Below the pieces are notes generated by a model, which saw nothing but the letters and a program-made list of their open reading frames with translations, did no database searches and was not told the origin of the DNA. A stretch of 64,000 nucleotides of DNA, taken from assembly GCF_000426345.1 (NCBI RefSeq), contig NZ_AUFE01000027.1, positions 1-64,000 on the forward strand. Direction: 5' to 3'. The translations under genes were made by a program, and so were the position numbers. Below are positions 1-64,000 of the stretch, one piece after another. This DNA is from Cupriavidus phytohabitans. Its GTDB lineage: Bacteria > Pseudomonadota > Gammaproteobacteria > Burkholderiales > Burkholderiaceae. Position 1 is the stretch's first letter. Each line of letters begins with the position of its first letter.

Positions 1-226
1 GGCGAGGCCGGCCAGCGGCACTGACGCCGGCACCGGCCACTGCCAGTGTCGGACCAAACAAGTCCTCGCCGACCACAGTGCGTCCATCCTTCCCCTTGCG
101 CGCAAGCACCGGCGCCAGGGCCGCCTCAATGTTGTTCCATGGCATCCGGGTCGCCAGCACTGCGAGCGGATGCCGTAGATCAATCATCCCGTCCAAGCGG
201 CTGCGAAAGAAGTCCGGTGTGCTCAT
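1..226 (-). mobile_element. IS5-type transposase, N-terminal part, cut by window edge
   Basis: Read on the minus strand from an ATG at 226, the product begins MSTPDFFRSRLDGMIDLRHP and continues with a segment ending LATRMPWNNIEAALAPVLARKGKDG in pieces. This is the typical N-terminus of IS5-group DDE transposases, which carry a DFFRxxLDxMIDxRHPLAVLxxRMPW pattern. About 75 codons are visible and the frame is open to the window edge. The catalytic core lies outside the window, so intactness cannot be judged. The clear family N-terminus makes the call firm; the exact IS name is not recognisable. Confidence 0.8.
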
Positions 227-821
227 CAGCAAGGCCCTCAAATCTCCCAGGATTTAAATCAGATTCCTATTCGATCTGGGAGTTCTGCACGCAGCACAAT
301 TCTTCCGACGCCTTGCTGCGCCTTACCCTTCAACATTCTGCAGGCCGGACTAAGTAATAAGAGATATAAAGCTGGAATAGAGCGCGCAACAGTCCGGCAT
401 ATTTTCCGGCGGACAAGGGTCGAGGCGGACCATGAAAGCAGCGGGCGAAACGCCCCACAGGTCCGTTGCTTCGCACTGAAAAGCTATGGCCGCATGGATG
501 ATGAGCGCGGTCGCACGAACCTCAATCCTCGACAACAGCGCCGGCTGCCGTCGGAGGCAAAAATAAAAATGCAATTAATCGCCAAGCTGGTCGATCGGCA
601 GTCTTCGTAGCAGCACGCAGATGGGCGGGGAACCGAAGTTTCGCGGGTTCATGGACACTTGAGCACCGTGCGCGGGATTCTGGATTGGTCTTGCATTGCA
701 CGCTCTCCGGCTCTTTGGTACCGAGACGAAACCCCGAGGCGGGGCGGCATTCCAGGAATCCGGTGCAGCGCTTACGGGATTGCTTGGCCCAGGTCTGGAC
801 GCACCGAAGAGTCTGCGCTAC
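227..821. other. Gene-free stretch beside the IS5 element
   Basis: No convincing gene is seen here. Short open frames lack ribosome sites and family motifs. The stretch holds an inverted CTCCCAG/CTGGGAG pair near 244-281, just outside the transposase start and possibly part of the element's end, and the left copy of a 19-bp direct repeat at 566-584. Confidence 0.5.
566..584 (+). repeat. 19-bp direct repeat, left copy
   Basis: AAAATGCAATTAATCGCCA occurs here and again, in the same orientation, at 7508-7526. The two copies bracket the complete IclR/Bug/CoA-transferase module. The sequence is AT-rich compared with its surroundings and lies outside genes in both places. Confidence 0.7.
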
Positions 822-1646
822 CTACGGTGCCTCATGGGCGCCGGTGGCACCGCTGGTGATGATTTGCTGCATGTGCAGCTGCGCAATACTGCTATCGAAT
901 CGCCCTCCATTGCCGCCGAGGATCTCGGTGGCCTGCCTGGCAGTCTTTAGCAGCGTTGTCACTGCCGCGAACATGGTCGGCGCAGCGGCGAGTCTCTGCT
1001 TTGGCCCGGACAAGGTCAAGGCGCCGACGAGTTGCCCCATCGCGCTGAAAACAGGGACTGAAGCGGCCGCAGTCTCGGACTCGCGCTCGCCATATGACAC
1101 AGCCCACAAGCGCTCGCGAACCTCGTGCCAGCGTTCATCGCTGGTTTCGCTGAACGCCAGCAACACCTTGCCCGAGGCACCGCGATCAATGGGGAACTCA
1201 TCGCCGACACCGATCGCGACGCGCACAGCGCGCGCCGGCTCCACCCGATACAGCACCAGCCGCCGGTCCCCCTGACGGACATAGAACGAAGCGGTCTCGC
1301 CAAGCTCGCGGCTGAGTTGCTCAAGCAAAGGCTCAATGACAGGACCGACGCGAAACGATCGCTGATAAATCGCGGCCAGCCGTAGCGGCTGTGGGCCAAT
1401 TGCATACTGGCCATCGTCAAGCTTGCGAATGAAGCCGCCGTGCTCCAGCGCGCCCAGCAAGCGCAACACCGTACTCTTGTACATATCCGTGCGGCGCGAG
1501 AGTTCCGTCAGCGTCAGGCGGTCATCGTTGGGGCCGAATGCCCCAAGAATGGCAAAAGCGCGATCCAGCACCGCCACGCCGCTGGAACTGTCGGCAGGCG
1601 GGACCTCGGTCCGGCCATCGAGCGGAGAAGTGGAGTTGTGGCCCAT
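822..1646 (-). CDS. IclR-family transcriptional regulator
   Basis: This is predicted to repress or activate the divergent amidohydrolase-Bug-CoA-transferase operon. An N-terminal winged helix-turn-helix is visible (AVLDRAFAILGAFG, then LTLTELSRRTDMYKSTVLRL), followed by the IclR effector-binding domain with conserved GxxFPIDRGASGKVLLAF-type residues. Length (274 aa) is normal for IclR. The frame extends upstream to a GTG at 1682, adding 12 residues, but neither start has a clear Shine-Dalgarno sequence; the internal ATG was chosen because the HTH still has a normal leader. A 14-bp palindrome at 1705-1718 in the divergent promoter is a candidate operator. The effector is unknown, probably a substrate of the operon. 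Confidence 0.9.
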   Translation of the reverse strand: MGHNSTSPLDGRTEVPPADSSSGVAVLDRAFAILGAFGPNDDRLTLTELSRRTDMYKSTVLRLLGALEHGGFIRKLDDGQYAIGPQPLRLAAIYQRSFRVGPVIEPLLEQLSRELGETASFYVRQGDRRLVLYRVEPARAVRVAIGVGDEFPIDRGASGKVLLAFSETSDERWHEVRERLWAVSYGERESETAAASVPVFSAMGQLVGALTLSGPKQRLAAAPTMFAAVTTLLKTARQATEILGGNGGRFDSSIAQLHMQQIITSGATGAHEAP

Positions 1647-1704
1647 GTTGGTCGTGGCTGTTTGTTCTGTCCAGTAGAACACGTTTTCAAAAAAATAGAA
1701 AGAT

Positions 1705-1718
1705 GAGGGTATACCCTC
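1705..1718. promoter_or_regulatory. Palindromic candidate operator between iclR-type gene and amidohydrolase
   Basis: GAGGGTATACCCTC is a perfect 14-bp palindrome. Imperfect AGAAAGA/TCCTTTCT arms on both sides make a larger dyad. It sits in the divergent intergenic space, the place expected for the adjacent IclR regulator to bind. Binding is an inference. Confidence 0.5.
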
Positions 1719-1791
1719 CTTTCTAACGCGGTTTCTCGCGCCTAAAGTTCTTTTCCATAGAACACGGGTCTGTCTGAGAGAACAAAGCGCG

Positions 1792-2808
1792 ATGAGTAAC
1801 TACCTTCCCGTTCGGCCCGAATGGCTAGCCTCTGCCACCGAGGAGGCGCTTGAGCCGTTGTTGCCAATCGTCGATGCGCATCACCATTTCTACGAGCGCC
1901 CGGGATGGACCTACCTGCGCGACGACTATCTGCAGGATCTGCGCTGCGGGCACAACATCCAGGCGTCCGTGTATATGCAAGCCCTGACCCGCTACCGCGT
2001 AGCAGGCCCTGAGGCACTACGTCCGGTCGGCGAAACCGAGTTTGTTTCGCAGGCAACGCCAACGCACGCCGGCGGGGAGCCTCAAGTTGCCCAGGCCATC
2101 GTGGGCTACGCGGACTTGCGGCGTGGCGCGGCTGTGCGCGAAGTCCTGGAAGCCCACCTCGCTGCCGGCGGCGGCCGTTTCCGGGGCGTGCGCCACCTCA
2201 CCACCTGGGATGCCGACGCCTCCCTCGCCAATCCTCTTACCGCCGCACCCCGCGGACTGCTGCTGGATCCTGGATACCGCGCAGGCGTTGCAGAGCTGGC
2301 GCCCCTGGGACTGTCCTACGATGCCTGGCTGTTCTTTCCGCAGCTCCCGGAATTGTTCGACCTGGCCAAAGCCAACCCGGATACGGTTGTCATCGTCAAC
2401 CATTGCGGCGGCATCGTGCGCATCGGCCAGTACCGTGACAAGCCGGCGGAAGTGTTCACGCAGTGGTCGCGCCACATGCGCGAACTGGCCCGCCTACCTA
2501 ACGTACGCGTCAAGCTGGGCGGCCTGGGCATGCGCATCAACGGCTTTGGCTTTGACCAGGGGGAGCGCCCGCCGTCATCGGTTCAGCTCGCCGACACGTG
2601 GAAACCGTGGATGCTCACGTGCGTGGAAGCGTTTGGCGCCGAGCGCTGCATGTTCGAAAGCAATTTCCCGGTCGACAAGGGTTCGTACCCCTACAGCAAC
2701 GGCTGGAACGCCTTCAAGCGCCTGACTGCACAGGCCAGCGCAGCCGAGCGCGACGCGCTGTTCCGCGGGACGGCCAGTGCCGTGTACCGGCTTGGCGAAT
2801 CGCCTTAA
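1792..2808 (+). CDS. Amidohydrolase family 2 (TIM-barrel, lactonase-like) hydrolase
   Basis: This is a cytoplasmic metal-dependent hydrolase of the amidohydrolase_2 fold, the family of 2-pyrone-4,6-dicarboxylate lactonase and related lactone hydrolases and decarboxylases. The strand-1 metal motif appears as VDAHHHFY (about residues 27-34). Further barrel motifs are VIVNHCGG (about 199-206) and a FESNFPVDK segment near the C-terminus that supplies the usual late acidic residue. The 338-aa length is normal. It is the first gene after the divergent IclR regulator and precedes a Bug receptor by 92 bp, which suggests hydrolysis of an imported lactone or cyclic acid. The substrate cannot be read from sequence. 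Confidence 0.85.
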   Translation: MSNYLPVRPEWLASATEEALEPLLPIVDAHHHFYERPGWTYLRDDYLQDLRCGHNIQASVYMQALTRYRVAGPEALRPVGETEFVSQATPTHAGGEPQVAQAIVGYADLRRGAAVREVLEAHLAAGGGRFRGVRHLTTWDADASLANPLTAAPRGLLLDPGYRAGVAELAPLGLSYDAWLFFPQLPELFDLAKANPDTVVIVNHCGGIVRIGQYRDKPAEVFTQWSRHMRELARLPNVRVKLGGLGMRINGFGFDQGERPPSSVQLADTWKPWMLTCVEAFGAERCMFESNFPVDKGSYPYSNGWNAFKRLTAQASAAERDALFRGTASAVYRLGESP

Positions 2809-2900
2809 TCCACCTTGAATTGCCAGCCCCTGCTGCTGCAGGCCAGCTCCTCCACCTTCTGCCAACAACCCACACGCCATCCGCCCGTACAGGAGACGAC

Positions 2901-3920
2901 ATGACTCACGCTCACACTCACCAGCCGTTCGCCACGGCAACCCGCCGCAGTTTTGCCCGGGCCATGCTCGGTTGCACGGTGTCGGCGCTGCTCGCCGCCG
3001 GCGTCACAGGCGCGGCTGCGGCCGAGGCCTATCCATCCCAGCCGGTCCGGCTGGTCGTGCCGTTCCCGCCTGCCGGCGGCACCGACGTGCTCTCGCGCCT
3101 GGTGTTCAACAAGATCGGCCAGGCCACGAATTGGAAGGTAGTGGTGGAGAACCGCGCCGGCGCCGGCGGCAATATCGGACTCGATAGCGTCGCCAAGGCC
3201 AAGCCGGATGGCTACACCCTGGGCATGGGCCAGACCGCCAACCTGGCGATCAATCCCACCTTGTATCCGAAGATGCCCTACAACGCCCGGAAGGACTTCA
3301 CGCCGGTAGTCCTGGTCGCGGCGCAACCGGTCGTGCTGATCGTGCGTAGCGATGCCCCTTACAAGAACGTTGCCGATCTGGTTGCGGCGGGCAAGGCGAA
3401 ACAGCTATCGATGGCATCGGCAGGCGCCGGCACCGTCGGCCACCTCACCGGCGAAATGTTCGCGCGCCGCGCCGGCATCAAGATGCTGCACGTCCCTTAC
3501 AAGGGAGCCTCACCAGCGCTGACCGACCTGATGGGCGGGCAGACCGATTTCTATTTCGCCACGCCGCCGATCGCGATGCCGATGGTCAAGGCCGGCAAGG
3601 TCCGTGCGATCGCCGTGACCTCCGCCAAACGCCTGCCGCTGCTTTCCGCCGTGCCGACCGTGGCGGAGTCGGGCTACGCCGGCTTCCAGGCGGAAGACTG
3701 GAAGGCCCTGGTGGCGCCCGCCGGCACGCCGGCGGAAGTGGTGGCGCGCCTGAATGCCGAGGTCAACAAAGTGCTGGCACAGCCGGACACCATCACCAGG
3801 CTGCGCGAAGAAGGCAGCGAGCCGCGCGGCGGCTCTGCCAAGGACCTGACGACCTTCATCCAGAGCGAAAACACGCGCTGGGGCGACATCGTGCGTCAGT
3901 CCGGCGCCCGCGTCGAGTAA
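2901..3920 (+). CDS. Bug-family (TctC-like) periplasmic solute receptor
   Basis: This is an extracytoplasmic binding protein of the tripartite tricarboxylate family, 339 aa. A long N-terminal region with twin arginine (RRSFARAMLG) and a hydrophobic stretch ending GAAAAEAYP looks like a signal peptide, possibly Tat-type. Typical Bug motifs follow: YPSQPVRLVVPFPPAGGTD, VVVENRAGAGGNIG, PDGYTLGMG, HVPYKGASPALTDLMGG and VPTVAES. The start at 2901 follows AGGAGACGAC. A longer open frame upstream is coding-frame overlap only. It probably binds a carboxylate used by the operon. No tctA/tctB membrane genes are adjacent. Confidence 0.92.
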   Translation: MTHAHTHQPFATATRRSFARAMLGCTVSALLAAGVTGAAAAEAYPSQPVRLVVPFPPAGGTDVLSRLVFNKIGQATNWKVVVENRAGAGGNIGLDSVAKAKPDGYTLGMGQTANLAINPTLYPKMPYNARKDFTPVVLVAAQPVVLIVRSDAPYKNVADLVAAGKAKQLSMASAGAGTVGHLTGEMFARRAGIKMLHVPYKGASPALTDLMGGQTDFYFATPPIAMPMVKAGKVRAIAVTSAKRLPLLSAVPTVAESGYAGFQAEDWKALVAPAGTPAEVVARLNAEVNKVLAQPDTITRLREEGSEPRGGSAKDLTTFIQSENTRWGDIVRQSGARVE

Positions 3921-3980
3921 TTCATTCAGTGGTGCCGCGGCGACTGTACTGCTGCAACACCACGCTATCGGAAGCCAGTC

Positions 3981-5180
3981 ATGCAAAAGCCTTTGCGCAA
4001 TACTCGCGTGCTCGACCTCACCAACGTGCTGGCCGGGCCCTTCTGCTGCCACCAGCTTGCCCATATGGGCGCCGAGGTCATCAAGGTGGAAACGCCCGGT
4101 ACCGGTGACCTGGCACGCCAGCTGGGCGCCGATGCCGAGCTGAACCAGCGCCTGATGGGCGTGTCGTTCCTCGCCCAGAATCCCGGCAAACAGTCGATCA
4201 CCATCAACTTGAAGCACGCCCATGGCAAGGAAATCTTCCGCAAGCTGGTGCGCAGCGCCGACGTGGTGGTGGAGAACTTTCGTCCCGGCGTGATGGACCG
4301 CCTCGGCCTGGGGTACGAGACGCTCAAGCAGGACAACCCGCGCCTGATCTATTGCGCGATCTCGGGCTTCGGCCAGGACGGCCCGCTGGCTGAACTGCCG
4401 GCCTACGACCAGATTATCCAGGGCATGTCCGGGGTGATGAGCATCACCGGCAACCCGCAGACGGCCCCGTACCGGGTCGGCTATCCGGTGTCGGACACCA
4501 TCGGCGGGCTGACCGCGGCCTTTGCGGTGGCGGCATCGCTCGCCGACCACCAGCGCACCGAGGGCTACTTCATTGATGTCTCGATGCTGGAAGCGACGCT
4601 CGCCACCATGGGCTGGGTGGTGTCGAACCACCTGATCGCGGGCAGGGCGCCGGTGCCGATGGGCAACGAGAACATGACCGCAAGCCCCTCGGGGACGTTC
4701 CGCACCGGCGACGGCCTGCTCAATATCGCCGCCAACAAGCAGGAACAGTTCGAGGCTGTGTGCCGCGTGGTGGGCAAGCCCGAACTGGCCACCGATGAAC
4801 GCTTCGCCCAGCGCCAGGCGCGGCTGGCCAACCGAGCTGCGCTGACGGCAGCGCTGGAGGCCGAGCTGGCCAGCAAAGCGGCCACCGAGTGGTGGCCGCT
4901 GCTGAACGAGGCCGGCGTACCGGCGGGACCCGTGCTGAGCGTGCCCGACACGCTCGCCCATCCCCAGGTGCGTGACCGCGGCATGATCGGTGAATTTGCC
5001 GATGCGCCGGGCGTTGGTCGCGACATTCGCGTGGTGCGTACGGGCTTCAAGCTCAATCGCGAGGCCCCGGCCGTCGACACGCCACCACCCGAACTCGGCC
5101 AGCATACGCGCGCGATCCTGGGCAGCCTGGGCTACAGCGACGCGGACATCGACCAACTCAGCCAGGAGCGCGCAATATGA
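3981..5180 (+). CDS. CaiB/BaiF class III CoA-transferase
   Basis: The protein should move CoA from an acyl-CoA donor to a carboxylic acid. The family signature is visible: an N-terminal VLDLTNVLAGPFCCHQLAHMGAEVIKVE-type segment, NLKHAHGKEIFRKLV and VVENFRPGVMDRLGLGYETL. The conserved Asp region YFIDVSMLEATLA around residue 197 matches the catalytic aspartate of formyl-CoA transferases. It is 399 aa, full length. Its stop overlaps the next start (ATGA), so it is translationally coupled to the citrate-synthase-fold protein. This suggests activation of a hydroxy acid to its CoA thioester, followed by cleavage. Confidence 0.92.
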   Translation: MQKPLRNTRVLDLTNVLAGPFCCHQLAHMGAEVIKVETPGTGDLARQLGADAELNQRLMGVSFLAQNPGKQSITINLKHAHGKEIFRKLVRSADVVVENFRPGVMDRLGLGYETLKQDNPRLIYCAISGFGQDGPLAELPAYDQIIQGMSGVMSITGNPQTAPYRVGYPVSDTIGGLTAAFAVAASLADHQRTEGYFIDVSMLEATLATMGWVVSNHLIAGRAPVPMGNENMTASPSGTFRTGDGLLNIAANKQEQFEAVCRVVGKPELATDERFAQRQARLANRAALTAALEAELASKAATEWWPLLNEAGVPAGPVLSVPDTLAHPQVRDRGMIGEFADAPGVGRDIRVVRTGFKLNREAPAVDTPPPELGQHTRAILGSLGYSDADIDQLSQERAI

Positions 5181-6049
5181 GCCGCATCGAACAAGCCCCC
5201 AACACGCCCGATAGCACCATGGACGCCGGCCAACGCTTGTCGCAGGACTGGTGGCGCACCGAGATCATCGACATGCGCCCCGGCGAAATTCGCTATCGAG
5301 GCTATCCCATCGAGCAGCTGATCGGCCGCGTGTCGTTCGCACAGATGATCTGGCTGATGCTGCGCGGCGAACTGCCGGGGCCCGGCCAGGGCGAACTGCT
5401 TGATGCCGCCCTGATGGCGGCCGTGGACCACGGCCCGCAGGCGCCCAGCATCGCCATCGCGCGCATGGCGGCCACCTGCGGCGTGGGGCTGAACAACGCG
5501 ATGGCCTCGGCTGTCAACGTGCTGGGCGACGTGCATGGCGGTGCCGGCGAGCAGGCCGTCGAGCTGTACCAGGACATCGCGCAACGCATCGACGCAGGCG
5601 CCGGCCTGGATGAGGCGGTCGGTGCCGGCCTGGAGCGCTACCGCGACCTGCACGGCAAGTTCGTCTCAGGGTTCGGCCACCGCTTTCATCCGCTGGATCC
5701 CCGGGCGCCGCGGCTGCTGGCGCTGGTCGACCAGGCATCGGAGAGAGGCGTGGTCAACGGCCGCTACGCCGCGATTGCGCGCGCAGTGGAAAACGCCCTT
5801 GGCGCAGGCCGCAGCAAGCCGATCCCGATGAATATCGACGGCGCCACCGCTGTCATCTATGCCGAACTCGGCTTCCCGGCGCCGCTGGCGCGCGGGCTGT
5901 TCTGCCTGTCCCGCTCGGTCGGCATTCTCGCGCATGCGTGGGAGCAGACCAACCAGGGCGGGCGCAACAAGGGACCGATCCCTCGGCAGTTCCTGTGGAC
6001 GTATGACGGCACGCCCCAGCGCGACGTGCCGGAGCCTCCGCGCGAATAG
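5177..6049 (+). CDS. Citryl-CoA-lyase-like protein (citrate synthase fold)
   Basis: This is a short (290 aa) member of the citrate synthase superfamily. The three catalytic positions are recognisable: H120 in VHGGAGEQ, H168 or H171 in GFGHRFHPLDPRAP, and D221 in MNIDGATA. Small standalone proteins of this type are usually annotated citryl-CoA lyase, which cleaves a 3-hydroxyacyl-CoA to acetyl-CoA plus an oxo acid. The ATGA overlap with the upstream CoA-transferase ties the two reactions together: thioester formation, then retro-Claisen cleavage. Synthesis in the reverse direction cannot be excluded from sequence. Confidence 0.82.
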   Translation: MSRIEQAPNTPDSTMDAGQRLSQDWWRTEIIDMRPGEIRYRGYPIEQLIGRVSFAQMIWLMLRGELPGPGQGELLDAALMAAVDHGPQAPSIAIARMAATCGVGLNNAMASAVNVLGDVHGGAGEQAVELYQDIAQRIDAGAGLDEAVGAGLERYRDLHGKFVSGFGHRFHPLDPRAPRLLALVDQASERGVVNGRYAAIARAVENALGAGRSKPIPMNIDGATAVIYAELGFPAPLARGLFCLSRSVGILAHAWEQTNQGGRNKGPIPRQFLWTYDGTPQRDVPEPPRE

Positions 6050-6200
6050 GACCACGATGCCGTCTTGCGACGAGCGAGACGTCATCCAAAGCATCTCTCG
6101 ACAAGACGCGGGCGACGGCAGTCGCCCCGCGATGACCCGCATCGCCCGGACGCCGCATCACCGGCGCCGGACAACGACAAGCCACACCAAGGAGACAACC

Positions 6201-7160
6201 ATGTTGAACCGACTGATCGCTACCGTTGCCATGCTCTGCGCCACCCTGCCGGGCCATGCCGAGACCTGGCCCAGCAAGCCGGTGCGCATCGTCGTGCCGT
6301 ACTCGGCCGGCGGCACCACCGATTTCGTTGCCAGGCAGGTCGCCCAGAAACTGACCGAGAGCACCGGCAAATCCTTTTTTGTTGAAAACAAGCCAGGAGC
6401 CAGCGGGACGATCGGTACCATGCAAGTCGCGCGCGCCGCCCCCGACGGTTACACCCTGCTCGCGAACGACACCACGTACACGATGCTGCCGTCACTCTTC
6501 AAGACCCTGCCCTGGGACCATGAGCGTGACCTGGTGCCGGTCACCACCATCGCGCAGACGCCGGTAATTATCATTGTTCCTACAGGATCGGCATTCAAAA
6601 ACCTGCAGCAACTGATCGCATACGCCAAGCAGAACCCCGGCAAGCTCAACTTTGGCTCCGGCGGCGCAGGGAGCTCGACACATCTGGCGGCAGAAGTGTT
6701 CGAGAAAAGCTCAGGCGTCTCCCTGACGCACATTCCCTACAAGGGCGCTGGCGAAGCATTGATGGGCCTGATTGCCGGAAATGTCGATCTGCTGATTACC
6801 GCGACACCCACTGCGATCCCGCAGGTCAAGGGCGGCAAGGCACGAGCGTTGGCGGTCACTGGTGCAGCCCGTGTACCGACACTCCCGGAGGTGCCGACGT
6901 TCACCGAGGCTGGACTGAAAGATTACGCCGTGACCAACTGGTTTGGCCTTGCTGCGCCCAAGGGGACGCCTCCAGACCTGGTTGCCAAGCTTCAGTCCGA
7001 AGTGCAGAAGAGCGTGCAAAGCGCCGACGTCAAGGAGCGACTGGCGAGCATGGGGGCACAACCCGGCGGAATTCCGTCAGCGGAGTTTGCGAAACGGATC
7101 AAGCAAGACACCGTTACCTGGACGCAAGTGGCAAAGGCAGCCAATGTCAAGCCGGAGTAA
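6201..7160 (+). CDS. Bug-family (TctC-like) periplasmic solute receptor
   Basis: A second Bug receptor of the same operon, 319 aa, with a clean Sec signal peptide (MLNRLIATVAMLCATLPGHA) cleaved before ETWPSKPVRIVVPYS. Bug motifs include AGGTTDFVARQVA, VENKPGASGTIG, PDGYTLLAND and HIPYKGAGEALMGLIAG. The start follows AGGAGACAACC. It lies 151 bp after the lyase gene, so it may be read through or have its own promoter. Two receptors in one operon suggest two related substrates, or one recent duplicate with drifted specificity. No membrane partner is nearby. Confidence 0.92.
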   Translation: MLNRLIATVAMLCATLPGHAETWPSKPVRIVVPYSAGGTTDFVARQVAQKLTESTGKSFFVENKPGASGTIGTMQVARAAPDGYTLLANDTTYTMLPSLFKTLPWDHERDLVPVTTIAQTPVIIIVPTGSAFKNLQQLIAYAKQNPGKLNFGSGGAGSSTHLAAEVFEKSSGVSLTHIPYKGAGEALMGLIAGNVDLLITATPTAIPQVKGGKARALAVTGAARVPTLPEVPTFTEAGLKDYAVTNWFGLAAPKGTPPDLVAKLQSEVQKSVQSADVKERLASMGAQPGGIPSAEFAKRIKQDTVTWTQVAKAANVKPE

Positions 7161-7333
7161 TTGGCGCGCATCTGCATTCCATGCCTGCGCGGCGGCATTC
7201 CAGCGGCGCTCGACGTCTTGCAGTATGGCCTGTGCGCGCCCCGCGGCCGTGCTGATGGTGACTATATATCGGTCATGCTTGCCATGTCGTTTCAAGGAGG
7301 TCCGCGCTTCCCGCCATCCTTGTCTCCCAGCTT

Positions 7334-7474
7334 TGCAGACCATGCTACGACGATGGCGCGCTGCGGCTGGAGATCCATGTCGGCCGCAGTCCGTTCCTGA
7401 TGGAAGCACTGCGCCGCGGCGAGATCGACCTGACCGTCTCCACGCGCGAGGATGCCACGCTGGACGGATCTTCG
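7334..7474 (+). pseudogene. LysR-type regulator fragment
   Basis: One frame reads YDDGALRLEIHVGRSPFLME followed by ALRRGEIDLTVSTREDATLDG. This is the start of a LysR substrate-binding domain (LRxEIHxGRSxxLxxALRRGEIDLxVSTR). The DNA-binding half and the rest of the effector domain are missing, and similarity stops about 30 bp before the 19-bp repeat. It is a truncated remnant, perhaps cut when the neighbouring module arrived. Confidence 0.65.
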
Positions 7475-7507
7475 ACAACACGGGCAGAAATCAAGGCTGT
7501 CTGGAAG

Positions 7508-7526
7508 AAAATGCAATTAATCGCCA
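7508..7526 (+). repeat. 19-bp direct repeat, right copy
   Basis: Identical to 566-584 and in the same orientation. The next bases also partly match (AGC versus GGC). It follows the LysR fragment and closes the 6.9-kb segment that carries the IclR module. Confidence 0.7.
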
Positions 7527-7616
7527 GGCGAGCAACCCAACAAAGAATGGAGCCAACAGGCAAGTGGGTTTGTGTTCGTGATGTCCCGCCGGGACTGCTC
7601 AGGGTAGGCTCGGAGG

Positions 7617-7638
7617 TACTTTCACGATCGTGAAAGTA
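7617..7638. promoter_or_regulatory. Perfect 22-bp palindrome upstream of AspT-type transporter
   Basis: The two half-sites TACTTTCACGA and TCGTGAAAGTA form an uninterrupted perfect palindrome. It lies about 277 bp before the transporter start. It has the size and symmetry of a dimeric repressor operator, but no regulator gene is adjacent and I do not recognise the motif. Confidence 0.5.
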
Positions 7639-7914
7639 AAATTCGCCTTGCCTGAAGCTCACTGGCGGTGCTCGCGGAGAAGCTGTGTGGGGGCTCTTGC
7701 GCCGGCAGCTTGCGGCATGTGGCATGCCTCGTCCGTCTGGCGGGCAGCCGTCCTATGCCCGGCACCGCAACCGTGGAATCGATTTGACGTCCGGCACAAT
7801 TGACCTACCCTGCATATTCAGGCCCTGAGCGAGGAGAGCGGTGCTCCCCGCCCATCTATTTCGGCAAGCCATACCGGCCTGTCCCGCTGATCTTTCGGCT
7901 AGAAGGAACTGGCA

Positions 7915-9507
7915 ATGGATGCAGTCCGGGTCTTATTCGAAACCCAGCCCTTGTTCACTTTGCTCCTCACGGTTGCACTGGGTTACGTTGTCGGCGAAAT
8001 TAATATCAAGGGCGTTGCGCTGGGTTCCGGCGCCGTGCTATTTGTCGGCTTGGCAATCGGGGGGTTCGCACCCAAAGCGGCGCCGCCCCCGCTGGTCGGG
8101 ACTCTCGGCCTGCTGCTGTTCCTCTATGGCATCGGCATCCAGTACGGCGCCCAGTTCTTCGAGGGGCTGACCAGTACCCGGGGACTGAAGGCCAATGCCG
8201 CCGCGGCCCTGGGAGTTATCGGTGCCGGAATGGCGTCGCTGGCGCTGGTTCCGCTGTTCGGGCTGAAGCTCGATGAGTCGCTGGGCATCTTTGCCGGCAC
8301 CGGGACCAGCACGGCGACATTGCAGGCCATCATTGCGGCCATGAAGGGCGATGGCGCGGCGGTTGGCTACAGCGTGGCATACCCGTTCGGTGTGGCGGGC
8401 CCGATCCTGATTCTCTATGTCCTCGGTGCGGTGCTTAAAGCGAAAATCGAGGCGCCAGCGGCAAAGATCATTGAGACTGCCGAGATTTCCCTGCGCAACC
8501 CGGAGCTCGTCGGCCTCACGCTTTCCCAGCTGAAGGCGCGCCTGCCAGCGGGGCTGGCCATTGCGGCGGTGCGTCGCGAGCACCATAACCAGCTGCCAAC
8601 GGAAGACCTTGTCCTGCGCACGGACGACGTTCTGCTGGCGACGTCCACCGAGCCCGCATTGCTTCGGGAAGCTGCTGGCATGTTGGGAGAGTTGCAGCCA
8701 GGCCGGATGAGCAGTCATCGCGAGGACCTTGACTATGTCCGCCTGTTTGCCTCAAGCCGTGCCGTGGTCGGGCTTGCGCTGCGCGATATCCGCTTTCCTG
8801 ATGGCATCGCAAGTTCGATCGTCCAGGTACGCAGGGGCGACGCGGACATGCTGCCAAGCCCCGAGCTCATCCTCGAAGTCGGGGATCGGGTCGGGCTGCT
8901 AGTGAATCGCGCCCACACCAAGACCATGCGCAAGTTTTTCGGCGACTCCATCAAAGGTACCGCAGAGCTGAGCTTCATTTCCATCGGCATTGGCGCGGCG
9001 GTGGGCCTGCTGGCGGGCATGATTCCCCTGCCGGTCCCGGGCGCTGGCAAGCTGACCCTCGGACTGGCCGCACTGCTGCTGGTTGCGCTCTATCTGGGAA
9101 AGATCCGTCGTTCGGGCCCGCTCGTCTGGACCATGCCGCTTTCTGCCAACCTGGTGCTGCGCAATCTCGGGCTTACCATTTTCCTGGCACAGGTGGGAAT
9201 ATCCTCAGGGCCCAGGTTCTTCTCGACCATTGCCATCACCGGAGCTTCGCTGCTTTTCTACAGCCTGCTCATTGTTCTGGTGCTCGTGCTGGTCACGGCC
9301 CTGGCTTGCCTGTGGATCTTCAGGATGCCTTTCGATGTGGCAGCGGGCGTCATCTGCGGGGCGACCGGAAATCCGGCAATCCTGGCGTTCGCCAACCGCG
9401 TAGCGCCCACGGAGCAGCCGGATATCGGCTACGCCATGATCTTTCCTTCGATGACGGTTACCAAGATCCTGTTCGTGGAGATTGCCATGGTCCTGGCTGG
9501 CGGGTAG
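7915..9507 (+). CDS. Aspartate:alanine exchanger (AspT/YbjL-type) family transporter
   Basis: This is an inner-membrane protein of 530 aa. Two blocks of hydrophobic helices (about residues 1-180 and 345-530) flank a soluble centre containing two TrkA-C-like domains (around 190-340, with SQLKARLPAG...VLRTDDVLLA and ILEVGDRVGLL). Helix motifs GTGTSTATLQAI and GATGNPAILAFA are the duplicated AAEx signatures. The family exchanges aspartate/alanine or other small carboxylates. It is followed 58 bp later by a D-lactate dehydrogenase, which suggests transport of a fermentable 2-oxo or 2-hydroxy acid. An AGAAGGAACT ribosome site supports the start. Confidence 0.88.
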   Translation: MDAVRVLFETQPLFTLLLTVALGYVVGEINIKGVALGSGAVLFVGLAIGGFAPKAAPPPLVGTLGLLLFLYGIGIQYGAQFFEGLTSTRGLKANAAAALGVIGAGMASLALVPLFGLKLDESLGIFAGTGTSTATLQAIIAAMKGDGAAVGYSVAYPFGVAGPILILYVLGAVLKAKIEAPAAKIIETAEISLRNPELVGLTLSQLKARLPAGLAIAAVRREHHNQLPTEDLVLRTDDVLLATSTEPALLREAAGMLGELQPGRMSSHREDLDYVRLFASSRAVVGLALRDIRFPDGIASSIVQVRRGDADMLPSPELILEVGDRVGLLVNRAHTKTMRKFFGDSIKGTAELSFISIGIGAAVGLLAGMIPLPVPGAGKLTLGLAALLLVALYLGKIRRSGPLVWTMPLSANLVLRNLGLTIFLAQVGISSGPRFFSTIAITGASLLFYSLLIVLVLVLVTALACLWIFRMPFDVAAGVICGATGNPAILAFANRVAPTEQPDIGYAMIFPSMTVTKILFVEIAMVLAGG

Positions 9508-9565
9508 GGCAAACAGGCATTTCTGCCCGAAGCCCCGGGACCTCATTCCGACCCGGAGAGAAGCG

Positions 9566-10558
9566 ATGAAAGTTGCCGTATTCAGCGCCAAGCCCTATGA
9601 CCGAGAGTATCTTGACGCCGCCAATGTTGCCGAAGGCCATCAACTCGACTTCTTCGATGTTCAGCTCGACATCAATACTGTCAGTCTGGCCGCTGGTCAT
9701 GGAGCAGTCTGTATTTTCGTGAACGATGTCGCGGATGCAGCCGTGCTCAATGTGCTCCGGCGTGGCGGCACGTCACTGGTTGCGCTGCGCTGCACCGGAT
9801 TCAACAATGTCGATCTTGGCGCCGCAGCGGGTCCCGACATGAAGGTGGTGCGAGTCGTGACGTACTCGCCCAACTCGGTGGCAGAGCATGCCGTGGCCCT
9901 GCTGCTGGCTATCAACCGGAAGATCCACCGTGCCTACAATCGCACGCGGGACTTCAATTTCTCGCTCGATGGCCTGATGGGGTTCGATTTCTGCGGCAAG
10001 ACCGTCGCCGTGGTCGGCACCGGGAAGATCGGTCGGGTATTTGCCCGCATCATGCTTGGCTTCGGATGCGAAGTGATCGGCTATGATGTGTTTCCCTCAC
10101 CGGAATTCGAAGCCTTAGGCGGCCGCTACGCCCAACCCGGCGAAATCGGCGCCAGTGCGGACATTATTTCCCTGCATTGCCCACTGACTCCGCAGACTCA
10201 CCACATCATCAATGCTGACGCACTGGCGCGCGCCAAGCCCGGGGCACTGCTGGTCAATACCAGCCGCGGAGGCCTGCTCGATACCGTGGCCGCAATCGAT
10301 GCACTGCAGAGCCGACAACTTGGTGGGCTGGCACTGGACGTGTACGAGCAGGAAGCCGATCTGTTCTTCCGTGATCTCTCCAGCACTATCATCGCCGACG
10401 ACGTGATGCAGCGATTGGTCTCGTTCCCAAACGTCATCGTGACCGGGCACCAGGCCTTTCTCACGCGGGAAGCCGTGTCGACGATCTGCCAGACGACCCT
10501 GCGCAGCATGACTGAATTCGAGTCCGGCCTGGCGCTGACGAACGAGGTCAGCGCATGA
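9566..10558 (+). CDS. ldhA: D-lactate dehydrogenase (D-2-hydroxyacid dehydrogenase)
   Basis: This is a cytoplasmic NAD-dependent enzyme interconverting pyruvate and D-lactate, 330 aa. It resembles the fermentative LdhA throughout: MKVAVFSAKPYDREYL start, LRCTGFNNVDL, NRKIHRAYNRTRDFNFSL, and the Rossmann glycine motif GTGKIGRVFA. The catalytic triad is visible as Arg in NTSRGGLLD, Glu in LDVYEQEADLFF and His in TGHQAFLT. The start at 9566 follows GGAGAGAAGCG; a longer in-frame extension overlaps the transporter and was rejected. It is probably co-transcribed with the AspT-type transporter. Confidence 0.9.
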   Translation: MKVAVFSAKPYDREYLDAANVAEGHQLDFFDVQLDINTVSLAAGHGAVCIFVNDVADAAVLNVLRRGGTSLVALRCTGFNNVDLGAAAGPDMKVVRVVTYSPNSVAEHAVALLLAINRKIHRAYNRTRDFNFSLDGLMGFDFCGKTVAVVGTGKIGRVFARIMLGFGCEVIGYDVFPSPEFEALGGRYAQPGEIGASADIISLHCPLTPQTHHIINADALARAKPGALLVNTSRGGLLDTVAAIDALQSRQLGGLALDVYEQEADLFFRDLSSTIIADDVMQRLVSFPNVIVTGHQAFLTREAVSTICQTTLRSMTEFESGLALTNEVSA

Positions 10559-10798
10559 ATTTGGAGGCCACGTCGTGCGTCGATAAGCTGATGAGCTTTC
10601 ATCGCCACGACAGCGACCTTGTCCGCTTGCACGCCGCAGAGCCAGGCCAGCGCGTTAGCGTACATCCATGGACGATGCACGTACTTTCTCGACAGCTTTG
10701 GCCACGGTGCCGGCAAGGATGCGATTGTTGGCGACGTTCGCTTGCGCGGGCAAGTTCCGCAAGAGCCGCGATACCCCAGCGTCTCCGTTATCGCTCCA
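10555..10798 (-). pseudogene. Haloacid dehalogenase-type hydrolase remnant
   Basis: Two minus-strand frames join into one HAD-like sequence. The first reads DAGVSRLLRNLPAQANVANN then RILAGTVAKAVEK; after a frameshift near 10685 it continues KYVHRPWMYANALAWLCGVQ, ADKVAVVAMKAHQLIDARRG. This matches the pattern of type II 2-haloacid dehalogenases (SNG.....LL, then YKPxPxVYxxAL..LGV....V.MVAAHxxDLxxAxxxGL). N- and C-termini are missing. It is a degraded fragment left downstream of the lactate dehydrogenase gene. The remaining bases up to 11032 hold nothing recognisable. Confidence 0.5.
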
Positions 10799-11032
10799 CG
10801 CTGCATCCGGGCCGATGCCCTGAAAAAAGTCGTGACCCTGGCCGGCATTGAGTCCCCAATCACCATCAAAGCCTTGTCGCTCTATCACGCGCAGGCCGTT
10901 GTTTCATAACCAAATCTCCTTGTATCACCTGAAAGGCACCGGAATTTGCCTCACCTGGCGTGACGTGGTACTCAAACTTTCCTTTGTGCTACGAAATCCG
11001 GACGGCAGCGCTGCACGAGCGCAACTGGAACG

Positions 11033-11956
11033 TCATGGCTGGCAGTCGTCGGCAGGTCTCAAGACGCTGTTCGCTACGCGTTCAATGCATTCCATGGCGG
11101 ATCTTGCAATGGGCGAAGGGGTTCGTCCCGTCAGCGAAACGATGCCCGGGCGCACGATCAATACCGGAGCATCCATGATCGCAAGTTTGACCAGGGCGCC
11201 GGCTTCAACGTCGGCGGCGACGAGTGCACGGGGACTTGCCAGAACTGCTTCTGTGCTGAGTGCCACGGCGCGTAGGATGCCGAAGTTGTCGCATTCCAGC
11301 GCCGGCACCGTGGTGCTGGCCGGTTGGCCCAATGTTGCGGCCAGCGTGGCCTGCATCATGGCCGGCGGCGTCGCCGACGCCAGCCCGAATTGCCAGATCT
11401 GCGCGAATGCGCAGCGAGTTCCAGCCAGCGGATGGCCCGAGCGAGCGTAGAACTCGATCCGCTCGGCAGGCAGGAGCCGGATGGTTAGCGCAGTTTCTTC
11501 GGGCAGCTCATTGGTGTCCGAGACAAAGAACTCGATGTTTTCCCCGCGTAGCCGCTCCAGCAACTGCTTCCAATTGCTTTCCTCCACCCGCAGCGCGACC
11601 CTGGGATGGCGTTGCCGCAGCTCGGACAAGACGCGCGGCATCAGCGTCACCGCGGGGAAGGGTCCTACGCCAAAGGCCGTGTCGCCCAGCTCCACATCCC
11701 GATAAAGGTCGATATTGCGCTGCAGGCAGCGGGCGTCGAACAGGAGCTTGCGCGCACCATCGATCACAAATTGTCCCGCCGGCGTTGGGCGAACATCTGC
11801 ATCGCCTCGCTCAAACAAGCGCAGGCCGAGTTCTGCTTCGATGGCCTGGATGCTGCGGCTGAACGCCGGCTGGCTGAGATGGACGCGCGCGGCCGCGCGC
11901 GCGAAATGCAACTCATCGGCCAAGGCAAGAACGTGGCTGAGACGGCGGAGATCCAT
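11033..11956 (-). CDS. LysR-family transcriptional regulator
   Basis: A 307-aa LysR protein. The N-terminal winged HTH reads LSHVLALADELHFARAAARVHLSQPAFSRSIQAIEAELG. The effector-binding domain follows. It is divergent from the aldehyde dehydrogenase at 12093, with about 136 bp between, so it is the likely regulator of the 12-22 kb beta-oxidation operon. The intergenic region contains ATTATGCATTGG-like sequence near 11996. The inducer is unknown. Confidence 0.9.
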   Translation of the reverse strand: MDLRRLSHVLALADELHFARAAARVHLSQPAFSRSIQAIEAELGLRLFERGDADVRPTPAGQFVIDGARKLLFDARCLQRNIDLYRDVELGDTAFGVGPFPAVTLMPRVLSELRQRHPRVALRVEESNWKQLLERLRGENIEFFVSDTNELPEETALTIRLLPAERIEFYARSGHPLAGTRCAFAQIWQFGLASATPPAMMQATLAATLGQPASTTVPALECDNFGILRAVALSTEAVLASPRALVAADVEAGALVKLAIMDAPVLIVRPGIVSLTGRTPSPIARSAMECIERVANSVLRPADDCQP

Positions 11957-12092
11957 ACTACACGCATTGCGTCCAACGCATTGATCGGATGCTGATTATG
12001 CATTGGACGAATCACGGTGGCAAACCTAAAGTCAGCGCATCAAGTCCCGGCGATGAACGGGACGACCCGGATGCAGGACAAACGGAGACACC

Positions 12093-13517
12093 ATGAAAGT
12101 GCTGGACAAGTTCTACATCAACGGCGAGTGGGTAGCCCCGTGCATGCGCGCCACCTACGCCGACATCATCGACCCCGCGACCGAGGCGGTCATCGGCAAG
12201 CTGGCCATGGGCAGCGCTGAGGACGCCGGGCGTGCCGTACAGGCCGCGAAGGCAGCGCTGCCGGCGTGGTCGGCCACCCCGCGTGAGACCCGTGTCGCGC
12301 TGCTGGAGCGCGTGATGGCGGGCTACCAGGCGCGTCTGGGCGAACTGGCGGACGCGGTGCGGTGCGAGATGGGTGCTCCGGTGACGCTCTGTCAATCGCT
12401 GCAGGCGCCCATCGGCCTGGGCCAGATTCAGGCCACGCTTGAAGCGTTGCGTGATTTCGAGTTCGAGAGCGAGCGCGGCCGCAGCCGGATCCGGCGCGAG
12501 GCGGTCGGCGTGGCGGCGCTGATCACTCCATGGAACTGGCCGCTGAACCAGATCGCGGCAAAGGTTGCGCCGGCGCTTGCAGCGGGCTGCACGATGGTGC
12601 TCAAGCCGTCGGAGATCGCGCCGCTGGATGCAGTGCTGTTCGCCGAGATCCTGCACGCCGCCGGGGTGCCGGCTGGCGTCTTCAATATGGTGTTCGGCGA
12701 CGGCAGCGTGGTAGGGGCTGCGCTGTCGTCGCACCGCGACGTGGACATGGTTTCCATCACTGGTTCGACCCGCGCTGGCGTAGAGGTGGCCATTAACGCC
12801 GCACCAACCGTCAAGCGCGTGGCGCAGGAACTTGGCGGCAAGTCCGCGCTGGTCATCCTCGACGATGCCGACCTGCAGGCTGCCGTCACCACCGGCGTGG
12901 CGCAGTGCATGATGAATGCCGGCCAGACCTGCATCGCGCCCACGCGCATGCTGGTGCCGCGCCAGCGCTACGAAGAGGCGGTGTCGATTGCCGCGGCAGC
13001 GGCCGATGCCATTTGCGTGGGCGATCCCGCCGATCCGCAGACCGGCATGGGCCCGATCTCCAACCGCGCGCAGTACCAGAAAGTGCAGCGCATGATCGGC
13101 ATCGGCCTGGAGGAGGGCGCGCGGCTGGCCGCGGGGGGAGCGGGACGACCACACGGGCTCGAATGCGGTTTCTATGCCAGGCCGACCATCTTCGCCGACG
13201 TCCGCAACGACATGACGATCGCGCGCGAGGAGATATTCGGCCCGGTGCTCGTAATGATTCCCTACGACGGCGAGGAGGCGGCGATCGCCATCGCCAACGA
13301 TACCGACTATGGCCTCGCCGCCTACGTGGCCGGCACCGACCCCGACCGCACGCAACGCGTGGCGGCGCGGCTGCGCGCCGGGGTGGTTTTCGTCAATGGC
13401 GCCATGCTTGACCTGGCTGCGCCCTTCGGCGGATGCAAGACCTCAGGCAACGGACGGGAATGCGGTCCGGAAGGCCTGGCCGAGTTCCTCGAGACCAGGA
13501 CGGTGACGTCGCCCTGA
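12093..13517 (+). CDS. NAD(P)-dependent aldehyde dehydrogenase
   Basis: This 474-aa enzyme oxidises an aldehyde to the acid. ALDH motifs are in order: ALITPWNWPLNQIAAK, LKPSEIAPLDA, ITGSTRAGVEVA, the general-base Glu in AQELGGKSALVILDD, the nucleophilic Cys in NAGQTCIAPTRM, EEIFGPVLVM and the C-terminal APFGGCKTSGNGRE. The start follows CGGAGACACC. It is the first gene of the operon and produces an acid that the acyl-CoA ligase two genes downstream could activate. Substrate is not determined. Confidence 0.9.
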   Translation: MKVLDKFYINGEWVAPCMRATYADIIDPATEAVIGKLAMGSAEDAGRAVQAAKAALPAWSATPRETRVALLERVMAGYQARLGELADAVRCEMGAPVTLCQSLQAPIGLGQIQATLEALRDFEFESERGRSRIRREAVGVAALITPWNWPLNQIAAKVAPALAAGCTMVLKPSEIAPLDAVLFAEILHAAGVPAGVFNMVFGDGSVVGAALSSHRDVDMVSITGSTRAGVEVAINAAPTVKRVAQELGGKSALVILDDADLQAAVTTGVAQCMMNAGQTCIAPTRMLVPRQRYEEAVSIAAAAADAICVGDPADPQTGMGPISNRAQYQKVQRMIGIGLEEGARLAAGGAGRPHGLECGFYARPTIFADVRNDMTIAREEIFGPVLVMIPYDGEEAAIAIANDTDYGLAAYVAGTDPDRTQRVAARLRAGVVFVNGAMLDLAAPFGGCKTSGNGRECGPEGLAEFLETRTVTSP

Positions 13518-13648
13518 GCGGGCACGCCGCCTGCAGTTCTCTCGCGGCCTGCGGGCCGCGGCGCCCTACGCTGTCCCATTGACGATTTCCCCGGCGGCCG
13601 CCATCGATGGCAACCCGCCGCGGAGACTTGCACCTTGCCGGAGAACGC

Positions 13649-14950
13649 ATGAACACCTCCTATCAACCGGCCATGGCCTGGCGCACCGCCTTGCTGCTGG
13701 TGGTCTATATGGTCATCAATTTCGCCGACAAGATCGCGGTCGGCCTGCTGGCCGTGCCGATGATGACGGAGCTGGACCTGTCGCCTGCACAGTTCGGGCT
13801 GATCGGCAGCAGCTTCTTCTGGCTGTTCGCCATCGCGGGCGTCAGCGGCGGCTTCCTGGCCAACCGCCGGCCGACGACCGGCATCCTGCTGGCGATGGCG
13901 TTGGCCTGGTCGGTGCTGCAGATCCCGATGGCCATGTCGTCCAGCCTCTTCGTGCTGGTGGCGGCGCGCGTGCTGCTGGGCGCCGCCGAAGGACCGGCGT
14001 GGCCCGTTGCGGTCCACGCTTGCTACAAATGGTTTCCCAACGAGAAGCGCGAACTGCCGGTGGCCTGCCTGGCGCAAGGCGGCGCCATCGGGCTGCTGCT
14101 GGCAGGCATGGCCATGCCGCTGGTGACGGCGCATTGGGGATGGCGTGCCAACTTCTACGCGCTGGCCGTGATCGGCTTCGCCTGGGCGCTGCTGTGGATG
14201 GCGCTGGGGACGGAAGGCCGGGGCGCCGACGCCGAGACGCGCGAGGAGAAGGCCGGCATGCACGTGCCCTATCGCCGGCTGCTGGCCGAACCCACGGTGG
14301 CGGCATGCATCGCCATGAAGTTCTTCTCCTACTGGGGACTGGCTCTGACGCTGACCTGGTTGCCAGCCTATTTGCAGAAGGGCCTGGGATATGGCGCCGT
14401 CGAATCGGGAAGGCTGTACGCGGCACTCATCGCCATGGGCCTGCCGATCAGCCTCGCGGGATCGTGGCTGGTGCGTCAGTTGCTGGCGCGCGGCGTGTCG
14501 TCGCGGACGGCTCGCGCAAAGGTGGCCGCGGCGGCCGTCGCCATGGGCGGGGCGGCATTCATGCTGGTGTGGCTGGGAGAACTGCCGCCGTTGTGGCGCG
14601 CGGCGCTGATCGGCCTGACGCTGGGGCTGGCGCAGGTCATGTATGCGGTGGGACCCGCCATCCTGGCGGAAGTGGTGCCCGATTCGCAGCGCGGCGCCAT
14701 CCTTGCCATCGACAACTCCATTGCTTCGTTTGCCGGCGTGCTGGCGCCGCTGGTCACCGGCTTCCTGGTGCAAGGCATGAGCGGCAGCGCGGGCTATGAA
14801 GCGGGCTTTGCCCTCTGCGGGCTGCTGATGGTCGCCGGCGCGTTGGCCGGGGGCTTGGCGATCGATCCGGCGCGCGCCGCCTTGTCCGTGCGCCGGCACG
14901 CGAGACCTGCCTACCACTATCGCGGCGAGGCCGCGGCATCGAGCCACTGA
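13649..14950 (+). CDS. MFS transporter (anion:cation symporter type)
   Basis: An integral membrane protein of 433 aa with about twelve hydrophobic helices. The ACS-like start region VINFADKIAVGLLAVPMM and the motif LLGAAEGPAWPVAVHACYKWFP match MFS importers of organic anions. A short basic loop is seen mid-protein around residues 190-215. The ATG at 13649 follows GGAGAACGC. Lying between an aldehyde dehydrogenase and an acyl-CoA ligase, it probably imports the acid or aldehyde substrate of this operon. Confidence 0.87.
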   Translation: MNTSYQPAMAWRTALLLVVYMVINFADKIAVGLLAVPMMTELDLSPAQFGLIGSSFFWLFAIAGVSGGFLANRRPTTGILLAMALAWSVLQIPMAMSSSLFVLVAARVLLGAAEGPAWPVAVHACYKWFPNEKRELPVACLAQGGAIGLLLAGMAMPLVTAHWGWRANFYALAVIGFAWALLWMALGTEGRGADAETREEKAGMHVPYRRLLAEPTVAACIAMKFFSYWGLALTLTWLPAYLQKGLGYGAVESGRLYAALIAMGLPISLAGSWLVRQLLARGVSSRTARAKVAAAAVAMGGAAFMLVWLGELPPLWRAALIGLTLGLAQVMYAVGPAILAEVVPDSQRGAILAIDNSIASFAGVLAPLVTGFLVQGMSGSAGYEAGFALCGLLMVAGALAGGLAIDPARAALSVRRHARPAYHYRGEAAASSH

Positions 14951-15009
14951 CAGCCCATGGCGCCCTGGCAGGCAATACCCAACAAAGACACCGAATGGAG
15001 CAGAGACAT

Positions 15010-16647
15010 ATGACCGCCTACCACTTTCCCCTGCTGATCAAGCAGTTGCTGGCCACGCCGATCGCTCAGCGCTCGCGCAACGACATTGTCTATGACGACC
15101 GCGTGCGCTTTGGCTATCCCACGCTGGTCGAACGCATCGGCCGGCTCGGCAGCGCGCTCACCCGGCTGGGCGTGGCCCGCGGCAGCACGGTCGCGGTGCT
15201 CGACTGGGACAGCCATCGCTACCTGGAAGCCTATTTCGCCGTGCCGATGCTGGGCGCGACGCTGATGAAGACCAACATCCGCCTGTCGCCGGAGCAGATT
15301 GCCTATACGCTCGACCATGCCGAGGCGGAGACGCTGCTGGTCAACGTCGACTTCCTGCCGCTGATCCACGAAATCCGCGCGCATTTGCCGCGCGTCAAGC
15401 GCCTGATCTGCCTGGCCGAAGACGGCAAGGTGCCGCCGGAGCTTGACTGGGCCGGCGAATACGAGGCGCTGCTTGCCGCCGGCGATCCGGCGCATGCGTT
15501 TCCGGAATTCGACGAGAACACGCGCGCGACGCTCTTCTACACCACGGGCACCACCGGCCTGCCGAAGGGCGTCTCGTTCAGCCACCGCGACCTCGTGCTG
15601 CACAGCCTGACCGCGCTGGCAACGCTGTCGCAGTCCGGCGAGAACGCGAGCTTCTCGCGCAACGAGGTGTACATGCCCCTGACGCCGATGTTCCACGCGC
15701 ATGCCTGGGGCTTTCCGTACATTGCCACGCTGTGCGGCTGGAAGCAGGTCTACCCTGGCCGCTACGAGCCATCGAAGCTGGTGAACCTGTTCCGCAAGGA
15801 GGGCGTCACCTTTTCGCATTGCGTGCCGACCGTCCTGCACCTGGTGCTGTCGGCGCCGGCCGCGCAGGACGCCGACTTCGGCGGATGGAAGGTCGTGATC
15901 GGCGGCAGTGCCCTGTCCCGCGCGCTGTGCAGGCAGGCGCTGGCGCGCAACATCGACATCTTCTCCGGCTATGGCATGTCCGAGACCTGCCCGTTGCTGA
16001 GCCTGGGCCAGATCAAGAGCGACGTGGCCCAGGACATCGCCGACCCCCAGGCGCGACATGAGCGCGAAGTCGACATCCGCGTCGGTGCCGGGCTGCCAGC
16101 GCTGCTGACGCAGATGCAGGTGGTCGGCGCCGATATGCAGCCAGTGCCTGTGGATGGCGTATCCGTCGGCGAAGTGGTGGTGCGCGCGCCCTACCTGACC
16201 CAGGGCTACATGAAGAACCCCGACGCCAGTTCCGCGCTGTGGGAGGGCGGCTGGCTGCATACCGGAGACATCGGCCGATTGGACGCGGATGGCTATCTGC
16301 ATCTGGTGGACCGGGCCAAGGATGTGATCAAGAGCGGGGGCGAGTGGGTCTCGTCGATCGACCTCGAAGATGCCATTTCCCAGGTGGCGGGCGTGTCCGA
16401 GGTGGCCGTGATCGGCGTCCCGGACGCGAAATGGGGAGAAAGGCCGATGGCGCTAGTTGTGCCACGCGCAGGCGATGCCCCTCTGGATGCCGACACCGTG
16501 CGCAGCCACCTCGCGGCACTGGCGGATGCCGGAACGATCTCGAAGTACGCCATTCCGGAGCGCATCCTGCTGGTCGACCACATCGACAAGACCAGCGTGG
16601 GCAAGCTCGACAAGAAGCGCCTGCGCGAACGCTATCAGCAGAACTGA
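15010..16647 (+). CDS. AMP-forming acyl-CoA ligase (AlkK-like)
   Basis: The enzyme activates a carboxylic acid with ATP and CoA, 545 aa. The P-loop-like A3 motif reads LFYTTGTTGLPKGVSFSHRD, followed by MFHAHAWGFPY, GYGMSETCPLLSL, the A7/A8 segment HTGDIGRLDADGYLHLVDRA and KDVIKSGGEWVSSIDLE. The catalytic lysine region near the C-terminus is KTSVGKLDKKRLR. These resemble medium-chain fatty acid ligases of the AlkK type. The ATG at 15010 has GGAG nine bases upstream, and an earlier ATG at 14995 lacks one. It feeds the thiolase/hydratase/dehydrogenase genes downstream. Confidence 0.9.
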   Translation: MTAYHFPLLIKQLLATPIAQRSRNDIVYDDRVRFGYPTLVERIGRLGSALTRLGVARGSTVAVLDWDSHRYLEAYFAVPMLGATLMKTNIRLSPEQIAYTLDHAEAETLLVNVDFLPLIHEIRAHLPRVKRLICLAEDGKVPPELDWAGEYEALLAAGDPAHAFPEFDENTRATLFYTTGTTGLPKGVSFSHRDLVLHSLTALATLSQSGENASFSRNEVYMPLTPMFHAHAWGFPYIATLCGWKQVYPGRYEPSKLVNLFRKEGVTFSHCVPTVLHLVLSAPAAQDADFGGWKVVIGGSALSRALCRQALARNIDIFSGYGMSETCPLLSLGQIKSDVAQDIADPQARHEREVDIRVGAGLPALLTQMQVVGADMQPVPVDGVSVGEVVVRAPYLTQGYMKNPDASSALWEGGWLHTGDIGRLDADGYLHLVDRAKDVIKSGGEWVSSIDLEDAISQVAGVSEVAVIGVPDAKWGERPMALVVPRAGDAPLDADTVRSHLAALADAGTISKYAIPERILLVDHIDKTSVGKLDKKRLRERYQQN

Positions 16648-16744
16648 CCAGCGTCGTGCTGGCCATGGTGTTCCGGCGCTGAAAGGCGCAACCATCAATC
16701 GCGGTCTGGTAAGCACCGGACCGGCTGCCTCAAGGAAAATTGGA

Positions 16745-17694
16745 ATGAGCGAACAAGCATTTGCTGCCGCGCCGAATAGCCCGGCCATGATCCGCCCGGG
16801 TGTCCGCAAGGCCTCGTTCACGGTGGAACCCGTCGCGACCTGCCTCGGGGCGGAGATTGGCAACATCGATCTCAGGGTGCCGCTCGAAGACGATCAGTAT
16901 CTGGCATTGCGCGCGGCGCTGTTGAAACACAAGGTATTGTTCTTCCGGGACCAGGATATCAGTGCTGCGCAGCAGGTCGCGCTGGCGCGTCGCTTTGGCG
17001 ACCTTGAGGTACATCCCGTCTTTCCCCACCACCCCGACCACCCGGAGCTGGTGATACTCGGTGGCGATAACAAGCAGGCGGCGCGCGAGAATATCTTCCA
17101 CACCGACGTGAGCTGGCGCAAGCGTCCGTCAATGGGTTCGCTGCTGCGTTGCGTCGAATGCCCGCCGGTCGGGGGCGATACGCTGTGGGTGAACATGGCC
17201 GCGGCGTACTCGGGCCTGCCCGCAGCGGTGCGTGAGCGGCTTGCCGGCCTGCAAGCCGTGCACGATATCCTGCCGGCCTGCAAGCCGTGCACGATATCCT
17301 GCCGGCCTTCGGCTCGCGCATGACTGCCGAGCAGCGCGAGGCCCGCCGCCAGGAGTTCCCGCCGGCGACACATCCGGTCGTGCGCACGCACCCCGAGACC
17401 GGCGAGCAGATCCTGTATGTGAATGAGGCGTTCACCACGCACTTGTCGAACTACCTGGAACAGCACGAGAGCCAGTATCGATTCGGCTTTGATTTCCGGA
17501 TCGAGGAGATGGACCTGCTGCACTACCTGTTCCGCCAGGCGAGCGCGCCGGAATACCAGGTGCGCCTGCGCTGGCGTGCCAACACCATCGCGTTCTGGGA
17601 CAACCGCTCCACGCAGCACTACGCCGTCCAGGACTACTTCCCTGCGCGCCGTTGCATGCTGCGCGCGACCATCATCGGCGACGCGCCGTTCTGA
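16745..17694 (+). pseudogene. TauD/TfdA-type 2-oxoglutarate dioxygenase, disrupted by tandem duplication
   Basis: The first frame begins at ATG 16745 (AAGGA upstream) and encodes the TauD N-terminal half with FRDQDISAAQQVALARRFG and the Fe-binding HxD in IFHTDVSWRKRPSMG. The second frame carries the rest: DILPAFGSRMTAEQREARRQ, the region YLEQHESQYRFGFDFRIEE, the distal His in NRSTQHYAVQDY and the 2-oxoglutarate Arg in RRCMLRATIIG. The frames are separated by an exact 29-bp tandem duplication at 17244-17301. Removing one copy restores a single 306-aa reading frame with all active-site residues. The lesion looks recent because both halves are otherwise intact. It lies between the ligase and the thiolase. 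Confidence 0.88.
17244..17301 (+). repeat. 29-bp tandem duplication inside the TauD-like gene
   Basis: Two perfect adjacent copies (17244-17272 and 17273-17301). The nine bases TGCCGGCCT occur at 17242, 17271 and 17300, so the duplication probably arose by slippage or unequal pairing between 9-bp repeats 29 bp apart. Twenty-nine is not a multiple of three, so the reading frame is lost. Confidence 0.93.
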
Positions 17695-17741
17695 GCGCCA
17701 CACCGTCAAGGTTTTTTCTGCCACCAGGGAGGGAGATTCAT

Positions 17742-18932
17742 ATGTCAAAAGCCGTAGTCGCCGGAGTCGGCATGATTCCGTTCAGGAAGCCAGGCGCCAG
17801 CGGTACGTACATCGAGATGGGTTCGGAAGCCGCGCGCATGGCACTGGGCGATGCCGGCCTCTCGTATGACCTCGTGCAGCAGGCTTACGTTGGCTATGTG
17901 TACGGCGACTCGTGCGCCGGCCAGGCTGCCTTGTATCCGGTAGGCCTCTCGCAAGTTCCGATCGTCAACGTCAACAACAACTGCTCGACCGGATCGACGG
18001 CATTGTTCCTGGCCCGCCAGGCGGTCGAGAGCGGTGCGGTGGAATGCGCGATCGCGTTGGGTTTCGAGCAGATGCAGCCGGGCGCGCTGAAGTCGCAGTG
18101 GGATGACAGGCCGGCCCCGCTGGGCACATTGCTGGACATCACCCGAGACCTCAACCAGGAAGCGTCGGCTGCAGGCATCCCTATTGCCCTGTTGCAGTTC
18201 GGGGGCGCGGGAAGGGAGCACATGGAGCGGTATGGCACCAGGCTGGAAACCTTCGCCGCGATCCGTGCCAAGGCCAGCCGCCACGCCGCCAACAATCCGC
18301 TGGCGATCTTCCGCAAGGTGGTTACCGTCGAAGATGTGATGGCCGATCCGGTGATCTGGCCTGGCGTGATGACCCGCCTGATGGCGTGCCCGCCGACCTG
18401 CGGCGCGGCTGCCGCCATGCTTTGCTCGGAAGCTTTCGCCAGGAAGCACAACCTGCGCGCCGACGTGCGCATCCTGGCCCAGTCCATGACCACTGACAGC
18501 CCGAAGGCTTTCGAGAGTCGCTCGATGATCGAGGTCGTGGGTTTCAGCATGGCGCAGGAAGCCGCTCGCCAGGTGTACGAGAGCGCCGGCGTCAGCCCGT
18601 CGGACATCAAGGTTGCGGAGTTACATGACTGCTTTGCGCACAACGAGTTGCTGACCTATGAATCGCTCGGCTTCGCGCCGGTGGGGGGCGCCGAGAGGTT
18701 CGTGCTTGACGGCGACAACACCTACGGTGGCAAGGTCGTGACCAATCCGTCGGGCGGCCTGCTGTCGAAAGGCCACCCGCTGGGCGCGACCGGCCTGGCG
18801 CAGTGCTATGAGCTGACGCGCCAGATTCGCGGCACGGCCGGGCCGACGCAGGTCGAGGGCGTGAACATGGCGCTGCAACACAACCTCGGCCTGGGCGGGG
18901 CCTGCGTGGTGACACTGTATGGCCGCGGCTAG
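17742..18932 (+). CDS. SCP2-type thiolase / lipid-transfer protein
   Basis: A 396-aa thiolase-fold protein of the SCP-x/Ltp type, which thiolytically or retro-aldol cleaves beta-keto or beta-hydroxy acyl-CoAs. The nucleophile Cys lies in NVNNNCSTGSTALFLAR (about residue 85), with HDCFAHNELLTYE and the C-terminal SGGLLSKGHPLGATGLAQ. The start at 17742 follows AGGGAGGGAGATTCAT. It is followed by a split MaoC hydratase pair, an SDR and an acyl-CoA dehydrogenase. That set is typical of degradation of branched, alicyclic or steroid-like side chains rather than straight fatty acids (inference). Confidence 0.88.
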   Translation: MSKAVVAGVGMIPFRKPGASGTYIEMGSEAARMALGDAGLSYDLVQQAYVGYVYGDSCAGQAALYPVGLSQVPIVNVNNNCSTGSTALFLARQAVESGAVECAIALGFEQMQPGALKSQWDDRPAPLGTLLDITRDLNQEASAAGIPIALLQFGGAGREHMERYGTRLETFAAIRAKASRHAANNPLAIFRKVVTVEDVMADPVIWPGVMTRLMACPPTCGAAAAMLCSEAFARKHNLRADVRILAQSMTTDSPKAFESRSMIEVVGFSMAQEAARQVYESAGVSPSDIKVAELHDCFAHNELLTYESLGFAPVGGAERFVLDGDNTYGGKVVTNPSGGLLSKGHPLGATGLAQCYELTRQIRGTAGPTQVEGVNMALQHNLGLGGACVVTLYGRG

Positions 18933-18986
18933 GACGAAGTGGCGCCGGATGGCGGCGCCACCGGATATGAACAGCGAGATTCCCAC

Positions 18987-19430
18987 ATGGCAGACCAAAG
19001 TCTCATAGGCAGCAAGTTGTCCCACGGCACCGTCGAGGTCGAGAAGGGCCGCCTGCGCTTCTTCGCCAAGGCGATCGGCGAAACCGATCCGATCTACACC
19101 GACGAATCCGCCGCGCGCGACGACGGCCATCCCGCCTTGCCGGTCCCGCCGACCTTCCTTTTCTGCCTGAACAGCGAGGTGGGCGAGCTGAGCAAGACGC
19201 TGGAAGTCCTGCAGATGGACCTGGGCCGCATCCTGCATGCCGAGCAGGTTTTCGATTACCACCGCATGGCCTACGCCGGCGACGTGCTGCAGTTCGAAAC
19301 CCGGGTCTCGGACGTCTACGACAAGAAGGGCGGTGCGCTGCACTTCGTCGTGCAGGAAACCCGCGTTACCAACCAGAAAGGCGAGCACGTCGCTGACCTG
19401 CGCAGCACGCTGGTCGAGCGCCGTGCCTAA
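18987..19430 (+). CDS. MaoC-like dehydratase, N-terminal hot-dog subunit
   Basis: A single hot-dog domain of 147 aa. Residues GRLRFFAKAIGETDPIYTDE and HPALPVPPTFLFCL, then MDLGRILHAEQVFDYHRMAYAGDVLQF, match the FAS1-like MaoC_dehydrat_N domain. Such subunits lack the usual catalytic D/H pair and pair with a MaoC subunit, which is encoded 13 bp downstream. Together they would hydrate a 2-enoyl-CoA. The ATG at 18987 was chosen over longer in-frame options that overlap the thiolase gap. Confidence 0.85.
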   Translation: MADQSLIGSKLSHGTVEVEKGRLRFFAKAIGETDPIYTDESAARDDGHPALPVPPTFLFCLNSEVGELSKTLEVLQMDLGRILHAEQVFDYHRMAYAGDVLQFETRVSDVYDKKGGALHFVVQETRVTNQKGEHVADLRSTLVERRA

Positions 19431-19443
19431 TGAGATATTCCCA

Positions 19444-19863
19444 ATGCAAGCACCGCGCTATGAAGACGTGAAGGTCGGCGACCTACTGCCGGCGCTGGCC
19501 CTGCCGGCCATCAACCGTACCACGCTGGCGCTTTACGCCGGCGCCTCGGCTGACCATAACCCAATCCACATTGACATCGACTTTGCGCGCAAGTCGCGGA
19601 TGCCGGACGTGTTCGCGCACGGCATGCTGTCGGCCGCCTACCTCGGCCGACTGCTGACCGGTTGGGTGCCGCAGCCGGCGCTGCGAAGTGTCGCGATCCG
19701 GTTCACCGGCATCACCCACCTGGGTAACCAGCCGACATGTACCGGTGAAGTCGTCGAGAAATTCGAGGCTAACGGCGAGCATCGCGTGAAGGTGGCGATC
19801 AGGTCCACCAATCAGCATGGCGAGGACAAGCTGGTTGGCGAGGCCATCGTCGCGCTGGACTGA
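19444..19863 (+). CDS. MaoC-family enoyl-CoA hydratase subunit
   Basis: A 139-aa hot-dog protein with the R-hydratase signature: ALYAGASADHNPIHIDIDFA carries the catalytic Asp and His, followed by MPDVFAHGMLSAAYLGRLL. It is adjacent to the non-catalytic partner subunit, so a heterodimeric hydratase is likely. The start at 19444 has only a weak GAGA upstream; an in-frame GTG at 19423, overlapping the previous stop, would add seven residues and may be used by translational coupling. Confidence 0.87.
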   Translation: MQAPRYEDVKVGDLLPALALPAINRTTLALYAGASADHNPIHIDIDFARKSRMPDVFAHGMLSAAYLGRLLTGWVPQPALRSVAIRFTGITHLGNQPTCTGEVVEKFEANGEHRVKVAIRSTNQHGEDKLVGEAIVALD

Positions 19864-19936
19864 CTGATTGCCGCCCCACGCCCCTCAATGGGAGAGCGGG
19901 GCAGAACCCGACAGAGCATCCAAAGGAGACTCCTAA

Positions 19937-20767
19937 ATGACCAAACTCGCAGGCAAGTCCGCCATCGTCACCGGCTCGGGCCGTGGCATCGGCCGGGAAG
20001 TGGCCCTGAAACTGGCGGCCGAAGGCGCACGTGTGGTGGTGAACGACCTCGACGCGGAGCCGGCGCACGAAGTGGTCGGCCTGATCAAAGCGCAAGGCGG
20101 GGAGGCCGTGGCCTGCGTCGGCAGCGTGACCGCTTCCGACTTCGCCGACCGCCTGGTGAGCACTGCTGTCACGAATTATCAAGGCATCGACATTATCGTC
20201 AACAACGCCGGCTTCACCTGGGACAACGTGATCCAGAAGATGACCGACGAGCAGTGGTACGCCATCATGGATTGCCACCTGACGGCTCCCTTCCGCATCC
20301 TGCGCGCTGCTTACCCGGTCATCAGCGCCGCCGCCAAAGCAGAGGCCGCCGAGGGCAGGGAGGTGTTCCGCAAGATCGTCAACATTTCGTCGGTCTCAGC
20401 CGGCGGCAACGTCGGCCAGGCCAACTATTCGACGGCCAAGGCCGGCATCCTCGGCATGACCAGGACGCTGGCCAAGGAATGGGGTCGCCTGAAGGTCAAC
20501 GTGAACGCCGTTGCCTTCGGCCACATCGAGACCCGCCTGACCGTGCCCATTGCCGGCAAGGAAAGCGCCACTGTCAATATCGAAGGTCGCGAGATCAAGG
20601 TCGGCATCAGCGAGGCGCTGGTCGAGCAGTCGAAAAAGATGATCCCGCTCGGCCGACCGGGCACCCCGGTCGAGGCCGCCGGTTCGGTCTACCTGTTCTG
20701 CCAGCCGGAGTCGAACTACGTGACCGGGCAGGTGCTCATCTGCGGCGGCGGTATCGGTAGCATCTGA
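19937..20767 (+). CDS. Short-chain dehydrogenase/reductase, 3-hydroxyacyl type
   Basis: An NAD(P)-dependent classical SDR, 276 aa. It has the cofactor motif VTGSGRGIGREVA, the NNAG motif (IIVNNAGFTWDNV), catalytic Ser in NISSVSAGGNVG and YSTAK (Tyr-xxx-Lys). The start follows AAAGGAGACTCC. Its position between the hydratase and the acyl-CoA dehydrogenase suggests oxidation of the 3-hydroxyacyl-CoA to the 3-keto form, the substrate of the upstream thiolase. An insert of about 20 residues (AAAKAEAAEGREVF) before the active-site Ser is seen in FabG4-like SDRs. Confidence 0.88.
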   Translation: MTKLAGKSAIVTGSGRGIGREVALKLAAEGARVVVNDLDAEPAHEVVGLIKAQGGEAVACVGSVTASDFADRLVSTAVTNYQGIDIIVNNAGFTWDNVIQKMTDEQWYAIMDCHLTAPFRILRAAYPVISAAAKAEAAEGREVFRKIVNISSVSAGGNVGQANYSTAKAGILGMTRTLAKEWGRLKVNVNAVAFGHIETRLTVPIAGKESATVNIEGREIKVGISEALVEQSKKMIPLGRPGTPVEAAGSVYLFCQPESNYVTGQVLICGGGIGSI

Positions 20768-20788
20768 GGCGGAACCGGGGGAATTAGC

Positions 20789-21937
20789 ATGCTAGAAAAT
20801 TTCCGTTCGCCGTGGATGGATGAGGACCTGGACGCGTTCGCCGATGCGGTGCAGCGCTTCTGCAAGGACATCATCGAGCCCAACGAAATGAAATGGCGCG
20901 CGCAGCATCACGTCGACCGCCAGGTCTGGCGCAAGGCCGGCGAACTTGGCCTGATCCTGCCCGATCTGCCCGAGGCCTATGGCGGCGCCGGTGGCACGGC
21001 GGCGCATGCGGCGGTGGTGGCGCGCGAAATGGGCTACGCCGGCAGCACCGGCTTCGGCTATGGCATCAACTACCTGGTGGGACATTACCTGGGCAGCTAC
21101 GGCACCGAGACCCAAAAAAGTCGCTGGCTCCCCGGCATCGCGTCCGGCGAGATCATCACGGCGGTCGCCATGACCGAGCCGGGCACCGGCTCGGACCTGC
21201 AGGGCGTGCGGACCACGGCGCGCAAGCGCCCCGATGGCAAGTACGTCATCAATGGCGCCAAGACCTTCATTACCAACGGGCAGATGTGCGACATGGTGGT
21301 GGTGGTCGCCAGGACTGGCGACGAACCGGGGGCTAAGGCCATCTCGCTGCTGATCGTGGATGCCAACAACCCTGGCTTCCGCCGTGGTCAGTGCCTCGAC
21401 AAGGTGGGCCAGGACTCCGGCGACACCTCCGAGCTGTTCTTCGACGAATGTGTGGTGGAGGCCGATGCGCTGCTTGGCGGCGTGGAAGGCCAGGGCTTCT
21501 TCCAACTCATGGGCCAGCTTCCGTACGAACGCGCCCTGATCGCCGTTGGAGCCGCCGCGCAGATGGAGCGGGCCCTTGCACTGACTGTGGCGTACGTCAA
21601 GGAGCGCAAGGCCTTCGGCAAGGCGCTGATCGAGCAGCAAAACACACGCTTCGTGCTGGCCGATGTCAAGGCCACGGCGACGGCTTCGCGCGCCTTTGCC
21701 GATCACATCATCAGGCACTGGATCGACGGCACGCTCGACTCGTCGCTGGCCTCGATGGGCAAGTTCTGGCTGACCGAGCGCCAGGGCGAGGTAATCGACA
21801 AGTGCCTGCAGTGCTTCGGCGGGTATGGCTACATGCTGGAATACCCGATTGCCCGCATGTATGCGGATGCCCGCGTGCAGCGAATCTACGGCGGCGCCAA
21901 CGAGATCCAGCGCGAACTGGTGGCGCGTTCGCTGTAA
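20789..21937 (+). CDS. Acyl-CoA dehydrogenase
   Basis: An FAD enzyme of 382 aa introducing the alpha-beta double bond. Family motifs are AMTEPGTGSDLQGVRTTA, YVINGAKTFITNGQ and the C-terminal CFGGYGYMLEYPIARMYADA then IYGGANEIQRELVAR. The residue at the MCAD catalytic position (YEG) is Gly here, while Glu247 in QLPYERALIAVG matches the alternative catalytic site used by isovaleryl- and long-chain-type enzymes. It is the last enzyme of the operon, 21 bp after the SDR. Confidence 0.92.
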   Translation: MLENFRSPWMDEDLDAFADAVQRFCKDIIEPNEMKWRAQHHVDRQVWRKAGELGLILPDLPEAYGGAGGTAAHAAVVAREMGYAGSTGFGYGINYLVGHYLGSYGTETQKSRWLPGIASGEIITAVAMTEPGTGSDLQGVRTTARKRPDGKYVINGAKTFITNGQMCDMVVVVARTGDEPGAKAISLLIVDANNPGFRRGQCLDKVGQDSGDTSELFFDECVVEADALLGGVEGQGFFQLMGQLPYERALIAVGAAAQMERALALTVAYVKERKAFGKALIEQQNTRFVLADVKATATASRAFADHIIRHWIDGTLDSSLASMGKFWLTERQGEVIDKCLQCFGGYGYMLEYPIARMYADARVQRIYGGANEIQRELVARSL

Positions 21938-22079
21938 CGCCGGGATCGGGGCTGCGCCAGGCCTGCGATTCCTGCAGGCCTGGCGTGAGCGGCTTCGAGC
22001 GCCGTCCGCGACGTGATGACGTCGCTTTCTGCTTCGCGAAGCCGGCCGAGCAGGCAGACAGACCCTCAACACGGAGATT

Positions 22080-22376
22080 GTGTCCGTGCTGCTCGATTTG
22101 AACGCGGTGGAGTCCATCGACCTGATCCGGGAGGCATATGCCAAGGATTGTGTCGATCTCGACGGGGTTGGCGCGGAGGACGTCGAGATCGCGCTTGGCT
22201 TGCGCACCGAACGCGCAACCGCACCCAAGCGAGGAAAATTCTTTCAGCGCCTGCGGGACCTGTCCAACTATCAAGAAGCGACGCGCCCCCGTACCGCTGG
22301 GCCAAAGACCGGAAGAAATGATCCCTGCCCGTGCGGAAGCGGGAAGAAGTACAAGAAATGCTGCCTGGAGGTGTGA
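22080..22376 (+). CDS. Small SEC-C zinc-motif protein
   Basis: A 98-aa protein ending in a SEC-C zinc-binding motif ([18 protein letters not shown]), as at the SecA C-terminus. The N-terminal 65 residues are acidic then basic with no recognised fold. Start is GTG at 22080 or 22086, both after ACGGAG. It stands alone between the operon end and the convergent LysR gene. SEC-C motifs bind zinc and often ribosomes or SecB, but the role here is unknown. Confidence 0.7.
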
Positions 22377-22415
22377 CGGGGAGTAATGATGCAACCGAGA
22401 TTTCGGACGACGAAC

Positions 22416-23303
22416 TCAGATGGCGACTCCCAGTTTCACAAACGCGCGCACGGCCGCCGATAGCTCCCTGCGTCTGTGAGCCAGTGCTAAGTGCACAGGC
22501 AAACTGAAATCAGCAATCTGTTTGTAGCAAATCCCGGGCTGTGAAAAATTCCGCATCGACTCCGGCACGATCGCTATGCCGTAGCCCGCGGACGCCATAC
22601 TGATCGCGGAGATGAAATCCTGAACGCGATACTCGAGATGCGGGGTAAAGCCGCCGGCTTTTCCCAATGCAGACAGTACGTGCCCGAATCCTTCTTCGTC
22701 GTCGAACTGAGGGACGATAAAAGGCTGTTCTGCCAGAACACGCGCCGGAACTGAGGCCCGGCTGGCCAATGGATGGCTCCGCGCCATCGCAACCAACAAG
22801 CGCTCTGTCTGTACAACCTTCGCAATCACGCCAGCCGGGTACAGACGTCTGGGCCTCACAATCCCGACATCGATCTGGCCGTCTTTCAGCGCCTCAAGCT
22901 GCCGGGGGGATTCCATCTGCACCACTTCGACCCGTACGTTTTCATGTGAGCACCGAAATTCAGTCAGCAACCTTGAAAGAAGGCCGCTGCTTACCGCGGA
23001 AGCCACGAATCCGATTCGGATGACGCCGGCAAGCCCCCTGGCAGCCAGTCGCCCCACCTGATCAGCGCGCTCGAGATGACGCAATGCGGCGACAGCCTCG
23101 GTGTGAAATAGGTGGCCTGCATCCGTAAGCGTGACGGGTTGTCGCTTGTTGCGGTTCAGCAGTGTTACGCCCAGGTCTCGTTCAAGGCGTTGAATCTGGG
23201 TGCTCAGGGCTGACTGGGCAACGTCCAGGCGGTCTGCAGCCTTGGCAAAGTGCAGTTCCTCGGCCACAGCCAGGAAGTACCGCAACTGGCGGACATCGAT
23301 CAT
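22416..23303 (-). CDS. LysR-family transcriptional regulator
   Basis: A 295-aa LysR protein with HTH region MIDVRQLRYFLAVAEELHFA then KAADRLDVAQSALSTQIQRL, and an effector domain including IRIGFVASAVSSGLLSRLL. It is divergent from the CsiD-type gene, with 97 bp between them, so it probably controls glutarate-type hydroxylation genes at 23.4-25.6 kb. No clear Shine-Dalgarno is seen before the ATG at 23303. Confidence 0.9.
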   Translation of the reverse strand: MIDVRQLRYFLAVAEELHFAKAADRLDVAQSALSTQIQRLERDLGVTLLNRNKRQPVTLTDAGHLFHTEAVAALRHLERADQVGRLAARGLAGVIRIGFVASAVSSGLLSRLLTEFRCSHENVRVEVVQMESPRQLEALKDGQIDVGIVRPRRLYPAGVIAKVVQTERLLVAMARSHPLASRASVPARVLAEQPFIVPQFDDEEGFGHVLSALGKAGGFTPHLEYRVQDFISAISMASAGYGIAIVPESMRNFSQPGICYKQIADFSLPVHLALAHRRRELSAAVRAFVKLGVAI

Positions 23304-23400
23304 TTTTTAATCTCAAAAAGAGAACAAACATTACGCAATCCTGTCTGGATCGTATCAAAGTTTCGGGGTGAAATAACGAAACCCATTCACGGAAACAACG

Positions 23401-24330
23401 ATGAACGCTTCACGCCCTGCGGCAGCCCTTTCCAGTCATGAGCAAACACGATTCAGGCTGACTGATCATCCGGAACACCATCGAATCTTGCAGGTGCAGG
23501 TCGACCCCGGCGCGCTTGCTGGCTTTGTCGATGAGGTTCGGCAGATCGACGTCCAGAACCTCGAATACGTCCCTTTCATGCGGTATAAGCTCGCGGATGT
23601 CCTCGCGAGGCATGTGGGGGAGGATTTCGCCGCTACGCTCATCGGCATTCTCAAGGATCGCCGTCACGGTGGCTTTACGGTCGGGCTTCAAGACATGTCC
23701 ACTGATGCAACGGATTTTGTGCGATTCGGCACCGCCATCGCACACATTCTGGGCCCCTGCAATCATGACGCGATGTCCGGGACCTACTATGCCCGCGTCG
23801 TCGTCAAGCACACGGATGACAGCGATTCGTACCTGCGCCAGGCATACCGGCTATTCACCATGCACACTGACGGCACCTTCGTCAGCGAAGCGACGGACTG
23901 GCTCCTGATGATGAAGCTCGCCCAAGAGCATGCAATTGGCGGCGAATCGCGCTTCCTGCATATGGACGACTGGGACGACCGCAATCGCTTTGTCGATCAC
24001 AGGCTGGGAACCAGGCCCTTCCTCTACAAGGCTCCCGGCTCAAAGAACGTCAGCGAGATGGTCGAACGACCGCTGTTCTTCCAGACTGAGTTCGGCCTGT
24101 CGATCTCGTTCATCGATCAGTTTGTACAGCCTCGCAATCGCGAGGAGGCTGCATTCCTCTGCGATCTCTCGGCGTCCATGGAAGCCTCGCCAGGGACAAA
24201 GGAGGTCTCTCTGCCAGTTGGGGAACTGGTTGTCTTGAACAACTACTTCTACGTCCACGGGCGCGCGCCTTTTGAAAAGAACGAATCCCTGTTCCGCGAG
24301 TTGATGCGGCAGCGAGGCATGTTCGCCTAG
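23401..24330 (+). CDS. csiD: CsiD/GlaH-family 2-oxoglutarate-dependent glutarate hydroxylase
   Basis: A cytoplasmic non-haem iron dioxygenase of 309 aa, close in layout to the E. coli carbon-starvation protein CsiD (glutarate to L-2-hydroxyglutarate). Shared segments include the DAMSGTYYARVVVKHTDDSD region (compare CsiD DAMSGQYYARFVVK), SYLRQAYRLFTMHTDGTFVS with the Fe ligands H155 and D157, IDQFVQPRNREEA, and LVVLNNYFYVHGRAPF with H286, then RELMRQRG with the 2-oxoglutarate-binding Arg. A GGAAACAACG precedes the start. It is followed 73 bp later by an FMN alpha-hydroxyacid oxidase, not by the usual LhgO. The substrate could be glutarate or a close analogue. Confidence 0.85.
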   Translation: MNASRPAAALSSHEQTRFRLTDHPEHHRILQVQVDPGALAGFVDEVRQIDVQNLEYVPFMRYKLADVLARHVGEDFAATLIGILKDRRHGGFTVGLQDMSTDATDFVRFGTAIAHILGPCNHDAMSGTYYARVVVKHTDDSDSYLRQAYRLFTMHTDGTFVSEATDWLLMMKLAQEHAIGGESRFLHMDDWDDRNRFVDHRLGTRPFLYKAPGSKNVSEMVERPLFFQTEFGLSISFIDQFVQPRNREEAAFLCDLSASMEASPGTKEVSLPVGELVVLNNYFYVHGRAPFEKNESLFRELMRQRGMFA

Positions 24331-24403
24331 TCACACGGACGTCGTTCACCAAACTGGCCTCCCGGCGATGGGCTCCCTGCCGGGATTGATGACTGGATGA
24401 AAA

Positions 24404-25642
24404 ATGACATCACAAATTGAAGTCGCAGAAGCCGTCGCCGCTCCGGCCGCCACGTCATCCTGCAAAGCCGCATACGGCGCAAATCTTCAGGTAGGCCGGC
24501 GGCTTCGCTCGTTGCTGTCGCTGGCGGATTTTGAGTTGGCAGCCAGAAAGGTGCTTCCCCGTCCGATCTTTGGATACATCTCCGGCGCTGCGGAGGACGG
24601 CAAGTCAGCGGCGGCGAACCGGGCTGCATTCGATACCTTAAAGTTCCGACCCAGAGTGCTTGTCGACGTATCGGGAAGGTCGCAAGCGACTGAGGTTTTT
24701 GGCCAGCGTTACGATGCGCCGTTTGGTGTGGCGCCGGTTGGTATCAGCGCGATTGCGGCGTACCGTGGCGATGTTGTTCTGGCGCGTGCCGCAAGGGACG
24801 AACGGATTCCGGCCATCATGAGCGGCTCGTCCCTGATTCCCATGGAAACGGCTCACGCGGCCGCGCCAGGCACTTGGTTCCAGGCTTACCTGCCTGGCGA
24901 CCCTACCCGCAGGGCTGCGCTGATCGATCGCGTCGCAGCCGGCGGTTTCTCTACACTGGTAGTGACAGTCGACATCCCAGTCTGGGCCAATAGAGAAAAT
25001 AATATCCGTGCCGGCTTCTCTTTGCCATTGCGGCCATCTGTGCGGCTGGCAATGGACGGCATCACGCGACCACGCTGGCTGGTAGAGACCTTTGCTCGAA
25101 CGCTGATTACGGACGGCATGCCTCATTTCGAGAACTCGTTCGCCACGCGTGGCGCACCGATCTTGTCGGCGTCTGCCATACGCGATACCAACGGGCGCGA
25201 TCACCTGAGCTGGACAGACATTGGGCGGATCCGAGAGCAATGGCGCGGAAATCTTGTGCTGAAGGGTATTCTTCATGCTGCGGACGCTGAGCGCGCGGTT
25301 TCGATGGGCGCCGACGGCATAATCGTCTCCAACCACGGCGGTCGGCAATTGGATGGTGCTGCGGAGCCACTGTTCGTACTGCCGGAGATCTGCGACGCGG
25401 TGGGACACAAGACGGTCGTAATGATGGACGGCGGTATCCGGCGAGGTAGCGACGTCCTGAAAGCGCTGGCCTTAGGGGCGCGCTTCGTTTTTCTCGGGCG
25501 TCCATTCATGTACGCCGCCGCAGTTGGAGGTACGGCGGGGGTTCGGCATGCCATCACTCTGCTTCGAGACGAAGTTGACCGGAACATGGCAATGCTTGGC
25601 ACGACAACCGTCGCGGAAGTCAATCGCGCCATCCTCGTTTAA
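24404..25642 (+). CDS. FMN-dependent alpha-hydroxyacid oxidase/dehydrogenase
   Basis: A 412-aa TIM-barrel flavoprotein of the lactate/glycolate oxidase and mandelate dehydrogenase family. Motifs are RPIFGYISGAAEDGKSAAAN, FGVAPVGISAIAAYRGD, TLVVTVDIPVWANRENN, LKGILHAADAERAVSMGADG, the catalytic His and Arg in IVSNHGGRQLDGA, and MMDGGIRRGSDVLKALALGA. An N-terminal extension of about 35 residues (rich in A, E, S) precedes the domain. It follows the CsiD-type hydroxylase, so the likely job is to oxidise the 2-hydroxy acid product to the 2-oxo acid, replacing the FAD enzyme LhgO. Electron acceptor is unknown. Confidence 0.88.
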   Translation: MTSQIEVAEAVAAPAATSSCKAAYGANLQVGRRLRSLLSLADFELAARKVLPRPIFGYISGAAEDGKSAAANRAAFDTLKFRPRVLVDVSGRSQATEVFGQRYDAPFGVAPVGISAIAAYRGDVVLARAARDERIPAIMSGSSLIPMETAHAAAPGTWFQAYLPGDPTRRAALIDRVAAGGFSTLVVTVDIPVWANRENNIRAGFSLPLRPSVRLAMDGITRPRWLVETFARTLITDGMPHFENSFATRGAPILSASAIRDTNGRDHLSWTDIGRIREQWRGNLVLKGILHAADAERAVSMGADGIIVSNHGGRQLDGAAEPLFVLPEICDAVGHKTVVMMDGGIRRGSDVLKALALGARFVFLGRPFMYAAAVGGTAGVRHAITLLRDEVDRNMAMLGTTTVAEVNRAILV

Positions 25643-25703
25643 ACGATGCGGCCGCATGTAGGTCCGCGGTTGTAGAGGCAGCATCTACAGCTACCGTCCC
25701 ACT

Positions 25704-25730
25704 TTCCGGGCGTATGTCTCTCGCCCGGAA
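25704..25730 (+). terminator. Hairpin after the hydroxyacid oxidase gene
   Basis: TTCCGGGCG pairs perfectly with CGCCCGGAA across a 9-nt loop. There is no T-run, so it is either an RNA 3' stabilising stem or an accessory to the stronger terminator just downstream. Confidence 0.5.
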
Positions 25731-25739
25731 CCGCTTCCG

Positions 25740-25771
25740 AAAAAGGCGTCCTTCAGCAGGACGCCTTTTTT
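25740..25771. terminator. Bidirectional rho-independent terminator
   Basis: AAAAAGGCGTCCT and AGGACGCCTTTTTT form a perfect stem with a short TCAGC loop. An A-run before and a T-run after make it functional in both directions. It separates the convergent hydroxyacid oxidase (+) and zinc-type dehydrogenase (-). Confidence 0.88.
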
Positions 25772-25842
25772 GCAGCATTGAGGGAGAGGGTCTGGACCCC
25801 TCCCTGACGATCAAGGCTGAAACGCCTTACGTAAAGCATCCG

Positions 25843-26955
25843 TTATGGACAGATTACGAAATTGCTGAAGCCACCATCGCGGTTCTCGATCCCGGCCAGA
25901 GCAACGTTGATGTCCGCAAGGCGGTAGCGATGGTGTTCGAAGACCGAAAGGTCCACCACGCCTGCTTCTACCATGTCGGCCATCTCCTGACCCTGGCCTG
26001 CCGTGAACCACACCGAACCGGTCAACTGAATGTCGTTGTCCATCAGATAGTGCAGATCGATGGGCACATCGCCCGCCACAGCGCCGATGTTGACTTGCTG
26101 CCCGCCGCGGCGCAGCCCTGCCAGCGCCTCCAGCATCGACGATTGCGGCGCACCCGGCCCCAGTGCATCAATAACCGCGTCAACGCCCAGTCCATCAGTA
26201 AGACCCTTGGCCCATACATCAGCGGTCATATCAGAGCCGAGTTGGTGAACCTCGATGCGATCCGGGGCGAGGTTCTTGACCCGCTGCAGCAGGTCAAGGT
26301 TGCGACCGGTTCCGAGGATCTTACGAGCACCCAGCCCCAGCGCGTACAGTGCAGTGCCAAGACCCAACGTGCCGCTAATGCCGTTGATGAGCACTGTCGA
26401 ACCAGGCCCGACTCCGGCGCGTCGTAGCGCGCGATATCCCGTGCCGAGATAGCCAAACCGTGCCGCCGATTCGAAGCTGAGGTTTGAGGGCAGCTTGACG
26501 AGGCTATATTGCGGCGCTGTCATGTATTCGCACAGGCCACCATAGGGATAGTCGTCGAACATCTTTTGCGACCGCTCGCTGAACCCGAAGTACCCGTTGA
26601 ACGTGAAGTACGGACAGGATGTCGTGTTGCCCGACCGGCATGCCCGGCATCCACCGCAATACCTGGCTGGATTGACATAAACCCGATCCCCTGGGTTCCA
26701 CGCATGAACCTGCGATCCGACAGCCTCGATCACCCCGGTTGCATCAAGCCCGAAGATCGCGGGGAGCTTTGGCAAAGGCAGGTTGGGAAACCACTTTGTC
26801 CAGTTTGCCAGCACGTTGCCGAGGTTCGGCACGATACCGCAGGCCGCCACCTTCACCAGCACGTCTGTCGGGCGGACTTCCGGTACGGGAAGCTCTTCAA
26901 TGACCATGGGCTGCCCCACATCGTGCATTCGCGCAGCACGCATCAGTCTGGTCAT
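25843..26955 (-). CDS. Zinc-type medium-chain alcohol dehydrogenase
   Basis: A 370-aa MDR-family oxidoreductase. The N-terminal catalytic domain has VKVAACGIVPNLGN (Cys39 as a zinc ligand) and the structural-zinc loop CGGCRACRSGNTTSC. The Rossmann part has GISGTLGLGTALYALGLGA. The usual GHExxG motif is GLDATG here, so the second catalytic-zinc ligand is not His. The start follows AAGGAGACAAGCC. It is divergent from the GntR gene and convergent with the CsiD unit. It could oxidise a C5 hydroxy-acid or alcohol, but the substrate is not evident. Confidence 0.87.
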   Translation of the reverse strand: MTRLMRAARMHDVGQPMVIEELPVPEVRPTDVLVKVAACGIVPNLGNVLANWTKWFPNLPLPKLPAIFGLDATGVIEAVGSQVHAWNPGDRVYVNPARYCGGCRACRSGNTTSCPYFTFNGYFGFSERSQKMFDDYPYGGLCEYMTAPQYSLVKLPSNLSFESAARFGYLGTGYRALRRAGVGPGSTVLINGISGTLGLGTALYALGLGARKILGTGRNLDLLQRVKNLAPDRIEVHQLGSDMTADVWAKGLTDGLGVDAVIDALGPGAPQSSMLEALAGLRRGGQQVNIGAVAGDVPIDLHYLMDNDIQLTGSVWFTAGQGQEMADMVEAGVVDLSVFEHHRYRLADINVALAGIENRDGGFSNFVICP

Positions 26956-27302
26956 GGCTTGTCTCCTTCTTTCACTAGTTGCCGTCTCCGGCTTAGGTTG
27001 ATGTCATGTTGACACGCCGCGCTAGTTCTTCGACATGTCTTACAAACTTCCTTCTCGTTCATGGGCGCCTGGCCGGCACGCCATTGGCTGCATTGTACGT
27101 ATCCGGAAAAAATATGCAAGAACAGTGAAATAATGCATAAAAACAGGTTGGGCCTCTGTCGGCAAAAAGAGCAGCACGCGTTACATTCGCTGGGAGTTTT
27201 GCAGGCGGCTTGACAGCCACGCGGCTCAACGTTGCAGAAACCAAATTTTTGCGCATAATAGGAGCTAATGTGTAGGAAGAGGGCGCTCACGCGATTACAA
27301 CG
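26956..27302. promoter_or_regulatory. Divergent promoter region with a TAATGCATAA site
   Basis: This 347-bp gap lies between the dehydrogenase (-) and the GntR gene (+). At 27131-27140 it contains TAATGCATAA, nine of ten bases of the TTATGCATAA core found in the palindromes at 28577 and 37537. It is AT-richer than its neighbours. No gene is seen. Confidence 0.5.
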
Positions 27303-27986
27303 ATGCAAGAACCCGCTACAAATACAGCGCAACCACTGGTTGAGGTGGCACAACAAGGGCTCAGATCGGCCATCATTCGGGGCGATCTGCAACCGGGGGC
27401 CCGGCTCAAAATCGATTCGCTGTCACGTTCGCTCGGACTAAGCAGTTCTCCGATCCGGGAGGCGTTGAATCGCCTTGCGCAGGAAGGCATTGTCGATGCG
27501 GAAGAAAACCGCGGCTTCTGGGTTCCCCCGCTTTCTGAAGAGGCCTTCCGGGAACTGGTGCGACTGCGCTGCCTTTTGGAAGGCGAAGCCATTCGTGAGT
27601 CAGTAGAGAAGGGCGGCGATGACTGGGAAGCTGGAGTCCTTGCAGCACACCACCGGCTGGAGCTGATCGAGAAGAAGCTGCCAGCCGGCCCGGTGGCGCT
27701 GAACAATGAATGGTCGCAACGGCATAAGGCATTTCACCTGGCGCTGATGTCGGGGTGTACGTCCGCGCTGCTGCTTCAGATGATCGATTCGTTGTTCGAC
27801 AAGGCCGAGCGGTACAGGCGCTTCTCTGCCTTGCACCGTTCCGAGGCCCGGCACAAAGGCACCGAGCATCAGGCCTTGATGAAGGCAGCACTCGCGCGCG
27901 AAACAGACAAGACAGTAAAGCTGCTGACGCAACATATCGAAGGAACGCTCGATCGCGTTCTCACGGCGCTTCGAAAAATCCAATAG
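27303..27986 (+). CDS. GntR-family (FCD/CsiR-like) transcriptional regulator
   Basis: A 227-aa regulator. The N-terminal GntR winged helix reads GLRSAIIRGDLQPGARLKID, SLSRSLGLSSSPIREALNRL; the C-terminal all-helical FCD domain carries metal/effector residues in RHKAFHLALMSGC and EHQALMKAAL. The sequence GGDDWEAGVLAAHHRLELIE and LLQMIDSLFDKAERYRRF closely follows the E. coli CsiR/GlaR pattern, and a CsiD-type gene lies 3 kb away. It is a candidate reader of the TTTTATGCATAAAA palindromes in this region (inference). Confidence 0.88.
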   Translation: MQEPATNTAQPLVEVAQQGLRSAIIRGDLQPGARLKIDSLSRSLGLSSSPIREALNRLAQEGIVDAEENRGFWVPPLSEEAFRELVRLRCLLEGEAIRESVEKGGDDWEAGVLAAHHRLELIEKKLPAGPVALNNEWSQRHKAFHLALMSGCTSALLLQMIDSLFDKAERYRRFSALHRSEARHKGTEHQALMKAALARETDKTVKLLTQHIEGTLDRVLTALRKIQ

Positions 27987-28164
27987 CACTCGTGCCGCCA
28001 GCTGCGCAAGCATTCGGCGCTGCTGGCGATCTTGCCGGTTGCCATTGCAAGCGCACTTCGTTTGGCCAGACATAGCCTGCGGGCAAAGAGGACGTCCTGC
28101 TCCTAAACCCGCTGCGCCCAACTCGCGCAGTAGCAACGCCACGACTACAGCACTGTGATCCCCT

Positions 28165-28204
28165 CGTTGCCCAGTCGTTGCCCAGTCGTTGCCCAGACGT
28201 TGCC
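28165..28204 (+). repeat. 11-bp tandem repeat, about 3.6 copies
   Basis: The unit CGTTGCCCAGT occurs twice exactly, then once with a final A, then as a partial CGTTGCC. It is a short minisatellite in intergenic DNA. Confidence 0.9.
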
Positions 28205-28576
28205 ATGGCAGATGCGGCCCCATCACATCCAGTTTTATCGCGGCACAGCTGCGTGGCGATCGCTGTCATGTCGCCGGTCCAGATTAATCACTTTCCGGTT
28301 CTCGGCCGCGGCATCCAGCTCCTCCTGTCCGGCTAACCCAGCGCCGCTGCTTCACATTCAATTGCTCGTGCAGGACTAACTGCAGCGATCGGAACAAGCG
28401 CCGTCGGCGTGATTTCCTCGTGTGCCCACGCATTCTCCCGCAATTTTGGGGGCGAGATGCCGCTGGTCGCCAAGCTGTAGACGGGTCCACCCCGCGCTTA
28501 TTGAAAGCATGCCCATCAGCTCCGGGTAAACGTCAGCAACGAACGCATTGCTGATGCGTACTTGTGCGTGCTAACA

Positions 28577-28594
28577 TTTTTTATGCATAAAAAA
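28577..28594. promoter_or_regulatory. 18-bp palindromic operator upstream of MFS gene
   Basis: TTTTTTATGCATAAAAAA is a perfect palindrome 64 bp upstream of the MFS start. It shares the TTTTATGCATAAAA core with 37537-37556. It is placed where a repressor would block the promoter of the MFS-cupin-porin unit. Confidence 0.7.
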
Positions 28595-28657
28595 CGTCTT
28601 TGGGCATAGGGTGATCCGCCCGTTGCGCCAAGGGCGCCCGCACTTCAAGGAGACGCC

Positions 28658-29920
28658 ATGGAAGTCCACAATCGCAGATACGAGAATCTGTTGCTGTTTA
28701 TGCTGTTCTTTACTGTCGGCTTTGTATTTTTCGACAGATTGTCCATCAACTTCCTGTTTCCCTTCATGAGGCAGGAGTTCGAATTGACCAACGCCAGGAT
28801 CGGCCTGCTCACATCGGCGCTTGCCTTGACGTGGGCTGTATCCGGCTACGCGCTGAGCTCTTACGCAGACAGCAAGAACCGCCGCAAGTCGGTGCTGATC
28901 GTCGCAGTGATCGTCTTCTCGCTCTGTTCGATCTCTTCGGGCCTGGCCCAGACCTTCACGGTGCTACTGGTGGCTCGGGCGGTGATGGGGCTGGCGGAAG
29001 GTCCCGTACTTCCCGTCAGCCAATCATTGATGGCCTTCGCGTCGAGTGAATCCAGACGCGGATTCAACATGGGGTTCATCCAGGCGTCGGCGGGCGGGCT
29101 GCTGGGCTCGGTGCTTGCACCGGCAATTCTGGTGCCGCTGGCCAGCACGCACGGATGGCGGTTTGCGTTCTATTGCGCGGGTATTCCAGGCCTTCTGCTG
29201 GCGATCCTGCTGCTGCTATTCGTTCGTGAGCCGGCCATCGCGCCGAAGTTCGACGTATCTCAGCAAGCCAAGGCCCGTTCCGGCGAAACAACTCCCTTGA
29301 GGAGAATTGTTGCAAGCCGCAACATGGTTCTGTGCATGGTTATCAGCTGCTTCTACATCACGTGGTTCCTCGCCATTGTGACGTTTTCCCCGGCTTTTCT
29401 GATGGAGCACCGAGGCTTTACTGCTGGCCAGATGAGCATTTTCATGACCGTCCTCGGCGTATCCAGCGTGATCGGCGGATTCGCCGTCCCCGCGCTCTCC
29501 GATCGGATGGGGCGAAAGACGACCATGATCGTATTTTCGGCCGTCGCGGCAACCGCCCCCCTGGTTATTGGATTCATGCAAGCGGAATTTCTATCCCTTT
29601 GCATCGCCATCTTCCTGGCATACCTGGGGTATGGGTGCTTTCCGATCTTTCTCGCCACGATCCCTGCGGAAAGCGTGTCGCGCCAGCACATGGGCAGAGC
29701 GATTGCAATAGTGATCGGCGTCGGGGAGATCATTGGCGGTTTTGTTTCGCCGTCTGTCGTTGGACTCTCCGCAGATACGTTCGGTGCGACCGCGCCCTTC
29801 GCGATTGCTTCGGGGGCTGCGTGCATTGCCTTGTTGGCATCGGTATTCCTGCGGGAAACCGCACCTGGAAAGATCCAAGCGACATTGGCACACAGCAGTC
29901 TGGCAGAAGAGCTTCGGTGA
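28658..29920 (+). CDS. MFS transporter (aromatic/organic acid type)
   Basis: An integral membrane protein, 420 aa, about twelve helices. The opening YENLLLFMLFFTVGFVFFDR followed by LSINFLFPFMRQEFELTNAR, and VMGLAEGPVLPVSQS, match MFS importers of sugar acids and aromatic acids. The cytoplasmic loop motif ALSDRMGRKTTMI is the classical MFS D-R-x-G-R-K. The start follows AAGGAGACGCC. It leads a unit with a cupin protein and a porin, so outer- and inner-membrane uptake are encoded together. Confidence 0.88.
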   Translation: MEVHNRRYENLLLFMLFFTVGFVFFDRLSINFLFPFMRQEFELTNARIGLLTSALALTWAVSGYALSSYADSKNRRKSVLIVAVIVFSLCSISSGLAQTFTVLLVARAVMGLAEGPVLPVSQSLMAFASSESRRGFNMGFIQASAGGLLGSVLAPAILVPLASTHGWRFAFYCAGIPGLLLAILLLLFVREPAIAPKFDVSQQAKARSGETTPLRRIVASRNMVLCMVISCFYITWFLAIVTFSPAFLMEHRGFTAGQMSIFMTVLGVSSVIGGFAVPALSDRMGRKTTMIVFSAVAATAPLVIGFMQAEFLSLCIAIFLAYLGYGCFPIFLATIPAESVSRQHMGRAIAIVIGVGEIIGGFVSPSVVGLSADTFGATAPFAIASGAACIALLASVFLRETAPGKIQATLAHSSLAEELR

Positions 29921-29990
29921 AGGGGGCACATGACCGCTGCCCTCTATGTCAGAAGTTGGTAACAACGTGTGGAAGAAAAAGGATTAAGCG

Positions 29991-30521
29991 ATGCAAATCA
30001 GACGCGTAGTGACAACGCACGATGCCAATGGCAGCTCGAGCGTTGGCTCCGATGGGCTCGTACCAAGGGCCGTCACATTCGATACGGTGCCCGGCTTCCA
30101 TGTCCGCATGGTTTGGGCAGACGAAGGCGAAACAGCCGGAGCCGTTGCCGCGGAGGACCGAACCGCCGACGTCTCCAGTTGGCTCCCGCCTCAAAGGGGC
30201 AGTCGCCTGCTTGTCGTGACGTTCCCGCCTGACACGGCACCGGCCGCCGCGGAGCCCGAGGCGCTGGCGCAAGAGTTCGCGACCAAGCTGCCGGGTCTAG
30301 CCGAAACGTTCGAAAAAGACGATCCGGGCATGCACCGAACCGAGACGTTGGACTATGGCGTCGTGCTGGATGGGGAACTCTGGCTGGAACTCGACGGCGG
30401 CAAGCAAGTGCACCTGAAGCAGCACGATATCGTCGTACAAACCGGTACACGCCACGCCTGGAGAAATAGAGGCGAGAAGCCGGCGACGATCCTTTTCGTC
30501 CTGATTAGCAAGGCACCGTAG
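29991..30521 (+). CDS. Cupin-domain protein
   Basis: A 176-aa protein. The C-terminal half is a single cupin: MHRTETLDYGVVLDGELWLE then QHDIVVQTGTRHAWRNRGEK, containing metal-type His/Glu residues (H..ETLDYGVVL, RHAWRN). The N-terminal half resembles the extra beta domain of cupin proteins found beside aromatic catabolic genes. It lies between MFS and porin genes. It may be a sensor-like or isomerase-like protein; no reaction can be assigned. Confidence 0.75.
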   Translation: MQIRRVVTTHDANGSSSVGSDGLVPRAVTFDTVPGFHVRMVWADEGETAGAVAAEDRTADVSSWLPPQRGSRLLVVTFPPDTAPAAAEPEALAQEFATKLPGLAETFEKDDPGMHRTETLDYGVVLDGELWLELDGGKQVHLKQHDIVVQTGTRHAWRNRGEKPATILFVLISKAP

Positions 30522-30609
30522 TCAAGCGAGTAACGCGCAGCGATATAGCCCCTGGCACGGGCCTCATTCGCCGCGCACAAGACAAAGAGAAGAGATGGAG
30601 GAGAAGGCG

Positions 30610-31674
30610 ATGAGGTATCAAGTTGTCATTCGCAGGGCAAGGTGGGCGGCGCTGTGCTTCCCGTGCGCGCTAGGCGCCAATATTGCCCAGGCAAATGATC
30701 AGGTACAGCTATATGGAGCTGTCGACGCGTTTGCCGGCTCCATGCGAGTCAGCGGGCAAAGTCATGGCACGGCGGTAGTAAATAGCTCTGGGCTTACCAC
30801 CTCGTATTGGGGCCTGAAGGGAAGGGAGTCCTTGGGCAATTCACTAAGCGCAGAGTTCGCTTTGGAAAGCTTCTTCCGCACGGACTCTGGACGGTTCGGG
30901 CGGTATGACGGAGACACCTTCTTCGGGCGCAATGCCTACGTAGGACTGAGTAGTAGCTACGGCACCTTGAAACTTGGCCGCAACACCACGCCCTGGTTCA
31001 TTTCGATGTTGCTTTTCAATCCGCTTGGGGATTCCGAAGTATTCTCTCCAATGTTCCTGCAATCGTATACGACACCCCCCGGGTCTCCCGTGAACCGCAC
31101 GATTGCGGGCGACACGGCCTGGAACAACTCTGTTCTTTATCAAAGCCCCGGTTTCGGTGGACTGCGCTTCAACTTGCTGTACGCAACCGGCGAAGAGGTG
31201 GGGCATCAGGGCAAGCAGAACTACGGTGGCAACATCACCTACTTCTCTGGTGACTTTGCCGCCAGCGTTGCGGTGCAGCGGGTCAGTGTGAACGCGCCAG
31301 AGTTTTCCGCCAACGGCGCTGCTTATCAGATGGCTTATCTGCTGGGCAGTTCCTATGACTTCAGGTGGATAAAGCTGCATGGACAATATGCCAGGGCCGA
31401 TAATCACTACGATGCCAACGGCAGTCAGGATAACAAGACCATGCAGTTGGGATTCAGCAGCCCGATCCTGGCAGGGACCCTGCTCTCAAGCTGGGCCAGG
31501 ACTTGGCAAGGCAGCGGTGTGGCGCAGCAGTCCGCACGCCGGGACACGGTATCGATAGCATACGACTACCCGTTCTCGAAACGCACCGATGTTTATGTGG
31601 CCTGGCGGTATGACAAAGTCACACATCTCAATGCAGGAAACAGCGCAGGCCTGGGATTGCGACACAAGTTCTAA
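30610..31674 (+). CDS. Gram-negative general porin (Burkholderia type)
   Basis: An outer-membrane beta-barrel of 354 aa. The signal peptide ends ...GANIAQAND, followed by VQLYGAVDAFAGSMRVSGQS, the usual VTLYGxxDA start of Burkholderiales porins. The segment SYGTLKLGRNTTPWF and the C-terminus GLGLRHKF ending in Phe (needed for BAM recognition) fit the family. The ATG at 30610 follows GGAGGAGAAGGCG. It ends the MFS-cupin-porin unit and probably admits the same substrate. Confidence 0.9.
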   Translation: MRYQVVIRRARWAALCFPCALGANIAQANDQVQLYGAVDAFAGSMRVSGQSHGTAVVNSSGLTTSYWGLKGRESLGNSLSAEFALESFFRTDSGRFGRYDGDTFFGRNAYVGLSSSYGTLKLGRNTTPWFISMLLFNPLGDSEVFSPMFLQSYTTPPGSPVNRTIAGDTAWNNSVLYQSPGFGGLRFNLLYATGEEVGHQGKQNYGGNITYFSGDFAASVAVQRVSVNAPEFSANGAAYQMAYLLGSSYDFRWIKLHGQYARADNHYDANGSQDNKTMQLGFSSPILAGTLLSSWARTWQGSGVAQQSARRDTVSIAYDYPFSKRTDVYVAWRYDKVTHLNAGNSAGLGLRHKF

Positions 31675-31797
31675 TCCGCTTCTTCCAGTCGGGGGGCGTT
31701 CCGATCAGTTCGGACGGCACAGTGCCCAGCAGTCTTGGAAGCGGTTTATTTTCGCTGCAACGTGTTCACATCCTGTCTCTTGCGCGAGCGAGGCAGG

Positions 31798-32115
31798 ATG
31801 ATCCGAACGCTGTTGAGCGATGAGGTATGGAGCAAAGTCAAACTCATCTTGTCTGGCAAGGAAGGCGGCCGCGGCTGAACGGCTGCCGACAACCGCTGGT
31901 CTCTCGAGGCGGTGGTTTGGATCGGTCGCACGGGCAGTCCCTGGCGTGACCTACCCGCGGAGTTTGGCATCGTGTACATGCGCTTCGCGCGATCGCGTCG
32001 CAATGGTCTGGCAGCGAGTCTCCCATGCGGTATCTGGCGAAGGGGAACTCGAACACATCCTGATCGATTCGACCATCGTGGGAGCACACAAGCTCGCGAG
32101 GCGAGCGCTTCTTCA
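31798..32115 (+). pseudogene. IS427-group IS5-family transposase remnant
   Basis: Pieces of one transposase are spread over several frames: MIRTLLSDEVWSKVKLILSG, then NRWSLEAVVWIGRTGSPWRD LP, then SVYMRFARSRRNG and VWQRVSHAVSGEGELEHILI DSTIVGAHKLA. This is the N-terminal and first-Asp region of the IS427 subgroup. Frame changes and an early stop near 31876 show decay, and the C-terminal half is gone. Confidence 0.7.
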
Positions 32116-32240
32116 AATACAGCACGCGCACGGGCTGGCCGAAGTGGTCGCACAGCACTTGCTGCAGGCGTTCGGCGAAGCCATTCTCGCCGAGGGCGGC
32201 CACCGGGATGCGCAGGTTGAAGGTCTTGCCGACCGCCTGC
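32116..32240 (-). pseudogene. Short fragment resembling a DnaX (tau) C-terminal segment
   Basis: On the minus strand one frame reads VGKTFNLRIPVAALGENGFA ERLQQVLCDHFGQPVRVLYLK. It resembles the C-terminal domain of DNA polymerase III tau in beta-proteobacteria, but only about 40 residues remain, and it abuts the transposase remnant directly. The assignment comes from memory of family patterns and is weak. The bases 32241-32538 hold nothing recognisable. Confidence 0.3.
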
Positions 32241-32538
32241 GTCACGCATCGAGCATTTTCCCCGTGTCTCCACTCGGTATGACAAGCGAGCCGACAGCTA
32301 TCGTCTTCGCATCGCTTGCCTGCGCCTTTGGACCATTGGTCCAATTGTGAACAGACCTAGCGCATTCGAAAGCAGGCTGGTATGCGATTCCCGATTCCCG
32401 CCCGACGAGCAGTATGCCGACTTCGCCCAGGCAACACAGCGACGCTTCGGATAAAGTCCTCCGCGTCGCGTGCTGTAGCTGCAGTAACCTACCACACTGT
32501 GAAGTTAAGGCTGGCCTGGCAAGAAAAGGGATGAAAGC

Positions 32539-32865
32539 CTATCGCCAGAGCCGAGGGCGATGTCGCCGCGAGGCAGACCAGTACAAGGCCTGTAGTGCCG
32601 GGGCGGCGGACTGACTTACCAGTCTGCCGCATCGCTCCATCGATGAGACTTCCAATTGCAGCCGCAACTCTGCGGCGCAAGCGTAAGCGATCACTGAGCT
32701 CTCCGGATCCTCACTATCAAGCCAGGTCTGTACGACGCGTTGCAACATGATGTCTCGTGACATCGGAAACTGAGCGGCCGTTTTCAGGGCAACCTCACTC
32801 GCCAGGCGTACCTTACGACGGAGTTCGCTCAGTTGTTGCAAGATGCGATGTTCAGGGCGCGCCAT
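32539..32865 (-). CDS. Small hypothetical protein coupled to aldehyde dehydrogenase
   Basis: A 108-aa open frame whose ATG overlaps the stop of the upstream aldehyde dehydrogenase (TAATG). The first 90 residues look helical (HRILQQLSELRRKVRLASEV, then DIMLQRVVQTWLDSEDPESS); the last 15 are Arg/His-rich and may be read-through into non-coding DNA. I recognise no family. The tight overlap argues for real translation, but the gene borders a decayed region, so it may be a truncated protein. Confidence 0.45.
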   Translation of the reverse strand: MARPEHRILQQLSELRRKVRLASEVALKTAAQFPMSRDIMLQRVVQTWLDSEDPESSVIAYACAAELRLQLEVSSMERCGRLVSQSAAPALQALYWSASRRHRPRLWR

Positions 32866-34298
32866 TACAGCGCGTAAGTGTATGCGGTTTTGGTCTTGGT
32901 AAAGAACTCCTTCGCATGATGGCCCTGTTCGCGAGCGCCATAGCTGGATGCCTTGGTCCCACCGAAAGAAACGTGGTAATCCACGCCGGCCGTTGGCACA
33001 TTGACCATGGCCATGCCGCTCTGGATATTGCGCTTGAAATGTGTTGCCTTGGCAAGGGAGGTCGTGCAAATGCCTGCGGTGAGACCGAAGGGACTATCGT
33101 TGGCCAGCACCATGGCGTGCTCGAAATCGTCCGCGACTAGGGTGCAGGCCACCGGACCGAAGATTTCCTCACGAGCGATTCTCATATCGGGCGTTGCATG
33201 GGTAAAGAGCGCCGGGCTGATGAAATGCCCCCTGGTTTCGCGCTTGAGAAGCTCGCCGCCCAGCGCAAGCGTTGCGCCTTCAGCCTTGCCGATTTCCACG
33301 TACTCCAGGTCGGTGCGAAGCTGACTTTCGTCCGCCGCTGGTCCCAGATGTGTTTGCGGGTCCAGAGCGTGCCCAACGCGCAATGCACGCATGGCATTCT
33401 TGAGTCTCTCGACAAACCGATCGTGAACGCTTCGTTCAACGATAATGCGCGACGTGGCGGTACACCGTTGACCCGTAGAGAAGAACGCACCCTGAATCGC
33501 GCAGTCGACAGCGTTATCGAGATCGGCATCATCAAGAACGACCAGAGGGTTCTTTCCGCCCATTTCGAGCTGGATCCTGGTCATGCCTTCTGATGCACGC
33601 GTCAGAAGTCGCTTTCCGGTTTCCGTAGATCCGGTAAAGGTCAGTCCGGCGATCTTCCGACTGTTGCTGAGAGTCTCTCCTACAATCGACCCGCGGCCCA
33701 TGACAAGGTTAAAGGCGCCGTTGACTACGCCGGATCGACTGATGATCTCGGCGAGGGCCCAGGCGGATGCCGGAACCAGTTCGGCTGGCTTGAACACGAC
33801 GCTGTTTCCGTATGCGAGGGCAGGAGCAATCTTCCAGGCCGGAATGGCGATCGGGAAGTTCCACGGAGTAATGATGCCGACCACGCCAAGCGGCTCGCGC
33901 CGCATCTCAACATCGATACCGGGTCGTACAGAATCCACGCTGTCACCACGCATTCGCAGTGCTTCACCAGCGAAGAATTTAAAGATCTGCCCGGCGCGTG
34001 AAACTTCCGCAATACCTTCCGCAAGCGTCTTGCCTTCTTCCCGCGAGAGAAGTTCACCAAGATCCGCGCTTCGCGCCAGCAATTCGGCGCCGATAAAGTC
34101 GAGCGCGCTGGCGCGGGCCTGAATGCCTGCATTGGCCCAGATGGGCTGAGCGTCGCGGGCCATGGAGATGGCCAGCTCTGTCTGATCGACATCCGCCTGA
34201 GCGAAGTCGCCAATCACGTCATCGAGGTCGGACGGATTTTCATTGCGGCGCGCGTTATGGGATTCAACCCATTCGCCGCCGATGTAGTTGCGATGCAT
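32865..34298 (-). CDS. Aldehyde dehydrogenase (2,5-dioxovalerate/vanillin dehydrogenase-like)
   Basis: A 477-aa NAD(P)-dependent enzyme. Motifs run from RNYIGGEWVESHNARRNENP through GIITPWNFPIAIPAWKIAPA, FTGSTETGKRLL, the general base in QLEMGGKNPLVVLDDADLD, the nucleophile in FFSTGQRCTATSRIIVE, to EEIFGPVACTLV. The N-terminal NPSDLDDVIGDFAQADVDQ resembles alpha-ketoglutaric semialdehyde dehydrogenases. It lies downstream of a DUF1185 gene on the same strand and probably completes a degradation route to a central-metabolism acid. Confidence 0.88.
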   Translation of the reverse strand: MHRNYIGGEWVESHNARRNENPSDLDDVIGDFAQADVDQTELAISMARDAQPIWANAGIQARASALDFIGAELLARSADLGELLSREEGKTLAEGIAEVSRAGQIFKFFAGEALRMRGDSVDSVRPGIDVEMRREPLGVVGIITPWNFPIAIPAWKIAPALAYGNSVVFKPAELVPASAWALAEIISRSGVVNGAFNLVMGRGSIVGETLSNSRKIAGLTFTGSTETGKRLLTRASEGMTRIQLEMGGKNPLVVLDDADLDNAVDCAIQGAFFSTGQRCTATSRIIVERSVHDRFVERLKNAMRALRVGHALDPQTHLGPAADESQLRTDLEYVEIGKAEGATLALGGELLKRETRGHFISPALFTHATPDMRIAREEIFGPVACTLVADDFEHAMVLANDSPFGLTAGICTTSLAKATHFKRNIQSGMAMVNVPTAGVDYHVSFGGTKASSYGAREQGHHAKEFFTKTKTAYTYAL

Positions 34299-34356
34299 TC
34301 GCGTCTCTCAAGTAATAGCCAGGGAAAACAATCTGTTACGCTGCTGCCCAGCGCGC

Positions 34357-34935
34357 CTAGCGCTGCCCATCGTGTACAGAGACGCCTTCCCTGGAGAGCC
34401 CGCCTAGTCGCGAATGAACACGGCCACCGGTCCCCATGACCAAGGCGAATAGCAGTTCATTCGGCCGCGGTGCATCCTGGATGCCGATCTCCATGCTGTT
34501 GTAATGACTGCGTACATAAGAAGCGTGAATGTAATGGACCGGGACCATAAGGCGATATCCGGCTGCGGCTACGGCCTTCGAGGACGGCACCATTGCCTTG
34601 GGCTCGTCCAGTACGGTGCGCATGGCCCAGCCGCCGGCTTCGTGCCAGACGGCACCGTGCTCGAGTTCCCCGTTCACGCCGACGATCGCCCCCTTGCTGT
34701 AGACCTCGATGTTGTTGCGACCAAGTGTCTCGACCAGCTCGCTGGCGAGGTCCGTGCCAAGGGTTCGCAGCTCGGTCATGAAGGGAATGAGATCGGCCTC
34801 ATAACGGCCCGCATAGGGATTCTTGATGACCGCGCATGCGGTTGCCATCCGCAATGGCGTGGCCGCCACCGGGCCCCCCTCGTGGTAAATGGTCTCGATG
34901 GTCAGACTACGCTTTCGAATTTCGATCAGTGACAT
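34357..34935 (-). CDS. Amino-acid-synthesis family protein (DUF1185)
   Basis: A 192-aa protein with the DUF1185 pattern: IRKRSLTIETIYHEGG, ATACAVIKNPYAGRYEADL, GKGAIVGVNGELEHGAVWHE-like residues (GAIVGVNGELEHGAVWHEAG) and MVPVHYIHASYVRSHYNSME. The family is common beside Bug receptors and amide or aromatic hydrolases in Burkholderiales, but its biochemical role is unproven. It sits directly between a Bug gene (7 bp upstream) and the aldehyde dehydrogenase, so it belongs to this operon. Confidence 0.8.
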   Translation of the reverse strand: MSLIEIRKRSLTIETIYHEGGPVAATPLRMATACAVIKNPYAGRYEADLIPFMTELRTLGTDLASELVETLGRNNIEVYSKGAIVGVNGELEHGAVWHEAGGWAMRTVLDEPKAMVPSSKAVAAAGYRLMVPVHYIHASYVRSHYNSMEIGIQDAPRPNELLFALVMGTGGRVHSRLGGLSREGVSVHDGQR

Positions 34936-34942
34936 GGTTTTC

Positions 34943-35911
34943 TCATTGTTTGGGGATATTGGACTCGCTGACGACAGCTCTCCATTTCTGAAGGTCGTTG
35001 ACGAGCAGTTTTGTCATTTGCTCGGGCGAACTTGACGTTGCCGTGCCGCCGATTTCGGTGAGCGTGGCGCGCACCGTCGGCGATTCCAACGCCTTGGCGA
35101 CGCTTGCTTGCAGGACATCGACGATTGCCGGTGAAGAGTTGGCCGGTGCCATCAAGCCAGCCCAGGACACTACCTCGTACCCCGGAACGCCGGATTCCAT
35201 CACGGTCGGAACGCTGGCCATCGGTGTCCAGCGTTTCGACCCCGTCGTTGCCAGCACCCGCAGCTTTCCGGCCTTGACGTGCTGTGTCACTGCGGTCGGG
35301 GGGGCGATAATGAGGGGGACCTCATTTGCGAGCAGCGCTGTTACCAAGGCTGCGTCGCCGCGGTACGGTACGTGCAGAAGTTCTGTGTTGGCCTTCCTCC
35401 CAAGAAGCTCCATTGCCAGGTGATGGGTCGAGCCAATGCCGGCGGAGCCATATGCGATGCTCCGGGGCGATGCGGAGGCCCTATGCAACAGGCTGGCAAG
35501 GGTGGGATAAAGTCCGTTCGCCCCGACTACCAGCAGGAAGGGAAATGTCGTCACCGTCGAGATCGACTGGAAGTCGGAAACTGGGTCATAGCGAAGTTTC
35601 CGATAGAGCGCACCTGCAACGGCGTGGCCGCCTGTGGCGAGCATCAGCGTATAGCCGTCGGGTCTTGCGCGGGCGACATGATTTGCCGCAATCGTTCCTC
35701 CGGCACCGGGCCGAGACTCGACGATAACGGGTTGTCCGAAGCTTTGCGCCAGTTCTGCAGCCAATACCCGCGCGATGCTATCCGCGTTACCGCCAACCGC
35801 AAACCCGTGACAGATGGTGATGACTTTGGAAGGATACTGAGATCCAAGCGCTCGAAAGGGGATGGTGCAGGCGGCAGCAAGGCCTGCAGCCAGAACGTCT
35901 CTGCGCCGCAT
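34943..35911 (-). CDS. Bug-family (TctC-like) periplasmic solute receptor
   Basis: A 322-aa Bug receptor with a short signal peptide (MRRRDVLAAGLAAACTIPFR). Motifs are YPSKVITICHGFAVGGNADS, VIVESRPGAGGTIAANHVAR, PDGYTLMLATGGHAVAG, HVPYRGDAALVTALLANEVP and VPTVMESGVPGYEVVSWAGL. The start follows GGAGACAAAC. The first binding loop has HGFAVGGNAD instead of the usual PFPAGGxTD, which may mean a different ligand. It belongs to the FAH/DUF1185/aldehyde dehydrogenase operon. Confidence 0.9.
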   Translation of the reverse strand: MRRRDVLAAGLAAACTIPFRALGSQYPSKVITICHGFAVGGNADSIARVLAAELAQSFGQPVIVESRPGAGGTIAANHVARARPDGYTLMLATGGHAVAGALYRKLRYDPVSDFQSISTVTTFPFLLVVGANGLYPTLASLLHRASASPRSIAYGSAGIGSTHHLAMELLGRKANTELLHVPYRGDAALVTALLANEVPLIIAPPTAVTQHVKAGKLRVLATTGSKRWTPMASVPTVMESGVPGYEVVSWAGLMAPANSSPAIVDVLQASVAKALESPTVRATLTEIGGTATSSSPEQMTKLLVNDLQKWRAVVSESNIPKQ

Positions 35912-35974
35912 GTTTGTCTCCGGGACTTTCTAATCGCAGCCACCCCGTCGCGGACAACGAGGTGGCGATTCGAC

Positions 35975-36838
35975 TTAGTTCTGTTGGACAACGGGATTGC
36001 GCAGCACGCCGATCTGTTCGATTTCGACTTCGCAAACGTCGCCGGGCTTCATGAAGCGCGGCGGCTTCTTGCTCCAGCCCACGCCTGCGGGCGTGCCGGT
36101 GACGATGACGTCGCCGGGGCTCAGCGTGAAGATGGTGGAGGCGTAGTTGATGAGCCTCGGAATGCTGAAGATCAAGTGCCCGGTGTGGCTCGACTGGACA
36201 ACCTCACCATTCAGGCGCGTTTCGATCTTCAGTTGGCGGTCCGGTTCAATCTCGTCGGCTGTGACCATCCAGGGGCCAAAGGCGCCGGTGGATTCGAAGT
36301 TCTTTCCGGAGGCGATCTGCTTCGCATGGAATTGCCATTCCCGAACGCTGGCGTCGTTGTAGCAGGCATACCCGGCCACATGCTCATACGCCTCTGACTC
36401 AGGGATGTCGCGTCCTGGCTTTCCGATGATGACGGCCAGTTCCCCCTCCCAGTCCAGGGACTCGGATACATGCGGGCGGACGATAGGAGCGTCATGCGCC
36501 ACCTGCGAGCGCCACACGCGCAGGAAGATCGGCGGACATTCGGAGAGTTCCCGCTGCATGCCGGCTGCGAGCACTTCCTGATGGTGGTCCATGTAGTTGC
36601 GTACCGCGCAGACGATTTTCTCGGGGCGAGGAATCACCGGGAGGTAGGTGATCTCTTCAATGCGAGCGTGAGCGCTGAGGCCTTTTACATGCTCGGCTGC
36701 ATTTTTATATGCACCAGACGCAATGTAGTCGAGCAAGCTTGGCTCATGGGGACGAGCCTGGCCAAGGTCAAAGACGTCGTCTCCGACGATGGCACCCCAC
36801 GTTTCACGACCTTCATGCTTATAGGACAGCAGTTTCAT
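35975..36838 (-). CDS. Fumarylacetoacetate-hydrolase-family protein
   Basis: A 287-aa enzyme of the FAH fold. Metal-binding and catalytic parts are visible: VCAVRNYMDHHQEVLAAG, the acidic pair in SLDWEGELAVIIGKPGRD, GYACYNDASVREWQ and ...GKNFESTGAFGPWMVTADE, ending with SPGDVIVTGTPAGVG. Members hydrolyse or isomerise ring-cleavage products such as 2-hydroxyhepta-2,4-dienedioate or acylpyruvates. Together with the upstream VOC protein it points to meta-type ring-cleavage chemistry. It is preceded by the VOC gene on the same strand. Confidence 0.88.
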   Translation of the reverse strand: MKLLSYKHEGRETWGAIVGDDVFDLGQARPHEPSLLDYIASGAYKNAAEHVKGLSAHARIEEITYLPVIPRPEKIVCAVRNYMDHHQEVLAAGMQRELSECPPIFLRVWRSQVAHDAPIVRPHVSESLDWEGELAVIIGKPGRDIPESEAYEHVAGYACYNDASVREWQFHAKQIASGKNFESTGAFGPWMVTADEIEPDRQLKIETRLNGEVVQSSHTGHLIFSIPRLINYASTIFTLSPGDVIVTGTPAGVGWSKKPPRFMKPGDVCEVEIEQIGVLRNPVVQQN

Positions 36839-36877
36839 TGGAACTCCAGTTGGGAACGGTTATGGCTGTACGGCATA

Positions 36878-37435
36878 TCAGGCGTCTGTGCCTGGACGGC
36901 GCTTCTCTTCAAACTGGGCTTGCCACACCTCGATCGGCAAGAAGGTTGGGTCGCGCCGGCAGGCCTCTTCCGTTTCACGCAGGATGGTCTCGTCGTCCTT
37001 GGACAGGTCCAGAGGATCGCCGTGAGGCTGCGCAACGTAAAAAGGTGTATCGACGTAGATCTCGACCATGTTTCCTTCCGGGTCGAGCATGTACACGGAC
37101 AGGGCATTGCCGTGGTTAAGTCCGCGCACGTCGCTGGCACCTCGGGCGATGGCTCTTTCTGAGATGTCGCGCAGATCCTGAATCGTGGGCACGGCAAAGG
37201 AGATCTGCATGACCGTGCTGAATGTCGCTTCCGGCGGGCGGCCCGACGCGAGCACCAACTGGTGATGTTGGTCTGGGCTGGCACTAGTGAAGACAAGCTG
37301 ATTCTTGAAGGTCCGGCCTTCACCACGATCGGTAATCGTCAAACCGAACGTCTCGGTATAGAACGCGACCATTCGGGGCAGGTCGGTAACGTAGATCCCA
37401 AAATGCGATGGGGTCGGTCGGCTCACCTTGAGCAT
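36878..37435 (-). CDS. VOC-family (extradiol dioxygenase-like) protein
   Basis: A 185-aa protein with one vicinal-oxygen-chelate module pair: SHFGIYVTDLPRMVAFYTET, then QISFAVPTIQDLRDISERAI and a C-terminal DPEGNMVEIYVDTPFYV with the metal Glu. Metal ligands appear as H12 (SHFGIYV), H58/59 (DQHHQLVLASG) and E124-like (VEIY). It is first in the minus-strand operon, starting after GGAGACAAC. It might cleave an aromatic ring or act as an isomerase; the short length favours a one-domain type I dioxygenase or glyoxalase-like enzyme. Confidence 0.82.
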   Translation of the reverse strand: MLKVSRPTPSHFGIYVTDLPRMVAFYTETFGLTITDRGEGRTFKNQLVFTSASPDQHHQLVLASGRPPEATFSTVMQISFAVPTIQDLRDISERAIARGASDVRGLNHGNALSVYMLDPEGNMVEIYVDTPFYVAQPHGDPLDLSKDDETILRETEEACRRDPTFLPIEVWQAQFEEKRRPGTDA

Positions 37436-37536
37436 GTTGTCTCCTTCGTCGTAAGTCGTTGCGCGGTCTGCGCGAAACTGGGTGGCTCATTGGGCACTCA
37501 CTACCCTCGCTACGCTTGCAAGTTTGTGCATGGAAT

Positions 37537-37556
37537 CCATTTTATGCATAAAATGG
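37537..37556. promoter_or_regulatory. 20-bp palindromic operator in divergent promoter
   Basis: CCATTTTATGCATAAAATGG is a perfect palindrome between the VOC gene (-) and the NTF2-like gene (+). It shares TTTTATGCATAAAA with the site at 28577. Both operons of the 28-38 kb cluster therefore carry the same operator type. Confidence 0.75.
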
Positions 37557-37649
37557 TGCCGTTGCCAAGTGCGGGACCCACTGTCCCCATGCAAGCGAGC
37601 GCCCCACGACTTGGGGTGTTGTTTCGACTTACTTATTCAAAGGAGCGAT

Positions 37650-38057
37650 ATGAACGACGTATGTGGAGCCGGCTCTGCCGAAGTGGAACTGCGCGAACTG
37701 GAGCGCCAGCGCTGCGATGCCATGCGACGCGGGGACTTCGCACGATTGCGGGAGATCCTGCATCCCGATCTTCTGCATGTGCACGCGAAGGGTCAGGTTG
37801 ACGATTACAGCAGCTATTTCACTGGTGGCGGGACGCATGTTGAATACAAGCAAATCGACCGTTTCGACCTGAATGTCCGCGTTATCGGCGATGCCGCGAT
37901 CATGTCCGGCCGTCAGTTGCTTGTGGCTGTCCGCAAGGATGGAAGCGGCACTGTCCGGATCGATTCGCGAGTGCTTCAGGTGTGGACGCTAGAGGGAGGC
38001 AGCTGGCGACAGATAGCCTTTCAGACAACGCCAACGGAATTGAGCATCACACAATAA
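37650..38057 (+). CDS. NTF2-like (SnoaL/DUF4440) protein
   Basis: A 135-aa cone-fold protein: ELERQRCDAMRRGDFARLRE, ILHPDLLHVHAKGQVDDYSS and RVLQVWTLEGGSWRQIAFQT are typical of DUF4440/SnoaL-like proteins. Such proteins are isomerases, dehydratases or ligand-binding accessories. AGGAGCGAT precedes the ATG at 37650. It is transcribed divergently from the VOC/FAH operon across the palindrome, so it probably takes part in the same pathway. Confidence 0.8.
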   Translation: MNDVCGAGSAEVELRELERQRCDAMRRGDFARLREILHPDLLHVHAKGQVDDYSSYFTGGGTHVEYKQIDRFDLNVRVIGDAAIMSGRQLLVAVRKDGSGTVRIDSRVLQVWTLEGGSWRQIAFQTTPTELSITQ

Positions 38058-38169
38058 GATGGCGTGACGAAGCAGCCAGCAAGGGATTGAAGTCTGGGCA
38101 TGGCGTAGCGTGCGCGGCAGGTCGGGGCCGAGCGCGCTACCCTGAGGGGCCGGAATTTGTGAATATCTT

Positions 38170-38541
38170 AAGCTTCACTATGCACGATTACACTCCGGAG
38201 CCAATGAGCGCGTGACCGTGATCAGCGACGACGCCGGTGAGTTCGAGAAGACCGTACAGGGTAGTCGACTCGCTCGCGGCCGGATTCTCGATTGGTTCCA
38301 CATCGCCATGCAGTTCAACGCAGCGCAGCGTTCCGTGTACGGCAGCAAGATGATGGACGCACTGGAGCGAGAGGAACGAGAGTCGACGGAGACTGAAATC
38401 ACTCACGCCAAGTTTCTAGTCTGGCATGGCAAGGGCCGCAAAGCCATGGAGCGAATCAGGGCACTGGACGCTCGGCTGCTGACGCGGACAGGGTATGAGT
38501 ACAGCACGCTGAGTGAGCACCTACGCCGTTTTGAGCATTGA
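38170..38541 (+). pseudogene. ISKra4-like transposase fragment
   Basis: The frame reads GANERVTVISDDAGEFEKTV, then RGRILDWFHIAMQFNAAQRS and SKMMDALEREERESTETEIT, FLVWHGKGRKAMERI. The W-FHIAM motif following a V-T-D-type strand is typical of ISKra4 transposases. The N-terminal half is absent and the frame ends early, so this is a fragment. The rest of 38058-38714 holds no other recognisable gene. Confidence 0.6.
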
Positions 38542-38714
38542 GAAGACATGTCGCGCCACCGGATTGACCGCATTGGGCCGCTCCCACAGGTAGTGCTTGA
38601 TATCGGGCAGGCGCGGCAGGCCGCCCGCTGGGCAGCAACTGCTGTCCCTGTAATTGAGATTTTGTTCCGGCGCCGGTCCACGTGAGCTGCATCGTGCGCC
38701 TTGAATGACTCCAG

Positions 38715-39623
38715 CTAGGCCGGTCCGGTCCTTGCGACTTCAGGCACCAAGGCATGAAGCCGGGAAAGAACGAGCCGCGCCGCCCGGGACAGCGGATGAT
38801 GTCGCGTGACGCCCATCGTAATGGTCCGTGGCAAGCGCGGTTCGACGATCTCGACTGCTGACAACCGCCCGGCGGCAACTTCGTTATCCACTGCGAGCAG
38901 CGGAAGTATGGTCAAAGCGCCACCGGCAAGCGCGACCTCCTTCATCGTATTCAGCGATTCCACTTCCAGTGCCACGTCCAGCGAGATGCCGAGCTGGCGC
39001 GCGTGCTGGTCGAGAATCGAGCGCAGGCCGTTGGGCGCCGGCGGCAGAACCAGCGGGAGGCCGTCGAGCTTGCGGAACGCCACCGTCGGCTTCCCGGCGA
39101 GCGGATGCCCGGGCGCGCAGATCAGGTAGGTGGCGACCTGGGCTAGCACGTCTTCATTCTGCCGCGGCCCGGGGCCATAGCGGTTGACGACCGCAAGATC
39201 CAGATGGCCCGATTCCAGCTCCTCATCGAGCTGCCCGCTGAACCCTTCGGCCACGCGCAGCCGGACACCCGGCGCCATGGTGCGCAGGTCCTCGAACAGC
39301 GCCGGAATCAGGCGTGGCGCCATTGACGGCAGCACGCCGATCCTTACCTGGCCGACCGGCACGCCCGCCGCGTCCTTGACCTCGTCGCGCAGCCGCGCCG
39401 ACTGGGCCAGCAGCAACTGGACATGCGGGAAGATCCGCTGGCCGAACTCCGACAGCACCACGCCCCGGCCGGTCCGTTCGAACAGCCGGTCGCCCCATTC
39501 GGCTTCGATCTGGGCAATGGCGCGGCTCACCAGCGACTGGGCGATCCCCAGCGAGCGTGCCGCGCGTGACAGCGATCCCACTTCGGCCACCAGTGCCACG
39601 GTTTCGAGCTGCTTCAGGTTCAC
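38715..39623 (-). CDS. LysR-family transcriptional regulator
   Basis: A 302-aa LysR protein with HTH region MNLKQLETVALVAEVGSLSR then AARSLGIAQSLVSRAIAQIE, of the Nac/Cbl-like group with an effector domain (VRIGVLPSMAPRLIPALFED). It is divergent from the Bug-acyl-CoA synthetase operon, with a 19-bp inverted repeat in the shared promoter. It likely activates that operon in response to a carboxylate or its CoA ester. Confidence 0.9.
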   Translation of the reverse strand: MNLKQLETVALVAEVGSLSRAARSLGIAQSLVSRAIAQIEAEWGDRLFERTGRGVVLSEFGQRIFPHVQLLLAQSARLRDEVKDAAGVPVGQVRIGVLPSMAPRLIPALFEDLRTMAPGVRLRVAEGFSGQLDEELESGHLDLAVVNRYGPGPRQNEDVLAQVATYLICAPGHPLAGKPTVAFRKLDGLPLVLPPAPNGLRSILDQHARQLGISLDVALEVESLNTMKEVALAGGALTILPLLAVDNEVAAGRLSAVEIVEPRLPRTITMGVTRHHPLSRAARLVLSRLHALVPEVARTGPA

Positions 39624-39643
39624 GCTGCCACTCCATCCAGAAA

Positions 39644-39662
39644 GTCGATATCAGATATCGAC
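39644..39662. promoter_or_regulatory. Inverted repeat in lysR-type/bug divergent promoter
   Basis: GTCGATATC and GATATCGAC are perfect arms around a single A. The element lies 20 bp upstream of the LysR start and 93 bp upstream of the Bug start, a normal place for the LysR recognition site. Confidence 0.6.
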
Positions 39663-39754
39663 GATTCTACTCTTTTGCATTGGACCAGGACTCCATACAC
39701 TGAGTCCATCCCTCCTGGCAGAGAGAGGGGGCTTACGAAACATATGGAGACAAC

Positions 39755-40759
39755 ATGCCGCGCTTTTCCGCTGTGCTTCGCGCATTCCGGCGGCCGTTAT
39801 GCGCCTTGCTGGTCGCCGCCGCGCCGGCTGCCTTCAGCGGCGCCGCCGCTGCCACACCGGGCTATCCCGCCAAACCGATCCGCCTGCTTGTGCCGTTTCC
39901 GGCCGGCGGGCCCACTGACGCGATGGCGCGGCTGATCGGCCAGCACCTGTCGCAGCAGCTAGGACAGCCCGTGGTGATAGACAACCGCGGCGGCGCCGGC
40001 GGCACCATCGCCACGGAGGCCGCGGCGCAGGCGGCCCCCGATGGCTATACGCTGTTCTTTGCCACCACCGGCACCATGGCGATCAACCCATGGCTCTACC
40101 GCTCGCTGAAGGTTGACCCCGTCAAGTCGTTCGATGCCGTGGGTTCGGTGGCCTCCACGGTCAACGTGCTGGTGGTGCCGAACAACCTGCCGGTCAGCAA
40201 CGTCAGGGAACTGCTGGCGCTGGCAAGGCAGAAGCCGGGCACGCTGACCTTCGGCTCGGCAGGCAACGGCAGCTCCAACCACCTGTCCGGCGAACTGTTC
40301 AGGTCAATGGCGGGCGTCGACATCGTCCATGTGCCGTACAAAGGCTCGGCGGCGGCATTCACCGACCTGCTTGGCGGACGCATCTCGATGATGTTCGACA
40401 CGGTATCGAGCCAGGTGCAGTACATCAGCACAGGCAAGGTCAAGGCGCTCGGCGTGACCGGGGCGACACGTTCGGAGGCGCTGCCCAAGGTGCCGACCAT
40501 TGCCGAGGCCGGCCTGCCGGGCTTCGACGTAACGATCTGGTTCGGCCTGTCGGCACCGAAGGGCACCACGCCCGACGTGATCCGCCGCCTGAACAGCGAG
40601 CTGCAGGCCGTGCTCGCGCAAGCAGACGTGCAGAAGCAACTCGCCGCGCTGGGCGCCCGGCCGCTGCCGGGTACACCCGCCGACTTCTCCAGGCTGATCC
40701 AGCATGACGCGGGCAAGTGGTCGCCAGTGGTCAAGGCATCGGGAGCGACCCTTGACTGA
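39755..40759 (+). CDS. Bug-family (TctC-like) periplasmic solute receptor
   Basis: A 334-aa Bug receptor with a long signal peptide (hydrophobic ALLVAAAPAAFSGAAAATPG). Motifs include YPAKPIRLLVPFPAGGPTDA, VIDNRGGAGGTIATEAAAQA, PDGYTLFFATTGTMAINPWL, HVPYKGSAAAFTDLLGGRIS and VPTIAEAGLPGFDVTIWFGL. The ATG follows GGAGACAAC. Its end overlaps the TTG start of the acyl-CoA synthetase, so uptake and activation are coupled. No tctAB genes are nearby. Confidence 0.92.
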   Translation: MPRFSAVLRAFRRPLCALLVAAAPAAFSGAAAATPGYPAKPIRLLVPFPAGGPTDAMARLIGQHLSQQLGQPVVIDNRGGAGGTIATEAAAQAAPDGYTLFFATTGTMAINPWLYRSLKVDPVKSFDAVGSVASTVNVLVVPNNLPVSNVRELLALARQKPGTLTFGSAGNGSSNHLSGELFRSMAGVDIVHVPYKGSAAAFTDLLGGRISMMFDTVSSQVQYISTGKVKALGVTGATRSEALPKVPTIAEAGLPGFDVTIWFGLSAPKGTTPDVIRRLNSELQAVLAQADVQKQLAALGARPLPGTPADFSRLIQHDAGKWSPVVKASGATLD

Positions 40760-42842
40760 GATCTCCGCAACCTTCGCCGCCCTGTTCTCGCCGGCCTCGG
40801 TGGCCGTGATCGGCGCCTCGGACAATCCCAACAAAGTGGGCGGACGGCCGATCCACTACCTGCGGACCTTCGGCTACACGGGCGAGGTGTTTCCGGTCAA
40901 CCCGGGGCGCGAGGTCATCCAGGGCTATCGCGCATACCCCGATCTGGGTGCGATCGGCAAGGCGCCGGACGCCGTGGTGATCGCCGTGTCCGGCGATGCC
41001 GCGCTTGAGCAGGTGCGCCAGTGCGGCGCCGCCGGCGTCAAGGCTGCCGTCATCATGGCGTCGGGTTTCGCCGAGACCGGCGAGGCAGGACGCCAGCGGC
41101 AGCAGGAACTGGTGGCGCTGGCCAATGACAGCGGCATGCGGCTGGTGGGACCGAACGCGCAGGGCACGGCCAACTTCGCCAGCGGCGCGGTGCTCAACTT
41201 CTCGACCATGTTCATGGAGGTGGCGCCACAGGACGGCCCGATCGCAATCATCAGCCAGAGCGGCGCGGCGAGCGTCATGCCCTATGCCTTGCTGCGCCAG
41301 GCCGGCCATGGTGTGCGCTACCTGGTGGCGACGGGCAACGACGCCGATCTCGACGCTTGCGCGATGACCGCCGCCGTGGCGGCGGACCCCGAGGTGCGGC
41401 TGATCCTGGTCTACCTCGAATCGGTGTCCGATCCGGCGCAGCTGGCCCGCGCGGCGGCGGTGGCCCGGGCGCGCGGCGCCAGCATCGTGGCGATCAAGGC
41501 CGGTAACAGCCAGCGCGGCGCCAGGGCAGCAGCCTCGCATACCGGTGCGCTGGTCGGCAACGACGCGGCGATCGATGCCTTCCTGGCTTGTCACGGCATC
41601 TGGCGTGCGCGCGATATCGGCGAGCTGGTTCGCGCCGTGCCCCTCTACCTGCAGCACCGCGCGCCGGGGCAGGGCCGCACGGTCGTGATGAGCCATAGCG
41701 GCGCCGTGGGCGTCATGGCGGCCGACCTCGCCGAACGGCACGACCTCCCGCTGACCGAACTACAGCCGGCCACGCTGCGCGAACTGGGCGCGATCCTGCC
41801 CGCGTTCGGTACGGCCAGCAATCCGCTCGACATGACCGCGGCGTTGCTGGGCAAGGGCGACATGTTCCCGCGCGTGCTCCAGGCGCTGGGCGCCGATCCG
41901 CAGGCCGACATGGTGATGGTCGGCATTCCGGTGGCCGGTCCCGGCTACGACGTCGAGGCGCTGGCGCGCGACGCCGCCGCCTTCAGCGCGCAACTGGGCA
42001 AGCCGCTGGTGGCGAGCGCGCCGCAACAGCCGGTGCGCGAGGTCTTCGTGCGGCACGGGGTGCCGGCCTTCGTCACCGAAGCGGATGCCATTGCAGCGCT
42101 GGCGCAATACGCCGCGCATCATCGGCTGGCCGAGGCGGCAAACACGCCGGCCTGGCCTGAAGCACGGCAGCTCGACGGCAGTGGATTGCAGGACGAAGCC
42201 CGTAGCCTGGCATTGCTTGCCGCAGCCGGCGTACCGACCGTGCCGTACCGGCTATGCGACAGCGTGGATGCGGCGGTGACGGCGTTTGACGCGCTCGGCG
42301 GGGTGCCGGTGGTGGTCAAGGGCTGCGCGGCGGAGGTCCCGCACAAGAGTGAGCATGGCCTTGTGCATCTTCGGCTCACCGATGCGGCAAGCGTGGCCCG
42401 CGCGACGCAGGACTGTCTCGATACGCTGCAGCGGCTGGGCGTGGCATCCCCACGGGTGATCGTGGCAACGATGGTCAAGGGCCGCCATGAGTTTGCGCTG
42501 GGCGTCTCGGTCGATCCCGCGTTTGGGCCGCTGGTCATGATCGGGGAGGGCGGCACGCTGCTCGAACTCCGCAAGGACGTCGTGACCCTGCTGGCGCCGT
42601 TCACTGCCGACGACGTCAAGGCGGCCTGCGCGCGGCTGCGCCTGGCGCCGCTGTTCGATGGCTATCGCGACATCCCGGCGCTCGACCTGGAGGCGCTGGC
42701 GTCGTCGGCGGTCGCGCTCGGAGACTGGGCGTTGCGTCACCGCACCGCGCTGGTTTCGGTCGACATCAACCCGCTGATGGTGATGGCGGCCGGCGCGGGT
42801 GTCGTGGCAGTCGATGCAGTGGTGGAACTCAAGGGAAACTGA
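40752..42842 (+). CDS. ADP(NDP)-forming acyl-CoA synthetase
   Basis: A 696-aa fused ACD-type ligase converting an acid, ATP and CoA to acyl-CoA, ADP and phosphate. Domains in order are: CoA-binding Rossmann (ASVAVIGASDNPNKVGGRPI), succinyl-CoA-synthetase-like ligase parts (IISQSGAASVMPYALLRQAG and SHTGALVGNDAAIDAFLACH with the phospho-His), and a C-terminal ATP-grasp (VPVVVKGCAAEVPHKSEHGL). The start is TTG at 40752, seven bases after GGAG and overlapping the Bug stop; upstream in-frame starts lie inside the Bug gene. It activates the transported acid for the following crotonase-fold enzymes. Confidence 0.87.
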   Translation: MTEISATFAALFSPASVAVIGASDNPNKVGGRPIHYLRTFGYTGEVFPVNPGREVIQGYRAYPDLGAIGKAPDAVVIAVSGDAALEQVRQCGAAGVKAAVIMASGFAETGEAGRQRQQELVALANDSGMRLVGPNAQGTANFASGAVLNFSTMFMEVAPQDGPIAIISQSGAASVMPYALLRQAGHGVRYLVATGNDADLDACAMTAAVAADPEVRLILVYLESVSDPAQLARAAAVARARGASIVAIKAGNSQRGARAAASHTGALVGNDAAIDAFLACHGIWRARDIGELVRAVPLYLQHRAPGQGRTVVMSHSGAVGVMAADLAERHDLPLTELQPATLRELGAILPAFGTASNPLDMTAALLGKGDMFPRVLQALGADPQADMVMVGIPVAGPGYDVEALARDAAAFSAQLGKPLVASAPQQPVREVFVRHGVPAFVTEADAIAALAQYAAHHRLAEAANTPAWPEARQLDGSGLQDEARSLALLAAAGVPTVPYRLCDSVDAAVTAFDALGGVPVVVKGCAAEVPHKSEHGLVHLRLTDAASVARATQDCLDTLQRLGVASPRVIVATMVKGRHEFALGVSVDPAFGPLVMIGEGGTLLELRKDVVTLLAPFTADDVKAACARLRLAPLFDGYRDIPALDLEALASSAVALGDWALRHRTALVSVDINPLMVMAAGAGVVAVDAVVELKGN

Positions 42843-42845
42843 AAT

Positions 42846-43616
42846 ATGGAAGCCATACGTGTCGAACAGGATGACGAGATCGCCATCGTCACGCTGAACC
42901 GTCCGGGCCGCATGAACGCGGTCAACGACGTGCTGCGCGGCGAGCTGATCGAAGCGCTGGGCCGGCTCAACACCGAACCATCGGTACGCGCCGTCGTGCT
43001 GACCGGCGCCGGCGAGCGGGCGTTCTGCGCCGGGCAGGACCTCGATGAGGCGGCTGCCGTGACCTGGCAGCAGCTCGTGCCCTGGCTGAACCGGCAACGG
43101 GCGATGTACCAGGCCGTGCGCGACCTGGACAAGCCTTGCGTGGCCGCCGTGCGGGGCGTGGCGGCAGGCGCGGGTTTTCAGCTGGCGCTGTGCGCGGACT
43201 GGCGCCTGACCACGGCTGACAGCCGCTGGGGACAGCCGGAGGTCAAGGCAGGCCTGGCGAGCATCGTCGGATCCTATCTGATGACGCTGCACGTGGGGCA
43301 CACCCATAACGTGCAGATGTCGCTGTCGGGCGAACTGGTCAGTGGCCAGCGCGCCTTCGACATCGGCCTGGTGACGGCGCTGTGCGGCGAGGCCGAGCTG
43401 ATGACGCAGGCGCTGGCACAGGCCAGGTCGCTCGCGGCGCTGCCGCCGACCGCCGTGCGCCTGTCCAGGCAGCGCTTTCGTGCCATGACGCAGCCGGGGT
43501 TCGATGAGGCCTGTGTCGCCGGCATCCGGGCGCAACTTGAATGCTATGCCGACGGCGAACCGCAGCGCGTGATGGCAGCGTTCCTCGATCAACGCAAGAC
43601 AAGGGAGTCGCAGTGA
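42846..43616 (+). CDS. Enoyl-CoA hydratase/isomerase-family protein
   Basis: A 256-aa crotonase-fold protein. The oxyanion-hole parts are present (RAFCAGQDLDEA and RGVAAGAGFQLALCADWRLT). At the first catalytic Glu position of mitochondrial hydratase a Gln is found (GFQLAL), while the second Glu remains (RWGQPEVKAGL). It may therefore be an isomerase, hydrolase or lyase rather than a plain hydratase. It is 3 bp from the acyl-CoA synthetase and overlaps the aldehyde dehydrogenase start. Confidence 0.85.
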   Translation: MEAIRVEQDDEIAIVTLNRPGRMNAVNDVLRGELIEALGRLNTEPSVRAVVLTGAGERAFCAGQDLDEAAAVTWQQLVPWLNRQRAMYQAVRDLDKPCVAAVRGVAAGAGFQLALCADWRLTTADSRWGQPEVKAGLASIVGSYLMTLHVGHTHNVQMSLSGELVSGQRAFDIGLVTALCGEAELMTQALAQARSLAALPPTAVRLSRQRFRAMTQPGFDEACVAGIRAQLECYADGEPQRVMAAFLDQRKTRESQ

Positions 43617-45028
43617 AGGAATTGACCCAACACTACATAGACGGCACACGTCGCCCGATACGAGGCGGCGAATCGATCCGCGTCTACGATTCGGCGACCG
43701 AAGCCCCGTTGGCCGAGGTCGGCCTGGGCACCGCGGACGATGTGGCCGACGCCGTGGCGGCGGCCGTGCGGGCGCAGCCAGCATGGCAGGCCCTGGGCGC
43801 AGCCGGGCGGGCGCCGTATCTGCATGCGCTTGCCGATGCGCTGGAAGGTTGCGCAGCGGAACTCGCCCATGAGATCTCGCGTGAAGTCGGCATGCCGCTG
43901 AAGCTGTCGCGTCGTATCCAGGTCGATGCGCCGATCGCGGCCTGGCGCGCCACGGCGGCGCTGGCCGACAGGTTCGATTTCGTCCGCACGATCGGCAATT
44001 CCCGGGTGACGCTGGTGCCGGTCGGCGTGGTGGCCGCCATCACGCCGTGGAACTACCCGTTGCACCAGATCACGGCCAAGCTGGCGCCCGCGCTGCTGGC
44101 CGGCTGCACGGTGGTGCTGAAGCCGTCCGAACTGGCGCCTGCCGCCACGGAACGGCTGATGGCCGCGTGCGAACAGGCGAAGCTGCCGCCGGGCGTCCTT
44201 AACCTCGTACTGGGAGGTGCGGCGGTCGGCGAGGCGCTGGTCTCGCATCCCGATATCCAGATGGTGTCGTTCACCGGCTCCACGGCAGTGGGCCGCAAGG
44301 TCGCCGCGCAGGCGGCGGGCGACATGAAGCGCGTGTCGATGGAACTCGGCGGGAAGTCGGCGGCCGTCGTGCTGCCGGGTGCCGATCTCGCCAGGGCGGT
44401 CAGGGCGACGGTCGGTTCCTGCTTCCTCAATTCGGGGCAGACCTGCAGCGCGACCACCCGGCTGATCGTTGCACGCGAGGACTACCCGCGCTGCCGGCAA
44501 CTGCTGGCGGAGGCCGCGGCAGCGATGACCCTGGGGGATCCCGCCGATGGCGAAACCCGGGTCGGCCCCTTGCTGTCGGCGCTGCAGCGCCAGCGCGTGC
44601 AGGCGCATATCGCCGCAGCGGAAGAGGCGGGCTTCGACCGGATCGCCGGCGGTGCCGACGCGCCAGTACCAGCGACCGGCTATTTCGTCGCGCCGACCAT
44701 CTACGGCAACGTCGCACCCGACAGCCGGCTGGCGCAAGAGGAGGTCTTCGGGCCGGTGCTGGCGGTGCTGTGCTACGACAGCGTCGACGAGGCGATCGCC
44801 CTGGCCAATGGCACGCGCTACGGACTGGCTGCCACGGTCTGGGCTGCCGATGACAGCGCCGGCGAGGTGATCGCCAACGCGCTGCGGGCAGGGCAGGTGG
44901 ACGTCAATGGCGCCCGCTTCAATCCCGCCGCACCGTTTGGCGGCTTCGGCCTGTCCGGCGTCGGGCGCGAAGGCGGCGTCCATGGGCTGGAAGAGTTCCT
45001 GGAGCCGAGATCGGTCCAGCTCCCTTAG
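43613..45028 (+). CDS. NAD(P)-dependent aldehyde dehydrogenase
   Basis: A 471-aa ALDH that resembles the one at 12093. Motifs are VVAAITPWNYPLHQITAKLA, VLKPSELAPAATERL, FTGSTAVGRKVAAQAAGDMK, ELGGKSAAVVLPGADLARAV, nucleophile Cys in FLNSGQTCSATTRLIVARED, EEVFGPVLAVLCYDS and AAPFGGFGLSGVGREGGVHG. The GTG start at 43613 overlaps the stop of the crotonase gene (GTGA) and has GGGAG upstream. In context, synthetase plus crotonase plus ALDH is the gene set of CoA-dependent, non-oxidative side-chain cleavage of hydroxycinnamates, but here the synthetase is ADP-forming. Confidence 0.88.
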   Translation: MKELTQHYIDGTRRPIRGGESIRVYDSATEAPLAEVGLGTADDVADAVAAAVRAQPAWQALGAAGRAPYLHALADALEGCAAELAHEISREVGMPLKLSRRIQVDAPIAAWRATAALADRFDFVRTIGNSRVTLVPVGVVAAITPWNYPLHQITAKLAPALLAGCTVVLKPSELAPAATERLMAACEQAKLPPGVLNLVLGGAAVGEALVSHPDIQMVSFTGSTAVGRKVAAQAAGDMKRVSMELGGKSAAVVLPGADLARAVRATVGSCFLNSGQTCSATTRLIVAREDYPRCRQLLAEAAAAMTLGDPADGETRVGPLLSALQRQRVQAHIAAAEEAGFDRIAGGADAPVPATGYFVAPTIYGNVAPDSRLAQEEVFGPVLAVLCYDSVDEAIALANGTRYGLAATVWAADDSAGEVIANALRAGQVDVNGARFNPAAPFGGFGLSGVGREGGVHGLEEFLEPRSVQLP

Positions 45029-45063
45029 TCAAGACTAGCCAAGACATCAAAAGGAATCGCACT

Positions 45064-45882
45064 ATGTACAGTCAGGTCACCGTTGCTCGCGCGGGAAAAA
45101 GCGAGCGCATCGCCGTGGTCACCATGAACCGGCCGGACAAGCTCAACGCGCTGACCAAGGTCATGGAGGCCGAATTGCGCGATGCCATGGAGGCCGTCGA
45201 TCGCGACGACAACGTCCGCGTGGTGGTGCTGACCGGCGCCGGCAAGGGCTTCTGCGCCGGCATGGACATCAACGAACTGGAAGTGCTGCCGCCGGGCGAC
45301 ATCCGCGCCGCCCAGTGGATGCGCCCGTTCGACATGAACCGGCGCGCCGACTACCAGACACGCTATGGCTATTTCCCGGCCATGCGCAAGCCCGTGATCG
45401 CGGCAATCAATGGTGCCGCGGCGGGTCTGGGCCTGGTGTTCGCGCTGTACAGCGACATGCGCTTCGCCAGCGCCCGGGCCGCGTTCAGCACCGCGTTCGC
45501 GCGTCGGGGGCTGATTGCCGAGCACGGTATCTCCTGGCTGCTGCCACGCGTGGTCGGCCCAGGTCATGCTGCCGATCTGCTGTACTCGGCACGCAAGGTT
45601 CCGGCCGACGAGGCGCTGCGGATTGGCCTGGTCGACCGTGTGGTCGATGCGGACACACTCATGGCGACGACGCTTGACTATGCCGACGACCTCGCCGAAA
45701 ACGTTTCGCCCCGATCCATCCGCGTGATGAAGCGGCAACTGTGGGAGCAACCGTTCCAGTCATTGGCCGAGGCCACGCGGGTTGCCAATGCCGAGATGTT
45801 CGAAAGCATCCAGAGCGAGGACTTTACAGAGGGGGTTGCGCATTTCATCGAGCGCAGGCGGGCCAGATTTTCCGGCCACTGA
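45064..45882 (+). CDS. Enoyl-CoA hydratase/isomerase-family protein
   Basis: A 272-aa crotonase-fold protein, last of the operon. It has the CoA-binding and oxyanion parts (TMNRPDKLNALTKVMEAELR, GKGFCAGMDINELE, INGAAAGLGLVFALYSDMRF). Neither of the two catalytic Glu residues of classic hydratases is present (Val and Phe at those positions), and a Glu appears later in RRGLIAEHGISWLLPR, the position used by some isomerases. It is likely an isomerase or C-C lyase paralogue rather than a hydratase. Confidence 0.83.
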   Translation: MYSQVTVARAGKSERIAVVTMNRPDKLNALTKVMEAELRDAMEAVDRDDNVRVVVLTGAGKGFCAGMDINELEVLPPGDIRAAQWMRPFDMNRRADYQTRYGYFPAMRKPVIAAINGAAAGLGLVFALYSDMRFASARAAFSTAFARRGLIAEHGISWLLPRVVGPGHAADLLYSARKVPADEALRIGLVDRVVDADTLMATTLDYADDLAENVSPRSIRVMKRQLWEQPFQSLAEATRVANAEMFESIQSEDFTEGVAHFIERRRARFSGH

Positions 45883-46021
45883 CCGCACTGAAACACTCTG
45901 CTGCGAACGTGCACCGCGCAGCCCTTCTTCGCCGGCCACGCGTCGGCGACGTTGCATGTCGCAACGCGTGGCAAGCAGGATGAGTGACACGCTTCCAGCT
46001 ACCCTGTTTCCAGCGCGACCA

Positions 46022-46996
46022 CTATTCCGGCTGGATTCCCGCTTCCTTGATGACTTTCCCCCACTTTGCCAGGTCAGACTTGATCAAGGCCGCGTATTCC
46101 TGTGACGTGCCGCCCTTGACCTCGATTCCTGCCGCTTCCAGCTTGGCGCGCACCTCGGGCAAGTTCAGCGCGGCATTGATCTCGGTATTGAGCCTGGCAA
46201 CGATCTCCCTGGGTGTTCCCGCGGGGGCCAGGAAGCCGCCGTTGGTATTGGCGTCATAGCCCTTGAGGCCTTGCTCTTCGGCAGTTGCCACATTGGGCAG
46301 GGCCTTGGAGCGGCTGTGGGTGGATACCGCGATGGCACGGACGTTGCCCGACTTGACCTGCTCCTGGATGGCGCTGATGGTATCGATGTAGAGCGTGGTC
46401 CGTCCGGCGATCAGGTCGGGATGGGCGGCGGACGACCCTTTGTATGGCACCAGCAGCACGGGCGCGCCGCTTACCATGCGGAACATTTCGGCGGCCATTT
46501 CCTGGGCGCTGCCGCGGCCGGAAGTGGCAACCTTGGCCTCGCCCGGATTCGCCTTCATCCAGGTGACCAGCTCAGGTACCGTCTTGACCGGGAGTTTCGG
46601 GTAGACCGCAAACACCAGCGGGATCTCATGGGTGTAGACGATGGGCTCGAAGCTCTTTTGCGGATCCCACCCCAGGTTCCTGAACAGGAATTTGTTGATG
46701 TTGTGGCTGCCGCCCACGATGCCGATGGTATATCCATCGGGCCTGGCGTTGGCCAGCACCGCGGTGCCCAGGTTGTTGGACGCACCCGGACGGTTCTCGA
46801 CGACGAACGGTTGGCCAAGCCTGACTGAAAGCTTTTCGCCGACGACCCGGGCGATCAGGTCGATGCCACCCCCCGCCGGCGCGGGGACGATGATGGTGAC
46901 GGGGCGCGCGGGGTAATTCTGTGCCGATGCCAGGCCGGGTGCGATGAGCAGCGCGGCGGGGACGACCAAGGTCTTGATCAGGGTAGTGAACTGCAT
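46022..46996 (-). CDS. Bug-family (TctC-like) periplasmic solute receptor
   Basis: A 324-aa Bug receptor with a Sec signal peptide (MQFTTLIKTLVVPAALLIAP, cleavage near ASAQNYP). Motifs are ARPVTIIVPAPAGGGIDLIA, FVVENRPGASNNLGTAVLAN, PDGYTIGIVGGSHNINKFLF, LVPYKGSSAAHPDLIAGRTT and the C-terminal AALIKSDLAKWGKVIKEAGI. The start at 46996 follows GGAGACAACG; an upstream extension is non-coding. It is 84 bp downstream of an SDR gene on the same strand. Confidence 0.92.
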   Translation of the reverse strand: MQFTTLIKTLVVPAALLIAPGLASAQNYPARPVTIIVPAPAGGGIDLIARVVGEKLSVRLGQPFVVENRPGASNNLGTAVLANARPDGYTIGIVGGSHNINKFLFRNLGWDPQKSFEPIVYTHEIPLVFAVYPKLPVKTVPELVTWMKANPGEAKVATSGRGSAQEMAAEMFRMVSGAPVLLVPYKGSSAAHPDLIAGRTTLYIDTISAIQEQVKSGNVRAIAVSTHSRSKALPNVATAEEQGLKGYDANTNGGFLAPAGTPREIVARLNTEINAALNLPEVRAKLEAAGIEVKGGTSQEYAALIKSDLAKWGKVIKEAGIQPE

Positions 46997-47080
46997 CGTT
47001 GTCTCCGTTTGTTTCTGGTTAACTCTTGTCAACTCTGGGGATGCACGCCTTTGCAACGCGTGCAAGGGTGCGGATCCATG

Positions 47081-47839
47081 TCAGCCGCGCCCGGCGAAGG
47101 GCATGGCACTGGCCATGACGGTCATGGTCAGCACGTTGGCGTCCAGTGGCAGCGAGGCCATATGACGCACGGCATTGGCGACGTGGCTGGCGTCCATCAT
47201 GGGCTCGGGTGCGATCGTTCCGTTGGCCTGCAAGACGCCGCGCGTCATGCGCTCGGACAGGTCGGTCAATGCGTTGCCGATGTCAATCTGGCTGGCAACG
47301 ATGTTGACGGCGCGCCCGTCCAGCGCCAGTGCCTTGGTGAGGCCGGTGACGGCGTGCTTGCTGGCGGTATAGGGCGCCGTGAAGGGACGCGGCGTATGCG
47401 CCGAGATGGAGCCGTTGTTGATGATGCGCCCGCCCTGCGGCGATTGACGGCGCATGAGTCCGAAGGCCGCACGCGCGCAGAGATAGACGCCGGTGACATT
47501 GGTATTGATGACGTTGAACCAGTTGTCCAGCGGCAGCTCGTCCATCGGCACAGCCGGCGCATTCACACCCGCATTATTGAAAAGCAGGTCCAGTCGCCCG
47601 AACTCGCGTTCGATCGCGTCGAACAAGGCCTGCACGCGCTGCGGGTCGGTCACGTCCGCGGGCATGGCCACCGCGGTCTGGCCGCGCGCGGCGGCTTCGG
47701 CGGCCAGCGCTTGCAAGGGCGCGGCGCGACGGCCGGCCAGCACGACCGTCCAGCCGTCGTCGAGCAAGCCAAGCGCGGTAAGGCGGCCAACGCCGCTGCC
47801 AGCGCCCGTAACCAGGGCGATCTTTCGGGAAGCGTTCAA
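47081..47839 (-). CDS. Short-chain dehydrogenase/reductase
   Basis: A 252-aa classical SDR. Cofactor motif [20 protein letters not shown] in [13 protein letters not shown], catalytic Ser in [14 protein letters not shown] and YTASK in [19 protein letters not shown]. An Arg in GRR at the end of the second strand favours NADP(H). It lies between a 2-hydroxyacid dehydrogenase and a Bug gene, all on the minus strand, and probably oxidises a hydroxyl group of the imported compound. Confidence 0.88.
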
Positions 47840-47976
47840 GGACGGTCTCCTGCAATGAGGGGCGAACGAAAATCAGGTGAGAAACGCCGCCGCGCGCCCG
47901 TGAGACGGGGAGGGCAAGCGTGGCGATGGTGGGAAAATGAAGCCGGTCAATTCCGGTGTCAGGGATGGGCCCGCGC

Positions 47977-48930
47977 TCAGGTAGTCAGGCTCATGACGGG
48001 GCGGTTGCCGGCCAGCGCCTGGGCGACGCTGTCGAGCACCATCTGCGCCATGGCGGTACGGGTTTCCCAGGTGGCGCTGGCGCGGTGGGCCTGCAGTGTC
48101 GTGCGGTCGGACTGGCGTAGCGTCAGGGGAACGCGAGGCTCGTCTACGAATACGTCCAGCGCGGCGCCCGCGATCCGGGCGGCGGCGACGGCTTCGGCGA
48201 GATCTGCCTCGTTGACCAGCCGGCCACGCGCCACGTTGACGAGATAGCCGCGGCGGCCGAGTGCGTCCAGCACCGCGGCATCGACGATGCCTTCGGCCTT
48301 GTCGGCAGCCGCGCACAGCACCAGTGCATCGCTGTCGTGCGCAAGCTGGCGCAGATCTGCCACGAACGCATAGGGCACGTCGTCCATGCGGTGCAGGTCC
48401 GTGTAGCGGATGTCGCAGCCAAAGGCAGCGGCCCGCGTTGCGACCGCGCGGCCGACTCGCCCCATGCCTACGATACCGACGCGCATGCCGCTGAATCGCC
48501 GGGCGAGCGGGATGGCGCTGGGCTGGGGGTGCAGCTCCCATTGGCCATCGCGCACAAAGCGGTCGCCGGCGCAGATGTTGCGGCAGGCCGCGATCAGCAG
48601 GCCGATGGCCAGGTCTGCCACGTCTTCTGTCAGCGCACCCAGGGTGGCGGTGACGGGCAGGCCGCGTTCACGGCAGTAGGCAAGATCCACCGCATCCGTC
48701 CCGACGCCATTGACGGCCACCACCTTCAGCGCCGGCAACTGTTCCAGCATCGCGCGCGAGATCCCGGTGTGCCCGCCGGTGATGACGGCCTCGATGGCCG
48801 CGCCATGCTCCCGCAGCCACGCGCCCTGGTCCGCGATCTCGAAGAATTTGTGAACCCGATAGCGTGTGGCGAGTTCGTCATTGGCCGCCGGGATCAGGAT
48901 GGGATTGAGTTGCAGGATCTGTGGCTTCAT
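47977..48930 (-). CDS. D-isomer-specific 2-hydroxyacid dehydrogenase
   Basis: A 317-aa NAD(P)-dependent dehydrogenase or 2-oxoacid reductase. The Rossmann motif is VGIVGMGRVGRAVATRAAAF, with catalytic Arg in VNVARGRLVNEADL, Glu in DVFVDEPRVP and His in TLQAHRASATWETR. It resembles hydroxypyruvate/glyoxylate reductases. It is divergent from the HTH-citrate synthase gene (about 119 bp between starts) and heads the minus-strand group with the SDR and Bug genes. Confidence 0.88.
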   Translation of the reverse strand: MKPQILQLNPILIPAANDELATRYRVHKFFEIADQGAWLREHGAAIEAVITGGHTGISRAMLEQLPALKVVAVNGVGTDAVDLAYCRERGLPVTATLGALTEDVADLAIGLLIAACRNICAGDRFVRDGQWELHPQPSAIPLARRFSGMRVGIVGMGRVGRAVATRAAAFGCDIRYTDLHRMDDVPYAFVADLRQLAHDSDALVLCAAADKAEGIVDAAVLDALGRRGYLVNVARGRLVNEADLAEAVAAARIAGAALDVFVDEPRVPLTLRQSDRTTLQAHRASATWETRTAMAQMVLDSVAQALAGNRPVMSLTT

Positions 48931-49049
48931 GTCCGGATGCAGTCAGGTTGACAAAGGTAGGGAAAGGTTGACTGCATGGTACGTATAAGTTGATTGTGGA
49001 GGCAATCTTGATATATAAAATCAATATAAATTTGCCCAACCACATCATC

Positions 49050-50201
49050 ATGGGATCCTGGATATCGATGGAGGAGGCGTGCAAACGCCTTGGCGTCAGG
49101 CCGCAGACGATCTATGCCTACGTCAGCCGCGGCAAGCTGGAAGTCACATCCGACCCCGCGGACACACGGCGCAGCCTGTATCGCGCCGAAGACGTGGCGA
49201 ACCTGGCCAGGCGCAAGCAGGCCGGGCGCAAGTTTGAGACGCTCGCAACCAATACGCTGTTCGGGGCGGAGCCCAGCATCCCCACTGCGCTCTCCACCTT
49301 TGTGCGGGAGCGGCTGTACTACCGCGGTCAGGACGCAGTGATGCTGGCCGGCTCGGCCAGTCTGGAAGACGTTGCGCGCTTGCTCTGGAACGCCGAGCAA
49401 CCCGTCGACTTTTCATCGACTGCCCGCTGCGGCAAGCCGGGGCGTGTTGCGGCGTTCATGGCCCTGGCCGAGCTGGCCGCCACAGGCCACTCCACCCATG
49501 GGCGCATGACCCGCGTCCTGCACTACGAATGCCAAAGCCTGGTAGGCCAACTGGCCAATAGCTTCGGCGCGCATGCGGGACAGCAGCCGTTGCACTTGCG
49601 CTTTGCGCAAGGATGGAAGCAATCCCCTCACGTGGCGGATCTCCTGCGTACCGCAATGGTGCTTCTGGTAGACCACGAGCTGACGAGCTCCGCCTTTGCC
49701 GCGCGCATCGCCGCGTCTACCGGAGCGTCCCTGCCGGCCTGCCTTCTGTCCGGCCTGACCACATTGTCCGGTCCGCTGCATGGCGACGCCTCAGGCCGCG
49801 TGAAGGCGCTGTTCAATGAACTGGACCGACAGGGCGAGGACCAGGTGATCGCCCACCATCTGTCCGCTGGCTTGCCATTGGCAGGCTTCGGGCATCACCT
49901 CTATCCCGAAGGCGATCCGCGCGCGGCCGCGTTGCTGGCACTGTTCGATCCTCCGGAAGTCATCGCCCGTTTTATCGAGAAGGCGACTCGCCTGACCGGT
50001 TTGCAACCCAATATCGATGTTGCCCTGGCGGCGCTGGTTACCCACTACGGACTACCTGGCGACGCAGCCTTTGGCATGTTCGCCACGGCGCGGAGCATCG
50101 GACTGCTGGCGCATAGCCTGGAGCAGTTGGGGGTGGGGCAAGTGATACGTCCGAGAGGGCGTTATGTCGGGAAAACGCCTGAAAGAGCGGCCGAGGGCTG
50201 A
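49050..50201 (+). CDS. Helix-turn-helix / citrate synthase fusion protein
   Basis: A 383-aa citrate synthase-superfamily protein with an N-terminal MerR/excisionase-like DNA-binding domain: SWISMEEACKRLGVRPQTIY AYVSRGKLEV, then SLYRAEDVANLARRKQAG. The synthase part keeps the three catalytic positions: His in SGPLHGDASGRVK, His in LPLAGFGHHLYPEGDPRA, and Asp in LQPNIDVALAALV. The start is uncertain: ATG 49050 fits the domain boundary, but TTG 49008 has a good GGAGG five bases upstream and would add 14 residues. It is divergent from the 2-hydroxyacid dehydrogenase group. Confidence 0.85.
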   Translation: MGSWISMEEACKRLGVRPQTIYAYVSRGKLEVTSDPADTRRSLYRAEDVANLARRKQAGRKFETLATNTLFGAEPSIPTALSTFVRERLYYRGQDAVMLAGSASLEDVARLLWNAEQPVDFSSTARCGKPGRVAAFMALAELAATGHSTHGRMTRVLHYECQSLVGQLANSFGAHAGQQPLHLRFAQGWKQSPHVADLLRTAMVLLVDHELTSSAFAARIAASTGASLPACLLSGLTTLSGPLHGDASGRVKALFNELDRQGEDQVIAHHLSAGLPLAGFGHHLYPEGDPRAAALLALFDPPEVIARFIEKATRLTGLQPNIDVALAALVTHYGLPGDAAFGMFATARSIGLLAHSLEQLGVGQVIRPRGRYVGKTPERAAEG

Positions 50202-50846
50202 GTCGCTACGGCGCCGCCCCCTCACTCACGAACCACCGGCCCTCGCGCGACACAAGCTGCCGTCGCCGTTCACTTCGTCATGCAGCGCCACCAGTCAACT
50301 TACGCCAAAGGCTGGTCGCGTTCGACTGATTGAGCGCGCCGCATTCGTCAGCCTCGAAATGCGAGAAACCGACATAGCGCAGACGACCGACAGGCATGAT
50401 CCGCTCGACGGCTTCCCTGACCAGCGTCAAGGGAAGGATCAATGCGGACGAAGCGGTCGCGCTTCAGCGCCCGATGCGGTTGCTGATCCCTGGCGCTCGC
50501 GAAAATCATTCGCAACCCGCAAAGGGCCCGCGGAGGGAGGGCAGCAAATCAACCCTCGACGTCGCGCGGATCGTTGCCAAAAGAGCTTCGCTCAACGATT
50601 TGGTGGTCCCGCCGTGGATACAGCAGTTCCACCCTTGCACGCCTGGCCTTCTCGAGGCCGGTGGCAATCGCGTGGTCCATGGAGGTGAATCGCTGCTGCC
50701 TGCCGGCGCCACCTTCCGATTTAACGGCCCACTCTGAGGCCCGACCATCTTTTTGTAAAGGCTCTCGTCACACCTAAACTGGTTCCATCACCTCCTTCTC
50801 TGCGCGGCTTCGCGAAATCCGGGGTCATTCTATGGAGGGACGGATT
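50202..50846. other. Decayed stretch without intact gene
   Basis: No intact gene is visible. On the minus strand near 50290-50450 one frame reads [29 protein letters not shown], which faintly resembles the strand-helix core of aldo/keto reductases and may be a remnant. The remainder could not be assigned. Confidence 0.4.
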
Positions 50847-51130
50847 ATGCACACTGTTGTCAGGACTTATGCCGGAAGCGGGGCCAAGGCGCTGTTTGAC
50901 CTGCTGGAAAAGCGCACACCAGAAGTCGAACCGCTGATGCGCAAGGCTTTGTCAGCTATACGCTGGTGCGAACCACCGATGGCGGATTCTCCGTCACGAC
51001 CTGCAATGACAAGGCCGGCGTGGATGAAAGCGTCAAGAAGGCCAGGGACTGGATTGCCGAGAACGCAGCCGCTACGGGGGCAAGCGCGCCGACTATCTCC
51101 GAAGGAACCGTTATCCTGCACGCCAGATAG
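50847..51130 (+). pseudogene. Frameshifted small hypothetical (ABM-like) protein
   Basis: Frame one gives MHTVVRTYAGSGAKALFDLL EKRTPEVEPLMRK; after about 50944 the coherent sequence is in another frame: GFVSYTLVRTTDGGFSVTTC NDKAGVDESVKKARDWIAEN, ending at TAG 51130. Joined, they would make a protein of about 95 aa resembling small conserved alpha/beta-barrel monooxygenase-like proteins. A small deletion around 50941-50945 broke it. Confidence 0.6.
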
Positions 51131-51274
51131 GCGCTGCACGCAAGCAGGGCAGGTCGCAAGTGAGCCGGGCCGGTTCTGCAAAGAACCGGATCGACTTATC
51201 GAGCGGATCGAGGGCACGCCTTGGCGCGCAGCCATTTCGATCCGTCCCTACGCCTGACCAACGGGAAGAACAAC

Positions 51275-51583
51275 ATGGCAAAGCTTGTCGCACTGTACAA
51301 AATGCCTGCCGACAAGGCAGCGTTTGACTCGCACTATTTCTCGAAACACATTCCGATTGCCAGGAAAATGCCCGGCTTGCAAGCTTACGAGGTCAGCAGC
51401 AGTCCAGTGGAGACGCCAGCCGGGCAATCACCTTTCCATCTGGTAGCGTTGCTGACCTTCGATTCCCTCGGCGCACTGCAACAGGCTCTCGCTTCGCCAG
51501 AGGGTGCCGCGGCCGCCGCCGACCTGGCGAATTTTGCACAGGCGGGCGTGGATCTTCTGGTCTTCGACACCAAAGAGGTGTAG
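51275..51583 (+). CDS. EthD-family protein
   Basis: A 102-aa ferredoxin-like alpha+beta protein: MAKLVALYKMPADKAAFDSH YFSKHIPIARKMPGLQAYEV and LLTFDSLGALQQALASPEG are typical of EthD proteins, dimeric accessory proteins in ether and aromatic degradation. GGGAAGAACAAC precedes the ATG. It is intact although surrounded by broken genes. Its partner is not evident; the neighbouring ABM-like remnant may have belonged to the same small operon. Confidence 0.82.
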   Translation: MAKLVALYKMPADKAAFDSHYFSKHIPIARKMPGLQAYEVSSSPVETPAGQSPFHLVALLTFDSLGALQQALASPEGAAAAADLANFAQAGVDLLVFDTKEV

Positions 51584-51602
51584 CGCCTGTCAGGCGCTCG
51601 CG

Positions 51603-51785
51603 ATCCTGTTTGCGCAACGTTGCGCAACGCTCTTGTGCATCGTCTCCCAACAGGGGATCGGAGCCATCCGGAACGGTGTCCGAGACTTCTGCCCAATCTT
51701 CTTCGGTCAGTCGTTGCGCGGCACGCGGCATGACCTGTTTTTCCTCAGTGGAGAGATGATTGCGATAGTAAGCAAGGTACATGGC
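51603..51785 (-). pseudogene. Hemerythrin-domain protein, C-terminal remnant
   Basis: On the minus strand the frame reads MYLAYYRNHLSTEEKQVMPR AAQRLTEEDWAEVSDTVPDG SDPLLGDDAQERCATLRK. The HLxxEExxVMPxAxxxLxxxDW pattern is the last helix pair of hemerythrin HHE proteins. The N-terminal part is missing: the match stops where the intron/IS remnant begins (about 51785-51795), so that insertion probably truncated the gene. Confidence 0.65.
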
Positions 51786-51794
51786 GGCGGCTGC

Positions 51795-52239
51795 TGACGA
51801 TGCCATCTGTCACTGCAAAAGTGAAGCGCATGCGCGTTCACTCAAGCAGGAACTGGAGGTGCGGATGGCGGAATGCTTGCTGGAGCTTCATCCAGAGAAA
51901 ACCAAGATCGTGTACTGCAAAGATGCAAACAGACGAGGAACCTATCCGGTCCTGCGCGGCTGGATTCAGTACTACGGGCGGTTTCACCGGTCTGTGCTTA
52001 TCAATGTGCTACGCGCAATCGATTACGCGCTGGTGCACTGGGCACAACGGAAATACAAAACCCTTCACGGTCGCAAAGCGCGAGCGTGGGCATGGCTGAA
52101 CGGCGTCAGAGCTCGCCAGCCTGGCCTGTTCCCGCATTGGTCGTTGGAGGGAGGTTGAACGATAGGAGCCGGATGAATCGAGAGATTCACGTCCGGATCT
52201 GTGAGAGCGTGGCGGTGAGATTCCTCTGCGCTACTCGAC
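51795..52239 (+). mobile_element. Group II intron 3' end with reverse transcriptase/maturase remnant
   Basis: The coding part reads ADDAICHCKSEAHARSLKQE, LHPEKTKIVYCKDANRRGTY, and then the maturase end LRGWIQYYGRFHRSVLINVL, YALVHWAQRKYKTLHGRKAR. In full-length proteins these two blocks are far apart, so there is an in-frame internal deletion, and the N-terminal RT domains are gone. The intron's domain V/VI RNA follows directly, and the intron seems to end at ...CTACTCGAC near 52239. Confidence 0.85.
52166..52199 (+). ncRNA. Group II intron domain V
   Basis: GAGCCGGATGAATCGAGAGA followed by TTCACGTCCGGATC folds as the classic 34-nt domain V hairpin: an outer GAGCCGGA/TCCGGATC stem, an internal bulge and a GAATC-GAGA-GATTC tip. 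It lies just downstream of the maturase frame, at the expected distance from the 3' splice site. Confidence 0.85.
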
Positions 52240-52457
52240 ACAACGCCCCAACGGAAAGCTTTTTTAACAGTCTGAAGAATGAGCGGGTACATGCTACGCG
52301 CTACCGGACACATCAGGAAGCGAAGGCGGACTTGTTCGAATACGTCGAGGTGTTTTATAACCGCAGTCGTCGTCATTCGTCGCTCGGCTTTGTCTCTCCG
52401 GCTCAGTTCCTGCAAGACTGGATCAAGGCTCGGCAGACCAAGGATGTGGCTGCATAA
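52239..52457 (+). pseudogene. IS3-family transposase OrfB, C-terminal remnant
   Basis: The frame reads NAPTESFFNSLKNERVHATR YRTHQEAKADLFEYVEVFYN RSRRHSSLGFVSPAQF. This is the last third of an IS3 DDE transposase, with the catalytic Glu in TESFFNSLKNE. It starts exactly at the intron 3' end, so it is the downstream exon of a group II intron inserted into an IS3 element. The upstream exon is not present. Confidence 0.85.
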
Positions 52458-52833
52458 CCCGGGGCCTCTGGAAGGCGAAAAACCGGGGGAACCTCAACTC
52501 GCTAGTGAGCCACCAACGGAACCTAGGTCAAGGGAAGTTGTTGAGTTCTTGGAGCAACTCGGGCTCTCGGAGTTTGAACCCCAAGGTTTTTAGCGCTCCC
52601 GAGCGGAGGTGGCAGTTTTGCTGGCGAAGCGGTGGCACTGTTGCCTCGGTATGCGGGAATTGCCCTTCCGGCGCCACCGCACGCACTGCACCTCAAAGGG
52701 CTGCATCGTCCAAGTTTGCCGAACCCTGCGTACAACCCGTGACGGCTGCCCAATCGGTATCTGCAGTCTTAAGCTGTTGCACAGGAGCGGCCAGGCGCTG
52801 TTTCTACATGCCTATTTCAAACTGGAGAGGACA
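52458..52833. other. Non-coding stretch after the IS3 remnant
   Basis: The first about 50 bases may be the right end of the IS3 element. I see no gene in the rest. It leads into the ring-cleavage dioxygenase, whose promoter is probably here. Confidence 0.4.
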
Positions 52834-53784
52834 ATGTCAATGTTCAAGGGATTTCATCACCTGACCGCCGGCGTGAGACACGCGCAGGAGGATGTGGACT
52901 TCTACGTCAAGCTGCTCGGGCAGAGCCTCGTGAAGAAGACCGTGCTTCTCGACGGCGAGGATCCGATCTACCACCTTTACTACGGCAACGCGAATGGCGA
53001 TCCGGGGACCCTGGTGACGTCGTTCCCGTTCCGCCAGCGGGGGGTCATGGCGCGTCAGGGATCGGGCCAGGTGCGGGTCATCAACTACTCGGTCCCGACG
53101 GGCTCGCTCGAGTTCTGGCGCAGCCGCTTCGATGCCATGGACGTGCCGTATGACAGCGAGATCGTCGAGCGCTTCGGAGAGCGCCGCCAGCGGTTCCAGC
53201 ATCCGTGTGGCATCGAGTTCGATCTCGTCGAAACCGATCTCGACCCGCGACCGGCTTGCGTGGCCAGCGATATCCCCGAAGTCCATGCCATCCGTGGCGT
53301 GCACAGCATCACGCTGTCGCTGCGGGATGTCGCCGAATCGATCCGCTTCATGGGCGAAGCGATCGGTTTCCAGAACGTAGGCCAGGCGGGACCCTACTAC
53401 CGCTTCGAGACGTACACCGGCGGCCCGGGCACGGTCGTCGAGTTCCTGCATGAGCCGGACCGGCACCAGGGCTCGTCGATCTACGGCGAAGGCACGGTCC
53501 ACCATGTGGCGTTCGCGGTGGACACCGTGGAACAGCAAGCCATCCTGAAGGAGAAGCTGTTTGCCCTTGGCTACATCGATACGTCCGAATCGGTGCACCG
53601 CAACTATTTCCGCTCGATGTACTTCAAGATGCCCGGTGGCGTGATGTTCGAAGCGACGACCACCGACATCGGCTTCGCGATCGACGAAGCGCCCGGCCAT
53701 TTTGGCGAGGAGTTTCAGCTCCCGCCCTGGCTGGCGGATCGCAAGGACGAACTGCTGGGCCGGCTCGAGCCCATTTCTGCATGA
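52834..53784 (+). CDS. PcpA/LinE-like ring-cleaving hydroquinone dioxygenase (VOC superfamily)
   Basis: A 316-aa two-module VOC dioxygenase. The N-terminus FKGFHHLTAGVRHAQEDVDF YVKLLGQSLVKKTV parallels PcpA of pentachlorophenol degraders. The metal ligands appear as His in GFHHLT, His in GEGTVHHVAFAVD and Glu in PGGVMFEATT. YHLYYGNANGDPGTLVTSFP is also shared with PcpA. Such enzymes open (chloro)hydroquinones to maleylacetate or acyl-chloride derivatives, fitting the maleylacetate reductase and LinD-like GST nearby. AGAGGACA precedes the start. The stop overlaps the WrbA-like gene (ATGA). Members of this family in Bacillus (MhqO/MhqA) also act on quinol stress, so detoxification is an alternative. 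Confidence 0.85.
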   Translation: MSMFKGFHHLTAGVRHAQEDVDFYVKLLGQSLVKKTVLLDGEDPIYHLYYGNANGDPGTLVTSFPFRQRGVMARQGSGQVRVINYSVPTGSLEFWRSRFDAMDVPYDSEIVERFGERRQRFQHPCGIEFDLVETDLDPRPACVASDIPEVHAIRGVHSITLSLRDVAESIRFMGEAIGFQNVGQAGPYYRFETYTGGPGTVVEFLHEPDRHQGSSIYGEGTVHHVAFAVDTVEQQAILKEKLFALGYIDTSESVHRNYFRSMYFKMPGGVMFEATTTDIGFAIDEAPGHFGEEFQLPPWLADRKDELLGRLEPISA

Positions 53785-54428
53785 CGTTGCCGGGGATCGA
53801 TATGCGGAAGCCGAAAGTACTGATCGTTTTCTATTCACGGAACAGCTCGACCGAGATGCTGGCCAAGGCTGTCGCCGAGGGCGCCCTCGAGGCTGGCGCC
53901 GAACTGCGCGTTCGGCGTGTGCGGGAGTTCGTTGGCCCCGACGTCATGCGGCAGGCGCCGGGCTGGCTCGAGAACGCCACGGAGATGAACGCGAAATACG
54001 AGGCGCCGACCGAAGCCGATGCCGAGTGGGCCGACGCGATCGTGTTCGGCACGCCGACGCGGTTCGGGACGATCTCGGCCGAGCTCAAGGCGTATATCGA
54101 CGGGCTCGGCGGGCTCTGGTTCGCGGGCAAGCTGAACGGTAAGGTGGGTTCTGTGTTCGGCACGACGTCCTCGCGCCATGGCGGCAATGAAGCCACGCTG
54201 CTGGCGGCCTACACGCCCATGGCGCACCTGGGCCTGATCATCGTGCCGCTGGGCTATGCCGACGCGGCAATGTTCAAGGCCGGCACCCCGTACGGCGCGA
54301 CTCACGTCTCGCACCGTGACGCCGTGAAGCCCGACAACGATCACCTGGCGGTTGCCCGGTTTCAGGGCCGCAGGGTGACGACCGTCGCGCGTGCCTTGCA
54401 CGTCCAGCCGCAGCCCGTGGCAGCCTGA
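53781..54428 (+). CDS. wrbA: WrbA/PnpB-like NAD(P)H:quinone oxidoreductase
   Basis: A 215-aa flavodoxin-fold protein. FMN-binding parts are VLIVFYSRNSSTEMLAKAVA, IVFGTPTRFGTISAELKAYI and FGTTSSRHGGNEATLLAAYT. WrbA proteins reduce benzoquinones to hydroquinones by two electrons; PnpB is the version in p-nitrophenol pathways. Coupled by ATGA overlap to the hydroquinone dioxygenase, it would supply that enzyme's substrate. An internal ATG at 53802 is an alternative start. Confidence 0.88.
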   Translation: MTLPGIDMRKPKVLIVFYSRNSSTEMLAKAVAEGALEAGAELRVRRVREFVGPDVMRQAPGWLENATEMNAKYEAPTEADAEWADAIVFGTPTRFGTISAELKAYIDGLGGLWFAGKLNGKVGSVFGTTSSRHGGNEATLLAAYTPMAHLGLIIVPLGYADAAMFKAGTPYGATHVSHRDAVKPDNDHLAVARFQGRRVTTVARALHVQPQPVAA

Positions 54429-54447
54429 AAGTAAAAGCCTGATAGAA

Positions 54448-54480
54448 AAATGGGCGGAGACTCACAGTCTCCGCCCATTT
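54448..54480. terminator. Strong hairpin between convergent genes
   Basis: AAATGGGCGGAGACT and AGTCTCCGCCCATTT form a perfect 15-bp stem with a CAC loop. It lies after the WrbA gene and before the minus-strand GST remnant, so it likely terminates transcription from both sides. Confidence 0.85.
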
Positions 54481-54489
54481 CCTGCATCC

Positions 54490-54779
54490 GCACAGGCCGA
54501 TGACGCGATGCACATCGCCAAGGGCGAACGCGCATCCCGCGAGATAGGGAGCTGGTGCAAAACCCGGTGTGCGGTCCAGCGCCTTCAACACGCCTTCAGC
54601 TATGGCGTGCAGTGCGCTGGAATACGGTATCGCGGCGGAGCACAATGCCGCCTCGTTCCTTCGCGATCCTGGTGCGACAGGTGGCAACAAGTCCTGCGTC
54701 GCCGCCATGGTTGACGATCATGGACTCGAGCGCCGCGATCTTGTAATCGTGGACCGCTTCCATGACCGTCTTGAGCGCG
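54490..54779 (-). pseudogene. LinD-like glutathione transferase remnant (left cluster copy)
   Basis: Minus-strand frames joined across shifts read ALKTVMEAVHDYKIAALESM IVNHGGDAGLVATCRTRIAK ERGG, then QRTARHS(stop), then VLKALDRTPGFAPAPYLAGC AFALGDVHRVIG. This follows the C-terminal half of the intact GST at 60897 (ALKTAMETVYDYKIKALEAM, YRAKIAKERGGKSV, FSLGDVLWGVN). The first about 195 codons are absent: the preceding dioxygenase-family gene stops one base before the remnant begins. Frameshifts and a stop show decay. Confidence 0.85.
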
Positions 54780-55688
54780 TCACTCCGCGGACCGGGCGTT
54801 TCCCTGTCCGCGGGCGTGCGGACACACCGCAGGCGGATCGCCGATGAAGCCGCGCGCAGACCAGAGTTCCGGGAACGGGATCTCGTTCATGGTCGGCAGG
54901 AGCCAGGCAATGCCCTCGGTGCCGAAATAGGCTGGCCGGGCGCCGAACGTCCGGCGCGTTGCCATCAGGTGCAGGTGCTTCCACGCGGAGAATCCCTCCG
55001 CGATATCGGCCAGCGTCTCGCCGAGCTGCTGAAGTTCGCCGTGATTGTCCGGGCTGGCATAGACGTCGCGCCAGACGTTTTCGACCGCCTTGTCCGGCAT
55101 GTAGGGCACACTGAAATCGCGGTCGAGTACCACCGCCGGTACGGCGAAGCCCTTGCGGCTCAGGTGGGCGAGGACGTCGTCATACAGGCTCGGCTCTGCC
55201 AGCACCTTGCTGAGTTGTTCCCAGCGCCGGGGTTGTGGCAGGAAGTGCTGCAGGTGCTCCTCCTGCTTGATGCCGAGCAGGTAGACCATCTGCCGGTACG
55301 TCCAGCCCTGGAGGGCGGTGTCCTTGCCGTACTTCGGGCCAACGCAGGACAGGATGGCCAGCAGGTCGACCGGCGTCATCCACGCGATGGAGCGCCATGT
55401 GGCATTGAGCGGCTCGTGGTGGGCGACGACGCGCCGGAGCGTCCGGCAGGCTCCGGTCAGGTCATCGGCACGCAATTGCGCCTGCGCGGCCTGTATTTCC
55501 TTGATGATCAGCATCCAGTACAGCTCGGACACCTGCGCCGATACGATCCAGGCATGCTCGCCGGGATGATCGCTGACCGGGCGCTGCAGCGAGTGGAGCA
55601 CGTCTGTCTGTAACCAGTCACTGTATGGCGTATGTCCGGCTGGGGTTCCGGCCGGCGCCGGGGATGCGGGCTTGACGGTATCGTTCAC
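54780..55688 (-). CDS. Tryptophan 2,3-dioxygenase-family protein
   Basis: A 302-aa all-helical protein of the tryptophan/indole dioxygenase superfamily. Visible parts are TPYSDWLQTDVLHSLQRPVS, HAWIVSAQVSELYWMLIIKE, MTPVDLLAILSCVGPKYGKD TALQGWTYRQMVYLLG, and EGFSAWKHLHLMATRRTFGA then YFGTEGIAWLLP. WKHLHLMATR places a His where the haem-ligand His of TDO lies. The loop after it differs from true TDO (which has GTGGSSG). GTG start follows AGGAGACCAAA. The last residues (HARGQGNARSAE) may be altered because the gene was joined to GST debris. Function in a hydroquinone cluster is unknown. Confidence 0.8.
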   Translation of the reverse strand: MNDTVKPASPAPAGTPAGHTPYSDWLQTDVLHSLQRPVSDHPGEHAWIVSAQVSELYWMLIIKEIQAAQAQLRADDLTGACRTLRRVVAHHEPLNATWRSIAWMTPVDLLAILSCVGPKYGKDTALQGWTYRQMVYLLGIKQEEHLQHFLPQPRRWEQLSKVLAEPSLYDDVLAHLSRKGFAVPAVVLDRDFSVPYMPDKAVENVWRDVYASPDNHGELQQLGETLADIAEGFSAWKHLHLMATRRTFGARPAYFGTEGIAWLLPTMNEIPFPELWSARGFIGDPPAVCPHARGQGNARSAE

Positions 55689-55723
55689 TTTGGTCTCCTA
55701 GTGGTGGTGGGGTCAGGCAAGTT

Positions 55724-55861
55724 TTATGGAACGGCGACGGTCCGCAGCATCGATTCCATCTGCGTCAGGCCTGTCGCGGTGATCTGCCGACTGGCCAGGG
55801 CATCGAACGCGTGGCGCAGGCCGACGGGATGCGGGAAGCTGTCGGATGGCCGGCCGGCCAT
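55724..55861 (-). pseudogene. Amidase remnant with internal deletion (left cluster copy)
   Basis: A 45-codon frame reads MAGRPSDSFPHPVGLRHAFD ALASRQITATGLTQMESMLR TVAVP(stop). Its first part matches the intact amidase (MGLRNALDALATRQITATAL) and the end QMESMLRT matches that protein's last residues (QMELMLRTGTAHKR). Everything between, over 400 codons, is deleted in frame. Its ATG overlaps the maleylacetate reductase stop (TAATG), showing the old gene order. Confidence 0.85.
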
Positions 55862-56979
55862 TACCACAGGCTCTCCAACAGCGCATCCAGCTTCGTGCCG
55901 GCATCCTCGCCAAGGTCGCCAACCTCGGAGGGATAGTTCTGCTTGAGCAGGGCCGCCATCTCGGGAAGCTTCGCCCGATCGAAGTCGAGGTCGCCGAGCC
56001 GGCTCGGCAATTCCAGTGCGTCCACGGCTGCCTGAATGCGGTCAGCGAGGAATGCGGCGGGCGGGCGGCCGCCACGGTCCGTGGAGAAAATCTCGAGCTT
56101 TCGGCCATAGGCGCCGGCACAGGCGCGGATGACGGGCGCCAGCGCAATGCACGATGTCACGCTGTGCGGTACCCCGAACGTCCCGCCGAGAATATGCCCG
56201 ATGCGATGGCTCAGCCCGTAGATGACCGAAGCAGGACAGAAGTAGCACTGCCATGCGGCGAGCTGAAGCTGCAGCAGGTCGTCGGTCGACACGTGGCCGC
56301 CCGCGATGGCCTCGCGAGTTTCGAGCTTGCGCGGCCACTTCTCCAGCACGGCAAGGAAGCGCTCCACACCCCTGGCGGCCAGGATGGCGTGAGGGTGATC
56401 CACGTTGACCCGGCGCATGCCTTCCACCGCATGGTCGATCCCCTTGATGGCCGAACTCAGCAGCAGCATACGTGGCGTGTCGACAATCATCCGGGGATCG
56501 ATCACCACCAGCCTGGGTGTCGTTTCGCGCACGGCATAACTGCGCTTGAACTTCTGGGGACCGTCCGTTTCCGTCACGCCGAAGTAGTGGGAGAACTCTG
56601 AACCCGACAGGGTCGTCGGAATCGCGGCAATGGGCAGATAGCGGCCTGTCTGCTGGAAATGCTGGTAGGAGACTGCCTTTGCGGCGTCGAGTACGGAGCC
56701 GCCGCCGAGGGCGATGATCGATCCCGCATTGGCCTCGATGCATGCGCGCAGTCCGTCGCGCACGGCGAAATCTGGCACATGCGGCGGCAGGCCGGTGAAG
56801 GTGCCCACGCTGTCGCCGATGGCAGGCTGCAGGTGTTCACGGTTCAATGCCTCAAGGAATTCCACCGTGAACGTCATCGGACGGCGGATGCCGTAGTTTC
56901 CCATGGAGGGGGCGACGGTTTTCAGCACGTCGTGCCCCCAGACAATCTCTTCCTGCGGCAAGCATTTCAACTGGTTCAT
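55861..56979 (-). CDS. Maleylacetate reductase (iron-type alcohol dehydrogenase superfamily)
   Basis: A 372-aa NAD(P)H-dependent enzyme reducing maleylacetate to 3-oxoadipate. Motifs: SIIALGGGSVLDAAKAVSYQ, IAAIPTTLSGSEFSHYFGVT, GIDHAVEGMRRVNVDHPHAI and HRIGHILGGTFGVPHSVTSC, as in TfdF/PcpE/LinF reductases. It receives the product of the PcpA-like dioxygenase encoded on the other side of the cluster. It is divergent from the nitroreductase. Its first 34 residues are homologous to the N-terminus of the amidase at 59365, which marks a lost second copy. Confidence 0.88.
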   Translation of the reverse strand: MNQLKCLPQEEIVWGHDVLKTVAPSMGNYGIRRPMTFTVEFLEALNREHLQPAIGDSVGTFTGLPPHVPDFAVRDGLRACIEANAGSIIALGGGSVLDAAKAVSYQHFQQTGRYLPIAAIPTTLSGSEFSHYFGVTETDGPQKFKRSYAVRETTPRLVVIDPRMIVDTPRMLLLSSAIKGIDHAVEGMRRVNVDHPHAILAARGVERFLAVLEKWPRKLETREAIAGGHVSTDDLLQLQLAAWQCYFCPASVIYGLSHRIGHILGGTFGVPHSVTSCIALAPVIRACAGAYGRKLEIFSTDRGGRPPAAFLADRIQAAVDALELPSRLGDLDFDRAKLPEMAALLKQNYPSEVGDLGEDAGTKLDALLESLW

Positions 56980-57238
56980 TCCACCTCTCCACCATATTTT
57001 CGTATGCGATCGGGGCTCCGATCCCGAGTAGGAAGATAGGCGAATCGCGTTCGCGCGTGGGCGCAGGATTGGGGAACGGAGCGTTCAGGAAATTGGACGC
57101 CGGACGGTGCGGAGGGGCGCCTGTCGTTCGTTGTTTCCGAACGGAGCTTTCAAGTATTGCCATCTTCACAAGACAGGGGACCTGTCTATGATCCTTTTCA
57201 CCGCAGCGACCCCCAACCACGAGAACGGAGACATGAAG

Positions 57239-57922
57239 ATGGAGGCAATCCAGATTACTGAAGCGCTGATTCGCGGACGCCACAGCAAGCGCGGCTTCCT
57301 TGACCAGCCGGTGCCGATCGAGACTGTCAGGGAAATCCTGTCGCTTGCGAAATACGCACCGAGTTCGAGCAACACGCAACCCTGGCGCTGCTACGTGCTG
57401 ACCGGAGAGGCTCGCGAGAAGATTGCGGGAGCCGCGGTCGAAGCGTATCGTGCCGCGCCTGAGGGACTGGTGCCCGATTACCCGTTTTTTCCCAAGGAAT
57501 TGCCGGCGCCATTCTCATCGCGCTTCAATACGTTTCGCGGGATGCTCGGCGATGCACAGGGCGTGCAAAGGTGCGATATCGCCGGGCGCCGGCGAGACGT
57601 CGAACGGCAGTTCCGGTTCTTCGATGCGCCCGTGGGACTGATCTTCACCATGGACCGGCGCCTGGAATGGGCCAGCTTCATCTGCTACGGGTGCTTTCTC
57701 CAAAACATCATGCTGGCCGCGCGCGCCCGTGGGCTGGACACCTGCCCGCAGCAGATCTGGTCGCTGCAATCGGCGGTGCTTCGTGAAGGCCTCGCCATTC
57801 CCGACGGGGAGATGATCGTGGCCGGAATGTCACTCGGCTATGCGGACAACAGTATTCCGGAAAACAACATGGAACTCCGCAAGCTGGAACTGGACGAGTT
57901 CGTCTCATTCGTCGATCGCTGA
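57239..57922 (+). CDS. Nitroreductase-family flavoprotein
   Basis: A 227-aa FMN-dependent nitroreductase: IRGRHSKRGFLDQPVPIETV REILSLAKYAPSSSNTQPWR (FMN-binding R-S/R-x-F and PSSxNxQPW), YGCFLQNIMLAARARGLDTC PQQ and VAGMSLGYADNSIPENN. This is the PnbA/NfnB type acting on nitroaromatics or quinones. The start is ATG 57239 (GGAG eight bases upstream) or ATG 57233. It is divergent from the maleylacetate reductase across about 260 bp. It could feed amino- or hydroxylaminophenols into the hydroquinone route. Confidence 0.88.
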   Translation: MEAIQITEALIRGRHSKRGFLDQPVPIETVREILSLAKYAPSSSNTQPWRCYVLTGEAREKIAGAAVEAYRAAPEGLVPDYPFFPKELPAPFSSRFNTFRGMLGDAQGVQRCDIAGRRRDVERQFRFFDAPVGLIFTMDRRLEWASFICYGCFLQNIMLAARARGLDTCPQQIWSLQSAVLREGLAIPDGEMIVAGMSLGYADNSIPENNMELRKLELDEFVSFVDR

Positions 57923-58275
57923 CACCTGAAGCCGTCCAGGTCGCTCGTTGGCCTGGAAAAAGCGCGAGGCAGCGATAGCCATCGTTAGCCAGTTTCGGCA
58001 AGTTGTGGCTGTCGAATCGTTAAGGCAGGCGCGCTTCACCGGCCGATGCGGGTGCCCTCAGCCGAAAAACAAAATATAGAGACGGAGGGCTTTCCTCTCT
58101 GATCGGGATGCTGTCGGTGGCGCACCACGCATTGACGGTCGTTGGGCGAGCGGGCGCCGGCCACGGCAATGGCGGTCATTGGGGCGCCCATCATGGCACT
58201 GCGCGCACCCGTTGCAGTACCATGCGATGGAAAGCACACACCATTGGCCAACCCAACCGCTACCAAGGCAGCGAC
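57923..58275. promoter_or_regulatory. Upstream region of the LysR gene
   Basis: These 353 bases between the nitroreductase and the LysR gene contain no gene. They lie at the centre of the inverted pair of hydroquinone-type clusters and probably carry the LysR promoter. I see no strong repeat or hairpin. Confidence 0.4.
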
Positions 58276-59187
58276 ATGCTGGACCTGAAAGACGTTTTTC
58301 ACTTCGTGCAGGTTGTCGACCGCGGTGGCTTTACGTCTGCCAGCAACAGCCTGGGGCTGCCCAAGTCCACCTTAAGTCACAGGGTCAAGGAGTTGGAGGC
58401 TTCGCTGGGCGTTCGCCTGATCAACCGGACCTCACGCCAGTTTACCTTGACCGACGTAGGCGCTGAGTTCTACCAGTACGCTGTCGCCTTGCTGCAGAGC
58501 GCCGACGTCGCGGAACAGGCGATGCGCCAGAGGCTCCTCGAACCCAGCGGGATTATTCGCGTGACGGTGGCGGTCGAGCTTGCGCAGTTTGCGCTGCGCC
58601 AGGTCCTGCCGACGTTCCTGAGCAACCATCCCAAGGTCAGCATCGTGGAAATCGCCACGGACAGGCTCGTCGACGTTGTCGGCGAGGGCTTCGACCTGGC
58701 GCTGCGCGGACATACCTCGGCACTGCGGGATTCCAACCTGGTCCAACGGCCCATTGTCAGGGCGCCATGGTACCTGTTTGCGGGTGCCGACTACCTCGAA
58801 CGGATGCCACGCCTGGAGGAACCGGAGCAACTTGCATCCCATGCCATCGTCTCGATAGTGCGCAAAGGGCCGCTGCAGTGGCAACTTCGCGGCCCCCAAG
58901 ACAGGCTCGTCACCGTCCCGATCGAGCCAAGATTCCAGAGCAACAGCATGATGTCCCTGAAGGAGGCAGCCTGCGCCAACGTTGGGGTGGCAGCCCTGCC
59001 CGGGTATATCTGCCGGTCCGAGTTGCAGGCTGGCGTGCTGCGGCAGGTACTGCCGGGCTGGATCGCCGCGGATGCGCGCATCTCCGCCCTCATGCCCTAT
59101 CGGACCGGACTGCTTCCCGCGGTGCGGTCGCTGGTCGATTTCCTCGCCATAGAGCTGCCCAAGGTCACCGCGTTCGACGGCCGCTGA
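58276..59187 (+). CDS. LysR-family transcriptional regulator
   Basis: A 303-aa LysR protein of the large CrgA/PerR-like group: MLDLKDVFHFVQVVDRGGFT SASNSLGLPKSTLSHRVKEL EASLGVRLINRTSRQFTLTD VG, with effector-domain VRVTVAVE-like segment and DLALRGHTSALRDSNLVQRP. The ATG at 58276 follows AAGGCAGCGAC. It precedes the amidase-GST genes on the same strand and is the obvious candidate regulator for both cluster copies. Confidence 0.9.
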   Translation: MLDLKDVFHFVQVVDRGGFTSASNSLGLPKSTLSHRVKELEASLGVRLINRTSRQFTLTDVGAEFYQYAVALLQSADVAEQAMRQRLLEPSGIIRVTVAVELAQFALRQVLPTFLSNHPKVSIVEIATDRLVDVVGEGFDLALRGHTSALRDSNLVQRPIVRAPWYLFAGADYLERMPRLEEPEQLASHAIVSIVRKGPLQWQLRGPQDRLVTVPIEPRFQSNSMMSLKEAACANVGVAALPGYICRSELQAGVLRQVLPGWIAADARISALMPYRTGLLPAVRSLVDFLAIELPKVTAFDGR

Positions 59188-59364
59188 CCCCGCACTACCT
59201 CTTGCCCCTCCAATGCCACGCGGGCCACGCCCCGTGGGGCCCGCCGGGCGTTCCATATTCATGGACGCTGCGTTCGGCGCCAGCCAGCTTCCAAGGCCGA
59301 GCTGATCAACTATCGTTTCCAACCAGGGATAAGCCATCCGCAACGTCATCCTGGAGTGGAATAC

Positions 59365-60831
59365 ATGAATCAGCTGAACTGCCTGCCACAAGACGCGATC
59401 TTCTCGGGCCACGACATACTTCCGCCGGCTGTCGCGTCGCTCGACCAGCACGGCATCCGGCGCCCATCCCAAACAACGGCCCCGCATGCCATGGGCTTGC
59501 GCAACGCGCTGGATGCCCTTGCCACGCGGCAGATTACCGCGACGGCGTTGACGGAGCAGGCCCTCGAGCGCGCGGAAGCCAGCAAGCGGCTGCACAATGC
59601 ATTTGCGGCGATCGATTGGGGCCGTGCCCTGAAGGCGGCCGCGGAAAGCGATCGCCGCTACGGCGAAAGCCGGCAGCGGCCACTGGAAGGACTGCCAATT
59701 GCGGTCAAGGATCTGATCGACACGCGGGGCATGGAGACCCGCTACGGTTCCGCAGCCTATCTCGGCCATCTGCCCACCACCGATGCCGACATCGTGAAAG
59801 CACTGGTGGAACGCGGCGCGATCATCATCGGCAAGACGACGACCCACGAATTCGCGTGGGGCGTGACAACCGCCAGCGCAAGGTTTGGCGATACCCTGAA
59901 TCCGCTGGACCCTGCGCGCATACCCGGGGGTTCCAGTGGTGGCGCCTCGGCGGCAATTGCGCACGGTGCCATCATGGCGTGCGTGGGCACGGATACCGGC
60001 GGCTCCGTTCGGATTCCCGCAGCGCTGTGCGGCGTCGTCGGATACAAGCCCACGCTCGGCACGTTATCCACGCGTGGCGTGTTCCCCCTGGCGCCCACTT
60101 GCGATCACGTTGGCCTGCTCGGCAAGCAGGTCGATGACGTGCTGTTGCTTGCCGACGCCATTGACATCAAGGTTCCCGAAAGCGATGCGTGGCTGTCCGC
60201 ACGGCTGGGCGTCATTCGTGACATCGCACCGGTTCCACTCAGTCCGGAAATTGCGGCGGCATTTGACGGCGCGCTGAAGCAGCTGGCGCAAGTCTTTTCC
60301 TGTGTGAACGTCAGCACGTCTGGTTTGTTCGATGCGGTATTCGGTGCCTTCGCGAGCATCGTCCTGATCGAAGGCGGCATCGAGCATTTCCGCCGAAACG
60401 ACTGGCACCGTATCTCGACGCACTACAACCCGGAAACCGTCGACCGGCTGAAACGCGCCGAAACCATGGACCTGCGCGCCTATGCGGCGGCCCAGCAGGT
60501 CAGGCGAGATTTCACGGCAAGGCTGCATGAGGTGATGTCGACGGTTGACTATCTCGTGCTGCCGACATGCCCATGCACCGCACCGCATCTCGATGCCGGC
60601 ACCGTCAGCATTGGCGCCTGGACCGGCACGGTCCGCGAGGCGCTAATGACCTATACCGCACCGTTCAATGTCGCGGGGTTTCCTGCCATTTCGATTCCCC
60701 TGGCGATCGGCGAACGCAGCCTTCCCGCTGCTTTGCAGATCGTCGCGAAGCCCGGCGACGACGGTGCGCTGCTGCAGATTGCTCAGCAGATGGAGCTGAT
60801 GCTGCGAACGGGCACCGCCCACAAGCGTTGA
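59365..60831 (+). CDS. Amidase-signature hydrolase with a maleylacetate-reductase-derived N-terminus
   Basis: A 488-aa amidase. The Ser-cisSer-Lys triad is visible: Lys in GLPIAVKDLIDTRGM, GSSGGASAAIAHGAIM with cis-Ser, and the nucleophile in GTDTGGSVRIPAALCGVVGY. The first 34 residues (MNQLNCLPQDAIFSGHDILP...QHGIRRP) are not amidase sequence: they match the N-terminus of the maleylacetate reductase at 56979 (19 of 34 identical by eye). The true amidase start is near SQTTAPHAMGLRNALDALAT. The ATG at 59365 has GGAG eight bases upstream. The fusion is in frame, so the enzyme may still be active. Confidence 0.88.
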   Translation: MNQLNCLPQDAIFSGHDILPPAVASLDQHGIRRPSQTTAPHAMGLRNALDALATRQITATALTEQALERAEASKRLHNAFAAIDWGRALKAAAESDRRYGESRQRPLEGLPIAVKDLIDTRGMETRYGSAAYLGHLPTTDADIVKALVERGAIIIGKTTTHEFAWGVTTASARFGDTLNPLDPARIPGGSSGGASAAIAHGAIMACVGTDTGGSVRIPAALCGVVGYKPTLGTLSTRGVFPLAPTCDHVGLLGKQVDDVLLLADAIDIKVPESDAWLSARLGVIRDIAPVPLSPEIAAAFDGALKQLAQVFSCVNVSTSGLFDAVFGAFASIVLIEGGIEHFRRNDWHRISTHYNPETVDRLKRAETMDLRAYAAAQQVRRDFTARLHEVMSTVDYLVLPTCPCTAPHLDAGTVSIGAWTGTVREALMTYTAPFNVAGFPAISIPLAIGERSLPAALQIVAKPGDDGALLQIAQQMELMLRTGTAHKR

Positions 60832-60858
60832 CGCCAATCCCACAACCAGGAGACAACG

Positions 60859-60900
60859 ATGAACGATAGCGCCAAACCTGAACCAGGAAACCAGCAATGA
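60859..60900 (+). pseudogene. 13-codon stub of the tryptophan-dioxygenase-family gene
   Basis: AGGAGACAACG is followed by ATG and the peptide MNDSAKPEPGNQQ, then TGA, which overlaps the GST ATG (ATGA). The intact family gene on the other side has AGGAGACCAAA, start, MNDTVKPASP. The stub is therefore the 5' end of a deleted copy. It keeps a ribosome site and overlaps the GST start, so it may now act as a translational leader for GST. Confidence 0.75.
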
Positions 60901-61940
60901 GGCATGAAAAATTGATGAATATGGCGGCCGGTGCCCGCGCCGCCATCGCGGACCGCGCGCGCATCTCGCTCGTGGGTAGTGACGCCAACCCGCGCTTCGA
61001 ACTGTTCCACGCGGCCAGCTCGCTGTGCTCGCAGAAAGTGCGCACGGTTCTGTTCGAGAAGCAGTTGCCGTACCGTTCGAACGATATGGTGATCCTCGGT
61101 TCGATGGGTCCGGATGGCCTTGTTCCGGCCGAGCACTACCATCCGCCCTACGTCCGACTGCGGATGCTTGCAGGCCGGGAAGTTGGGCGGGAACTTGTCA
61201 GCGGCTATAGCGGGCGTACGTCGGTGGAGACCGAAGGCTTTGACCCCTGCGCGGTCCCGTTGCTTGTGGACTACGAGGCTGGCCGTGTCATTGCCGATTC
61301 CAGACGGATCTGCTGCTATCTCGATGCGGTGTCGCGCGATCCCGTTCAGCTCGTGCCGGAGGACGCCGATGTGCGTGCCCAGGTGATGCAACAGGTGAGC
61401 ATCGTCGATCAGATCCCGAACGGCACCTTGCTCTATGGCTTTCATCCCGACGCCGACCTTCGGCCCGAAGCGCTCAAGACGGCCATGGAAACGGTCTACG
61501 ACTACAAGATCAAGGCGCTCGAAGCCATGATTGATGCCAATGCCGACGATGCGCAGCTCGTTGCGGCCTATCGCGCGAAGATCGCGAAGGAGCGGGGCGG
61601 CAAGTCGGTCCGCCACGATGCCGCATTTCAGCGCGCCGCACGTCGGCACGTCGCGGGCCTCTTGACGGACCTCGACCATGCGCTTGGTTCGTCGACACCG
61701 TACCTCAGGGGGGAATCATTCTCGCTCGGCGATGTGCTGTGGGGTGTCAACCTGGTCCGGATGGCTTACCTGGGGCTTGCGTCGATGTGGGAAAACCTGC
61801 CCAACGTCGAGCGATATGTTGATGCGCTGACCAAGCGTCCGTCCCTGTGTACCGAAGCGGTCCAGGCTACGGTCGATTCCATGCCGCCTTCGCGCTACAT
61901 GCATGTCATTGCGGGCTGCGGGGAGCCGGTGCCGGTGTAG
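60897..61940 (+). CDS. LinD-like glutathione transferase (reductive dehalogenase type)
   Basis: A 347-aa GST. The thioredoxin-like domain reads PRFELFHAASSLCSQKVRTV LFEKQLPY, closely matching LinD (2,5-dichlorohydroquinone reductive dechlorinase; PRFELFHxxxSxCSQKVR). Further shared segments are SVETEGFDPCAVPLLVDYEA GRVIADSR and LLYGFHPDADLRPE. The Cys of SLCSQKV is in the place of the catalytic Cys/Ser. The C-terminal helical domain ends FSLGDVLWGVNLVRMAYLG. It probably uses glutathione to remove a substituent from a hydroquinone. Translation starts inside the stop of the 13-codon stub. Confidence 0.85.
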   Translation: MRHEKLMNMAAGARAAIADRARISLVGSDANPRFELFHAASSLCSQKVRTVLFEKQLPYRSNDMVILGSMGPDGLVPAEHYHPPYVRLRMLAGREVGRELVSGYSGRTSVETEGFDPCAVPLLVDYEAGRVIADSRRICCYLDAVSRDPVQLVPEDADVRAQVMQQVSIVDQIPNGTLLYGFHPDADLRPEALKTAMETVYDYKIKALEAMIDANADDAQLVAAYRAKIAKERGGKSVRHDAAFQRAARRHVAGLLTDLDHALGSSTPYLRGESFSLGDVLWGVNLVRMAYLGLASMWENLPNVERYVDALTKRPSLCTEAVQATVDSMPPSRYMHVIAGCGEPVPV

Positions 61941-61978
61941 TCAAAGCCGGTGCCATTGGCAGGAGGGTAATTTGCGGA

Positions 61979-62152
61979 GGCCTGAATCTCCGCCGCGCGG
62001 GAGTGCTGCAGCGCACCCTTCCCCCAGAAGACCTATCACTCAAGGAGTGGGACAAGGTGGCCCGCATCGATTTGCGAGGCACCTATCTCTGCTGCAGGCA
62101 GTTCGGTTCCGGGATGGCAAGGCGTGGACGCGGAGCGATCGTGATGCGACTG
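61979..62152 (+). pseudogene. Short-chain dehydrogenase fragment
   Basis: One frame reads NLRRAGVLQRTLPPEDLSLK EWDKVARIDLRGTYLCCRQF GSGMARRGRGAIV, the middle of an SDR from the NNAG region to just before the catalytic Ser (NIASxxG). The NNAG motif itself is corrupted and both ends are missing. It follows the GST gene and is probably a remnant of the same old operon. Confidence 0.65.
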
Positions 62153-62461
62153 CCAAGCGCTCAACACCGGGGAATCGGGGGGCATAAGAGGAATTGGGGC
62201 AAACCGACACGTTTGTCAAAAATCTGTCACTCGCGTCAGAGAAGTATCGGCGCGCCCCTGCGATGGAGTTTAGCTGCCAGACTTGCACATATTGTTCTTT
62301 ATATTGAAATGATTGTGCGAATTTATGCATAATTGTTGACTCATTTCTGTCACATTCCTGACGCACTATCTGGCGGCCGCGTCGGTGGATGGTTTCGGCT
62401 CGCCTGCAAGCCGGGATGCCATCGACTGGACCCTTCGCTATATAAGAACCTGGAATCGACA
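62153..62461. promoter_or_regulatory. Porin upstream region with TTATGCATAA site
   Basis: The stretch before the porin is AT-rich from about 62210. It contains TTATGCATAA at 62323-62332, the same 10-bp core as the operators at 28577 and 37537, 130 bp upstream of the porin start. No gene is seen. Confidence 0.5.
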
Positions 62462-63529
62462 GTGAAAAAAGCTCTCTTCGCAGTGGCAGCCGCAGCTTGC
62501 GCCATGTCCGGCTCTGCCTTTGCCCAATCGTCGTCCAATGTGACGCTCTATGGCATCGCTGATGCCGGCATCAGTTTCCAAAACCACGTCAATGGTGGCG
62601 CAAACGGCGGTGGCTCTGTCGTTGGCGTGACTTCCGGCGGCCTCTCAGGTTCACGCTGGGGTCTGCGCGGGGTCGAGGACCTCGGCAGCAACCTGAAGGG
62701 CGTCTTCGTGCTGGAAAGCGGCTTCGATATCGATAGCGGCAAATCCGCACAGGGTGGCCGGCTCTTCGGTCGTCAGGCCTATGTTGGCCTGCAGGGCAAT
62801 TTCGGTGCCGTCACCCTCGGCCGACAGCAAAATTCGCTGTATGACCTGTTCGGTGCCTACGATCCGATGTCGGTAGGCCCCATGTACTCACTGAATTCGG
62901 TCGACAATCAATTTAATGGCCGCGCCGACAACGCCATCAAGTACACCGGTAAGTTCGGCGGCTTGACGGCAACCGGCTTCTATAGCTTCGGCCGCGACGT
63001 GAACTCCGGCCTCGGCGGCGAAGTGCCGGGCCACTTCCAGGTCGGCAAGAACTTTGGTGGTGGTTTGGCCTACGCGAACGGGCCGTTCTCGGTGGGCGTC
63101 GCGTATGACCAGTTCCAGGGCAGCACCCTGGCTTCCGCGGACCTCGCCGCAAAACGTGCTGCGATTGGTACGTCGTATGCCTTCGGTGCTGCGAAGGTGT
63201 TTGGCGGCTACCGCTGGATGCGTGACGAAGTCACGACTGGTATGGCCCGTCACGACAACCTGTACTGGCTCGGCGCGAACTACAAGTTCACTCCCGCCTT
63301 TACCCTGACCGGTGCGGCTTACTACACCGACGCCCGCACCGACAGCAAGGACTCATGGATGTTCGTGCTGAACGCCGACTACGCTTTGTCCAAGCGCACT
63401 GACGCGTACCTGCTGCTCGGCTACGTCAACAACAAGGGCAATGCGACCTTCGGTGTGACCGGTGCGGCCAATACGATGCCAGGCCAAAACCAAACCGGCG
63501 CGATGCTTGGCATGCGCCATCGCTTCTAA
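62462..63529 (+). CDS. Gram-negative general porin (Burkholderia type)
   Basis: A 355-aa outer-membrane porin. Signal peptide VKKALFAVAAAACAMSGSAFAQ (as MKKALF...; GTG start at 62462), then SSSNVTLYGIADAGISFQNH. Barrel features include SRWGLRGVEDLGSNLKGVFV LESGFDIDSG, RQAYVGLQGNFGAVTLGRQQ and the C-terminal GAMLGMRHRF. It is a typical trimeric OmpC-like porin of Cupriavidus/Burkholderia. The ribosome site (TGGAATCGACA) is weak. A terminator follows 87 bp downstream. Confidence 0.93.
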   Translation: MKKALFAVAAAACAMSGSAFAQSSSNVTLYGIADAGISFQNHVNGGANGGGSVVGVTSGGLSGSRWGLRGVEDLGSNLKGVFVLESGFDIDSGKSAQGGRLFGRQAYVGLQGNFGAVTLGRQQNSLYDLFGAYDPMSVGPMYSLNSVDNQFNGRADNAIKYTGKFGGLTATGFYSFGRDVNSGLGGEVPGHFQVGKNFGGGLAYANGPFSVGVAYDQFQGSTLASADLAAKRAAIGTSYAFGAAKVFGGYRWMRDEVTTGMARHDNLYWLGANYKFTPAFTLTGAAYYTDARTDSKDSWMFVLNADYALSKRTDAYLLLGYVNNKGNATFGVTGAANTMPGQNQTGAMLGMRHRF

Positions 63530-63615
63530 TTTCCTACCCGTAGGACGAGGTGCGCTCCCGGGCGTGCCAGCGAACAACTTCATATCGACCTTGGCTTTCA
63601 CTGTTAAGGACGTTT

Positions 63616-63642
63616 GGCCGGCAGAAGTGTCGGCCTTTTTTT
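63616..63642 (+). terminator. Rho-independent terminator after porin
   Basis: GGCCG and CGGCC form the stem around GCAGAAGTGT, followed by seven T. It lies 87 bp after the porin stop codon. Confidence 0.85.
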
Positions 63643-64000
63643 CGTACGTCGCTCGCTATCAAGGGGGGCCAGATGGGTTCCTCATGCGCCGGAACTGGGG
63701 CAGGCGGGCAGTGAACTTGCCGATCACTCAGCGGATGGATTCGTGGCGCGGCATGAGTTGCCAAGGTGCGACCGTGTACGGGAAATGACGGAGAGGAGTC
63801 AGCGCCTGCGGTTCGTGCCCGCCAGCATACCGCGGGCAAGCAGCGACGTGTAGTCCATTGTCCATCGCACTGACTTACCTGGTCACGCCGGACTTCCGAG
63901 ATGTGCGGCAATTCACTTCTGTGCGGAACGCGGGTCTCGAATCAGTCTGCCCGAATTCCCCAGGCGGGAAGCAACTTGCTCCATTTTTCGGTCTCTTTAA
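63643..64000. other. Unassigned end of window
   Basis: Several short open frames exist on both strands but none shows a family motif or a good ribosome site. I see no gene here; a gene entering from beyond the window edge cannot be excluded. Confidence 0.4.

Follow-up and report, generated by a model that had tools for sequence, protein, structure and literature searches.

How does a catabolic pathway come to be carried by two half-operons that run in opposite directions, each of them holding scraps of the genes that are intact in the other? The locus that raises this question lies in a stretch of 64,000 nucleotides of Cupriavidus phytohabitans (contig NZ_AUFE01000027.1, positions 1 to 64,000), hereafter the window. 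A sequence-only reading had interpreted it as an inverted duplication of one operon, with the gene order maleylacetate reductase (MAR), amidase (AMD), tryptophan-dioxygenase-family gene (TDO), and LinD-like GST, followed by complementary degeneration of the two copies. This interpretation is partly supported: the complementary loss stands, whereas a shared descent of both arms from a single operon lineage is not supported by identities, trees, and AU tests. The features of the locus are as follows, with coordinates in the window.

52654..61994, no strand: block common to the split loci (blastn of 45-75 kb against the compared loci)
52831..53784, plus: VOC ring-cleaving dioxygenase, MnpC/PcpA-like (PF00903; 4huz, 2,6-dichlorohydroquinone dioxygenase, E 4e-72)
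53781..54428, plus: WrbA-like quinone oxidoreductase (NCBIfam TIGR01755, 174.5 bits, over the cut-off; Pfam FMN_red)
54510..54779, minus: left GST relic, 3' part, decayed (blastn; no codon-position bias, p 0.88)
54780..55688, minus: tryptophan-2,3-dioxygenase-family gene (TDO), survivor (PF03301; TIGR03036, 237 bits, under the cut-off of 390.7)
55724..55861, minus: left amidase relic, 45-codon frame with an internal deletion (blastn; no codon-position bias, p 0.96)
55861..56979, minus: maleylacetate-reductase-like iron-ADH gene (MAR), survivor (PF00465; single genome match)
57084..57097, minus: left palindrome, one mismatch to TCCA-N6-TGGA, 118 nt upstream of MAR
57233..57922, plus: nitroreductase, MnpA-like (PF00881; 79% to the C. 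pinatubonensis copy)
58088..58128, no strand: site of the Phenol_MetA_deg gene of the other seven split loci, missing here
58276..59187, plus: LysR regulator of cluster type B2 (PF03466/PF00126; clade with A5-1_B2 and G255, 100/99.7)
59252..59265, plus: right palindrome TCCA-N6-TGGA, 113 nt upstream of the MAR scrap (exact in all eight split loci)
59365..59472, plus: right MAR scrap, in frame with the amidase (92% to B2 MAR)
59488..60831, plus: amidase (AMD), survivor (PF01425; one genome match at E<=1e-120)
60859..60900, plus: right TDO scrap, 13 codons, its stop overlapping the GST start
60897..61940, plus: LinD-like GST, survivor (PF13409; one genome match at E<=1e-80)

Arm-against-arm blastn confirmed that each of the opposite arms contains remnants of genes for which the other arm has an intact copy. 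The left GST scrap (54781-54606) matches 61467-61642 at 77% identity (132 bits, E 2e-33), the left amidase scrap (55835-55760) matches 59481-59556 at 79% (66 bits, E 8e-14), and the AMD 3' end together with the TDO start (55763-55669) matches 60786-60878 at 69% (36.5 bits, E 1e-4). Set against chance similarity, these three of the four matches exceed 31 bits, the top score of 73 control stretches taken from the window, and the fourth, that of the MAR scrap, lies within the control range (25.6 bits, 65% over 101 nt). The MAR scrap is nonetheless real, because it matches the MAR start of another cluster type, B2, at 92% over 106 nt and its start-bearing form is present in 8/8 split loci, much shortened in C. 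yeoncheonensis. The sizes given earlier hold, with 45 codons for the left amidase scrap, 13 for the right TDO stub, and about 36 for the N-terminal reductase piece, for which 34 had been claimed; the left GST is decayed, as described. Each gene is kept once, with reciprocal loss. Genome-wide counts covered MAR, AMD, GST, and TDO, and the first three have a single match each (E<=1e-30, E<=1e-120, and E<=1e-80, respectively), while TDO is represented by the present copy and one other match at 32%. A search for a second nitroreductase relic before LysR found none, and no second VOC relic was seen in the compared loci.

Selection on the survivors of both arms is supported by the distribution of variable sites, which are concentrated at the third position of codons in MAR, TDO, AMD, and GST (p 5e-9 to 5e-20). 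No codon-position bias was present in the left amidase and GST relics. The dN/dS values of the eight survivors range from 0.12 to 0.29; as sums over pairs, they are not independent.

The order MAR-AMD-TDO-GST, predicted from the scraps for related genomes, was found on one strand in 17 different loci among those fetched, 15 of them from Cupriavidus and two from Paraburkholderia. This count rests on gene order, and one of the loci, UYMMa02A, has several of the genes in frame-broken pieces. In intact-order loci, LysR lies next to MAR in type B and on the far side of VOC in type A. The annotated locus of C. pinatubonensis HN-2 has wrbA-VOC-nitroreductase divergent from LysR-MAR-AMD-TDO-GST, and loci of Variovorax, Pseudomonas, Massilia, and Rhizobium contain many of these genes in other orders. 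Of 398 genomes of the family, 25 have the TDO protein at E<=1e-60, every one a member of this genus; among 60 genomes of the genus, AMD was present in 24 (E<=1e-120) and GST in 22 (E<=1e-80).

An in-place inverted duplication of one such operon, with complementary degeneration, would account for the inverted arrangement with reciprocal relics and for the fact that each of the four genes in the intact order is represented on both arms. Against it, the arms differ in lineage. The left-arm proteins of the window are 93-97% identical to those of the intact LEh25/G301 clusters, compared with just 74-77% for the right AMD and GST and 73-74% for LysR. In trees, the left-arm genes of nine loci form one clade (100/99) that adjoins the LEh25/G301 lineage (100/100). 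The right AMD groups with YR651, Ccamp, and two Paraburkholderia (Ppip and Patl), the right GST with A5-1_TDOGST, Clah, and Cpin, and LysR with A5-1_B2 and G255 (100/99.7). AU tests reject a single clade of the right arm and the left-arm lineage for GST (p 0.00078) and LysR (p 0.00002), and with moderate strength for AMD (p 0.0127). The phylogenies of genes within one cluster therefore conflict, which is the mark of a mosaic operon.

The relics can be placed in the same way. The left GST relic of C. necator A5-1 has 86-87% identity with G301/LEh25, compared with 74-75% for right-arm GSTs. Six of the eight left amidase relics measured are nearest to the LEh25/G301 lineage, by a few points across some 102 nt; those of C. 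lacunae and C. yeoncheonensis are unplaceable, and the G316 relic, outside these eight, is too short to measure. On the right arm, the TDO scrap of Burkholderiaceae bacterium 16 matches Clah at 40 of 46 positions, A5-1_TDOGST at 39, and the left lineage at 31-32. The right MAR scrap of the window has 65% identity to its own left MAR versus 92% to B2 MARs. The 3' end of the right MAR is retained in G316 and C. yeoncheonensis. The first 105 nt of the G316 scrap share 98 positions with B2 and 65 with its own left MAR, whereas of its last 48 nt up to 39 agree with type-A MARs and 28-29 with B2; this 3' piece separates type A from B2, not the left from the right lineage. Since a 5' part of one cluster type is joined to a 3' part of another, the right MAR scrap marks a splice, and not decay alone. 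The arms thus appear not to be copies of each other but to have been spliced from at least two related operons. With a right-arm LysR and MAR scrap of another cluster type in addition to the difference in lineage, we regard in-place duplication as highly improbable.

A very old duplication that preceded the divergence of the cluster lineages would also leave arms that look unlike each other, provided that all relatives lost copies independently. Trees alone do not exclude old paralogy, and cluster types A and B do occur together in A5-1. Many parallel losses would be needed, however, and a right-type AMD of more than 90% identity was found, among the 60 genus genomes, only in those with the split locus. 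The nearest groups also differ among the parts of the right arm, and we therefore consider such a duplication unlikely.

Instead, it is very probable that a mosaic pathway of the mnp type arose by merging, lost genes reciprocally, and spread as one block with two half-operons. The arms of different lineages, the LysR and MAR 5' end of a third type, and the rejections by AU tests all point to diverged operons that merged, lost genes reciprocally, and then spread as a block that reached Paraburkholderia. In this process, an mnp-type (3-nitrophenol/aminohydroquinone) pathway would have been rebuilt from homologous but diverged operons. The left arm with VOC, WrbA, TDO, MAR, and nitroreductase would derive from a Cupriavidus-type cluster like LEh25/G301. 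LysR, the control region downstream of it, and the first MAR codons would have come from the second cluster type, B2, and the right-arm AMD and GST, with the MAR and TDO relics, from a further lineage. Redundant genes would then have been lost, in part by internal deletion and in part by decay, until one copy of each was left in the window. The outcome would be two co-induced half-operons that are passed between species as one block.

The source operons were probably three, a number that is uncertain because the nearest group is a different one for each of AMD, GST, and LysR. We propose, more tentatively, a three-donor composite in which half-operons, regulator, and operator come from different clusters and were trimmed to one of each gene before spreading across genera. 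The MAR head, with its operator, start signal, and first codons, would have been reused as the head of the AMD-GST half-operon under a single LysR.

The block and its layout are shared. The split layout was found in eight loci, namely those of the window, Burkholderiaceae bacterium 16, P. elongata (whose contig stops before WrbA and VOC), P. panacisoli, C. lacunae, C. yeoncheonensis, Cupriavidus sp. KK10, and G316. By blastn, the left edge of the block is at 52654 in five compared loci and at 52663 and 52700 in two, and the right edge is at 61994 in three loci and 61942 in four. The flanks of the window match no other compared flank; the right flank is partly common to bacterium 16, C. lacunae, C. 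yeoncheonensis, and KK10. In bacterium 16 and P. elongata, the last wrbA codons and a second LysR follow 3' of the right GST, the LysR of P. elongata matching by half only. In the plasmid collection, one of four matching records (KK10) spans at least 80% of the block. Hosts of split loci are scattered on the gyrB tree (at least six changes when partial loci are counted and KK10 is left out), and two hosts are Paraburkholderia with locus proteins 93-97% identical to those of the window; the block therefore moves between genera.

Several further observations were made around these loci. Just left of the block, at 51781-52457 of the window, a group II intron maturase and an integrase-core transposase are both present as fragments. 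A Phenol_MetA_deg outer-membrane gene lies between nitroreductase and LysR in the split loci and is missing from the window alone among the eight. C. necator A5-1 carries only a left arm, and at other places on this contig it has a type B2 cluster and also a TDO-GST pair; its right arm is either lost or was never present. In G214 (L104, 8642-9155), an isolated 3' piece of the right-arm GST reaches as far as the right edge of the block; it is apparently all that is left of a split locus since lost.

The palindrome TCCA-N6-TGGA, present on both arms, offers a direct test of how a spliced pathway remains under one regulator. With at most one mismatch it occurs upstream of MAR in 44 of 50 loci (3.2 by chance) and in exact form in 29 of 50 (0.09 by chance), a comparison in which the shuffles overstate the certainty, because the motif was noticed in the regions in which it was counted and the loci are related. 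Its position is mostly 93-153 nt upstream of MAR, and it is missing there in 6/50 loci, C. pinatubonensis among them. The exact form was absent upstream of AMD (0/33), GST (0/27), VOC (0/48), WrbA (0/19), and LysR (0/49), and present upstream of TDO in one of 37 loci and of nitroreductase, which is often divergent from MAR, in ten of 37. The one-mismatch form also exceeds chance at TDO (6/37 versus 1.8) and GST (6/27 versus 1.5). A scan for T-N11-A boxes yielded nothing consistent. Within the split loci, the left palindrome at -118 has one mismatch in the window and is exact in six of the seven others, and the right one, at -111 to -113 before the MAR scrap, is exact in all eight. Because it is found on both arms, a single LysR could drive both halves. 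The palindrome is a candidate operator, for mnp-type clusters in general as well, to which LysR may bind, and its presence on both arms favors their co-regulation.

The right-arm stubs may themselves be functional, with AMD made as a fusion to the MAR scrap and GST translationally coupled to the TDO scrap, which would explain why the start signals of the stubs persist. The start of the MAR scrap is in frame with AMD in seven of eight split loci and the scrap ends on the AMD start in the eighth, the TDO scrap is in frame with GST in two of eight and has its stop on the GST start or no more than about 8 nt from it in the other six, and the palindrome precedes the MAR scrap in every case. The MAR leader has a dN/dS of 0.35, like the same codons in intact MAR genes, over a very short stretch. 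Simulated deletions, however, yield such outcomes in about 57% of cases for MAR-AMD and 91% for TDO-GST, few junctions are independent, and the MAR leader has no codon-position bias (p 0.50). Frame retention was accordingly ruled out as a sign of selection, and functional stubs are possible but on balance doubtful. AMD may be read from the start of the MAR scrap or from its own ATG; the open frame between them is not above chance.

In the mnp cluster of C. pinatubonensis JMP134 and Cupriavidus sp. CNP-8, as described in the available part of the report, MnpA is the nitroreductase, MnpC the dioxygenase, MnpD the LinD-like protein, MnpE the amidase, MnpF the maleylacetate reductase, and MnpR the LysR regulator, and the hydroxylaminophenol mutase MnpB of CNP-8 is on another contig (PMC5604080). 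The same set (nitroreductase, VOC hydroquinone dioxygenase, LinD-like GST, amidase, MAR, and LysR) is found together here by Pfam and identity. The encoded pathway would comprise reduction of the nitro group, a rearrangement that gives aminohydroquinone, opening of the ring by VOC, and release of ammonia by AMD, which would hydrolyze the amide formed when the aminohydroquinone ring is cleaved, before the MAR step; GST may carry out a dechlorination.

TDO is the remaining member. A role as tryptophan 2,3-dioxygenase is not supported, as the protein scores 237.3 bits on the NCBIfam equivalog TIGR03036, below the cut-off of 390.7, and has no distal His. In 36 counted alignment rows of TDO-like relatives (three further rows lie outside this count), the haem-ligand His is conserved throughout, and the distal position, which is His in the solved TDO 2nox and which we take to be His55 of XcTDO, is always Ala or Val. 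Judging by its score and these residues, the TDO-like protein is of a separate subfamily. It is not discussed in the CNP-8 paper, since the word "tryptophan" is absent from the text available (PMC5604080).

The closest known system is the mnp cluster itself, as the locus of C. pinatubonensis HN-2 corresponds to the mnp genes in the available description of CNP-8 (PMC5604080). The window has the same gene set, and its proteins are 64-83% identical to those of the C. pinatubonensis cluster; however, LysR-MAR-AMD-TDO-GST is one run there, whereas two opposite arms with relics are present here. Spacers before TDO resemble AMD 3' ends of another lineage in C. laharis (L120, 8621-8822), C. pinatubonensis (L147, 9819-10000), and the TDO-GST pair of A5-1 (L121, 9934-10000), most strongly in A5-1, and whether the scores exceed those of shuffles depends on the reference end used. 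These resemblances hint that the classic mnp cluster may also be patched.

Gene displacement in situ reportedly gives rise to mosaic operons (Omelchenko et al. 2003). The split locus likewise joins operon genes of differing ancestry by transfer, but here the replaced genes persist as relics and the replacement is divided between two facing half-operons. The tfd catabolic clusters are mosaic like the split locus and include hybrid clusters made by recombination, and no reciprocal relics between two facing halves are described in the available part of that source (PMC10531765). Among the literature matches listed, the portions available contain no report of the split cluster or its operator. A mosaic operon is a known kind of event, usually inferred from conflicting trees only, and the relic record here is unusually complete. 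Because eight loci, at differing stages of decay, still show scraps of the genes that were discarded, the merging of redundant pathways can be traced gene by gene.
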